A stretch of DNA of 38,761 nucleotides, from positions 1-38,761 of the forward strand of contig VGWI01000016.1 in assembly GCA_016873655.1 (NCBI GenBank). Reading direction: 5' to 3'. Position 1 is the stretch's first letter; each line of letters starts with the position of its first letter. The stretch is from Lentisphaerota bacterium (GTDB taxonomy: Bacteria; Verrucomicrobiota; Kiritimatiellia; UBA8416; VGWI01). Made by a program: the position numbers and the translations under genes. Shown here in pieces: positions 1 to 38,761 of this stretch. A model generated the notes under the pieces. That model worked only from the letters and a program-made list of their open reading frames with translations, was not told the origin of the DNA and searched no databases.

Positions 1-228
1 CATCTGAATGATGTCATCCCAGTCGAGTGTCAGGGGGAGACGTTCGATGTAGCGCAGGAGACTTACGAGCTTTCGTTCGCCCCGCACCAAGAGTGGAGGC
101 AGCAGTTCGGCAAGGATGAGATCGTTTGTGACGACCAATCCTTCCTCGATCAGCCAGTCTACCGCCGGGAGGTCGCTGGTTCCGCGGAAATAGGCCACCC
201 ACACCGAACTGTCCACAAGAACCTTCAT
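1..228 (-). CDS. vapC: VapC-type PIN-domain ribonuclease toxin (3' end outside window)
   Basis: The first 76 codons of a PIN-domain protein read off the left edge. The start MKVLVDSSVW places the first metal-binding Asp at residue 6, and NDLILAE supplies the conserved acidic residue Glu41; both positions are typical of VapC RNases, which cleave tRNA or rRNA when the antitoxin is lost. The ATG overlaps the vapB stop codon by four bases (ATGA), so the pair is translationally coupled, antitoxin first. The remaining part, including the later catalytic Asp residues, lies beyond position 1, so activity cannot be judged. Family assignment is confident; the RNA target is unknown. Confidence 0.9.
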   Translation of the reverse strand, partial: MKVLVDSSVWVAYFRGTSDLPAVDWLIEEGLVVTNDLILAELLPPLLVRGERKLVSLLRYIERLPLTLDWDDIIQM

Positions 229-419
229 ACGCGCTTCCGGAGAGCGTCAAGGTCTATGTCCAAATCCACCCGTCCTTTGAAATCCCGTAGCCCCTGAAGC
301 CGGTTCTTCCGCACTAGTTCCTGCAGCGCCGAGATAATCACGGCGGTCTTCGTCCTCTGATGGGACGCTCTCATCGCTTCTTGTACGAGTCTGTCGGGCA
401 GATCCAGCGTCGTTCTCAT
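225..419 (-). CDS. vapB: VapB-family antitoxin
   Basis: 64-residue protein beginning MRTTLDLPDRLVQEAM, the ribbon-helix-helix N-terminus of the VapB antitoxin family (DUF2191-like), followed by a basic helix and a short acidic C-terminal tail that in the family wraps the cognate PIN toxin. It directly precedes vapC with a 4-base overlap, the normal order. A promoter-like sequence with 17-base spacing and an inverted repeat lie just upstream (472-500 and 441-468), consistent with the usual autorepression by the toxin-antitoxin complex. Complete length for the family. Confidence 0.88.
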   Translation of the reverse strand: MRTTLDLPDRLVQEAMRASHQRTKTAVIISALQELVRKNRLQGLRDFKGRVDLDIDLDALRKRV

Positions 420-440
420 TTTCTTCTCTCCGAATCCGAA

Positions 441-468
441 TATGCACGCGTCACACTCTCAATGCATA
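441..468 (-). promoter_or_regulatory. Inverted repeat, candidate VapBC operator
   Basis: TATGCA at 441-446 and TGCATA at 463-468 form a perfect 6-base inverted repeat 22 bases upstream of the vapB start and over the predicted transcription start. RHH antitoxins typically bind such short palindromes. Seen directly; function inferred. Confidence 0.35.
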
Positions 469-471
469 CAT

Positions 472-500
472 GTTATGCCCGCCCACCGCCTCGTTGTCCA
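472..500 (-). promoter_or_regulatory. Candidate sigma70-type promoter of vapBC
   Basis: On the minus strand TGGACA (495-500) and CATAAC (472-477) are separated by exactly 17 bases. The predicted start near 465 falls inside the TATGCA/TGCATA inverted repeat, giving about 45 nt of leader before vapB. Confidence 0.4.
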
Positions 501-788
501 TATCTTTCCCCGTGCCGAACCGTCCGGCGAACCGGCGGCGCGTTAGCGGCGTACGGGAACCACTGCTGGAGGCACTTTGTCGATCCCGCCGTCACGGGAT
601 ACGGCTTCGTAGATTAGCATGTGGAGTGGCGACGCCGGTCGCCCGTCACGACCCGGCCGCCCCGCCGTCCGAAGCTGCACGCACAACCCATCTCTGATAG
701 GCCCGCAAAACCCGCCTCACAGCCGGGGCGCCACCGGTCTGCCCTCGTCACTTCCCTTCAATTTTTCGCTGCACCGAAGAAGGCACTC
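501..788. other. Intergenic stretch without recognisable gene
   Basis: The gap between the GNAT gene and vapB is about 400 bases. Beyond the vapBC promoter/operator at one side and the hairpin at 789-810 at the other, no protein family is recognisable in any frame. It contains repeated GAACCG/CGGTTC-like inverted motifs around 516-535 but no clear element. Confidence 0.4.
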
Positions 789-810
789 TGCCGCCGGGTG
801 TTGGGCGGCA
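789..810 (-). terminator. Hairpin just after the GNAT gene
   Basis: TGCCGCC (789-795) and GGCGGCA (804-810) form a perfect 7-bp stem with an 8-base loop, 12 bases past the GNAT stop codon. There is no downstream T-run on the minus strand, so it is a weak terminator candidate or an mRNA 3' stabiliser. Confidence 0.35.
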
Positions 811-822
811 TTGTACGCTTAC

Positions 823-1281
823 CTACCGAAGCGGCTTCACGAAGTTCGCGAAGTCCACCCGCTCTCTGAATGTGTGCTTTCCGTAGAATCCCCTCGTGTA
901 AGACAACTCCGTCTTGTGATTGTTGAGCATCAGGCGGACGCACCCATGCGCACGGGCCTCGTCCTCGACGGCTCGTAACAAGCGGCTGCCGATTCCACCC
1001 CCGCGCATCGTGCCGGCGACAAGCAGGTCGGACACGTAAGCCTCAGTTCCCTGGATCAGCGGGAGTGGCAGCAGGTGGAAGGCCACGTATCCTGTCACGT
1101 TCCCTTTCAGTTCAGCTACAAGGATTCGATCCTGCGTGGAAGAAAGGAACCGAGCGAGCGTTGCAGCAACCGCCTCCTGATCGACGACTGGCCCGGACTG
1201 TTCGGCTCGGTAGTCTGCTATGAGACGGGCAATTCCTGCGGAGTCGCTCGGTCTGTATGGACGTATCGTGGGTTCAAGCAT
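823..1281 (-). CDS. GNAT-family N-acetyltransferase
   Basis: 152-residue protein with the GNAT fold. Motif A appears as VSDLLVAGTMRGGGIGSRLL (residues 83-102), with the R-x-x-G-x-G acetyl-CoA pyrophosphate loop at Arg93-Gly98, and the later LMLNNHKTELSYTRGFYGKH segment matches motif B, where an aliphatic helix and the Y-x-x-x-G-F element complete the site. The start is supported by AAAGGAGA nine bases upstream. The substrate cannot be deduced. It is a lone gene in a run of small minus-strand genes, the type of cargo often found in accessory regions. Confidence 0.88.
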   Translation of the reverse strand: MLEPTIRPYRPSDSAGIARLIADYRAEQSGPVVDQEAVAATLARFLSSTQDRILVAELKGNVTGYVAFHLLPLPLIQGTEAYVSDLLVAGTMRGGGIGSRLLRAVEDEARAHGCVRLMLNNHKTELSYTRGFYGKHTFRERVDFANFVKPLR

Positions 1282-1374
1282 GTGATGTCGTCTCCTTTTC
1301 TTACGTCGCCGTTGAAGGTTCGCCCGGAGCGCAGCGGATCGCGATACCTTCGGACGGCTGGTTCGCCCAGTTTC

Positions 1375-1746
1375 TCACCACCTTCTGCATCCGAAGCGGT
1401 TACAACGGATCACGCCGCCGCAGACGGCCACATCATCAAGATTCGTTGACGTGGCGACAGGGAGATCCTCCAGCGGAATCTTCAGTCGCTGCCCTGGGGT
1501 CAGTTCTGTGCCTGTCAATCCGTTCTCATCCTCCAGTTTCGCTAGGCTGACGCCCCACATCATCGCCACCGTGTAGATATCCTCGCCCTTTTGGACGACG
1601 TGGTGGCGAATAACGACGTTGGTAACTGTCTCAATCTGGTCTGTCACGGCTACCGGAGGCGGCAGCGTCTCCGAATCTGACGGGCCGGATGTTGACAGAA
1701 GCACGGGGGCCAGCACAGCCAGCGCGAGCGTAACCCCACCTTTCAT
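1375..1746 (-). CDS. LysM-domain secreted/peripheral envelope protein
   Basis: About 123 residues. An N-terminal hydrophobic stretch (residues 5-18, ALAVLAPVLL) acts as a signal sequence or anchor, a proline/acid-rich linker follows, and a single LysM domain covers residues 48-91 (HHVVQKGEDIYTVAMMWGVS ... PGQRLKIP), which binds GlcNAc in peptidoglycan or chitin. The domain keeps the typical V-x-x-G-D/E-x-I-Y opening and the P-G-Q-x-L-x-I-P end. Three consecutive ATG codons occur (1752, 1749, 1746); the third is best spaced from AAGAAGGA. There is no catalytic domain, so it is probably a small wall-binding protein. The Cys-containing C-terminus has no recognisable match. Confidence 0.7.
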   Translation of the reverse strand: MKGGVTLALAVLAPVLLSTSGPSDSETLPPPVAVTDQIETVTNVVIRHHVVQKGEDIYTVAMMWGVSLAKLEDENGLTGTELTPGQRLKIPLEDLPVATSTNLDDVAVCGGVIRCNRFGCRRW

Positions 1747-1845
1747 CATCATTCCTTCTTGGCGAACGCCTCAGCAAACCCGGAAGGCGCGTCCTCGCGC
1801 CTAACTGGGTACCGTGCACCCGGCTTGTTCGAGGCTCCGTTTCAT

Positions 1846-2115
1846 TCAGTCCAGGTTGATGACGATCTTCGCCTTCTCGTCAATTGTTCCATCCGGATTT
1901 CGCTTTTTCCAGCAGATGCACTGCTCACCAAATCCCGCCCCGTTGGGCGGGATGTAGGTGGCCTCGATATAGCCACGATCTTCAGCCATCTTCCGGCACT
2001 TGTACTTCATGACCTCAAGATTGACCAGCCACACGATGAGTCCGAGAGCGAGGAGTGGACCGACGACCCACTTGAAGAGCCAGACGCCGACGATATCTGG
2101 TTTCGGATAGCTCAT
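1846..2115 (-). CDS. Small single-pass membrane protein, unknown function
   Basis: 89 residues: a short N-terminus, one hydrophobic helix (about residues 12-31, VWLFKWVVGPLLALGLIVWL), then a basic segment with KYKCRK and a soluble tail containing a CICWKKRNPDGT stretch. No family is recognised. The two Cys of CIC and one earlier Cys (KCRK) could bind metal or form disulphides, but this is speculative. The start follows an AGAAGATAA sequence that is only a weak ribosome-binding site. It sits between the LysM gene and the unknown 256-residue gene on the same strand, with gaps of 99 and 73 bases. Confidence 0.55.
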   Translation of the reverse strand: MSYPKPDIVGVWLFKWVVGPLLALGLIVWLVNLEVMKYKCRKMAEDRGYIEATYIPPNGAGFGEQCICWKKRNPDGTIDEKAKIVINLD

Positions 2116-2188
2116 TTATCTTCTGCTTGGAACGGCGCCTTTCCCGCGCAGATGCAAGCCATCGAGAGCAATGGTTGTTCGACGCCTT

Positions 2189-2959
2189 CTACTCCAACGT
2201 AAACATCGGTTCTGCGCCCGAGTCGGCCAAGACCGTTCTGGCCGAGTCCTCCTGCGCGGCTGTCCCTGAGATGGCAAGCCATACAGAGCCTTCTGCCCCG
2301 CAAACTCCGCCAGCCGCAATTAGTTCTGCTCTTGTACCCGTGAGCATCGTGAAGGCTTCTATCTCCGTCACAATCTCGCCTGGAACGGGAAGCATCCGCG
2401 CGCCACCTGTGCCCGGTGCATTCATGTGTGCGGCGATGCTGTTCAAATCGGTCGAAACACGCTTCTCCAGCCCGACAGGAAGGATGAGGCGCACGCGCCT
2501 TCCTACAACGGCCTGGAGTGCCGCCACGATTGTGCCACCTTTCGGATGCCCGATCAGGATGCCGGCCTGCTTATGCGCAAGGTCAACGGCATTTGCCCCC
2601 TTCAGAATAACATCACCTTCCTTCAGGGCATCAAGAACGTCAAATATGGTCTTGCCCGTCAACCACGCCCCTTTCTGGATCACAACATCACCGGGGAACT
2701 GACTCTCGTCGGGCAACCGACCGGTATCCGTCTTCTTCTCGCCGGGTGGCAGCGTGATTCCGCGGAAGAATCGGTGACGCGAGAACCCCCCCGCATACCC
2801 GCATGCCGAAAGCAACTCTTCGGCAACATATCCATTGGTCGTTCCGGCGACAACGACGACAGTGCCAGACTGTAGCGCCGTTCGGATTGCCGGGTGACCC
2901 GTGAGGGCCTTCGCGATCAGTCGCTTTCCGGCAGCAGGGGTTACTACGGCCTGTATCAT
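2189..2959 (-). CDS. Conserved-looking soluble protein of unknown function
   Basis: 256 residues, beginning [20 protein letters not shown], with an AGGAGA ribosome-binding site nine bases upstream. There is no signal peptide or membrane helix. Glycine-rich turns alternate with strands: [17 protein letters not shown] near residue 34, [20 protein letters not shown] near 90, [13 protein letters not shown] near 113, and [12 protein letters not shown] near 137. This suggests an alpha/beta fold that might bind a nucleotide or sugar-like ligand, but no catalytic signature is identified. Composition and codon use look like a real, constrained gene. No operon partner is evident. Confidence 0.7.
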
Positions 2960-3194
2960 CTCGTTTCTCCTATCTGTCGAACGAGACTGTCGAATAACGC
3001 GTTTACGCGGACAGATTCCTCCCCAAAAGGCATTGAATCAAGATTTCATTCGGGAACATTTCCGGAGTGGCCGCAAAACGCGGAAACAGCCCCGGAAACC
3101 GGCGGACAGGGCGACAATCGGCCTGAAACGGTCGGTTTCTGACATCCGGCCGCTCTTATGTGACCGCCATCGCATAGACGATGACAGGGTCACT

Positions 3195-3283
3195 CAGACC
3201 TGGAACCTCGAAGATGGGTGTTGAGGTGCGCGGGTGGGAAATACGATCTGACCGTGCGCCGAAACGGGCAGGAGCAGGTCTTC
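3195..3283 (+). repeat. Direct repeat copy A (~88 bases)
   Basis: Same-orientation partner of 5023-5110. It starts at cagacctggaacctcgaag and ends at gcaggtcttc. The two copies flank the SOUL plus nitroreductase pair and diverge immediately outside the shared segment on the right. Confidence 0.9.
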
Positions 3284-3310
3284 GGAAGCCGCAAACGCTA
3301 CGAGACTGGT
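3195..3310 (+). pseudogene. Truncated REP-type Y1 transposase, 5' fragment copy A
   Basis: The translated stretch GGKYDLTVRRNGQEQVF resembles the N-terminus of IS200-like/REP-associated tyrosine transposases (consensus G-x-Y-H-V/L-T-x-R-G-N-x-R-x-x-x-F). The HUH motif and catalytic Tyr are absent; similarity stops after about 40 codons. Bases 3195-3283 match 5023-5110 at about 95% (one indel, three substitutions), and here the frame is already broken by the indel and the conserved YH has become YD. It is a dead remnant upstream of the SOUL gene. Confidence 0.6.
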
Positions 3311-3374
3311 GTACGGCCCCGTACCCGCATCACGGTCGCCACAACCGCGAGCCGCTGGGTGGTCACAAGGGTCT

Positions 3375-3503
3375 TCAGTATCTCGTACGTTTCCAATTTC
3401 GATTGTATGCGTTGACCTCGCCAGCACGCCGCTTCACCGCGCTATGCGCCGTTTCGAGCGACACGCCTGAACGTTTGGCAACAGCTTGCCTGTTTGATAC
3501 CAT
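3375..3503 (-). CDS. Possible 42-residue helix-turn-helix peptide
   Basis: A short frame (MVSNRQAVAKRSGVSLETAH, then a basic tail ending NWKRTRY) looks like a LacI/Xre-type HTH: Q-A-V-A-K-R-S-G-V-S-x-x-T. It is divergent from the SOUL gene, whose start is 30 bases away. It may be the remnant of a larger regulator or a chance frame; no strong ribosome-binding site was seen. The surrounding 2960-3530 interval otherwise holds only the transposase fragment. Confidence 0.25.
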   Translation of the reverse strand: MVSNRQAVAKRSGVSLETAHSAVKRRAGEVNAYNRNWKRTRY

Positions 3504-3532
3504 TGCGCTCCGTACTAGGAAAGGGATCCGAT

Positions 3533-4264
3533 ATGAAGTGCGAAGCGCCTGGCGATTTCCTGCCGGTTGTGGCCTTTCTGTTCCTTGCCTTCGCTTGTTC
3601 CGGATGCGCGGCCGGCGGGATCGAGAAGCCAGGCTACGCGGTGGAACGGAAGGAGGGCGATTTCGAGGTGCGCGCGTATGCGGAGCAGGTGGTTGCGGAA
3701 ACGCGAGTGAATGGAACCCGCGAAGAGGCCGGCAATCAGGCGTTCCGGCCCCTGTTCCGGTATATCTCCGGTGCCAATCGGTCCAAGACCAAGATCGCTA
3801 TGACCGCGCCAGTGGGCCAGGAGCAGTCCCAGGGTGAGAAGATCGCCATGACCGCGCCGGTCGGACTGGAACCCGCGCCGCGGGCGGAGGGTGCGGCCGA
3901 TGCCGCGCAGCCGTCGAACGGCGAGTGGGTTGTCACCTTCATGATGCCCGCCGGCTACACGATGGAGACTCTGCCCGAACCGTTGGACGACAAGGTGCGC
4001 TTGCGTGTTGTGCCGGCCCATCGCGCAGCGGCCGTTCGCTATTCCGGGACATGGAGCCGGCGCGGCTATGAGAAGCATCTCGCTCGACTGCGCGCATGGA
4101 TGACCGAACACGATCTCGAATCTTCCGGCGCGCCGGTGTGGGCACGCTACAACGCGCCTTTCACGCCCTGGTTCCTCCGCCGCAACGAAGTGCTTGTTCC
4201 CCTTGCGCACGAGGAGAATGTGTTGGAAGACAAACACGCCGTTGATGGCAACGAACAGCAGTAG
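3533..4264 (+). CDS. SOUL-family haem-binding lipoprotein
   Basis: 243 residues. The N-terminus has a hydrophobic helix (residues 10-22) followed by AFACSGC, a plausible lipobox (Cys22 or Cys25), so the protein is probably anchored in a membrane facing the periplasm. The SOUL fold follows: GDFEVRAYAEQVVAETRV, then the paired KIAMTAPVG motif twice (around residues 84 and 102), and the C-terminal RYNAPFTPWFLRRNEV segment. SOUL proteins bind haem or related tetrapyrroles; the precise role in bacteria is not established. The start at 3533 is chosen because AGGAAAGGG lies 7 bases upstream and the signal peptide begins there. It forms a two-gene unit with the nitroreductase (16-base gap). Confidence 0.9.
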   Translation: MKCEAPGDFLPVVAFLFLAFACSGCAAGGIEKPGYAVERKEGDFEVRAYAEQVVAETRVNGTREEAGNQAFRPLFRYISGANRSKTKIAMTAPVGQEQSQGEKIAMTAPVGLEPAPRAEGAADAAQPSNGEWVVTFMMPAGYTMETLPEPLDDKVRLRVVPAHRAAAVRYSGTWSRRGYEKHLARLRAWMTEHDLESSGAPVWARYNAPFTPWFLRRNEVLVPLAHEENVLEDKHAVDGNEQQ

Positions 4265-4280
4265 CCATAAGGAGAGAGCG

Positions 4281-4883
4281 ATGGAGACCTTGGAAGCGAT
4301 CCGGACGAGACGGGCCGTGAAGCAGTACGATCCGAACCACGAGATGACAGACGCGGAGATCGAGCTACTCATGTCTCTGGCGCTTCTGGCGCCGACCGCG
4401 TTCAACATTCAGAACTGGCGTTTCGTCCTGGTCCGGGACCCGGAATTGCGCAAACAGGTTCGGGCCGCCGCCTGGAACCAGGCGCAGGTCACCGATGCCT
4501 CGCTGCTGGTGATCCTTTGTGCGGACACGAAATCCTGGGAGAAGGAGCCGGGGCGGTATTGGGTCAATGCGGCCAGGGAAACGCAGGACTTCCTGCTTCC
4601 GGCCATCGACAGCTACTACCGCGGGCGGGAGCAGGTCCAGCGGGACGAGGCCATGCGTTCCTGCGGAATCGCGGCGCAGACGCTGATGCTGGCGGCGCGT
4701 GCCTTGGGGTACGATTCCTGTCCGATGGACGGCTTCGACTTCGAAGCCGTGGGGAAACTCATCAACCTGCCCGCGGACCACGTGGTGGCCATGTTCGTCG
4801 CCATCGGCAAGGCCACGAAGGACGCCTGGCCGCGCGGCGGCCAGCTTCCCATGTCGGAAGTGGTCATCAAAGACCGGTTCTGA
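4281..4883 (+). CDS. Nitroreductase-family FMN oxidoreductase
   Basis: 200 residues of the nitroreductase superfamily, FMN-dependent enzymes that reduce nitro-aromatics, quinones or other substrates with NAD(P)H, usually as homodimers. Family marks are AIRTRRAVKQYDP (FMN phosphate-binding Arg cluster, residues 6-18), LAPTAFNIQNWRF (the P-S/T-x-x-N-x-Q-x-W-R-F motif near 37-49), the central SCGIAAQTLMLAARALGYDS helix and the VAIGKATKDAWPR end. An AAGGAGAG site precedes the ATG at 4281. Co-transcription with the SOUL lipoprotein suggests a redox or tetrapyrrole-related task, but the substrate is unknown. Confidence 0.9.
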   Translation: METLEAIRTRRAVKQYDPNHEMTDAEIELLMSLALLAPTAFNIQNWRFVLVRDPELRKQVRAAAWNQAQVTDASLLVILCADTKSWEKEPGRYWVNAARETQDFLLPAIDSYYRGREQVQRDEAMRSCGIAAQTLMLAARALGYDSCPMDGFDFEAVGKLINLPADHVVAMFVAIGKATKDAWPRGGQLPMSEVVIKDRF

Positions 4884-5022
4884 GCGCTTGTGATCACGCA
4901 GTCTTTCGACATGCCTCACTCGCATGGCGAGGCGTCCAAGCCGCCTCATCCGATCGACACCGGTCTCGCTTTCGGTTACCGCAGGGCATGGAGACAGCTC
5001 CGGGGATGACAGGATGACAGGG

Positions 5023-5110
5023 CAGACCTGGAACCTCGAAGCGGGTGTTGAGGTGGGCGGGTGGGAAATACCATCTGACCGTGCGCCGAAACGGGCAGGA
5101 GCAGGTCTTC
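5023..5110 (+). repeat. Direct repeat copy B (~88 bases)
   Basis: Second copy of the 3195-3283 segment in the same orientation. It lacks one base present in copy A and differs by three substitutions. It lies 140 bases after the nitroreductase stop. Confidence 0.9.
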
Positions 5111-5140
5111 CTCGGGACGGAGGATTACGAGCGGTTTCCG
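5023..5140 (+). pseudogene. Truncated REP-type Y1 transposase, 5' fragment copy B
   Basis: In this copy one frame is continuous: KRVLRWAGG, KYHLTVRRNGQEQVF and LGTEDYERF, which fits the Y1 transposase N-terminus including the Y-H-x-T-x-R-x-N and D-Y-x-R-F positions. Similarity stops at about 5140; the HUH and catalytic Tyr parts are missing. An in-frame TGA precedes it and no start with ribosome-binding site is seen. The fragment abuts the hsdR remnant. Confidence 0.65.
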
Positions 5141-5177
5141 CACTTCGGGCAGGGTCCCGGTTCAATGGGTTCGCCGT

Positions 5178-5430
5178 CCCACTCGGATCGCCGAAATAGG
5201 GGCAGGCGTCCACGTTCTCGTCGCGCTTGGGCGTCGCGGTCAGGCCGAGCTTCACGGCCGCTCGAAGTAGTCGAGGATGCCGCGCCAGGTGCTCTCGTCG
5301 TTCGCCCCGCCGCGATGACACTCGTCAATGACGATGAAGTCGAAGAAGTCCGGCGGGTACTCGCCGAAATAGGAAATGGGTTGATTGACCGGATTGTCAA
5401 TGCTGTCACTCGGGTCAACAAGTTCATCGG
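5178..5430 (-). pseudogene. hsdR: Fragment of type I restriction enzyme subunit R (hsdR), frameshifted
   Basis: Two overlapping minus-strand frames together give helicase motifs of Hsd[21 protein letters not shown] (Walker B, DECH box, about 5300-5365) in one frame, and [16 protein letters not shown] followed by YFGDP (motif III, about 5175-5260) in another. The shift lies near 5255-5262. The nuclease domain, Walker A and everything after motif III are missing, so only about 80 of roughly 1,000 codons remain. No hsdM or hsdS is seen. It lies directly downstream of the four-helix-bundle-suffix gene on the same strand. Confidence 0.85.
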
Positions 5431-5444
5431 GCGCTCCTTCTTCC

Positions 5445-6197
5445 TCATGCCGGCCTCGTTCCCTTGCAGTCCGGGAAGGTGGAACACCCCCAGAAATCGC
5501 CTTTGGCCGACTTGCGACGGCGCATAGGCTTGCCGCACTGCGGGCAGTCGGGGGCGTCCACAGTCTTTTGCCCCTCACGCGCCTCGATGCGCTTGTAACT
5601 CAGCCGCTCGCTGAACCCGCCGGATTCCTCGAAGGTCGCGCCTTGAGCCTCTTTCTGGCGCTTGAGCATCTTGAGGACGCGCCCGATGATGATGAGCATG
5701 GCGTTGGCCACCACCACCGCGTCGCCGGAATCCAGCCAGCGGGCGTACTTCTTGCGCTGTTCCAGAGCGTGCTTGGCCGACTCGTGGACCATGTCGTCGG
5801 CAAACGACGCCTCGTCGAGAGAGATCGCGTTGACCGCCTTGGACTCGGGGTCATGGACCGACCACGGCAAATGGCCGCGGTCGAGGATGAAGATTTCGTA
5901 GTCTCCGCGCAGTTCGCCAAGGCTCGCCCGCGCCACGTCGGTGAGCTTCATCTCGGTGTCTTTGGATGTGGACGATCGCTCCGAGCCCTCGATGATATTC
6001 TGGCGTCCGCTGCGGGCGGCCTGGGTCATCTGGTCGTACTGCCGCCCCTTGGGGTCGTAGAACTTGGCGCCCACCTCACGCGGGTCCGAGGTCAGGAACC
6101 GGCGACAGAACCGCAGTGTGTCGAGCTGCACGATCGTGGCCAGCGTGAAGGAATGCAAGCGGCGAAAGCCGCCGTGCTTGTCGAACAGCTCAGGCAT
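5445..6197 (-). CDS. Four-helix-bundle-suffix protein with C-terminal C4 zinc ribbon
   Basis: 250 residues beginning [20 protein letters not shown], with an AAGGAGG ribosome-binding site. The N-terminal two thirds match the four-helix-bundle-suffix domain family (related to the rRNA intervening-sequence/Avd bundle): [20 protein letters not shown] is the bundle signature near residues 76-95. The C-terminus [20 protein letters not shown], then [13 protein letters not shown], is a topoisomerase-type C4 zinc finger, a nucleic-acid-binding module. It appears intact despite lying beside the hsdR relic. In the wider family such bundles are linked to RNA or mobile elements; a nucleic-acid role is inferred, not shown. 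Confidence 0.85.
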
Positions 6198-6400
6198 GGC
6201 AGCCTCCTTCGCGCTGGAACCGTATTGACCTCGTTGTCGTCGCGGCCAATCTGGTCAATCGGGTCATAACGGGGCGGCCGGGGCAGGCAGGCATCCATTT
6301 CCCTCCTTGCCAGCCGTGGAGGGACACGAACCCTGTGTCCACAACCTCCTTCCCGCCGCAAGTGCGCATTGCCGTGGGGTTCCGGAAAATCACCCGTCAC

Positions 6401-6445
6401 TTGATCCGCGTCAAGGCTTCCACGAAGGGCTTGTGTGACGATAAT
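6401..6445 (+). promoter_or_regulatory. FNR/CRP-type box and -10 element of the Fe-S gene
   Basis: TTGATCCGCGTCAA at 6401-6414 matches the FNR consensus TTGAT-N4-ATCAA at nine of ten positions. GATAAT at 6440-6445 fits a -10 hexamer; the box is centred about 42-45 bases before the predicted start, the class II activator position. Redox or nitrosative control of the downstream Fe-S gene is inferred. Confidence 0.5.
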
Positions 6446-6471
6446 GCCGACAGACAGGAGGAAGGCAGACC

Positions 6472-7335
6472 ATGAAAAGAAAGACCATCAGCATTGACCA
6501 GGATAAGTGTACCGGCTGCGGCGAATGTGTAACCGGCTGCCCGGAAGGCGCGATCCAGATGATTGACGGCAAGGCGCGCCTGGTGGGCGACCTGCTGTGC
6601 GACGGGCTGGGCGCCTGTATCGGGCATTGCCCGGTGAACGCAATCACCATCGAGGAAAGGGACGCCGAGCCATACAGCGAACGCAAGGTGATGGAGAACA
6701 TCATACAGCAGGGACCCAACGTGCTCCGCGCCCACCTGGCGCATCTGCGCGATCACGGCCAGTCTGAGTACCTCGCCGAAGCGATGGATGTCATGCGCGA
6801 GAAGGGGATCGAGAACCCGATGCATCCTCCGGGCGCGGCCGGCGGGCATGCGCACCATGCGCCGGCAAGCGGTTGCCCCGGCTCGCGTTCGATGAACTTC
6901 GCCCGGCCGGCCGCGGCGGCGCCTCAGGACGAATCCGGCGCGCGCCCGTCGCAACTCACACACTGGCCCGTGCAGCTTCATCTCATGAGCCCGGCCGCGC
7001 CGCAGTATCGCGGGGCGGATGTTCTGTTGTCGGCCGACTGCGTGGCGTTCGCCGCAGGCGATTTTCACCGCGACTTCCTGAAAGGCAGGGCGCTCGCGAT
7101 CGCATGCCCGAAACTGGACGAGGGACAGGACGCCTACGTGGAGAAGCTCCGGGCGCTGATTGACGAGGCCAACATAAACACCCTGACGGTGGCCATAATG
7201 CAGGTGCCCTGCTGCTCCGGCCTGCTTCGCATTGCCCAGCAGGCGGCGAAACAGGCTTCGCGCAAGGTGCCGGTGAAGTGCATCGTCGTCGGCCTGCAGG
7301 GCCAGGTCCTCAAGGAGGAATGGGTCACGGCCTGA
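6472..7335 (+). CDS. 4Fe-4S ferredoxin-domain protein (CDGLGAC family)
   Basis: 287 residues. The N-terminus carries a 4Fe-4S motif C13-x2-C16-x2-C19-x3-C23-P, then a variant second site CDGLGACIGHCP (Cys43, Cys49, Cys53) characteristic of a widespread family of ferredoxin-like proteins in anaerobes. The middle (HHAPASGCPGSRS, about residues 125-140) is the family's conserved C-P-G-S-R element, and the C-terminal half (about 165-285) contains QVPCCSGLLRIAQQA and a predicted alpha/beta fold. It probably transfers electrons, perhaps in nitrosative or redox stress, as members are often near hybrid-cluster genes; that link is not visible here. AGGAGG (6456-6461) sets the start, and an FNR-like box lies upstream. 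Confidence 0.88.
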   Translation: MKRKTISIDQDKCTGCGECVTGCPEGAIQMIDGKARLVGDLLCDGLGACIGHCPVNAITIEERDAEPYSERKVMENIIQQGPNVLRAHLAHLRDHGQSEYLAEAMDVMREKGIENPMHPPGAAGGHAHHAPASGCPGSRSMNFARPAAAAPQDESGARPSQLTHWPVQLHLMSPAAPQYRGADVLLSADCVAFAAGDFHRDFLKGRALAIACPKLDEGQDAYVEKLRALIDEANINTLTVAIMQVPCCSGLLRIAQQAAKQASRKVPVKCIVVGLQGQVLKEEWVTA

Positions 7336-7385
7336 CCACAGCGGGCCGCCGCGGTTGCCCGTTGGCCGCGCGGCCTGTATCCTGA

Positions 7386-7413
7386 CTCCCGCGGGCGGCG
7401 TGCGCCGCGGGAG
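7386..7413 (+). terminator. GC-rich hairpin between the Fe-S gene and the first rluA-type gene
   Basis: CTCCCGCGG (7386-7394) pairs perfectly with CCGCGGGAG (7405-7413). There is no T-run, and it sits ten bases before the GTG start of the next gene, so it may end the upstream transcript or affect initiation. Confidence 0.3.
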
Positions 7414-7422
7414 ACACGTTTC

Positions 7423-8373
7423 GTGATCCGTGACACGGAGTTTTCAGTAGGCGAAGACGAGGCCGGGCTTCGCATCGAGCGGCTGCTCGTCCAGCGGTGC
7501 CCCGGCACTACGCGGTCGCTCGTGCTGGATGCCATCGAACGCGGCGGCGTCACGGTCAACGGGCTCCGCGCCGCAAAGGGCATGAAACCAGGCAGCGGCG
7601 CCCGCGTGGCGGTGCGCGGCCTGCTCGACGCGGCCGACCGGCGCGCGGAACCGGACCCGTCTGTCCGCCTGGAGGTCATCTTCGAGGACACGCTGGTGAT
7701 CGTGCTGAACAAGCAGGCGGGCATTCCAGTCCACCCCCTGCGCCCCGGCGAAACCGGCACGCTTGCCGGCGGGCTGGTTGCGCTGTACCCGGACCTTGCG
7801 CGGATAGGCCCGGACCCCATGTTTCCGGCGCTGGCTCACCGTCTCGACGCCGGAACATCCGGCGCAATGATTGCAGCGAAGACATCCGAAGCCTACGAAT
7901 CGCTGCGCGCGCAGTTCGCCGGACGGCTTGTCTCCAAGGAATACGCCGCCATCGTGGCCGGGGAAGTATCCGCGGCGGCCAGGCTGAGCGACCTGCTCGT
8001 GCACGCGCGAAGACCGGCGCACCGGATGCGCGTCGTGAAACCGGACGAGAAGGCGAGGCCGGAAGCCATGCGGGCGGTTACGGAGTACGAACCCGTCGAA
8101 CGGTTCGAAGGACTGACACTTCTGCGCGTGACGATCCACACGGGGGTCACCCACCAGATCAGGTGCCAGCTTGCAAATGCCGGACTCCCCATAGCCGGCG
8201 ACGGCCTCTACGGCGGCCCCGCCGCCGCCAGAATGTTCCTGCACGCCGCCGCGATAAGCTTTCTGCACCCCGCCTCCGGCGACAGGCTGGAGTTCCGCGC
8301 GCCGTTTCCTGCGGACTTCGCCGCGGCGCTTGACGACCTGCGGGAGGGGCGACCTATCGCGAAGCGCGGATGA
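7423..8373 (+). CDS. RluA-family pseudouridine synthase
   Basis: 316 residues starting at GTG. The N-terminus (residues 1-65) is an S4-like RNA-binding region with GLRIERLLVQ and GGVTVNGLRAAKG. The catalytic domain carries ALAHRLDAGTSGAMIAAKT (about 143-161), with the catalytic Asp in HRLD; the residue after it is Ala instead of the usual Arg/Lys. The TGVTHQIRCQLANAGLPIAG segment is the second RluA hallmark. It isomerises uridine to pseudouridine in rRNA or tRNA; the exact site cannot be named because this branch is divergent. There is no clear ribosome-binding site, so the GTG start is provisional. Confidence 0.88.
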   Translation: MIRDTEFSVGEDEAGLRIERLLVQRCPGTTRSLVLDAIERGGVTVNGLRAAKGMKPGSGARVAVRGLLDAADRRAEPDPSVRLEVIFEDTLVIVLNKQAGIPVHPLRPGETGTLAGGLVALYPDLARIGPDPMFPALAHRLDAGTSGAMIAAKTSEAYESLRAQFAGRLVSKEYAAIVAGEVSAAARLSDLLVHARRPAHRMRVVKPDEKARPEAMRAVTEYEPVERFEGLTLLRVTIHTGVTHQIRCQLANAGLPIAGDGLYGGPAAARMFLHAAAISFLHPASGDRLEFRAPFPADFAAALDDLREGRPIAKRG

Positions 8374-8620
8374 TGGTGCGGACGATCTCCTCGGCGCCAG
8401 CGACCTCGGGAAGCACAACGTGGTTTGCGCCGGCCCGCACAGCATCAGGATCATGGTGAAATAGCGGCCCGTCGTGGAAAGTTCGTGCACCTCCTTGAAC
8501 CCGACCGTCGAAACGGTGATGAAGGTCATGTACACGCTTTCCGGCCACGTCCGCCACGTCTTTTCAAGGAGGCGGATTGCCGCCGCAACGGCCCAAAAGC
8601 TTGAATTACGCGCCGCATGC
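8354..8620 (-). pseudogene. Decayed K+ channel (pore plus RCK/TrkA C-terminus)
   Basis: Minus-strand frame one reads LEKTWRTWPESVYMTFITVS followed by TVGFKEVHELSTTGRYFTMI: a two-helix K+ channel pore with selectivity filter TVGF (about 8434-8590). A second frame immediately continues RAGANHVVLPEVAGAEEIVR, then TIIRASR and a stop (8354-8437), which is the C-terminal part of a TrkA-N/RCK domain. The NAD-binding core is missing, so a deletion with frameshift joined the two ends at about 8435. No start codon or first membrane helix survives. The tail overlaps the end of the rluA-type gene. Confidence 0.75.
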
Positions 8621-8699
8621 GGCCACCATACCGCGGCCGGCGGTCAGAAACACGTCCTTGCGCCTGTTGCGGACGGCGCCGGCGGTTACGGGGAGAAAG

Positions 8700-10685
8700 A
8701 TGAAAGAATCCGCCATCACGGTCGCCGGCCCGGACGGGCAGTCGCGCTCAATTCCGCTCTTCTCGGTCCACACACTGGTTCTCGGCAGCGGCGCCGCCGG
8801 GCTGAACGCCGCGGTCCAGCTCCGCGCAAACGGAGTTGAGGACGTGGTCATCGTCACCGAGGGCCTCGACATGGGCACCTCGATCAACACCGGCAGCGAC
8901 AAGCAGACGTACTACAAGCTGTCCATGTGCGGCGCGGAGTCTGACGCCCCGGCGATGATGGCGCAGACCTATTTCGACGGCGGCAGCATGCACGGCGACC
9001 TGTCGCTCGTGGAGGCCAGTCTTTCGGCCCGCGCATTTCTCAACCTGGTCAACCTGGGAGTGCCGTTCCCGCGCGACGAGTTCGGCCAGTTCGTCGGCTA
9101 CAAGACCGACCACGACCCGCGGCAGCGCGCCACCTCGATAGGCCCCTACACCTCGCGCGAGATGTGCAGGACGCTTATCCGGCGCGTGAAGGAGCTGGGC
9201 ATCCCCGTGCGCGAGGGACGCCAGGCGGCGGAACTGCTCATAACCGGCTCGGGTGACGCGCGCCGGGCCGCGGGCATCATGGCCGCCAACACAGGGGGCG
9301 GTTTCGAGGCTTACGTGGCCGAGAACATCGTCTTCGCGGTCGGCGGGCCCGGCGGCATCTACCGGACAAGCGTGTATCCGCACGTCCATACAGGCGCGAT
9401 AGGGCTGGCGCTGAGAGCGGGTGTCATGGCCCAGGGCCTTCCGGAGTCGCAGTACGGGCTTGCCTCAACCGCGTTTCGCTGGAACGTGTCCGGCACCTAC
9501 ATGCAGGTGGTGCCCCGGTTCATGAGCACCGACGCCGACGGAAAGTCGAACGAACGCGAGTTTCTCAACGAGTATTTCGACAGCGCCGGGGCGGCGAACT
9601 CGAACGTGTTTCTCAAGGGCTACCAGTGGCCGTTCGATTCGCGGAAGGCCGTCGGGGGGTCGTCGATAGTGGACATCATCGTCTATGTCGAAACGGTGCT
9701 CCGAGGCCGGCGCGTGTTTCTCGATTTCCGCCGGAACCCGGACGGATTCTCGTTCGACGAGCTCAGCCCCGAGGCGCGTACCTACCTCGAAAAGTCCGGC
9801 GCGCTGCTGCCTGCGCCGATCGAGCGCCTGGCGAAGATGAACCCCGGCGCGGTGCAGCTCTACGCCGACCACGGGATCGACATAACGCGCGAGCCGCTGG
9901 AAGTGGCGGTCTGCGCCCAGCACAACAACGGCGGCCTCGCGGGAAATCACTGGTGGGAATCGGTGAATACTCCGCACCTGTTCCCGATCGGCGAGGTGAA
10001 CGGCTCGCACGGCGTGTACCGGCCCGGCGGGTCGGCGCTGAATTCCGGGCAGGTCGCCGGCTTCCGCGCGGCGGAGTACATCGCGAACCGGTGCATGGAG
10101 AGCACCCTCGACACCGGCGCCGCGGCCAGACTGGCCGCCGAGTCGGCGGCGAGACTGCTCGCGTGGGCGGGGCGGGCGGAAGGCGCGAAGACCGGCTGGA
10201 GGAAAGACCGCGAGGAATTCCAGGCGCGCATGTCCCGCGCCGGCGCGCACATTCGCAAGGGGTCGGAGCTTGAGGCAGGGGTGAAGGCGGCGTGGGAACA
10301 GGTGGAACGCATCGAAAAGGACGGGTCCGGCTACACCGGCCCGAAGGAACTGCTCGAAGCCCTGAAGAACAGGCACCTTGCATTTGCGCACGCGGTCTAC
10401 CTGGAAGCGGTGCTCTTCGCCATCCGGAGCGGGGCAGGCAGCCGCGGTTCAGCCATAGTGATAGATCCCGCCGGCAAGAGGGTGCACCCCAAACTTTCGG
10501 CCGACTGGACGATCGCGCCGGAAGACGAGTCGTTCCGCGAGAAAGTGCAGGAGACCTCCGCGGCCGGACCCGGCAGGGTCGAGAACCGCTGGGTCCCGCG
10601 CAGGCCCCTGCCGAGGCCGGACTCATGGTTCGAGACATCCTGGGCGCGTTTCAACGCGGGCGCCATCTACGGCGCAGAACGCTGA
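8700..10685 (+). CDS. FAD-dependent oxidoreductase, fumarate reductase/succinate dehydrogenase flavoprotein-like
   Basis: 661 residues. The Rossmann dinucleotide motif VLGSGAAGLNAAVQL (GxGxxG at 29-34) begins the FAD domain; later hallmarks are INTGSDKQTYYKLS near 68, ENIVFAVGGPGGIY near 216, and the C-terminal FAD-binding stretch CAQHNNGGLAGNHWWES, then LFPIGEVNGSHGVYRPGGSA and LNSGQVAGFRAAEY. The length and His/Arg pattern fit the succinate dehydrogenase/fumarate reductase flavoprotein superfamily, but no Fe-S or membrane-anchor subunit adjoins it, so it is a stand-alone oxidoreductase with unknown substrate. The start at 8700 follows GGGAGAAAG; an upstream in-frame extension covers the channel relic and is unlikely. 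The next gene is a convergent beta-mannosidase, 37 bases away. Confidence 0.85.
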   Translation: MKESAITVAGPDGQSRSIPLFSVHTLVLGSGAAGLNAAVQLRANGVEDVVIVTEGLDMGTSINTGSDKQTYYKLSMCGAESDAPAMMAQTYFDGGSMHGDLSLVEASLSARAFLNLVNLGVPFPRDEFGQFVGYKTDHDPRQRATSIGPYTSREMCRTLIRRVKELGIPVREGRQAAELLITGSGDARRAAGIMAANTGGGFEAYVAENIVFAVGGPGGIYRTSVYPHVHTGAIGLALRAGVMAQGLPESQYGLASTAFRWNVSGTYMQVVPRFMSTDADGKSNEREFLNEYFDSAGAANSNVFLKGYQWPFDSRKAVGGSSIVDIIVYVETVLRGRRVFLDFRRNPDGFSFDELSPEARTYLEKSGALLPAPIERLAKMNPGAVQLYADHGIDITREPLEVAVCAQHNNGGLAGNHWWESVNTPHLFPIGEVNGSHGVYRPGGSALNSGQVAGFRAAEYIANRCMESTLDTGAAARLAAESAARLLAWAGRAEGAKTGWRKDREEFQARMSRAGAHIRKGSELEAGVKAAWEQVERIEKDGSGYTGPKELLEALKNRHLAFAHAVYLEAVLFAIRSGAGSRGSAIVIDPAGKRVHPKLSADWTIAPEDESFREKVQETSAAGPGRVENRWVPRRPLPRPDSWFETSWARFNAGAIYGAER

Positions 10686-10722
10686 GCAATCGAGCTCCGT
10701 CCGGCTCAACGCCGGCGCACGC

Positions 10723-13200
10723 TCAACTGTAAGTGTCCACGAGACTGCGCACGCGGAGCCTTCCGCGCAGCGCATCGGCGGTCATCGGTCGATCGGTGCA
10801 TATCCCGACCTCGACCGGTTCCCCCGCCTTCACGTGCATGAAGCGGTCGGAGTACTTCGCGGTGACGCCCGCCGCCTCGACCCATGCCCACAGGGCCGGA
10901 ACAGGCGATTTTATCTTTATCGTGAACTCGCATTCGCCGCGCGCCTTCACGCCGACGCTCCAGCGCGGAAGGGGCAGATCCATGCTCTTCGGGCGGGCAA
11001 GCAGCACCAGGTTGTCCGAGATCGTCCTGCCGCGTTCGACGAGGTCGAGCCAGATGAGCAGGTTCTCACGGCCGTGCACGCGCGCCACCTCGGATGCGTC
11101 TATCACCCCCACCTTCGCGGATTTGCGTTCGCCGATCTTCACGGGGAACGCGCCCCGCGCCAGGCGCCTGCCCTCGATATTGGTGAGGGTCCACGCTGCA
11201 TTCCCGCTGAACCCGGCAAGCCTGTCGTTCGTCACGTGTACCTCGACCGTCCCGCGTTCCATGTCCTCCAGCCCCGACACGAGCACCGGAGCGAAAAACC
11301 TGCGCGCCATGTAGTGAAGCGCCTTCCAGTTTCCGTGCGAGTCAATCGAGGCCCAGCTTGCCACCGGCCAGCAGTCGTTTATCTGCCAGTACAGCGTTCC
11401 CATTCCGCGCGGCATGCTGCGCCGCCAGTGTTCCACGGCGTACTTGATGGCCATGCCCTGGAGAATCTGGCTGGTCCACAGCAGGCTGTCAAAGGTCGTC
11501 GGCAGCCTGTACCAGGAGAGCATGTACTGGACGATCGCGTCGTTCCCGATCCCGCTGCGCTGGTGCAGCTCCATGATCGGGGACGTGATGTTGCGGTCTG
11601 ACGCCCTGGTATACCCGTGAACCGTCCGCGGCTCCGGGAAACTCTGGAACCCGAACTCGCTGTTGAAGCGGTGCTCGCAGGTGCGGTACCACTCGAACGG
11701 CTTCCTGCCGTGCCACACGCTCCACAGGTGCGCATCGCCGCAGCTCGCGTTGTTGAAATCCTTCCTGTCTCCGACCGGCGAGTGCGGCGAGCAGGGCCAG
11801 TACGGCCGGTCCGGGTCAAGCCGCTTCACGACGTCCGGCAGAAGAACGTCGAAGAGCTTCTTGTAGTCATCCCAGCTCATGGTCCATTTCGTCCACTCGT
11901 CGCCCACCAGCCCCTGCTCGAGTTCGTTGTTTCCGCACCAGAGCGCCACGCACGCGTGATGCCGTATGCGCCGCACGTTGTCCTCCGCCTCGGCGCGCAC
12001 GTTCGCCATGAACCCGGCGTCGAATGTCGGGTACGTGCCGCACGAGAAGATGAAATCCTGCCAGACGCAGATTCCGAGCTCGTCGCACAGGTCGTAGAAC
12101 ATGTCATGTTCGTAGATGCCGCCGCCCCACGCGCGGAGCATGTTCATGTTCGCGGCAACGGCGTCGGCAAGAAGGCGCGCGTAGTCCGCATGGGTGAGTC
12201 GGGCAAGGATCGCGTCGGCCGGTATCCAGTTCGCCCCCTTGGCGAAGAACGCCTTGCCGTTCACGGCGAACCTGAAGCTCTCGCCCCACTTGTCCTTCTC
12301 CCGCTGCAGTTCCAGCGTCCGCAGGCCGATGCGCCGCGCGCCGGTGTCCAGGAGTTCGCCGTCAGCGCCGACGAGGTCCACCGTCACTTCATACAGCGGC
12401 TGGCCGCCCATGCCGTTCGGCCACCAGAGCTTCGGGTCGCGCACGGTCACGGACACAACAGCGCGCCCGCCCCGGACCACGGCGTCGGCTTCGGTCACAG
12501 TCTTCCCGGCGTGGCTGACGCTGACGACGGCCCGCAGCGACCCGCGCCCCGCGCGCTGGACGGAAGCGGCTATGGAGAGAGTCACCGCGCCGCGCGCATG
12601 GTTCTGCCGTATGTGGATGTCGGTCAGCCGGGCGGTGTCAAACGCCGCTATCCTGATGCCGCGCCAGATTCCGCACGTGACCAGCGCCGGCCCCCAGTCC
12701 CACCCGAAGTTGCAGGGCTGCTTCCGTATCCATCCGCCGCCGTCCAGCCTGAACTGCCCCACCCCCCATGCGGGCAGGAACTCCTTCCTGTTCATCTTGC
12801 GGACGTGCGCCATGGCGGAGGTGAAGGTTATCGAGATCGTGTTCGTGCCGGCGCGGAGACGGGGCTTCACGTCGAATTCCCACGTCCGGAACATGTTGTC
12901 GGTCTTGCCGACCAGGGCGCCGTTGATCTCGATCCGCGCAACCGTGTCGAGGCCGTCGCACTGGAGCAATACCTTCTCCCGCGCGATGATTTCGGCCGAC
13001 ACCGTGAAGTCGCGCGTGTAGACCCAGTCCGTCTCGCCCACCCAGGCCACCTTCTGCTCGTTGTCGCGGTAGAAGGGCTCCGGGATTCGTTTCGCGTTGA
13101 GAAGATCGTTGTGAACGCCGCCGGGAACGGCAGCCTTGATGCTCCATTTGCCGTCCGCCGGCGAAACACTCCATTCGCCGCCAAGATCAAGAATGTCCAT
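10723..13200 (-). CDS. GH2 beta-mannosidase
   Basis: 825 residues in the normal GH2 arrangement: sugar-binding jelly roll (1-190, with DTVARIEINGALVGKTDNMF and GWIRKQPCNFGWDWGPALVT), Ig-like domain (about 190-300), TIM barrel (about 300-650) and C-terminal Ig-like domains. The acid/base lies in WCGNNELEQG (Glu426) and the nucleophile in FNSEFGFQSFP (Glu515); the W-D-W-G and W-C-G-N-N-E signatures are typical of beta-mannosidases rather than galactosidases. No signal peptide is seen, so it probably hydrolyses manno-oligosaccharides in the cytoplasm. The start MDILDLGGEW is where family similarity begins. It is divergent from the URO-D-like gene, with 138 bases between them. Confidence 0.92.
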   Translation of the reverse strand: MDILDLGGEWSVSPADGKWSIKAAVPGGVHNDLLNAKRIPEPFYRDNEQKVAWVGETDWVYTRDFTVSAEIIAREKVLLQCDGLDTVARIEINGALVGKTDNMFRTWEFDVKPRLRAGTNTISITFTSAMAHVRKMNRKEFLPAWGVGQFRLDGGGWIRKQPCNFGWDWGPALVTCGIWRGIRIAAFDTARLTDIHIRQNHARGAVTLSIAASVQRAGRGSLRAVVSVSHAGKTVTEADAVVRGGRAVVSVTVRDPKLWWPNGMGGQPLYEVTVDLVGADGELLDTGARRIGLRTLELQREKDKWGESFRFAVNGKAFFAKGANWIPADAILARLTHADYARLLADAVAANMNMLRAWGGGIYEHDMFYDLCDELGICVWQDFIFSCGTYPTFDAGFMANVRAEAEDNVRRIRHHACVALWCGNNELEQGLVGDEWTKWTMSWDDYKKLFDVLLPDVVKRLDPDRPYWPCSPHSPVGDRKDFNNASCGDAHLWSVWHGRKPFEWYRTCEHRFNSEFGFQSFPEPRTVHGYTRASDRNITSPIMELHQRSGIGNDAIVQYMLSWYRLPTTFDSLLWTSQILQGMAIKYAVEHWRRSMPRGMGTLYWQINDCWPVASWASIDSHGNWKALHYMARRFFAPVLVSGLEDMERGTVEVHVTNDRLAGFSGNAAWTLTNIEGRRLARGAFPVKIGERKSAKVGVIDASEVARVHGRENLLIWLDLVERGRTISDNLVLLARPKSMDLPLPRWSVGVKARGECEFTIKIKSPVPALWAWVEAAGVTAKYSDRFMHVKAGEPVEVGICTDRPMTADALRGRLRVRSLVDTYS

Positions 13201-13338
13201 CCGTCGCCTCCAAACGGCCGTCACCCCCGCCGGCCTTTCCCCTGAACCGCGGGAGCTTATACACGCTGCCACACCGTGTCGAGCGGACGCCGGGAAAAGG
13301 GTTTGTCGCACCGCGCGACGGCCTGTACGATTCCGCGC

Positions 13339-14490
13339 ATGAACAACCGTGACCGCGCGCTGGCCGTCCTGCGATACCAGCCGTACGACCGGCTTCCCCT
13401 CGTGCACTTCGGATTCCTGCACGAGACCCTCGAGCTCTGGCGCCGTCAGGGATACATCACCGCGGAGGAGACGAATGCCTGGGACGAAACTCCGGAAGAG
13501 GACTCTGTCGCGGAGAAGCTGGGGTTCGACTTCGGCTGGCAGACGATGTTTGGGCCGTCCTCCGACATCTTCCCTTTCTTCGAGAGAAAGGTGGAGGCAA
13601 CGTTGCCCGACGGGTCCGAGCACGTCCGGAACGGCCACGGCGTCCTTCACGTGAACAGACCCGGGGCGGGTTCAATCCACGCGGAGATGGACCACCTTCT
13701 GAAGGACAGGCGCTCATGGGAGGAGCACTTCAAGCCGCGCCTGCAGTGGACTCCGGACCGGGTGAACCGCACGACTGTGCGAACCGGCAGCGGCAGGATA
13801 CGGTTTGACGGCGGCGGGCTCGAACTCCTCGCGTCCGGCGAACGGACCCGGCCGCTGGGCCTGTACTGCGGAAGTCTCTACGGCCTGTTCCGCAACTGGG
13901 TTGGGATCGAGGCTACGTGTTACATGCTGGTTGATGACGAGCCGCTGTTCGACGAGATCATCAACACGATCGCGGACCTGTGCTGCCGGAACGTCGAATT
14001 CGCGCTGGCCTCCGGCGCCAAGTTCGACTTTGCCCACTTCTGGGAGGATATCTGCTTCAAGAACGGCCCGCTCGTGAGCCCGTCTGTGTTCGCGCAGAAG
14101 GTCGGCCCGCACTACAAACGCATCACCACGCTCTGCCGCAAACACGGCATTGACGTGATCTCGCTGGACTGCGACGGATGGATAGACGCCCTGCTTCCGG
14201 TGTGGCTCGAGAACGGGGTGAACACGATGTTCCCGATCGAGTGCGGAACATGGAACGCCAGCATCGCTCCATGGCGCGAAAAGTACGGGCGCGGCCTGCT
14301 GGGCGTGGGCGGACTTAACAAGCGCGTGTTCTCGCGGGACAAGGCGGCTGTTGACGCGGAAGTCGAGCGATTGCGCCCGCTCGTGGACCTCGGCGGCTAC
14401 CTGCCGTGCCCGGACCACCGCCTGCCGGAAGACTGCAAGTTCGACCTCGTCCGCCACTACTGCGACCGCATGCGCGGGATCTTCGGCTGA
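13339..14490 (+). CDS. Uroporphyrinogen decarboxylase-fold family protein
   Basis: 383 residues opening MNNRDRALAVLRYQPYDRLP, the standard beginning of the URO-D/corrinoid-methyltransferase-like superfamily. Supporting segments are LVDDEPLFDEIINTIADL, AHFWEDICFKNGPLVSPSVF, IDVISLDCDGWIDALLPVWL and GVNTMFPIECGTW, where acidic and Cys residues surround the barrel mouth. True HemE has a different active-site pattern, and this divergent subfamily is common in sugar-catabolic loci of PVC bacteria and Firmicutes; its chemistry is unknown. The divergent beta-mannosidase neighbour supports a carbohydrate context. No strong ribosome-binding site precedes ATG 13339, but the family N-terminus fits it. 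Confidence 0.85.
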   Translation: MNNRDRALAVLRYQPYDRLPLVHFGFLHETLELWRRQGYITAEETNAWDETPEEDSVAEKLGFDFGWQTMFGPSSDIFPFFERKVEATLPDGSEHVRNGHGVLHVNRPGAGSIHAEMDHLLKDRRSWEEHFKPRLQWTPDRVNRTTVRTGSGRIRFDGGGLELLASGERTRPLGLYCGSLYGLFRNWVGIEATCYMLVDDEPLFDEIINTIADLCCRNVEFALASGAKFDFAHFWEDICFKNGPLVSPSVFAQKVGPHYKRITTLCRKHGIDVISLDCDGWIDALLPVWLENGVNTMFPIECGTWNASIAPWREKYGRGLLGVGGLNKRVFSRDKAAVDAEVERLRPLVDLGGYLPCPDHRLPEDCKFDLVRHYCDRMRGIFG

Positions 14491-14589
14491 CCACCCGCCG
14501 CGCGCGCCATGCCGCCCGGGACCTTGCAGGAATGGAGACGGGGCCGCCTGCTTCCCCGCCGTACGGGTTCGACGCGTGAGGATTGCGCA

Positions 14590-15570
14590 ATGGAACGCGA
14601 ACGCTGCATCAGGTTTCATGTCCACACCGACAATGCGGGCAGGACGCTGCTGGACTTCCTGGTTTGCCGTTTCCCCTGCTTCAGCCGGGATGACTGGGAA
14701 AGACGGATCACAGGCGGCAAGGTGCGGGTAAACGGCGCCTGCGCCGGGCCGGACCACGTGTTCGCTTTCGGCGACTTCATGGAATACCTCGCCTGGGATG
14801 TGCCTGAACCCGATGTCCCGACCCGCGTGGACATCGTGTACCGCGACGGCGATCTTCTTGTCGTGGACAAGCCGGCCGGGCTGCCGTGTCACCCCGGCGG
14901 GCGCTTCTTCAACAACACGCTCTGGTCCGTGTTGAAAAACCGGCACGGCGTGGAAACGCCGGCGCTGGTGAACCGGCTCGACCGCGAAACTTCCGGCCTG
15001 ATGATTGTGGCTGCTTCGCCCCGCGCCGCGGCCCGGTGCCAGCGCCAGTTCGTCGCGAGAATGGTGCGCAAGGAGTATATCGCCGTGGCGGAAGGCGTGT
15101 TCCCGGCAACGCTGGAGGCGCTGGGTCGAATCGAGCGCGATCCCGCCTCGCCGGTCCGCAAGAAGATGCGCTTTGTGCCTGGCGCGGCGGGCGAAGATGA
15201 TCCTTCCCGCGCACACACGCTGTTCAAGTGCCGCGGGACCGCGGGCGGCCTCTCAGTCGTCGCCGCACAGCCCGCGACAGGCCGGACGCACCAGATCAGG
15301 GCGACGCTGGAAGCGCTGGGTTTCCCGCTGGTCGGAGACAAGCTCTATCGCCCCGACCCGGGCTTGTTCCTTCGGTTCTGCGCGGGGACCCTTACCGGGT
15401 CCGACATGCAGGCGCTGAGGATGGAGCGACAGGCCCTGCATTCCGCGACGATCTGTTTCCGCCACCCGGAAAACGGCCGTACGCTCGAATTCGTGTCGGA
15501 AATGCCGGCCGACATGCAGGCCGTCCTGCAACAGGCCGGGATGGCTCCGCCCGGCTCAGGCCTCGGCTGA
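14590..15570 (+). CDS. RluA-family pseudouridine synthase (second)
   Basis: 326 residues with the same architecture as the 7423 gene: an S4-like N-terminus (RTLLDFLVCRFP and GGKVRVNG) and an RluA catalytic domain with VNRLDRETSGLMIVAAS (about 147-163), whose Asp in NRLD is the nucleophile, plus GRTHQIRATLEALGFPLVGD. It keeps the canonical Arg after Asp, unlike the first paralogue. The target uridine is unknown. The start at 14590 is preferred over upstream in-frame codons because homology begins there. Its 3' end overlaps the end of the convergent EIIA gene by 15 bases, leaving no room for separate terminators. Confidence 0.9.
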   Translation: MERERCIRFHVHTDNAGRTLLDFLVCRFPCFSRDDWERRITGGKVRVNGACAGPDHVFAFGDFMEYLAWDVPEPDVPTRVDIVYRDGDLLVVDKPAGLPCHPGGRFFNNTLWSVLKNRHGVETPALVNRLDRETSGLMIVAASPRAAARCQRQFVARMVRKEYIAVAEGVFPATLEALGRIERDPASPVRKKMRFVPGAAGEDDPSRAHTLFKCRGTAGGLSVVAAQPATGRTHQIRATLEALGFPLVGDKLYRPDPGLFLRFCAGTLTGSDMQALRMERQALHSATICFRHPENGRTLEFVSEMPADMQAVLQQAGMAPPGSGLG

Positions 15571-16011
15571 CCTGATCGCCGCAAGGACGTCCGCCGGTAA
15601 GGCGGCTTTCATGATGCGGTCCCGCACGGCCTGCTGCCGCATCAGGCGCGATATCTTCGCCATAGCGCCGAGGTAGGCCTCCTGCGCGTCCTTTGCCGCG
15701 GGGCCGAGCACGAGGAAGAATAACGAGCACGGCTCATCGTCTATGGCCTCGAACGCGACCGGCTTCGCCGACCGCCCGAGCACGATCACCGGCTCCTTCA
15801 CGGATTCCAGCCTGACATGCGGGACAGCAACGCCGGAACCGATCCCGGTGGACCCGAGCGCCTCGCGCTCAATCAATGCCTTCAGCAACGCGGCCGCGTC
15901 GTACGCCCCGGCCACCGGCGCGATGATTCGTTCGAGAGCTTCCTTCTTGTCGGCCGCCTTGAAGTCGAGGACTACGCACCGTTCGTTCAGCAGTTCCCCA
16001 AGCTTTTTCAT
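15556..16011 (-). CDS. PTS EIIA (fructose/nitrogen type, PtsN-like) protein
   Basis: 151 residues forming one EIIA type-2 domain. The phosphorylatable His sits in GSGVAVPHVRLESV, matching the G-I/V-A-I/V-P-H motif; ALIEREALGSTGIG before it and FFLVLGPAAKDAQEAYLGAM after it are further family marks. There is no IIB or IIC domain, so a regulatory rather than sugar-transporting role is likely, as for PtsN. The start at 16011 is chosen because GGAGG lies eight bases upstream; an ATG at 16026 overlaps that site. It is the last gene of the V-ATPase operon, 61 bases after the universal stress protein. Confidence 0.88.
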   Translation of the reverse strand: MKKLGELLNERCVVLDFKAADKKEALERIIAPVAGAYDAAALLKALIEREALGSTGIGSGVAVPHVRLESVKEPVIVLGRSAKPVAFEAIDDEPCSLFFLVLGPAAKDAQEAYLGAMAKISRLMRQQAVRDRIMKAALPADVLAAIRSAEA

Positions 16012-16072
16012 TTTCCTGTCCTCCATCGGCGCGGCATGACGGCAGGCCGCCGGCCGCCGCGCATCTTGTTTT

Positions 16073-16519
16073 CTATCTCACCACTAGGACCGGGCACTTC
16101 GCCGACTCCATCAGGCGGTCAAGGCTGCCCGGCCCCAGCCGCCGCACCTGCCCCGGCACGGCATGGGGCGAAGAAACCACGATCAGGCTTGCCTTCACGC
16201 GTTCGGCCTCGGCCAGCATCTCGTTCTCCGGAACACCGTGGCGCTGCGTGATCAGCGTTCTTATCCCCTTGTCCTTCGAGCGTTCCTCCGCGTGGTAGAG
16301 CGCCCGCCAGCCCTTTTCCTCCAGCTCCATCTCGATTTCCGTCGGGCTTTCGTCCGTAAACCGCTTCAACCGGTTGACAAGCGAGCGGTCAACCACGTTC
16401 AGGATGACCATCCGCGATCCGCACAATTCGGCAAGCTCCATGGCCGTCTCGGCAGTGGCGCGGTCGCTCTCGCCGCCGTCAACGGCCAGAAGTATCGTCA
16501 GGAACGGCGTCTTCCCCAC
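16073..16519 (-). CDS. Universal stress protein (UspA family)
   Basis: 148 residues. ILLAVDGGESDRATAETAME at the N-terminus and a C-terminal SLIVVSSPHAVPGQVRRLGP segment ending AKCPVLVVR give the Usp fold. The canonical ATP-binding signature G-x2-G-x9-G-S/T is incomplete here (GQVRRLGPGSLDRLM), so nucleotide binding is uncertain. The GTG start lies inside the end of the V-ATPase D gene (41-base overlap) with GGAGGGAG just upstream, suggesting translational coupling to the ATPase. Usp genes respond to stress and growth arrest; a role in tuning the ATPase is inferred from position only. Confidence 0.87.
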   Translation of the reverse strand: MGKTPFLTILLAVDGGESDRATAETAMELAELCGSRMVILNVVDRSLVNRLKRFTDESPTEIEMELEEKGWRALYHAEERSKDKGIRTLITQRHGVPENEMLAEAERVKASLIVVSSPHAVPGQVRRLGPGSLDRLMESAKCPVLVVR

Positions 16520-17147
16520 GGCTCCCTCCCGTCTCTTGCGTTCTGTTCTTCAGCAGTTTTCTGCGGAACAGCTCTTCCCGGTCATTCTCTTCCATAACCG
16601 ACTTTATCCACCCTATCGTATCGCGCGTGGATGGTATGAACATGTTCTCCAGCGCGTTGATCCTTTTCTGCGTCTTTTCTATCTCCGATGCAAGCCGCCA
16701 GACGGTTGCAATGACCTCAACATACCCGGCAAGCCGGGCCGCGGCGTCGCTCATACGCCGCGCCGCGATGTCCGCCGACGCCGGCACGGTCGCCGCGCCG
16801 CGGAACCCGGGGCCGGCCACATCCCCGACCGCGACCCTCGGCAGGGTCAGGCCCATGACCGCCCGCTCCTCCACGCGAAGCTGGAACTCCTCCCGGCCGC
16901 CCGAAAGCAGCGGACCGGCGGAGGCCCGGCCCATTGCGACGTAGGCCGGAACAAACGCCTCCATCGCGCCAAGCAGGCTCTCGCGCAAACCCTCCTCGGC
17001 CGGCGAGAACCTCGACGCCACGCCCATAAGCTCCATCACCAGAACGTCGCGCTTCTGGTGAAGCAGCTCGCACCCGTCCTCCGCAAAGCGCAGGTCCTTC
17101 TGCGCCTTGAACAGGTTGGCTTTGGTCGGAGCGGGCCTTCGGGCCAT
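16479..17147 (-). CDS. atpD: V-type ATPase subunit D (central stalk)
   Basis: 222 residues. The N-terminus ARRPAPTKANLFKAQKDLRF and the C-terminal helix VWRLASEIEKTQKRINALEN are the two long helices that form the coiled-coil rotor shaft inside the A3B3 head. The region between (about 90-150) is the variable globular part. The last ~25 residues (TQETGGSRGEDAVPDDTSGR) look disordered. The start follows the B stop after 3 bases. Length is normal for bacterial V-ATPase D. Confidence 0.93.
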   Translation of the reverse strand: MARRPAPTKANLFKAQKDLRFAEDGCELLHQKRDVLVMELMGVASRFSPAEEGLRESLLGAMEAFVPAYVAMGRASAGPLLSGGREEFQLRVEERAVMGLTLPRVAVGDVAGPGFRGAATVPASADIAARRMSDAAARLAGYVEVIATVWRLASEIEKTQKRINALENMFIPSTRDTIGWIKSVMEENDREELFRRKLLKNRTQETGGSRGEDAVPDDTSGR

Positions 17148-17150
17148 GGC

Positions 17151-18557
17151 TTACCTGTTCTCCTCCGCCTTCTCCCTGCGTGCGTAGCGCTCCTCAATCT
17201 GCTTCTCGCTCACGCGGTGCAGGCTCTCGCGCGGCAGCAGGCCGAGTGTGCGCCATGCAAGGTCCAGCGTCTCCTCGACCGTGCGCCGCAAGTCGCGGGG
17301 CTGTGCGATGAACTCCCTCTCGAACGCGTCGCCGAACTCCAGGTGGGCGCGGTCCGCGGCCGTCAACTCATCCGCGCCGACTATCGCCGCGAGGGATCGG
17401 ATTCCGCCCACGGCCGAGTAACTGGAATAGAGCTGGTTCGCGGTGTTCGGGTGATCCTCGCGCGTGCGTGTTCCCCCGATCGCGTCCTTCATTATGCGCG
17501 ACAGCGACGGCAGCGGGTTGATCGGCGGATAGACCCCCTTCTGATGCAGTTCGCGGTCGAGCACGATCTGCCCCTCGGTTATGTAACCGGTAAGGTCGGG
17601 GATCGGGTGCGTTATGTCGTCGTTCGGCATCGTGAGGATCGGTATCTGCGTGATGGACCCCTTCGCCCCGCGCACGCGCCCGCAGCGCTCGTAGATCTCG
17701 GCGAGGTCGGAGTAAAGGTAGCCTGGGTAGCCCTTGCGGCTCGGCACCTCGCCGCGCGCGGAGGTCATCTCGCGCAGCGACTCGCAGTAGTTCGTCATGT
17801 CCGTCAGGATAACCAGCACGTGGTACCCGTGGTCGAATGCCAGGTGCTCGGCAAGCGTCAGGGCGTAGCGCGGCGTAACGAGGCGCTCCTCGGCCGGGTC
17901 CGACGCGAGGTTTATGAACATCGTCGCGTTCTCCAGCGCGCCGGTTCTCTCCAGCTCCTCGCGGAAGAACGCTGCATCGTCGTTCTTGATGCCCATCGCC
18001 GCGAAAACCACCGCGAACGATTCGTCGGTCCCGCGTATCCTCGCCTGCCGCGCAATCTGCGCGGCGAGGTCGTTGTGCGGCAGCCCGTTCCCGGAGAAGA
18101 TCGGCAGTTTCTGCCCGCGCACGAGCGTGTTCATGCCGTCTATCACCGAAACGCCCGTCTCGATCACGTCCATCGGGTAGTCGCGCATCACCGGGTTGAT
18201 TGCGCTGCCGTAGATGCCGCGGGTCACGCCCCCGAACGGCTTCGGGCAGCCGTCGAGCGGTTCCCCGGCGCCGTTGAGGACCCGGCCGAGCAGCTCGCGC
18301 GAGACGGTGAACCGGAGCGGCTCGCCGAGAAACCGGACCTGCGTTCCGCGCAGCGAAAGCCCGGTCCCGCCCTCGAAGACCTGCACGACCGCGCGCCGGT
18401 CCGATATGTCCAGGACCGATCCGCGCCTCCTGGTTCCGTCCGCACACAGGACTTCCACCCTCTCCCCGTATGCCACGTCCGCGACGCGTTCGACAACCAG
18501 GATGGGCCCCTGGACCCTCTGAACGTCACGGTATGTTCTTCCGCCTGATGCCTGCAT
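17151..18557 (-). CDS. atpB: V-type ATPase subunit B (regulatory nucleotide-binding)
   Basis: 468 residues. Recognised by [40 protein letters not shown], the [20 protein letters not shown] segment, [20 protein letters not shown] and the [20 protein letters not shown] block, all standard for the non-catalytic B subunit. It lacks the Walker A GxxxxGKT that subunit A has, as expected. It alternates with A in the A3B3 hexamer and contributes the arginine finger. Four bases separate its start from the A stop. Confidence 0.96.
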
Positions 18558-18561
18558 GGTT

Positions 18562-20328
18562 CTAGTCCGCCAGTGAGTCCGACACCTGTTTCTTCAACTG
18601 CGCCAGGCGATCAGCCGCCTGGTCCGCGCCGACTTCTTCCTTCATCCTGAATATCCGCTCCACGACCGGTGCGGACATGATCTCGAACACGGGCCTGCCC
18701 GACGCCAGCGCCTTCTGCGCGCCGTCGTGGAAGGAGAGGATGACGTCCATCATCCCGAGCTGCTTCTCGATCGGGCAGTAGCTGTCAACCGCGCTGAACG
18801 CGCCCTGCTGCAGGAACGCTTCCTTGATCATGCGCGCGGTCTCGAGCACGACACGCTGCCGGTCCGGCAACGCGTCCGGGCCGATCAGCTTGACGATGTT
18901 CTGGAGACGGTCATCTTCCTTCAGCAGATCCGTGGCCCGCCGCCGAAGCTCGGACCACGGCAGTTCGGCCCGTTCCGCGTACCAGGCCGAGACATCGTAT
19001 TCGGAATACGAGGTGTTCCAGTGAATTGAAGGGAAGTGCCGCGCGCTTGCCAGGTCGCGGTCGAGCCCCCAGAAGGCGCGGACAAACCGCTTGGTATGCG
19101 TCACCACCGGCTCCGAGAAGTCACCGCCCGGGGGCGATACCGCCCCGACCATGGTCAGCGACCCTTCGCGAACCGCCCCGCCGGCCGGCTCGACCACCTC
19201 CACGCGTCCCGCGCGTTCGTAAACTTCGCCGACACGCGACGCGAGGTAGGCCGGGTAGCCTTCCTCGGCAGGCATCTGCTCGAGCCGGCCGGATATCTCG
19301 CGCAGGGCTTCCGCCCAGCGGCTGGTGGAATCGGCCATCACCGCCACGTGCAGCCCCATGTCGCGGTAGTACTCCGCCATCGTGATCCCGGTGTAGATGC
19401 TCGCCTCGCGCGCGGTGACCGGCATGTTGGAGGTGTTGGCGATCAGCAGCGTGCGCTCCATCAGCGGCCTGCCGCTGCGCGGGTCCTTCAGCGCCGGGAA
19501 CTCCTCGAGCACCTGCGTCATCTCGTTGCCGCGCTCGCCGCAGCCTATGTAGACGATGATGTCCACGTCCGACCATTTCGCGAGCTGGTGCTGCGTCACG
19601 GTCTTGCCGGTCCCGAACCCGCCCGGAATCGCCGCGGCGCCGCCGCGGGCGACGGGGAAGAAGAAGTCTATCACCCGCTGCCCGGTAAGCATCGGCACGC
19701 GCGGCGGGAGCCGGCGCGAAACCGGACGCGGACGGCGGATCGGCCAGCGCTGGATCATCGTCACTTCCCGCTCGCCGGCGGGGGTGGCTACGCGGGCGAC
19801 CGGATCGCCTGCTCTCCTGTTACCTGCTTCGGCGGCCCATACGAGTTCGCCCTCAATCCCCGGCGGGACCATGATCGCATGCTTCACGAGCGCGGTTTCC
19901 TGCACACGGCCGAGAATCGTGTTTCCGGCTACGCGCGCCCCGGGCTTCAAAGCAGGCTCGTAATCCCACGTCGAATCCGGATCGATCGCCGGCACGTTCA
20001 GGCCGCGGCCGAGAAAGACGCCGCTCTGCTCACGCAGCTTTTCAAGCGGACGCTGTATGCCGTCGTAGATTCCCTTCAGGAGGCCCGGCCCCAGCACGGC
20101 GCTCAGCGGCTCGCCGCGCGACACAACCGGTTCGCCCGGCTTCAGGCCGATGGTGTCTTCGTAGACCTGGATCGTGGCGACGTCGTGTTCAAGGGTGATG
20201 ATCTCGCCGGTCAGTTTCTCGTTTCCGACCTCGACCTGGTCGCCCAGGCATGCCCGGCCCATCCCGGACGCCGTTACAACCGGCCCGTTCACGCGCGTGA
20301 CGACGGCAATGTCTTCTTGCAGACTCAT
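18562..20328 (-). CDS. atpA: V-type ATPase catalytic subunit A
   Basis: 588 residues. The P-loop GGFGTGKT spans 236-243 (more often GPFGSGKT), followed by [19 protein letters not shown] with the catalytic Glu. The insert typical of subunit A (about 120-190, the non-homologous region) is present. [20 protein letters not shown] and [20 protein letters not shown] are further marks. It hydrolyses or makes ATP in the A3B3 head. ATGA overlap with the upstream E gene. Confidence 0.97.
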
Positions 20329-20948
20329 TCCTTCTTCTCCAGCAGGCCCAAACTTTCCGCCGCGCGCGACCTCAACGCATCCTTCCGGCGCTCCAGTCTT
20401 GCCTTGAACGTGTTATCGAAAATCACCCGGCCCGCCTCGTCGCTCACCTGCACGCCGCCGGCGGACGCGGCAAGCGGCGCATCCTCCACCGATACGGCAA
20501 TGCCGTCGAGCTCGCCCGGGAATCCAGTCCTGCGCACGAACTCCAGATCATTGGCCGCAAAACGCAGGCGGACGGCGCGGGCGCCGACTGTCGCGGCGCC
20601 TTCCCCGGCAAGCGCAATGAGCAGGGCTTTCCGCTCATCATCACTTCCGTGTTCACGCAGGCGGCGCAGCGCCTCCGCGAACAGGCTATCCACCACGCTT
20701 TCCTGTTCCGCCATCACCGCGCGCCGCTCACGCAGCGCCAACTCCGCCAGCGCCGAACGCCGGCGGTTTTCGACCGCCGCGGCCGCGGCGGATTCTGCCG
20801 CCTGCTTGCGGCTCTCCGCGAGATCGCCCGCAGCGCGGAAGTCGTGTTCGGCCGCGCGATGGGCGCGCGAGAGCCGTGCGTCCGCCTCGGCGCGCGCCTT
20901 TGCCACCACCCTGTCGGCCAGGTCCTGAATGTTTCCCTCGATAGCCAT
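20325..20948 (-). CDS. atpE: V-type ATPase subunit E (peripheral stalk)
   Basis: 207 residues, Ala/Arg/Glu-rich: a long N-terminal amphipathic coiled coil (1-100) followed by a small globular C-terminal domain (about 105-195). Sequence conservation in this subunit is low; identity rests on this shape plus its exact position between F and A. It pairs with the G/H-like subunit to hold the head against subunit I. It overlaps the A start by four bases and starts five bases after the F stop. Confidence 0.85.
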   Translation of the reverse strand: MAIEGNIQDLADRVVAKARAEADARLSRAHRAAEHDFRAAGDLAESRKQAAESAAAAAVENRRRSALAELALRERRAVMAEQESVVDSLFAEALRRLREHGSDDERKALLIALAGEGAATVGARAVRLRFAANDLEFVRRTGFPGELDGIAVSVEDAPLAASAGGVQVSDEAGRVIFDNTFKARLERRKDALRSRAAESLGLLEKKE

Positions 20949-20953
20949 CTGTT

Positions 20954-21259
20954 TTACAGCCTTATTCCCAGCGTCTTCTGCAGGTGCGCGCGTATTTCAT
21001 CCGCGCAGCCGCGCCGGTCCGTGCGGTCCGGAACCGGCAGCACGACGGGCAGGTCGCGGCGTTGAACGTATTTCCGGAATGCCGGGCCGAGCAGCGCGGC
21101 GTGCGAACCGCCGACGAGGATCACCCCGACCTCCGCCTCGTCAAGATATGCGCGGATGGCCGCGTCGGTTTCGTCCGCCCCTTCGGGCGTACGGCCGGCC
21201 GCGCCGAGCATCCGGAACATCTCGACGAGGAGGTGCTCTCCGACAACCCGGACCTTCAT
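20954..21259 (-). CDS. atpF: V-type ATPase subunit F (central stalk)
   Basis: 101 residues: MKVRVVGEHLLVEMFRMLG, then EVGVILVGGSHAALLGPAFR and VVLPVPDRTDRRGCADEIRA, the Rossmann-like fold of subunit F that binds D in the rotor. Size matches the family. It starts only four bases after the K stop, with E close behind. Confidence 0.9.
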   Translation of the reverse strand: MKVRVVGEHLLVEMFRMLGAAGRTPEGADETDAAIRAYLDEAEVGVILVGGSHAALLGPAFRKYVQRRDLPVVLPVPDRTDRRGCADEIRAHLQKTLGIRL

Positions 21260-21263
21260 TGCG

Positions 21264-21632
21264 CTATACCTTTGCGAGTATGATGATCGAGATGAGCAGC
21301 CCGTATATCGCGATGCCTTCCGCGAGCGCCACGTAGATCAGCGACTTGCCCATCAGCTCCGGCTTCTCGGCCACCGCGCCCATCGCGGCCGAACCGACGC
21401 TGCTGACGGCCATGCCGGCCGCGATGGAGCCGATTCCGGTCGCAAGCGCGGCCGCGACAAACGCCCATGCCTGCGCGGATGGCGGCGCCGCGACAGCCGC
21501 GGCTGCGGCCGGGTGGCCATCCCCCGCTTCCTGCGCCACGGCGTGGTGCGCGCCAAGCGTCAGCCCAGCGACAAGGAGAACGACCCCGATAACGATGTTC
21601 ATCTTGACCAGCCTCTTCACCATCACGTTCAT
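21264..21632 (-). CDS. atpK: V-type ATPase membrane ring subunit K (c)
   Basis: 122 residues: an N-terminal hydrophobic helix (about 10-30) that may act as a signal or extra segment, an Ala-rich linker, then the two-helix hairpin. Helix 2 contains VALAEGIAIYGLLI with the ion-carrying Glu105. Around the site the Gln of Na+-binding rings is not seen (helix 1 reads ATGIGSIAAGMAVSS) and Glu is followed by Gly, so H+ rather than Na+ coupling is favoured; this is inference from alignment by eye. The gene is only half the size of the four-helix K of Enterococcus, i.e. a single hairpin. Confidence 0.88.
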   Translation of the reverse strand: MNVMVKRLVKMNIVIGVVLLVAGLTLGAHHAVAQEAGDGHPAAAAAVAAPPSAQAWAFVAAALATGIGSIAAGMAVSSVGSAAMGAVAEKPELMGKSLIYVALAEGIAIYGLLISIIILAKV

Positions 21633-21681
21633 TCTCTAACCCTCCCCGCTCTGCGGCCGCACCCGCGCGGCCCTGTTGTTT

Positions 21682-23664
21682 CTACTCGCCCGCCACCGCA
21701 AGCGGGGCATACGGCACACCGCCGCCGCGGAAGAACTTGGAAAAGAACTCGTAGTACTCGAGCCTAAGGCACTGGATGGTAACGATCATTCCTTCAAGCA
21801 GCACGATGAACAGGTGCTCGAACGGCAGGCTCAGCCAGTTCACCACCGGCGCGCCGCTGGTCATGTCGCTGATCGTGAACACGGCCATGGTGAGCGCGGC
21901 GTGGGCAAGCCCGAAAGCCGCCACGCGCAGGAAGCTGATCGAGTTGCTGAAAAGGTTCATCAGCACCTCGATGGGCTCGAACAGGATGGCGGCCAGCTCC
22001 TCATCGTGCCCGTGTCCGCCCGGCCGCTGTCTGCCGCGCCGCTTCCGCGCCGCCTGCATAAGGGCCTGGCCCGGCCCGATGACGGCCAGCGGAATCGCCA
22101 GCAGCGCAACGGCCGCGCGCGTTGAGACGGGCAAGGGCCTGCCGGCCATCGAGGCGGCAAAGAGATAGAGCAGCGCCCAGTAGAACACGAGACTGCATAC
22201 GCTCCACTGCCCCGCGAGCGCGTGCCGGAAATCCCGGCGGCGGAAGGACTGCACGATGCCCATGATTATCCCGGCGGACATCACCGTCGCCCCGAGCACA
22301 AGGGCGGAAAGCAGGAAAACCGTCAGGTTCTCGCCGTGGCTGGGGCGCATCCAGAGCGCGGGCAGTACGCTGTCCCTCTCAATGCCGAAGACCGATCCGA
22401 AGAGGAAGCCGAAAAAGATGCCGCTGCCGCCGGCAGCCATGAGTATGCGGCCGAGGTCACGCATGGGCTCAAGCGCTTTCGCGCGCAGGCGCGCGATGCC
22501 GAACCCGATCGCGGCCAGCATGGCCCCGTGCCCGACGTCGCCGAACATCATTCCGAACATCGTCAGAAACGAGACCGCAACAAGAGGGGTGGGATCCATG
22601 TCCTCGTAGCCGGGCAGCCCGTACGTCCTGACGAACATCTCGAACGGCTTGAAGAAACGCGGGTTGCGAAGCATGGTGGGAACCTGCGGCCCTTCGCCCG
22701 CGTGCGCCGGCGCGGCTTCGGCCACGTAGGTTCCGGACGCGGAAACCGCGAGAGCCGTGCGAAGTCGCGGCCAGCACGATTCCGGCACGTAGCCGGAAAT
22801 GAGAACCGCCGGGCCGCGGCGGCCGAACCCGGCCGCGGAACGTACGAGCAGCGATTCGACGCGAAGCAGGTTCCGCCATCCCAGCAGGGACTCGGCCAAC
22901 CCGGGCCGCTCCTTCTCGAACCCGGCCGCGAGCTCGGCCAGCCTGTCGCGCAGCTCCCATATCTCCATTTCCACAAGATCGAGCGCTTCGTCGAAAGAGC
23001 GACGGAACCTCTCCGGGATCGGCCGGTGCCTGAAACCGGCGTCCGCAAGCCAGCTCTTCCATGTCTCCGCGCGTTCGGCGTCGGCCACGATCAGCACCGA
23101 TTGCTCGTCGCCCCGGCGCGGACGTTGGATCATCGAGTGCGGTTCCTTCTCCGCCCGGGCAGACAGCCGCGCAAGGCCGGCCCTGGTCACCGCCCCGTGC
23201 GCGGTGAAGAAGTGTTTCATTTCGAGGTCCGCGAACGACAGCCCTTCGGCGTGGAGCAGGTTCATCTCCTCGGATATGTCATCCAGCCGCGCGATCTCGG
23301 CATTGATCTTCTCGACCTCCGCGAAATGCGCGTCGAGCCGCCGGACCACGCCGCCAATCGCCTTTTCGGCCTCGGAAATCACTTCACCGGCCGGACGGTC
23401 CGCCGGCAGCGCGGCACCGGCATCGAACGGCCCCTCCGCTGGACCGATGCGCTGCAACGCCGCGTCTATGCGCCCGAGCAGTCGCGAGGCGGCGCCCAGC
23501 ACGTCTTCCGGCGCCGCCTCCGCGTCGAAACCCGGAACAAGCGGGAACTCGTTCTGGTTCACGAGATGCATGCTGCCTTCGCCGGCAAGCAGGCGCGCCA
23601 CACGCCCGGCGGCGTCTTCAAGCGTCAGGATGTCCAGCCGCAGCATGCGCTCCGTCCGCATCAT
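21682..23664 (-). CDS. atpI: V-type ATPase subunit I (membrane stator, a-subunit)
   Basis: 660 residues. A soluble N-terminal half (1 to about 350) with long coiled coils (AEVEKINAEIARLDDISEEM) links the peripheral stalks. The C-terminal half has about seven membrane helices, beginning with VSFLTMFGMMFGDVGHGAML and including the FSNSISFLRVAAFGLAHAAL helix, which carries the conserved Arg facing the ring Glu. It forms the ion half-channels. Starts in an ATGA overlap with the C gene and ends 49 bases before K. Confidence 0.94.
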   Translation of the reverse strand: MMRTERMLRLDILTLEDAAGRVARLLAGEGSMHLVNQNEFPLVPGFDAEAAPEDVLGAASRLLGRIDAALQRIGPAEGPFDAGAALPADRPAGEVISEAEKAIGGVVRRLDAHFAEVEKINAEIARLDDISEEMNLLHAEGLSFADLEMKHFFTAHGAVTRAGLARLSARAEKEPHSMIQRPRRGDEQSVLIVADAERAETWKSWLADAGFRHRPIPERFRRSFDEALDLVEMEIWELRDRLAELAAGFEKERPGLAESLLGWRNLLRVESLLVRSAAGFGRRGPAVLISGYVPESCWPRLRTALAVSASGTYVAEAAPAHAGEGPQVPTMLRNPRFFKPFEMFVRTYGLPGYEDMDPTPLVAVSFLTMFGMMFGDVGHGAMLAAIGFGIARLRAKALEPMRDLGRILMAAGGSGIFFGFLFGSVFGIERDSVLPALWMRPSHGENLTVFLLSALVLGATVMSAGIIMGIVQSFRRRDFRHALAGQWSVCSLVFYWALLYLFAASMAGRPLPVSTRAAVALLAIPLAVIGPGQALMQAARKRRGRQRPGGHGHDEELAAILFEPIEVLMNLFSNSISFLRVAAFGLAHAALTMAVFTISDMTSGAPVVNWLSLPFEHLFIVLLEGMIVTIQCLRLEYYEFFSKFFRGGGVPYAPLAVAGE

Positions 23665-24674
23665 GGCGTCACCACCAGTCTTGCGGTCTCATCCCGCGCA
23701 AGGCCGAGTTCCTTGCACTCGACCAGTGCCGACAGGGCCTCGGTTTCGAAGAAACGGACGAGAAGGAACCCGAACAGGAAGTTGTCGTCGAAACGGATCC
23801 CGGACTGCGCCTTGCCGGCCGCGCGCGCCATCCAGCGGTCAGCGGCCCGCTCCGCCTCGGGAAAGTCGGTCACGTCCCTGCCAAGCGGAGACGGACCAGC
23901 GCCTGTATGCACTCTATCCGCAAGCCTGCGGAAGAGGGCCACGGCATCGGGCGCGGCATCTTCCGCGATCCGCTGGCCAAGAGGCGCTGTCCAGTCGTCG
24001 ACGGCGTGGATGTGTTCGCCCCGCACAACCATCATCGCGGCGGCGCGCGCCAGCCTCAGGGAGATAAACTCGTGGAGGACGAATGACCTGTCATCTTCGC
24101 CTGAATCGGCCGCGCAGCGGCGCGCGGCAGCGAGCCACCACATGAGAAAACCGCGTTCGACTTCGCAAGCGAACCGGGCGATATCGAGCGACTCGCGGTA
24201 GACTTCCAGGCCGCGCCGGCAGGCCGGATCGAAGACGCTCCCGCGCAGCGCGCGGACAAGCGCGGCGAAGTTGCCGGCGGCGGCGATCTCGCCGCCCTTC
24301 AGCAGTCCGATGCGGCCGGTGTTGTACGGCAGAACGCCTGTTCCTTCATGTCCGCCGTGCAGCCTGTACATGGCGGCCTCGAGATTTATGAGATCGTACC
24401 AGCCCGCGAACCCGCGGGCGGCCAGCAGGCGGTCGCCGTGTGTGAACCGAGCCAGACTCGCCGCCGTGTCGATGAATCCCTGCCGCAGCGTGCGCTGGAC
24501 TTTGCCGGCCTCGGAAACGCCGTGCGGCAGTGTGCCGTCGGCGGACAGGATGCCGACAACGCCGGTTACAGTGGGCGCATCAAGCAGTTCGCGCCACCGG
24601 GCGGGCGTGATCCGCTGCGCGCGCAGAGCGCAGGCGCGCACGCAGGCGGCCGTGTGCGTAACTATTCCCGTCAT
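23661..24674 (-). CDS. atpC: V-type ATPase subunit C (d-type socket)
   Basis: 337 residues. The funnel-shaped C/d subunit joins the central stalk to the K ring. Marks include the early FAGWYDLINLEAAMYRLHGG, LPYNTGRIGLLKGGEIAAAG, and a helical C-terminal half with FDDNFLFGFLLVRFFETEAL. The family is weakly conserved, so assignment leans partly on gene order. ATG 24674 overlaps the stop of the G/H gene (ATGA). An upstream in-frame extension runs through the G/H gene and is not used. Confidence 0.82.
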   Translation of the reverse strand: MTGIVTHTAACVRACALRAQRITPARWRELLDAPTVTGVVGILSADGTLPHGVSEAGKVQRTLRQGFIDTAASLARFTHGDRLLAARGFAGWYDLINLEAAMYRLHGGHEGTGVLPYNTGRIGLLKGGEIAAAGNFAALVRALRGSVFDPACRRGLEVYRESLDIARFACEVERGFLMWWLAAARRCAADSGEDDRSFVLHEFISLRLARAAAMMVVRGEHIHAVDDWTAPLGQRIAEDAAPDAVALFRRLADRVHTGAGPSPLGRDVTDFPEAERAADRWMARAAGKAQSGIRFDDNFLFGFLLVRFFETEALSALVECKELGLARDETARLVVTP

Positions 24675-24982
24675 GGTTCGATTATCCCGAGCGCCATGTC
24701 CCGCGCCGCCTGTTCCCGGCGCTCGCCGGCAAGCGACCTGATCCTTGAACGGGCTTCTTCTATCCTTTTGCACGATGCCGCCTCGAGTTCGCGCAGCTCG
24801 GCGTCCAGTTCCGCTTCGAACCTCGGCCTGAACGCGGCTACCTCGCGTTCGGTCATGGACTGCAGGTGCTCAATGTCGTGTTCCGAGTCCTGCCGGATCC
24901 GCCTGGCCTGGCCGTCGGCTTCCGATAGAATGCGCGCGGATTCCTTCTCCGCCGCGATGAGCCTTGATATTTCGATGCCCAT
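24671..24982 (-). CDS. V-type ATPase subunit G/H-like (peripheral stalk coiled coil)
   Basis: 103 residues, nearly all helical and highly charged (EKESARILSEADGQARRIRQ, later ELREL repeats), the right size and position for the G/H partner of subunit E. It is the first ATPase gene of the operon. Sequence alone does not separate it from other short coiled coils; the location does. It begins seven bases after the stop of the 42-residue membrane peptide. Confidence 0.75.
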   Translation of the reverse strand: MGIEISRLIAAEKESARILSEADGQARRIRQDSEHDIEHLQSMTEREVAAFRPRFEAELDAELRELEAASCKRIEEARSRIRSLAGERREQAARDMALGIIEP

Positions 24983-24989
24983 GACGTGA

Positions 24990-25118
24990 CTAGTCCTTCG
25001 GCTTCCGTTTGCTCCCCGCCCGCTTGATCTCCCGGGCTGCGACCCAGACCACCAGGCCGATCAACGCCAGGCGCACGATCACAACCAGAACAACCGCGAC
25101 CTGCTCGAACCCCTCCAT
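24990..25118 (-). CDS. 42-residue single-pass membrane peptide at head of V-ATPase genes
   Basis: MEGFEQVAVVLVVIVRLALI, then GLVVWVAAREIKRAGSKRKP-KD: one hydrophobic helix (residues 7-27) with an Arg in its middle, followed by a positively charged tail, predicting an N-out/C-in insertion. It fills the space between the HTH-EIIA gene (39 bases) and the G/H gene (7 bases) on the same strand, so it is almost certainly co-transcribed. GGAG occurs about ten bases upstream of the ATG. Similarity to known assembly factors is not recognised. It may be an assembly or regulatory microprotein; that is speculation. Confidence 0.55.
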   Translation of the reverse strand: MEGFEQVAVVLVVIVRLALIGLVVWVAAREIKRAGSKRKPKD

Positions 25119-25157
25119 TGGAGTCGTCTCCGCGCGGAAACACCGCGCACCACAATG

Positions 25158-25862
25158 CTATCCGTCAAGTTCCGCCAGCAGCTCCATCACCGTCGCGTTC
25201 GCGGCAGCGGCGATCACCTTCTGCGCGACGCCCTTCTGCCTGAACACCAGCGCAAGCTTCGCCATCACGCGCAGGTGCTCGACCTCCGAGTTCGCCAGCG
25301 GCATCGCCAGCACGTAGGTGGGCATGCCATCCAGCGCGCCGAAATCGGCGCCCTGCGGGCAGATCCCAAGCACAACACGCGGTTCGGATATCGGGAAACC
25401 GCCCGGCTCGCGGGCGTGCGGGAATGCCACGCCGTTTCCTATGGCAGTCGAAACGACTTCTTCGCGGAGAAGAAGTTCGCCAAGAAATGTGTCGCGGGCG
25501 GTCCGCGATTCGAAAGGCACGCCGGCCTCGACCATCTTGTGAAGTATGTCGCGTTTCGTGCCGGGCCGGATGTCGGAGACAACGCGGTCAGGCGTAATCA
25601 TGCGCGTCAGGCGGATCGCCTGCGGCGCGCTGCCGATCACCTGCAGAAGCCCGCGCTTCGGGCTCGCATACATCCGCGCGCTCAACCAGTCATCCACCAC
25701 GCTGCGGACAAAACGCCACTGACTCGAAACCTTCACACCGGGCATGTCGCCGGATTGCACCATCCGGAAGATGGTCTTTTCGGAAACCTTCAGGTAGCGG
25801 GCAATCTCCCGCAAGGTCATGATCTCGCCACGGTCGGCAGCGTCAGGCCAAGCCTGCTGCAT
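25158..25862 (-). CDS. Fusion of excisionase-type HTH with PTS EIIA domain
   Basis: 234 residues. Residues about 15-60 (IMTLREIARYLKVSEKTIFR, QWRFVRSVVDDWL) form a MerR/excisionase-type winged helix that binds DNA; residues about 85-230 form an EIIA type-2 domain with the phosphorylatable His in GNGVAFPHAREPGG and further marks LREEVVSTAIGNG and ALVFRQKGVAQKVIAAA. It is therefore a candidate PTS-controlled transcription factor. ATG 25862 follows GAGAGG at good spacing; longer (25916) and shorter (25820) starts are possible. It is the first gene of the V-ATPase operon, so autoregulation and ATPase control by phosphorylation state is a direct hypothesis. Confidence 0.88.
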   Translation of the reverse strand: MQQAWPDAADRGEIMTLREIARYLKVSEKTIFRMVQSGDMPGVKVSSQWRFVRSVVDDWLSARMYASPKRGLLQVIGSAPQAIRLTRMITPDRVVSDIRPGTKRDILHKMVEAGVPFESRTARDTFLGELLLREEVVSTAIGNGVAFPHAREPGGFPISEPRVVLGICPQGADFGALDGMPTYVLAMPLANSEVEHLRVMAKLALVFRQKGVAQKVIAAAANATVMELLAELDG

Positions 25863-25902
25863 CAGACCTCTCTGCCCTTTCCTGCCCTTCTCCGCCTCTG
25901 TT

Positions 25903-25926
25903 CCAGATGGAGTCATTGTCCAGATG
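25903..25926 (-). repeat. Two CCAGATG direct repeats in the V-ATPase operon leader
   Basis: CCAGATG occurs at 25903-25909 and 25920-25926 (17-base period), between the candidate promoter and the HTH-EIIA start. The spacing is close to 1.6 helical turns; it could be an operator for the HTH-EIIA protein. Confidence 0.3.
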
Positions 25927-25964
25927 TGTCCATGCTTGACCTGTTATCGCCTGACTTGTCCTGA

Positions 25965-25993
25965 AGAGTAGAGGCGTATGGGTGCGGAGTCAA
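25965..25993 (-). promoter_or_regulatory. Candidate promoter of the V-ATPase operon
   Basis: On the minus strand TTGACT (25988-25993) and TACTCT (25965-25970) are 17 bases apart. The predicted start near 25958 gives a leader of about 95 nt containing the CCAGATG repeats. The -10 is weak. Confidence 0.4.
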
Positions 25994-26088
25994 AGCCAAA
26001 TATCGAGTGCCTGCGGAGGCCGGATACCCCTGCGCACAGACGAATGCCGGTTCAAACCGAAGAAACGCGGCTCTCGACTGCCACGTTC

Positions 26089-27105
26089 CTATGGCCTGAA
26101 TGCGGTAACCAGCCAGTGCGGCATCGGGGGCGGGAGGGGGCGGCAGTATGTGGAGTCAAAGCCGGAATCACGCAGCCAGCCCGCCAGGTCAGCGTCCGAA
26201 AAGACCCACCCGTTCTTTGTCGTGAGAGCCATATTCAGGCCGAATATCGCAGAAAACGCTGGGCTGCAACGTGATGAGTCGGTCATCATGTCCAGCACCG
26301 CGACCGTTCCGCCGGGCCGGAGCGCGGCACGGCTGCGTTGCAGGATGCGCAGGATATCGGATGGTGATTCCTGGTGCAGCATCCCGAACAGCAGCACAAC
26401 ATCCTGTCCTGCAGGAAATTGTGCTGTGTGGTAGTCGCCTTCCATCACGGCTATACGGTCGGCCGCGGGACTACGCGCCACGATTCCGCGCGCAACGCGG
26501 GCAACTCCGGGCAAGTCCAGCATCGTACAGGAAAGGTGAGGCCACGCCTCGGCGATGAGGATCGAATAGGCGCCCGATCCACCGCCCACGTCGAGGACGT
26601 GTTTGCAGTCGGACAGGTCCAGGAGCGGAACCACGGCGCGGCCAATGCCCATGGCCCTGCCGTGCATCGCATGGACAAACGCTTCTGTCCGCGCGGGGTC
26701 GTCACCAAGGTGGGTTTCGGGGCTTTCGACCGGTGCGCCGCTCCGCAAGAGCTCCGGCAGATGTCCCCACGCGGCGTAAACATCCCGGTAATAACGAATT
26801 GCGCGACTCAGGTCGCCGGGCTGGCCGGGCACGAGGAACGCGGCCGTATCGGCGGCGATGCGATAGGTGTCATCCTCTTTAACAAGGAGTCCGATGGCAG
26901 CGCATGCGTCGAGCAACAGGCGGCCGGCACGCTGATCGAAACCGCAGGCTGAACAGACCTGTTCGGCGGTGCTGGCCGGGAAAGTCGCGAGGTGGGCGAA
27001 GATGCCTGAATCAGATGCGGCGAAGAGAATGCCGGATGACTGAAACGCCCCGGCCATTTCCATGATGCGCACGGGAGTCGGCGCCGTCCCGGGCTGTTTG
27101 TTCAT
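26089..27105 (-). CDS. SAM-dependent O-methyltransferase (dimerisation-domain family)
   Basis: 338 residues. The N-terminal helical dimerisation domain (about 1-95) has the winged-helix pattern ASTAEQVCSACGFDQRAGRL. The C-terminal Rossmann domain has motif I as HVLDVGGGSGAYSILIAEAW, an acidic residue at the end of strand 2 (TMLDLPGV), and the DVVLLFGMLHQESPSDILRI segment with the His that often acts as base in O-methyltransferases of the acetylserotonin/hydroxyneurosporene type. The substrate is unknown. ATG 27105 has GGGGTG upstream; an alternative at 27117 is possible. It is a single gene, divergent from the VTT-domain gene. Confidence 0.87.
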   Translation of the reverse strand: MNKQPGTAPTPVRIMEMAGAFQSSGILFAASDSGIFAHLATFPASTAEQVCSACGFDQRAGRLLLDACAAIGLLVKEDDTYRIAADTAAFLVPGQPGDLSRAIRYYRDVYAAWGHLPELLRSGAPVESPETHLGDDPARTEAFVHAMHGRAMGIGRAVVPLLDLSDCKHVLDVGGGSGAYSILIAEAWPHLSCTMLDLPGVARVARGIVARSPAADRIAVMEGDYHTAQFPAGQDVVLLFGMLHQESPSDILRILQRSRAALRPGGTVAVLDMMTDSSRCSPAFSAIFGLNMALTTKNGWVFSDADLAGWLRDSGFDSTYCRPLPPPMPHWLVTAFRP

Positions 27106-27222
27106 CCCGCACCCCATCTCATGCCGTGATTCCGCCGTGTTCCGGCGGACTCCACGCCGGCATTGGTTCGCACCGTGCAGTCCGGCATGATAGCATCATC
27201 CGCGTTCACGACGGGTCGGACT

Positions 27223-27897
27223 ATGAAAGAAGCAACTGGCGACAACAAGCGGCAATTCACGCGACTGGCAGGGCTCGCGATTCTGGTCCTGGCGTTCATT
27301 CTCGTGCCGTTTGCATTGTTCGGCCAGGCGATGGACCGGAGTATCAGCAGTCACCTCCAGGACGCCGCGGGACACCGGTCCGCGGTGGCGATGATTCTCG
27401 GCATGTCTCTTGCGGCCGATATTGTTCTACCGGTCCCTTCCAGCGTCATAAGCACCGCATGCGGCCTGCTGCTCGGGCTGCGGCTCGGAACGATCGTGTC
27501 GCTGGCGGGCATGACGTTCAGTTGTGTTGCCGGTTATCGGCTCGCGCACAGGCTGGGGCGTCCGTTTGCCACGCGTTTCGTGGGAAATGCCGAAATGAAG
27601 CGCATTGAGGCATTCAGCCGTCGCTTCGGTCACTGGGCGGTGATTCTCGCCCGGCCGGTGCCAATGCTCGCCGAAGCATCGGTCCTGTTCGCGGGACTCG
27701 GCGGGATGCCGTTCGGCCGGTTCCTGATGATGAGCACACTCTCGAACCTGGCCATCTCGCTTGTCTACGCCGCGGTTGGCGCAACCTCGACCCGGTTCAA
27801 CGCGTTCCTCCCGGCATTCGCAGGATCCGTGCTGATCCCGTGGCTGGTCATGCTCGCGGTGCGCCGCGCGCCAGCCGCCGCCACTGCGTCAGAGTAG
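27223..27897 (+). CDS. VTT/DedA-type (TVP38/TMEM64-like) membrane protein
   Basis: 224 residues with four to five membrane helices: LAGLAILVLAFILVPFALFG near the N-terminus, ISTACGLLLGLRLGTIVSLA, SCVAGYRLAHRLGRPFATRF, AGLGGMPFGRFLMMSTLSNL, and a C-terminal helix LIPWLVMLAV. The GLLLGLRLGTIVS and ARPVPMLAEASVLFAGLGGM segments match the VTT domain, in which a re-entrant loop and R-x-x-P motif are conserved; members are implicated in lipid flipping or envelope homeostasis. ATG 27223 is used; an upstream ATG at 27187 is in frame. No strong ribosome-binding site is seen. Confidence 0.8.
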   Translation: MKEATGDNKRQFTRLAGLAILVLAFILVPFALFGQAMDRSISSHLQDAAGHRSAVAMILGMSLAADIVLPVPSSVISTACGLLLGLRLGTIVSLAGMTFSCVAGYRLAHRLGRPFATRFVGNAEMKRIEAFSRRFGHWAVILARPVPMLAEASVLFAGLGGMPFGRFLMMSTLSNLAISLVYAAVGATSTRFNAFLPAFAGSVLIPWLVMLAVRRAPAAATASE

Positions 27898-28141
27898 GCG
27901 CCCTCGCCCGACTCCCGCGTCAGGAAGTCACACCCTCGACTTCGCTGCCGACAGGGCACACCGCACGGTCAAGGCTCCGCCGCAAAAAACGCCGCCATCC
28001 CGGGAAATGTCCGGCGCATCCATGCAACTCTCTCCATTCAAGCCCTTTACCATGCGCGCGCCTGCGGCATCCGTGATCCGCGCAACTGTCCGGCGCGCAC
28101 CTGCATCATGCCGTCGCCATGGAGCTTCCGGTGTCTTGGTC
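27898..28141. other. Intergenic region before htrA, no gene seen
   Basis: The 314-base gap between the VTT-type gene and htrA shows no recognised protein, RNA or hairpin with T-run. Its right part (28140-28200) is notably richer in A/T than its surroundings and carries the 9-base tandem repeat described separately, consistent with a promoter zone for htrA. Confidence 0.4.
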
Positions 28142-28159
28142 CGAATTGTGCGAATTGTG
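28142..28159 (+). repeat. Tandem 9-base repeat upstream of htrA
   Basis: CGAATTGTG occurs twice head-to-tail, 53-70 bases upstream of the htrA ATG, in an A/T-rich pocket. It may be a regulator-binding site; no -35/-10 pair is convincing nearby. Confidence 0.4.
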
Positions 28160-28211
28160 GTTGCAGGACATTTCAACTCTGGGACAGACAAGTAGCAGAC
28201 GGGGGGGCGTC

Positions 28212-29660
28212 ATGATGGTTGCATCATCTCGAAAAGGTTTCCTCTTTCCGGCAGCGTTAGCTGCCGCAACTCTGGGTTTGCTGGTGACGGGCGCGCCGTG
28301 CCGGGCTGTGGAGGGGAAGGACATCCTGCGCCAGACAAGCGCCGCGTTCACACGGATCGCGAAGGAGGCCGTGCCGGCGGTTGTCTCAATCAAGGTGGAG
28401 AAGACCGTCAACGTCGGCAACGCACCGGAGCTTCAGGGCCCTTTCGAGCCGTTTGACGACGAATTCTTCAACTTCTTTTTCGGCCGCCCGCGCCAGCGGA
28501 TTCAGCCGCGCCGCTACATGCAGATGGGGCAAGGCTCCGGCTTCCTGATCAGTGACGACGGCTACATACTCACAAACCACCACGTGGCGGGTGGCGCCGA
28601 CAAGATAGCCGTGAGACTCACCGACGGGCGGGAGTTCAACGGAAAAGTGGTCGGCACCGACGAGAAGACGGAAGTCGCGCTGATCAAGATAGAAGGAAAG
28701 GACCTCCCGCATCTGAAGCTCGGTGATTCCGACTCGCTCGAAATCGGCGAATGGGTGCTCGCGATCGGCAACCCCTTCGGGCTTTCAGAAAGCGTTACGG
28801 CCGGAATCGTCAGCGCCAAGGGCCGCAGCGGGATCGGCATCGCCGACTACGAAAGTTTCATCCAGACCGACGCCGCGATCAATCCGGGCAACTCAGGGGG
28901 CCCGATGCTGAACCTCGACGGTGAAGTAGTCGGCATAAACACGGCCATCTTCAGCCGCAGCGGCGGATACATGGGAATCGGGTTTGCCGTGCCGATCAAC
29001 ATGGCGCGGCAGGTAAAGGACCAGCTCGCGGCGGGCGGGAAGGTGAAGCGCGGCTACCTCGGCATATACATACAGGAAATGACGCGGGAACTCGCGGAGT
29101 CGTTCGGCATGAAGGAAGCCGAAGGAATACTCGTTGCCGGTTTCACGCCCTCCTCGCCGGCGGAGAAGGCCGGGATCGAGACGGGTGACGTGATACTCGA
29201 ACTGAACGGGAAGACGGTCAGGGATCTCGGCAGTTTCCGGAACACCGTCGCCGCAATGGGGCCGGGCGCAAAGACGGCGTTGAAGATAGCCCGCGAGGGC
29301 AAACACCTGAACATTGAGGTAATTACGAGCGATCTGGATGACGAGAACGGAGCGGCGGAAGGCGGGGAACCTGGCGTGGACATAGGCCTGCAGGTTCAGG
29401 AACTAACTCCGGAAATCGCAGGCAGGCTGGGACCGGGCCGGTCCGAGCGCGGCGTGGTGGTGTCCGACGTGGAACAGGGCAGCGCGGCGTGGAACGCCGG
29501 GATCAGGCCGGGCATGGTGATCACGAGCGTGAACCGGAAGCCGGTTTCCTCCGTCCGGGATTTCCATAGCGCTCTGGCCGATGCCCGCAAGGTGAAGTCT
29601 GTTCTGCTGCGAGTGCGGCTCGAACAGGGTTCGCGGTTCGTAGTGATACCGATCGAGTGA
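28212..29660 (+). CDS. HtrA/DegP-type periplasmic serine protease
   Basis: 482 residues: signal peptide (1 to about 32), trypsin-like domain (about 45-250) and two PDZ domains (about 270-365 and 385-480). The catalytic His is in TNHHV (His124) and the nucleophile in NPGNSGGP (Ser228). The third triad position, normally Asp in T/S-D-I/V-A-L-I-K, reads TEVALIKI, i.e. Glu154; this is a conservative change but unusual. The ATG at 28212 (or 28215) follows a G-rich stretch and starts the signal peptide. It degrades or refolds misfolded envelope proteins. A strong terminator follows at 29711, so it is monocistronic. Confidence 0.94.
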   Translation: MMVASSRKGFLFPAALAAATLGLLVTGAPCRAVEGKDILRQTSAAFTRIAKEAVPAVVSIKVEKTVNVGNAPELQGPFEPFDDEFFNFFFGRPRQRIQPRRYMQMGQGSGFLISDDGYILTNHHVAGGADKIAVRLTDGREFNGKVVGTDEKTEVALIKIEGKDLPHLKLGDSDSLEIGEWVLAIGNPFGLSESVTAGIVSAKGRSGIGIADYESFIQTDAAINPGNSGGPMLNLDGEVVGINTAIFSRSGGYMGIGFAVPINMARQVKDQLAAGGKVKRGYLGIYIQEMTRELAESFGMKEAEGILVAGFTPSSPAEKAGIETGDVILELNGKTVRDLGSFRNTVAAMGPGAKTALKIAREGKHLNIEVITSDLDDENGAAEGGEPGVDIGLQVQELTPEIAGRLGPGRSERGVVVSDVEQGSAAWNAGIRPGMVITSVNRKPVSSVRDFHSALADARKVKSVLLRVRLEQGSRFVVIPIE

Positions 29661-29710
29661 GGAATGTCCCTCCGCGGTCCGGGTCGCACTCAACCCGGAC
29701 CCTCCGAAAA

Positions 29711-29741
29711 GGGGCCGCCCGGCATTCCGCCGGGCGGCCCC
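29711..29741 (+). terminator. Strong intrinsic terminator after htrA
   Basis: GGGGCCGCCCGGC (29711-29723) pairs perfectly with GCCGGGCGGCCCC (29729-29741), a 13-bp stem with a five-base loop, followed by CGTCTTGTT. It lies 50 bases after the htrA stop. Confidence 0.8.
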
Positions 29742-30267
29742 CGTCTTGTTCAGACGCCGCGGTCCGGGCTGTCAGGGGTGCCCGTGACATCGCCCTTCGT
29801 GTGACGGCTACAGGGGGGCGCGGGCCCGTAGCGGATATGCTGTAGCAGCGCCACGAAGGGGCGCTCAACGTTCTCGATGTCACGCTTGCCCATGAACGGA
29901 ATGCCCCGTCTGCCTGTGGCAGCCCGACGATCTCCGAGCGGGGGGGGCAGAGAAGCAGGACTCGCCCCGCCATGACCGTCCACATCCACATGCTCGTTCA
30001 CACGTGCGACCGCGGGACCGGAAACGCGCCAACCATACGCCGGAGTGTGAGAATTTCTTTCTAACACGCTTGTCGGGAATATGTTGCCTAGGACGTCCCC
30101 GTATACGCTCCGTCGCCAGCGCCGGCAAACTCAAGGGGCCCCTATGCCCCCCTTGCTTCGCGCCGGGTTCGCTCTCCGTCTGCCCCGCCACCCTAGCGTC
30201 ACTGAGGCGTTACGTGCCCTGCTTGTTCTCGCTGGACTGCGGATGGGGGGAGGCATACTGTGGAAGC
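29742..30267. other. Long gap between htrA terminator and thioredoxin gene
   Basis: About 525 bases with no confident gene. A minus-strand frame at 29750-30067 contains GKRDIENVERPFVALLQHIR, but it lacks a ribosome-binding site and recognised similarity. Several G or C runs (29940-29947, 30245-30250) and an AAGGGGCCCCT palindrome near 30133 are seen. It may contain decayed DNA. Confidence 0.4.
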
Positions 30268-31020
30268 ATGAAACCAATATCAATCCTGTTTGCAGTTCTG
30301 CTTCTGTTGTCCGCGAGTGGTTCCGGGGCGGCGTCCTTGAAGTGGGAAACCGACTTCAAGGAGGCTGCCGAATCGGCGAAGAAATCGAACCGCTACATGC
30401 TGGTTGATTTTACCGGTTCAGACTGGTGTGGCTGGTGCATAAAGCTGGACGCGGAGGTCTTCAGCAAGAAGGAGTTCAGGGAGTACGCCGAAAAGAACCT
30501 GGTTTGCGTGTCCCTCGATTTCCCGCGCAAGAAAGCCCTGAAGCAGAGCCTCAAGGAGCAGAACGAGCAGTTGGCCGCCAAGTATGCCGTTCGGGGTTTC
30601 CCGACGGTGCTCATCCTGTCGCCGTCGGGGGACACCGTGGCCAGGACCGGTTACCAGGACGGCGGGGCCGAAAAATACGTCGAGCATCTGAAGAGCTTCA
30701 TTGATCCTCACAGGACTGAGAACAAGGTGCCGGAACCGGTTTCCGAGACGCAGTCCCGCTCGGTCAAACCCTCAGTGCGCGCGGCCGCGAATGCGATCCC
30801 GCGTGACGAAAATCGCGAGATGCGAACCTGGACTTCGAAAGCCGGCGTTTCCATCGAGGCGTCCCTGCTTGAGGAGAAGGGCCCTTATCTGGTTCTCAAG
30901 AAGGGGGACGGTTCCCAGGTTCAGATCCTGACCGCGCAGGTCAGCGTTCAGGACGGAGAATATGTCTCCTCCCTCAGGGCGGCGCTAGCCGCACCCGCAC
31001 CCGCGGCCGAGGCGCCGTAG
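30268..31020 (+). CDS. Secreted thioredoxin-like protein fused to an SHD1 domain
   Basis: 250 residues: signal peptide (1-21), thioredoxin fold (about 25-147) with active site WCGWC (Cys54 and Cys57) and the cis-Pro in RGFPTV (Pro112), a linker of about 35 residues, then an SHD1 domain (about 186-236) with RTWTSKAGVSIEASLLEEKG and VQILTAQVSVQDGEYVSSL. SHD1 is typical of secreted proteins in PVC bacteria and may bind other proteins. The WCGWC type resembles thioredoxin-7/DUF255-like periplasmic reductases that also tend to heat-shock or envelope roles. ATG 30268 is chosen because the signal peptide starts there. Confidence 0.88.
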   Translation: MKPISILFAVLLLLSASGSGAASLKWETDFKEAAESAKKSNRYMLVDFTGSDWCGWCIKLDAEVFSKKEFREYAEKNLVCVSLDFPRKKALKQSLKEQNEQLAAKYAVRGFPTVLILSPSGDTVARTGYQDGGAEKYVEHLKSFIDPHRTENKVPEPVSETQSRSVKPSVRAAANAIPRDENREMRTWTSKAGVSIEASLLEEKGPYLVLKKGDGSQVQILTAQVSVQDGEYVSSLRAALAAPAPAAEAP

Positions 31021-31048
31021 CCGGCAACCTGCTTCTCTCATTGCCGGC
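31020..31048 (+). terminator. Hairpin after the thioredoxin gene
   Basis: GCCGGCAA (31020-31027) and TTGCCGGC (31041-31048) form a perfect 8-bp stem with a 13-base loop, starting at the last base of the stop codon. No T-run follows; it is a possible terminator or 3' stabiliser. Confidence 0.35.
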
Positions 31049-31114
31049 ACGGGCTGCCGCATCAGGACGCATTGGGCCCTTCACAATAAACATTGCAGGG
31101 GGAGAATAAGCATA

Positions 31115-31406
31115 GGAAACGTTCTTGGTAATACACTGGCCAGCAAGTGATTAGCTGGATATTGACACCGCATACGTCTGTGATAGCCTGCTCGGGATCG
31201 CAGAGCTTACGCACAGATTCTAGCATCTGGCGTCGATGACAGCTTTTTGAGTCGGCACTCACGCAGGGGCGTTGTTGGTAGCGATGCGTTTGCCAGACGA
31301 TTGCAGAGGCACGCCGGCCGGTATCGGCGCGCGCGGCCGACCAGCCAAAGTGGTGTGAATAACCCGCTAACACCTTGTTTATCAAGAGAGTACCAGGAAC
31401 GTCCCC
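31115..31406. mobile_element. Possible degenerate non-autonomous element with imperfect inverted repeats
   Basis: The 18-base segment at 31115-31132 (GGAAACGTTCTTGGTAAT) matches the reverse complement of 31389-31406 at 14 of 18 positions. The interval between them is less GC-rich than its neighbours and has no plausible gene. This resembles a MITE-like or REP-related relic, which fits the Y1 transposase fragments found elsewhere in the window. No target duplication was identified. Confidence 0.35.
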
Positions 31407-31445
31407 TACTCCTACTCGAATGCGACACGCTGCGCCGGGAGCTGT

Positions 31446-32330
31446 TTACGTTCGGCAGGGGAACTCCAACTGGCTGTCCCGTGGTGTTTCCGGTTGCCAG
31501 CCGATCCATTCCACGTCGGCCTGTGCGAAGCGCTTCTCCATCACGCGCATAGCCTCGGGGTTGTTGTCCGCCAGTATGCAGCGCCGTCCGTGCGAGATTG
31601 CCGCCTCCCCGAACGACCCGCTGCCGGCGAAGAAATCGAGGAGAAGGTCACCGGGCGCGGAGTGTACCTTCACGATGCGATCGAGAATGCCGCGCGGCTT
31701 CTGGGTGGGATAGCCGGTCTTCTCGCGCCCGTTGGGGCTGACTATCGTGTGCCACCAGGTGTCTGTCGGAGTCTTCCCGGCGGCGGCCTTCTCCGGGCCC
31801 ACAAGGCCCGGCGCCATGTAAGCTATACGGTCGCACTCGGCGAGGTGGAACTGGTAGTCGGCCGGATCCCGCGCGTACCAGAGAATGTTGTCGTGCTTGG
31901 CCGGCCAGCGCGTCTTGCTGCGCGCGCCGTAGTCGTATGCCCAGATTATCTCGTTCATGAACGAGTCGCGGCCGAACACGATGTCGAGCAGGATCTTCGC
32001 GTAGTGGACTTCCCGGTAGTCAATGTGGAAGAAGAAGCTTCCGTTGCCTTTGAGGACGCGCCGCGCTTCCTGCAGGCGCGGTTCGAGAAAAACCAGGTAG
32101 TCGTCGAAGATGTCGGCATACTCCTTCGTGCCGAGCTTGATTGTCCGATACCGCTTCCCCTGGAACCCCGTGCGGTCGCCGCCTTCATCGCACACTGTGG
32201 ACAGGCGTGTCCTGCTCTGGATCTTGCCCGTGTTGAACGGGGGGTCAATATAGATGAGATCCGCCGAGCCGGACGGCAACCCGCGCAGCACATCGAGGTT
32301 ATCGCCAAAATGGATTGTGAGATCAGCCAT
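31446..32330 (-). CDS. Orphan beta-class DNA adenine-N6 methyltransferase
   Basis: 294 residues. Motif IV is DLIYIDPPFNTG (Asp29-Pro-Pro-Phe32) near the N-terminus; motif I is LLLDFFAGSGSFGEAA (about 229-244) at the C-terminal end, and the order IV before I defines the beta class. Between them KLGTKEYADIFDDYLVFLEP and WWHTIVSPNGREKTGYPTQK are typical of Mod-like or solitary N6-adenine methyltransferases. No restriction endonuclease or specificity gene is nearby. Its ATG lies inside the end of the transporter gene (8-base overlap). A regulatory or anti-restriction role is more likely than classical R-M, though a distant partner cannot be excluded. Confidence 0.9.
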   Translation of the reverse strand: MADLTIHFGDNLDVLRGLPSGSADLIYIDPPFNTGKIQSRTRLSTVCDEGGDRTGFQGKRYRTIKLGTKEYADIFDDYLVFLEPRLQEARRVLKGNGSFFFHIDYREVHYAKILLDIVFGRDSFMNEIIWAYDYGARSKTRWPAKHDNILWYARDPADYQFHLAECDRIAYMAPGLVGPEKAAAGKTPTDTWWHTIVSPNGREKTGYPTQKPRGILDRIVKVHSAPGDLLLDFFAGSGSFGEAAISHGRRCILADNNPEAMRVMEKRFAQADVEWIGWQPETPRDSQLEFPCRT

Positions 32331-33636
32331 GCGGATGAGCCGCCTGTGTCGGTCGTTCCGGTTGCAGGTTCAGCGTCGTTCCCCCGCCGTCGCGGTAGCA
32401 TGCGCCCGCGACCGCGCCGGTCATGAGACATGCCAGCGTGGCGGCAAGGAGAGCGCGCGGGCCGACAGAAACCAGGTCAGCCCTTCTTGAAGGCGCCATG
32501 GCCGCCGCTCCCCCGACAAAGACGGCAAGGGAGGCGACATGCGCGAACCCGCACAGTGCATATGAGACGATCACCGCGGAACGAGCGTGGCCCACCCCGC
32601 CGTTGGCAAGCTGCGCGGCCAGGCCCTGGTAGGCCGGTATTTCCGTCATGATGAATCTCTTCCCGAGAAGTGCGCCCGCCCAACCGGCATCGCCGGGCGG
32701 AATGCCCATGGCGATCGCAAACGGGTGAAAGACCCAGCCAAGAACTCTTGTGAGCGTCACCCGGCCGCCTGGCAGAAAACCTGTCGCCGCCCCGAAGATC
32801 ATATCAACCAGCGCAACCAGGCCGAGAAACGCTATCAACACCGCGCAAACCCCTGCCACAAGCCGCGCTCCTGCCATCGCCCCGTTCACGATAGCGTCTA
32901 TCCAGCCCCTGTCCTCGGGATTCCGCGGCACGGTCACGTTCAGGCCAAGCGTTTCGGGCGCTCCGCTCTCCGGAACCAGAAGTTTTGACATTACGAGCGC
33001 GGCCGGCGCGGACATGATCGAGGCTGAGACCATGTGCCCCGCAATCATCGGAAACCGGTCGGCAAGGAACAGGACATACATGCCCATCGTTGACGATGCG
33101 ACAGTGGCCATGCCGGCAGTCAGGATCGTGCACAGCTCGGATCGGGTCATGCGGTCAAGCAGCGGCCGCACCGCCGTTACCGACTCGATTCCGACGAAGA
33201 TATTGCTGGCGACACAGAGACTCTCAGCCCCGCTCACACGCATCAGGCGCGAGAACAGGCGCGCGAAGCAACGGATAATGACCGACATCACCCCGCAGTA
33301 GTAGAGCAGACCCATAAGCGCGGAGAAGAAGATGATTATCGGCAGCGCCTGGGTCGCGAGCACAAATCCGGCGAATCCGGCGTCCGCGAGATTCCCGAAC
33401 AGGAACCGCTGCCCTGCCTGCGCGGCGCCGAGAACCTTCAGGACCGCCTCGTTCGCCAGCAGGAAGACTTTCTGGCTGCCCGGCACAAGGAAGACAAGCG
33501 CGCCAATGGCAAACTGCAGGCCGCATCCCCATGCCACTGTATGCCAGTTGATGTTGCGGCGGTCTTCAGAGAAAGCCCAGGCGACTGACATCATCATGGC
33601 GATCCCGGCAACGCTGACGAGGTTCCACGCGTTCAT
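32323..33636 (-). CDS. Concentrative nucleoside transporter (NupC/CNT family)
   Basis: 437 residues with about 10-13 membrane segments. CNT hallmarks are LPIIIFFSALMGLLYYCGVM, SRLMRVSGAESLCVASNIFV (with the gene-family G-x-E-S/T element), GMATVASSTMGMYVLF and the C-terminal SYALCGFAHVASLAVFVGGA block; the latter contains the nucleoside- and cation-contacting helices. It imports nucleosides with Na+ or H+. The last ~25 residues (NLQPERPTQAAHPHG) are a polar tail. Starts at ATG 33636; the methyltransferase gene begins within its last codons. Confidence 0.92.
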   Translation of the reverse strand: MNAWNLVSVAGIAMMMSVAWAFSEDRRNINWHTVAWGCGLQFAIGALVFLVPGSQKVFLLANEAVLKVLGAAQAGQRFLFGNLADAGFAGFVLATQALPIIIFFSALMGLLYYCGVMSVIIRCFARLFSRLMRVSGAESLCVASNIFVGIESVTAVRPLLDRMTRSELCTILTAGMATVASSTMGMYVLFLADRFPMIAGHMVSASIMSAPAALVMSKLLVPESGAPETLGLNVTVPRNPEDRGWIDAIVNGAMAGARLVAGVCAVLIAFLGLVALVDMIFGAATGFLPGGRVTLTRVLGWVFHPFAIAMGIPPGDAGWAGALLGKRFIMTEIPAYQGLAAQLANGGVGHARSAVIVSYALCGFAHVASLAVFVGGAAAMAPSRRADLVSVGPRALLAATLACLMTGAVAGACYRDGGGTTLNLQPERPTQAAHPHG

Positions 33637-33751
33637 GCGCCAATAATCCGGCCGCCATCCGCGCAGGTCGAGAAAAAGATGGTTCTTCCGAGTTTCCCGG
33701 GTGATTTCTCATTGGCTATTGCGACCGTCAGCGGTATCCGAAGAGATTCGA

Positions 33752-33777
33752 GTGTACGAGTAGGTGTACGAGTACGG
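33752..33777 (+). repeat. 26-base inverted repeat, left copy
   Basis: Made of two 12-base units GTGTACGAGTAG and GTGTACGAGTAC plus GG. It is the exact reverse complement of 34568-34593, so the transcript could close a 26-bp stem around the four-helix-bundle gene. Confidence 0.95.
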
Positions 33778-33796
33778 TGTTTACTTTCCACGAACC

Positions 33797-34558
33797 CTAT
33801 TCTTCCTCCAGGCTTCGTCCCCACGCTACGAGCATGCGCACAATATCGGCGAGGTGCTTCTTGCCCGCGACTACAGCCTGCTTGCTCTTCGTCTGTTGCA
33901 CGGCGTGAACATCAAGAGTGGCTGCCGCCTGTAGCGCTGCGGTTCGCGCGTGGCCAATGAAGCGACACCGATCCTTCGCGGAGAACTTACCGTTGCCCTC
34001 AGCAATATTCAGAGCCACGCCTGTCGATGCCCGGTCCAGCGCCGTCACCGTTGAACAAGGCATTTCGCCGTCATTCCGCAACCGGCCACACCAAGCAACG
34101 AATTCCAGAGCCTTGCGGTAGACATCCAGTCTCTCGTGGTCAAACCACACTTGCGTGCCTTCATGCCCGGCGGTTACGTATGCCACCCTCTCCTCATGCA
34201 CCTCGCTGCCGGTCGACTTCCGAAAGCCGATCAGCATAGATACAAGCGTTGAGAGACGCGCCTTGCCGGCATGAACCGTCGCGGCCTGTAGGCACCCCAG
34301 AATGCACAGCACGTCAAGACAGGCGGCACATTCCAGCGAGGAGCCGTAGGCGGTGTCTATGAACTGGCGACATTCGCTCATCGAGCGTTTCCCGCTGGCC
34401 TGCGCGATGTTCACCGGCACGCCGGCGGAAGCCCTGCCGAGATGATCACAGGCCGACACCTTGCTTGTGATCTCCGGGGCCACTTCTCCGTGCCACGCCA
34501 CAAACTCAATGGCCGCCTGATACACTCTCAGGTCCTCATGGTCGAATCCTGATCTCAT
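33797..34558 (-). CDS. Tandem four-helix-bundle protein (23S rRNA intervening-sequence type)
   Basis: 253 residues containing two copies of the four-helix-bundle family (rRNA IVS protein/Avd-like). Copy 1 (about 5-115) starts FDHEDLRVYQAAIEFVAW and has GRASAGVPVNIAQASGKRSM; copy 2 (about 139-253) starts FDHERLDVYRKALEFVAW and has DRASTGVALNIAEGNGKFSA, the family signature N-I-A-E-G-x-G-K/R. A 20-residue linker joins them. Single-bundle versions normally form pentamers and bind nucleic acid. The start at 34558 is used because homology begins there; upstream codons run through the repeat DNA and would encode RVRVGVRVR. The gene lies between perfect 26-base inverted repeats. Confidence 0.88.
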   Translation of the reverse strand: MRSGFDHEDLRVYQAAIEFVAWHGEVAPEITSKVSACDHLGRASAGVPVNIAQASGKRSMSECRQFIDTAYGSSLECAACLDVLCILGCLQAATVHAGKARLSTLVSMLIGFRKSTGSEVHEERVAYVTAGHEGTQVWFDHERLDVYRKALEFVAWCGRLRNDGEMPCSTVTALDRASTGVALNIAEGNGKFSAKDRCRFIGHARTAALQAAATLDVHAVQQTKSKQAVVAGKKHLADIVRMLVAWGRSLEEE

Positions 34559-34567
34559 CACGGAATC

Positions 34568-34593
34568 CCGTACTCGTACACCTACTCGTACAC
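34568..34593 (+). repeat. 26-base inverted repeat, right copy
   Basis: Exact reverse complement of 33752-33777, ending ten bases upstream of the four-helix-bundle start codon on the minus strand. The bases outside the two copies differ. Confidence 0.95.
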
Positions 34594-34829
34594 GCCTATC
34601 TCCCCATGCTTCGGCACATTTCCCGATAGAAAATGCCCCGCTAACCCCGGAGGCGCCGAAAAAGATGGGGTTCGCCGCCCCGCCCGGTCTGGCCGCCCTG
34701 TACGCACCCGCGCGGCTTTCTCCCGAGAAACCAGACACAGGCGCGTTTCCGGAGACAGACTCAACGCGTCGCCTGATCGCCGGCGCTGCTGCATCGCGCG
34801 ATCCTTGCGATTACCCGTTGAGCACACGG

Positions 34830-36341
34830 TTAAGGGCCACGCATTCCTATGATGAACACCGCGCCGCGAGCGCCCCACGAGCCGGTCTCGTTTGCGCCGC
34901 CGGGGCTGCCGCAGTCACCCGCTTCGCCCTGGTAGCCGGGCAACCGCTCCGCCGCAACAATCCAGTTCGCCGGATCGTTAGGGTCGGCGGAGGGATCGCT
35001 CAGGCACAGAGATCTGCCGGCGCCGGACTGCCAGCCTGTCCCCTCTCCGCCATACTCGACAATGCACGCAACACCGCCGCCCGGATCAAGAAGCAGGAGT
35101 TCATCCTGCGCGTTCGCCAACTGGAAATCGAACGCGCTGCCCCAGTCACACTCAACCGGAACTCCGCCGTTCGTGTCGGGATCGGCATTCACGCCGAGAA
35201 CCACGAAGCCGCCCGCCGGAACCGTGAGCGGGCCGGCTATGAAACATCGATCCGTGCCGAGATCGCCTATTGACCATCCGCCGATATCCACGTCGCTTTC
35301 GCCGCGGTTGTAGATCTCCAGCCATTCGCCGTTGTTGTCGGCAACCGCGGCCGGGTCGCACATGAACTCGCTTATCACCAGCGGCCCGGCGCCGCCGTAC
35401 GCCATCCTCCTGATGATCGCCACACCGGCATCGGCCTCGCCCATGCCGTTGGTGCCCGTCACCATCAGCACGTTCGTCCCGACTTCAAGCGGCGCATTGA
35501 ATGACCATTCATGTCCGGCATCACACACGCCGGCCGCCCCGGTAAAACGGTTGCTCCAGGATATCGTGCCGGCTATCTCCGCGTTTGCCGAGCCGCGCAC
35601 GGTTGCGTATTCGATCGCGTTCCCTACCCATGGCATTCCTGAGGGCTCTTCGACGGTCAGCATCGGAACGGCCGCGCCGACCGAGAAGTCTGTCGAGTCG
35701 AGCGACAGCGCGCCGGTATTGTCGAAAGTCCAGTTCGCCGCATTCAGGACTGCGGCACGCAGGTCTCCGGCTGAGCCGGCGCGTTTGCCCGAATACTGAC
35801 CATTGTCGGCATGCCGAAATGCAAGGTTCCCGCCCGGCGCGGACAATGGCGGCGGCAGGGCCGATGTGCTTGCGCTCGACGCATCCGGGTCCCATGCGCG
35901 GTCAGCGCCGTTGAAGTCCAGCCCGAACACGAGACTGCACGTCGCGTTCGTGATGAAGACCTGGTCGCCTTCCGTAGAGAGCCCGAAAGCGCCGGAACGC
36001 TGCACCGTGCCGGTATCACAGCCTGCTCCGGCCGAGTCCTGCAGGTTCGTGAGGACCACAACACTTCCAGCACGGAGCCCGTCAGCCGGCGCGGTCCAAC
36101 ACACACAGCCTTCGCCGCTTCTGAACCCGCCGGCCGAAAGCCAGCCGGAATCCGTGAACACCAGGTCCGTTCCGCCGGGCAGGTTCGTCCAGGTTACGAA
36201 GGCGATGCAGTCGGGTTGAGCCGACCTGTAACCGACAATCTGAACATCCCCCACCTCCAACGCCGCCAGAGCAGAAGAGGGCACGAGCGGAACAACCGCA
36301 ATGGCGATAGCAAGAAACAGAGCTCCACAGTTCCGCACCAT
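34830..36341 (-). CDS. Secreted protein with C-terminal lamin-tail domain
   Basis: 503 residues. A signal peptide (1 to about 27, LAIAIAVVPLVPSSALA) leads to an N-terminal beta-rich domain (about 30-150) with GTDLVFTDSGWLSAGGF and GEGCVCWTAPADGL, a type of repeat found in exported PVC and Bacteroidota proteins. A central region (about 225-310) resembles an Ig-like fold, and a lamin-tail domain (about 315-425) carries VISEFMCDPAAVADNNGEWL and EIYNRGESDVDIGGWSIGDL. Lamin-tail domains occur in secreted and surface proteins, often beside nucleases or hydrolases. GGGGGG upstream of ATG 36341 sets the start. No catalytic residues are evident, and no sorting tail is recognised. Confidence 0.85.
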   Translation of the reverse strand: MVRNCGALFLAIAIAVVPLVPSSALAALEVGDVQIVGYRSAQPDCIAFVTWTNLPGGTDLVFTDSGWLSAGGFRSGEGCVCWTAPADGLRAGSVVVLTNLQDSAGAGCDTGTVQRSGAFGLSTEGDQVFITNATCSLVFGLDFNGADRAWDPDASSASTSALPPPLSAPGGNLAFRHADNGQYSGKRAGSAGDLRAAVLNAANWTFDNTGALSLDSTDFSVGAAVPMLTVEEPSGMPWVGNAIEYATVRGSANAEIAGTISWSNRFTGAAGVCDAGHEWSFNAPLEVGTNVLMVTGTNGMGEADAGVAIIRRMAYGGAGPLVISEFMCDPAAVADNNGEWLEIYNRGESDVDIGGWSIGDLGTDRCFIAGPLTVPAGGFVVLGVNADPDTNGGVPVECDWGSAFDFQLANAQDELLLLDPGGGVACIVEYGGEGTGWQSGAGRSLCLSDPSADPNDPANWIVAAERLPGYQGEAGDCGSPGGANETGSWGARGAVFIIGMRGP

Positions 36342-36479
36342 TCCCCCCTGACATTACACGAGGCGCCCCGTGCAAAGGCGTCGCGACAGGCAAAACACGA
36401 TTCGCAACGCATGCCTGACGACTCCGGAGAACTTGTGGAAGACAAAGTGATAGAGCAACCGGAAAACACCAGAATTGCT

Positions 36480-36666
36480 GGACTTTTTTTACACTGAATG
36501 TGTAAACCGGCGCCGTGCCGTCCATGGGCAGGTCGAGTTCATCCGGCCATCTCCTGACCGAGAACCTGTACATTCCGGGACGGGCAACACGCACGGCCCG
36601 CTTCCCTGCGCTTTTCACAGCCGCCAGCCAAACCCCTTGCCCGCCCCAAAGGAGAGCGCTGTTGCG
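36480..36666 (-). pseudogene. C-terminal remnant of an arylsulfatase-family enzyme
   Basis: Minus-strand frame: GVWLAAVKSAGKRAVRVARP, then GMYRFSVRRWPDELDLPMDG. The Y-R/E-F-x-L/V-R-R-W-P-x-E motif belongs to the C-terminal domain of type I sulfatases. Only about 60 codons remain, with no active-site C/S-x-P-x-R region and no start. It lies between the lamin-tail gene and the thiamine operon. Confidence 0.6.
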
Positions 36667-36690
36667 CCTGTCCGCGGCATCTGCTAGATT
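36662..36690 (+). promoter_or_regulatory. Candidate promoter of the thiamine operon
   Basis: TTGCGC (36662-36667) and TAGATT (36685-36690) are 17 bases apart. The expected start near 36697 coincides with the first bases of the riboswitch P1 helix. Confidence 0.45.
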
Positions 36691-36694
36691 CCGC

Positions 36695-36777
36695 GGCGAC
36701 GTAGGGGTGCCCGCTTGCAGGCGGGCTGAGACAAACCCTTTGAACCTGATCAGGGTCATGCCTGCGCAGGGAACGCC
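36695..36777 (+). ncRNA. TPP riboswitch aptamer (THI element)
   Basis: Shows the conserved core in order: GGGGTGCCC, GGGCTGAGA, CCCTTTGAACCTGATCAGG, then TCATGCCTGCGCAGGGAAC, closed by a P1 helix GGCG (36695-36698) with CGCC (36774-36777). It binds thiamine pyrophosphate and controls the genes at 36881 and 37948. With the terminator right after it, regulation is by transcription attenuation. Confidence 0.96.
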
Positions 36778-36808
36778 ATGATTGCCGGAGAAGGTGTCGG
36801 GCAAACAG

Positions 36809-36839
36809 AGCCGTTCCGCTGCGCGGAGCGGCTTTTTTT
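36809..36839 (+). terminator. Riboswitch expression-platform terminator
   Basis: AGCCGTTCCGC (36809-36819) pairs with GCGGAGCGGCT (36823-36833) with one G-T pair and a three-base loop, followed by seven T (36833-36839). It lies 32 bases after the TPP aptamer and 41 bases before the first gene; ligand-bound RNA would end here. Confidence 0.85.
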
Positions 36840-36880
36840 GTTGCCGGCAACGGGCCGGCACTCAGCGAGGGGGAAGAGAT

Positions 36881-37951
36881 ATGAGCGGAAGTCAGATGCC
36901 CGATATCGGCAAGGTTTCGCCCGCAATCTTCAACGAGGTGATTCTGCGGAGACTCGGCAAGCGCCGCAGCGAAGTGCTTGTCGGACCGCAGAACGGCGTG
37001 GACGTCGGAGTAACCCGCATAGGACGCGGACGCGTCATGGTTACCACGACCGACCCGATCTTCGTTGTGCCAGCCTACGGATGGGAAAGGTCAGCCTGGT
37101 TCGCCGTCCATATCCTCGCGTCCGACGCAGCCACCTCCGGCCTGCCTCCTCAGTACATCACCATGGACCTGAACCTGCCGCTTTCGATGGACCGCGAAGC
37201 GTTCGAACTGTTCTGGAACGTGGTCCACGACGAGTGCCGCAAAATCGGCATGGCGATAGTCTCGGGGCACACCGGCCGCTACCACGGCTGCGAATACCCG
37301 ATGGTGGGCGGCGCAACCGTGATCTGCGTTGGCCCCGAGAACGGCTACGTTACCCCGACGATGGCCCGGCCCGGCGACAGGATATTGATCACAAAAGGCG
37401 CGGCCGTCGAGGCGGCAGGCCTATTCGCCGTCACGTTCCCGGACAAGGTCGCGGCGAAACTCGGCGCCGCCTTCGCGAAGCGAGCGGAAAAGATATTCTG
37501 GCAGATGTCGGTTGTGGACGACGCGCTCACAGCGGCGTCGGTCGGGGTAAGGAACCGCGGAGTCACATCCATGCACGACGCCACGGAGTGCGGCGTCTGG
37601 GGCGGGCTCTACGAGGTCGCGAAGGCCTCGCGGGTGGGCATGGCGATCGAGAAGTCGAACATCATTGTCCAGGACGATATACGCGCTGTGTGCGACCTGT
37701 TCGGCATCGACCCGTACTCGTCCATCAGCGAGGGAACGCTGATACTGACATGCCGGCCTCACAAGTCGGCGGCGGTCCTCGCCCGCCTCGCGGACAGGGG
37801 AATCCCGGCCGGCGAGGTCGGTGAAGTGGTGCCGGCAAGACAAGGCATCCACGTCTTCGAAAACGGCCGCAAGCGAAAACTGGTTCATCCCGTCGTCGAC
37901 CCGTTCTGGTCCGCATTCGGAAGAGAGGCGGCCGCGGCGGCTTCAAAATGA
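36881..37951 (+). CDS. AIR-synthase/ThiL/HypE-superfamily protein under TPP control
   Basis: 356 residues of the PurM-like ATP-binding superfamily. The N-terminal domain contains VLVGPQNGVDVGVTRIGRGR and TTTDPIFVVPAYGWERSAWF with the Asp used for Mg-ATP binding, then SDAATSGLPPQYITMDLNLP; the C-terminal domain has GDRILITKGAAVEAAGLFAV and GVTSMHDATECGVWGGLYEV. Most similar to HypE-like AIR synthases, but no hydrogenase genes are seen. TPP riboswitch control and ATGA coupling to thiE point to a thiamine-phosphate kinase (ThiL-like) role, which is inferred. GAGGGGGAAGAG precedes ATG 36881. Confidence 0.85.
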   Translation: MSGSQMPDIGKVSPAIFNEVILRRLGKRRSEVLVGPQNGVDVGVTRIGRGRVMVTTTDPIFVVPAYGWERSAWFAVHILASDAATSGLPPQYITMDLNLPLSMDREAFELFWNVVHDECRKIGMAIVSGHTGRYHGCEYPMVGGATVICVGPENGYVTPTMARPGDRILITKGAAVEAAGLFAVTFPDKVAAKLGAAFAKRAEKIFWQMSVVDDALTAASVGVRNRGVTSMHDATECGVWGGLYEVAKASRVGMAIEKSNIIVQDDIRAVCDLFGIDPYSSISEGTLILTCRPHKSAAVLARLADRGIPAGEVGEVVPARQGIHVFENGRKRKLVHPVVDPFWSAFGREAAAAASK

Positions 37952-38601
37952 CGCTTGTTCTCCAGCCAGAAGCATGGCGGCTGTGCATCGTCACGGCCGC
38001 CGGCGGGCCCTTCGGGCGGAGCCATGAGAGCGTCGCGGCGGCGGCGATCGAGGGCGGAGCCCGCTCAATACAGTTCCGCGACAAGGGCGCGCGCACGGAG
38101 GCGCTGTTTTCCGAAGCCCGCCGTGTTCGCGACATGTGCCGCGCCGCCGGGGCGATCTTCATCGTGAATGACGACGTGGAGCTTGCGCTCGCCGTTGACG
38201 CTGATGGCGCGCACGTGGGCCAGGACGACATGCCGGCACTGTATGCCCGGCGCCGGCTCGGACCCGCGCGCATACTTGGCGTTTCCGCACGCACGCCGAC
38301 GGAAGCCGAAGCCGCCGCGGAAGCCGGGGCCGATTACCTGGGCATCGGCCCCGTCTTCGAGGCGCGCGGCAGCAAGCCCGATGCCGCAGCCCCGATCGGC
38401 CTGGCAGGGCTCCGGGCGGTTGTGACCGCGGTCAACCTCCCCTGCATCGCAATCGGCGGCATCAACTCAGAAAACGCCGCCGAAGTCATGCGCGCCGGAG
38501 CGTTCGGTGTGGCCGTCATCTCCGCCGTCGCCGCCGCCCGCGACATGACCGCGGCGACCGCGAGACTTCACACCGCCATCTGCGCGGCGAGCGGGAAGTA
38601 G
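37948..38601 (+). CDS. thiE: Thiamine-phosphate synthase
   Basis: 217 residues, TIM-barrel ThiE. It couples HMP-pyrophosphate and thiazole phosphate to thiamine phosphate. Marks: SIQFRDKGARTE (normally Q-L/Y-R-x-K), IVNDDVELALAVDADGAHVG with Q-D-D-M, ILGVSARTPTEAEAAAEAGA, DYLGIGPVFEARGSKPDAAA and LPCIAIGGINSENAAEVMRA. The pyrophosphate and Mg-binding positions look intact. The start overlaps the upstream gene stop (ATGA). Both genes are behind one TPP riboswitch. Confidence 0.93.
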   Translation: MTLVLQPEAWRLCIVTAAGGPFGRSHESVAAAAIEGGARSIQFRDKGARTEALFSEARRVRDMCRAAGAIFIVNDDVELALAVDADGAHVGQDDMPALYARRRLGPARILGVSARTPTEAEAAAEAGADYLGIGPVFEARGSKPDAAAPIGLAGLRAVVTAVNLPCIAIGGINSENAAEVMRAGAFGVAVISAVAAARDMTAATARLHTAICAASGK

Positions 38602-38650
38602 CCCGCCCCTTCCATCACGCCGCGTCCTGCCCCCCCCGGCAAAACGGTTC

Positions 38651-38680
38651 TTGCGTCAGAGAACGTCACGGAGCTAGGAT
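38651..38680 (+). promoter_or_regulatory. Candidate promoter upstream of the last partial gene
   Basis: TTGCGT (38651-38656) and TAGGAT (38675-38680) with an 18-base spacer, similar in sequence to the thiamine-operon promoter; the predicted start is about 18 bases before the ATG at 38705. Confidence 0.3.
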
Positions 38681-38704
38681 TCGCCCACAGATTGGACGAG
38701 TACG

Positions 38705-38761
38705 ATGCAAACGCAAATCACCAGGAAAAAGATCGTTCTGAAGAGTCCGACGAAGCTCACC
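38705..38761 (+). CDS. ispE: Start of a probable ispE (GHMP kinase) gene, truncated by window end
   Basis: Only 19 codons are present: MQTQITRKKIVLKSPTKLT. The K-S-P-T-K-L-T segment matches the N-terminal strand of 4-diphosphocytidyl-2-C-methylerythritol kinase and other GHMP kinases (usually K-A/S-P-A-K-I/L-N/T-L). The evidence is short; another GHMP kinase is possible. Confidence 0.45.
   Translation, partial: MQTQITRKKIVLKSPTKLT

Follow-up and report, generated by a model that had tools for sequence, protein, structure and literature searches.

A gene for two fused four-helix bundles, framed by inverted repeats at a site outside rRNA, raises the question of what kind of element it belongs to, and whether that element inserts as DNA or works through its RNA. 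The gene lies in the window, that is, the whole stretch of 38,761 nucleotides analysed here (contig VGWI01000016.1 of a Lentisphaerota bacterium), and it is a member of PF05635, which, outside model organisms, ranks among the most common families whose function is unknown. To our knowledge, the family had been known in two settings only, in insertions within rRNA and through its kinship with Avd.

The bundle gene and its inner arms

Perfect inverted repeats of 26 bases had been described in a sequence-only reading at 33752-33777 and 34568-34593, each arm being composed of two 12-mers, GTGTACGAGTA(G/C), and both the positions and the composition hold. The arms extend to 35 nt, 33743-33777 on the plus strand (left) and 34568-34602 on the minus strand (right), and over this length they are 91% complementary, enclosing the perfect 26-nt pair, for which, at a spacing of 790 nt, a chance origin is ruled out. 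The 11-mer of the arm unit has 20 exact occurrences in the assembly of 3.08 Mb, mainly as tandem pairs and in several cases inverted, against 3 occurrences of the reversed control. On the inward strand of the arm, GTGTACGAGTAGGTGTACGAGTACGG, G is far above C, and the inverted repeats closely adjoin the gene on either side, two traits shared with the cassette family described below; the repeat score is 55 (family threshold 28) and the array unit is 12 nt, not the 7 nt of the heptamer STRR/SSR.

The arms enclose one CDS and nothing else, as the same reading had it, at 33797-34558 on the minus strand, with 253 amino acids counted from the ATG; the right arm begins 9 bp upstream of this start codon, and the longest ORF, with a GTG start, reaches 34738. 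The profile matches two stretches of the product to PF05635/TIGR02436, an N-terminal bundle (34229-34537, minus strand) and a C-terminal one (33827-34135, minus strand). The fold is known through 2GSC (XCC0516 of X. campestris), the sole sequence relative of the gene in the PDB, and a reference quoted in PMC10053308 gives XCC0516 as a pentamer of four-helix bundles. No relatives of P0001 were found in phage records. The neighbours of the element are a nucleoside transporter gene and a gene for an LTD-domain protein, and a stand-alone N6/N4 DNA methylase gene (PF01555) lies two genes away, at 31446-32330.

An outer layer of ISL3 type

The unit had been put at 842 bases, which is wrong: the sequence common to the other genomic copies, located with a search sequence in which both ends of the window element were combined, spans 33681-34657, or 977 bp. 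A 9-bp direct repeat, GAAAAAGAT, a putative target duplication, borders this element on both sides (33672-33680 and 34658-34666). Its left end (33681-33714, plus strand) agrees at 28 of 34 nt with an end of the ISL3 element found on contig C129, and its right end (34622-34657, minus strand), which reads GGCGCCTCCGGGGTTAGCGGGG... inward, is similar to the same ISL3 end, but more weakly than the left. The C129 element runs from 3702 to about 5062 in L078, has terminal repeats of 34-49 nt and contains an ORF for an ISL3 transposase (PF01610, E=3.5e-64). Taken together, the likeness of the left end and the identity of this ORF make the outer layer of the window copy, judged by its ends, a non-autonomous ISL3-type element, for which the C129 element is a candidate mover. 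The window copy as a whole is an ISL3-type non-autonomous element carrying a member of an IVS-like cassette family.

ISL3 elements generate target duplications of 8 bp. This length is found at the copy on contig C148, which has the 8-bp direct repeat CTCTTTTT on either side, while the window copy shows 9 bp. The C148 copy keeps the same left and right ends, which are best preserved as a pair there, in 263 bp from which nearly the whole gene has been deleted internally. Two further contigs (C156 and C165) end inside the left end of the element, two others (C177 and C108) carry right ends, and all copies share the termini GG..CTTCCGGG. On two contigs (L048, 3180-3290, and L049, 1340-1430), a right end of the window element sits in a nearly identical larger repeat (GGGGTAGGGGCAG...), with two 12-mers in one case and one in the other. 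Repeats elsewhere without the gene had been named beforehand as speaking against a mobile unit; 12-mer hairpins do occur gene-less, on C101 and C148, and they enter the account as a correction to it. Those on C101 are also devoid of the ISL3-type outer ends.

Array-flanked PF05635 genes in other genomes

The genome has 13 matches to PF05635, and 52 of 57 relatives have the family. Inverted repeats of short units surround each of the other short PF05635 genes here (on C42, C85, C43, C28, C21 and C180), with units that differ from gene to gene (GTGCGTAGTGCTTG, ATCGGG, GGGATGAT, GGTGGAGTAAGC, TTGAAAG and others). If a gene is called armed when its flanking inverted repeat scores at least 28, six of the seven short genes, including the window copy, are armed, and the one on C43 scores 25. 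Arrays are absent around the Avd-like gene beside the reverse transcriptase (C50) and around two longer variants (C88 and C16:5895). The latter two, at 7422-7628 of C88 and 5895-6035 of the window, encode longer proteins that match PF05635 weakly and only in part, and belong to a different, arm-less branch of the family.

In the same class, 71 of 95 PF05635 genes are armed, compared with 5 of 320 control ORFs of the same loci (Fisher p=2e-52); arms given a wrong partner reach the score in 1.3% of cases, or in 0.3% when this partner comes from the same genome, and only 11/95 genes reach it in direct orientation. A GTDB-wide scan of loci from many phyla gave a similar picture (59/80 armed against 6/240 controls, p=3e-39), as did plasmid loci (16 of 17, from Cyanobacteria, Gemmatimonadota and an Azospirillum plasmid) and a Xanthomonas-like family with three other genomes (37/40). 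Armed genes are thus found in at least twelve phyla, the loci being best matches to family profiles or consensus, so that the armed fraction holds for typical members; in about a quarter of PF05635 genes, arms are undetectable. The arrangement of array, gene and array is a general property of the PF05635 gene family. Bundle genes with flanking repeats, for which a search in other genomes had been proposed, are common there, and the repeat sequence is each gene's own in nearly every case.

Of 144 armed elements, 96 have units of 7 or 14 nt and 37 have units of 8 nt; G exceeds C on the inward strand in 136, and CAG/TAG steps are enriched in the arrays. Only proteins above about 60% identity have array sequence in common, and yet within each element the arms match one another, which implies that arms change fast and together. 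Arrays follow the protein tree only above the same level, and co-evolution below it is weak; such tracking may hint, weakly, at specific recognition of array by protein.

The siting of the elements is also characteristic. Both neighbours are co-directional with the gene in 82 of 110 elements and in 40 of 90 controls (p=2e-5), the 5' arm starts at a median of 6 bp after the stop codon upstream, and 17 bp separate the 3' arm from the start codon that follows. The orientation and distance data come from crude ORF calls, and the stop-codon distances are partly circular because the arrays themselves carry stop codons, a circularity from which the empty sites described next are independent.

Empty and filled sites

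Comparison of empty with filled sites had been suggested as a check on mobility, and three occupied/empty pairs were found on cyanobacterial plasmids. Locus A is filled in Trichormus and Scytonema and empty in Fremyella (Microchaete) and Nostoc linckia, with flanks 97-98% identical; the insertion starts directly after the upstream stop codon, and plasmid E of Nostoc C052 has a truncated remnant at this locus in which the array is retained. Locus B is filled in Nostoc C052 and N. edaphicum, empty in Nostoc C057 and UHCC 0926, and occupied in ATCC 53789 by an array pair without the gene. Locus C is filled on two plasmids of Calothrix brevissima and empty in Tolypothrix, Aulosira, Nodularia and N. 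carneum, its insertion point being also at a stop codon. Furthermore, the gene family of locus A occurs with its arrays at unrelated sites, the Aulosira and Trichormus ORFs being 82% identical and their flanks unrelated.

These occupied and empty pairs, together with the remnant and the gene-less pair, establish that array-gene-array is an insertion element in its own right. The mobility suggested for the window locus is supported at two levels, by copies with direct repeats in this genome and by the three empty/filled pairs for the family in general. A general search for target duplications outside the arms gave the same result as the control; for this reason, the 8-nt GTAATTAA/GTAATAAA seen at locus A may be a coincidence. 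At locus B (L183 against L182) the ORF is 99.7% identical and the adjoining left flank 76%. A similar peak is seen in another pair that shares a site (L333 against L324), with the element at 97%, well above the adjoining flanks. An element more alike than its flanks resembles homing with co-conversion, which is a possible reading of these two cases.

An arrayed bundle gene also lies between cas6 and cas4 in the plasmid type I-D CRISPR operons of Pseudanabaena galeata (L181, 2489-2848) and Anabaena sp. 90 (L186, 2483-2851), with arrays that differ between the two. Extra genes annotated as "four helix bundle protein" in operon spacers, such as those of type I-D CRISPR operons, find an explanation in cassettes of this kind.

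Two nested layers as the probable explanation, and its competitors

The observed arms, their generality, the empty sites, the gene-less derivatives, the nesting and the copies are probably best accounted for by two nested mobile layers, an array-gene-array cassette (33743-34602) inside a non-autonomous ISL3-type element (33681-34657). The inner cassette would insert, without a conserved target duplication, in short spacers between co-directional genes, directly after the stop codon, and cassettes would lose the gene over time, so that array pairs or single arrays remain. The outer element, peculiar to the window copy, has spread in the genome and would be movable in trans by an ISL3 transposase. 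Since the cassette encodes the bundle protein alone and no recombinase, this protein is the only encoded candidate for a mobility factor: as an oligomer, it might bind the arms as DNA and join the ends, with host replication or repair enzymes completing the insertion. The concerted change of the arms could then arise if, with the ends paired, one arm served as the template for the other.

The explanation that comes closest to competing, and which we regard as unlikely, is that the arms form an RNA stem as in the 23S rRNA IVS, so that the transcript folds, RNase III cuts it and the insertion is tolerated in operon transcripts. The sequence-only reading had seen in this locus an architecture like that of the IVS at a non-rRNA site, and this description stands: inverted arms frame a PF05635 gene, and no Rfam match was found in 33000-35500. 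The combination of gene family and inverted stem is indeed that of the rRNA IVS (PMC4990558), the elements are co-directional in operons, and in the fold of the window element's minus-strand RNA the arms pair with each other (z -3.3). Folding of this sort, however, is expected of any long inverted repeat, the excess of G read inward in both arms is identical on either strand and requires no RNA, and the window element lies outside rRNA. A further point concerns the mismatches between arms, which in 144 elements are of G.U type, tolerable in an RNA stem, in 127 cases and of A.C type, not tolerable there, in 137 (p=0.58), so that G.U is not in excess; this speaks against selection for an IVS-like RNA stem, favours a process at the DNA level and gives no support to the suggestion that the element is RNA-based. 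The best reading is a family of IVS-like mobile cassettes outside rRNA that insert as DNA.

It is less probable that mobility belongs to the ISL3-type element alone, with the bundle gene and its arms as a mere passenger whose own role is stationary and unrelated. Every clear dispersed copy of the long sequence in this genome does have ISL3-type outer ends, but the same 12-mer hairpins occur on C101 without them, and cassettes elsewhere are devoid of ISL3 ends and yet have clean empty sites, by which this explanation is largely refuted for the family. We give equally little credit to the proposal that the arms are operators or expression signals (for autoregulation, or for control of translation or termination) of an ordinary gene that is vertically inherited and lost. 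Start and stop codons are indeed no more than tens of bases away from the arms, and heptamer arrays have been taken as regulatory sites in published work (PMC4679880), but gene and arrays recur at unrelated sites, the empty sites are precise, the unit sequences differ among paralogues of one genome and gene-less pairs exist.

The least probable of the explanations is that a reverse transcriptase, in the manner of a diversity-generating retroelement (DGR), or a Y1 transposase of the REP-associated kind acts in trans to move the cassettes: the bundle fold of PF05635 is homologous with that of Avd (PMC10053308), a DGR-type reverse transcriptase stands beside an Avd-like gene in this genome and short palindromic derivatives look like REPINs, but this Avd-like gene is arm-less, G045 (97% complete, 18 PF05635 copies) and many other genomes have no PF00078 match, and the relation of copy number to reverse transcriptase is not significant (p=0.09). 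Dependence on either enzyme is rejected, as armed cassettes occur in G039 (95% complete) and G054 (94%), which have neither a reverse transcriptase nor Y1_Tnp, although these may be old insertions whose mover is gone. The lead to Avd given by the sequence-only reading thus stands as homology and goes no further. The only reverse transcriptase of the genome adjoins the Avd-like PF05635 gene at about 6101-7262 of L168 (C50), and the two are probably, from their arrangement, the diversity-generating retroelement of this genome.

With the nested reading retained, a wider proposal can be put forward tentatively, and we hold it to be less probable than that reading: the cassettes could form a class of mobile DNA of their own, spread over at least 12 phyla, with no known recombinase, with array ends that change fast and in concert, homing behind stop codons, giving rise to G-rich heptamers and having the bundle oligomer as mobility protein. 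Should the bundle protein turn out to drive mobility, this would be a categorically new class.

Relation to published heptamer repeats

Reports of heptamer repeats in cyanobacteria, xanthomonads, Beggiatoaceae and Bacteroidetes go back to the 1990s, and the repeats are unexplained. Those of Xanthomonas, GGGAATC, can form G-quadruplexes, are of unexplained origin and often come in inverted pairs; they are placed on the sense strand near stop codons and on the antisense strand before the next start, among co-directional ORFs, and the Nostoc heptamer is GGGGA(C/T)T (PMC4692102). In Beggiatoaceae, TAACTGA arrays precede start codons (PMC4679880).

When an even sample of Gammaproteobacteria was screened for GGGAATC repeats, one genome (G426) was obtained, and its sole PF05635 gene, apparently frameshifted, has GGGAATC arrays on both sides and lies behind a stop codon (L304, 1450-1920). 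To judge from genes recognised by eye, this decayed gene is apparently situated between accB and accC. Short inverted GGGAATC pairs without the gene are found elsewhere in the same genome (L299 and L302, near 1500 in both). The taxonomic family of G426 has a PF05635 gene in 69 of 198 genomes, with arms at nearly all of 30 loci examined, several of them of the GGGAATC or GGGATTC type. Solitary heptamer arrays look like derivatives of the cassette, and the TAACTGA arrays, which match the 3' arms in place and polarity, would be cassette remnants as well; the cassette family may thus be the explanation of 7-base repeat arrays in many bacteria.

The PF05635 gene and the heptamer repeats are in this way joined as the inside and the ends of one mobile cassette, which makes it possible to test directly, in laboratory cyanobacteria or Flavobacterium, what the protein does, how the repeats arose and what may be a new mechanism of insertion. 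No paper joining the PF05635 gene with the arrays was found in the open-access literature, and the family is apparently undescribed so far, although an earlier description outside open access is possible.

Comparison with known systems

The 23S rRNA IVS with an S23/PF05635 ORF, known from Leptospira and Coxiella, is regarded as selfish (PMC4990558). Like the cassettes, it has one small PF05635 gene inside an inverted-repeat stem, and the window element shares with it both the closing stem and the ORF. The cassette arms differ in being arrays of 7-8 nt units (12 nt in the window) that change from copy to copy, and the cassettes lie outside rRNA, in the spacer behind a stop codon, with no selection for RNA pairing seen; given its location outside 23S rRNA, the window element is not an rRNA IVS in the strict sense.

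ISL3-family MITEs and other non-autonomous elements resemble the window element in their outer ends, direct repeats of 8-9 bp, an internally deleted copy and a transposase elsewhere in the genome, whereas the window element carries in addition a bundle cassette with inner arms of its own. Compared with the Avd of DGRs, the cassette has no reverse transcriptase, TR or VR, and none adjoins the bundle gene of the window. The REPIN/RAYT systems likewise combine short, paired palindromic derivatives between genes with one gene-bearing form, but the cassettes can do without a Y1 transposase and their units are tandem heptamers, not GTAG-tagged palindromes. Strictly taken, the window element is neither a DGR nor a REPIN system.

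Finally, the heptameric STRs of Xanthomonas, Nostoc and Beggiatoaceae and the cyanobacterial STRR share with the cassettes their 7-nt units, G-rich polarity and inverted pairs. The papers that describe them name no gene, whereas the arrays described here form the two ends of a cassette with a gene inside.
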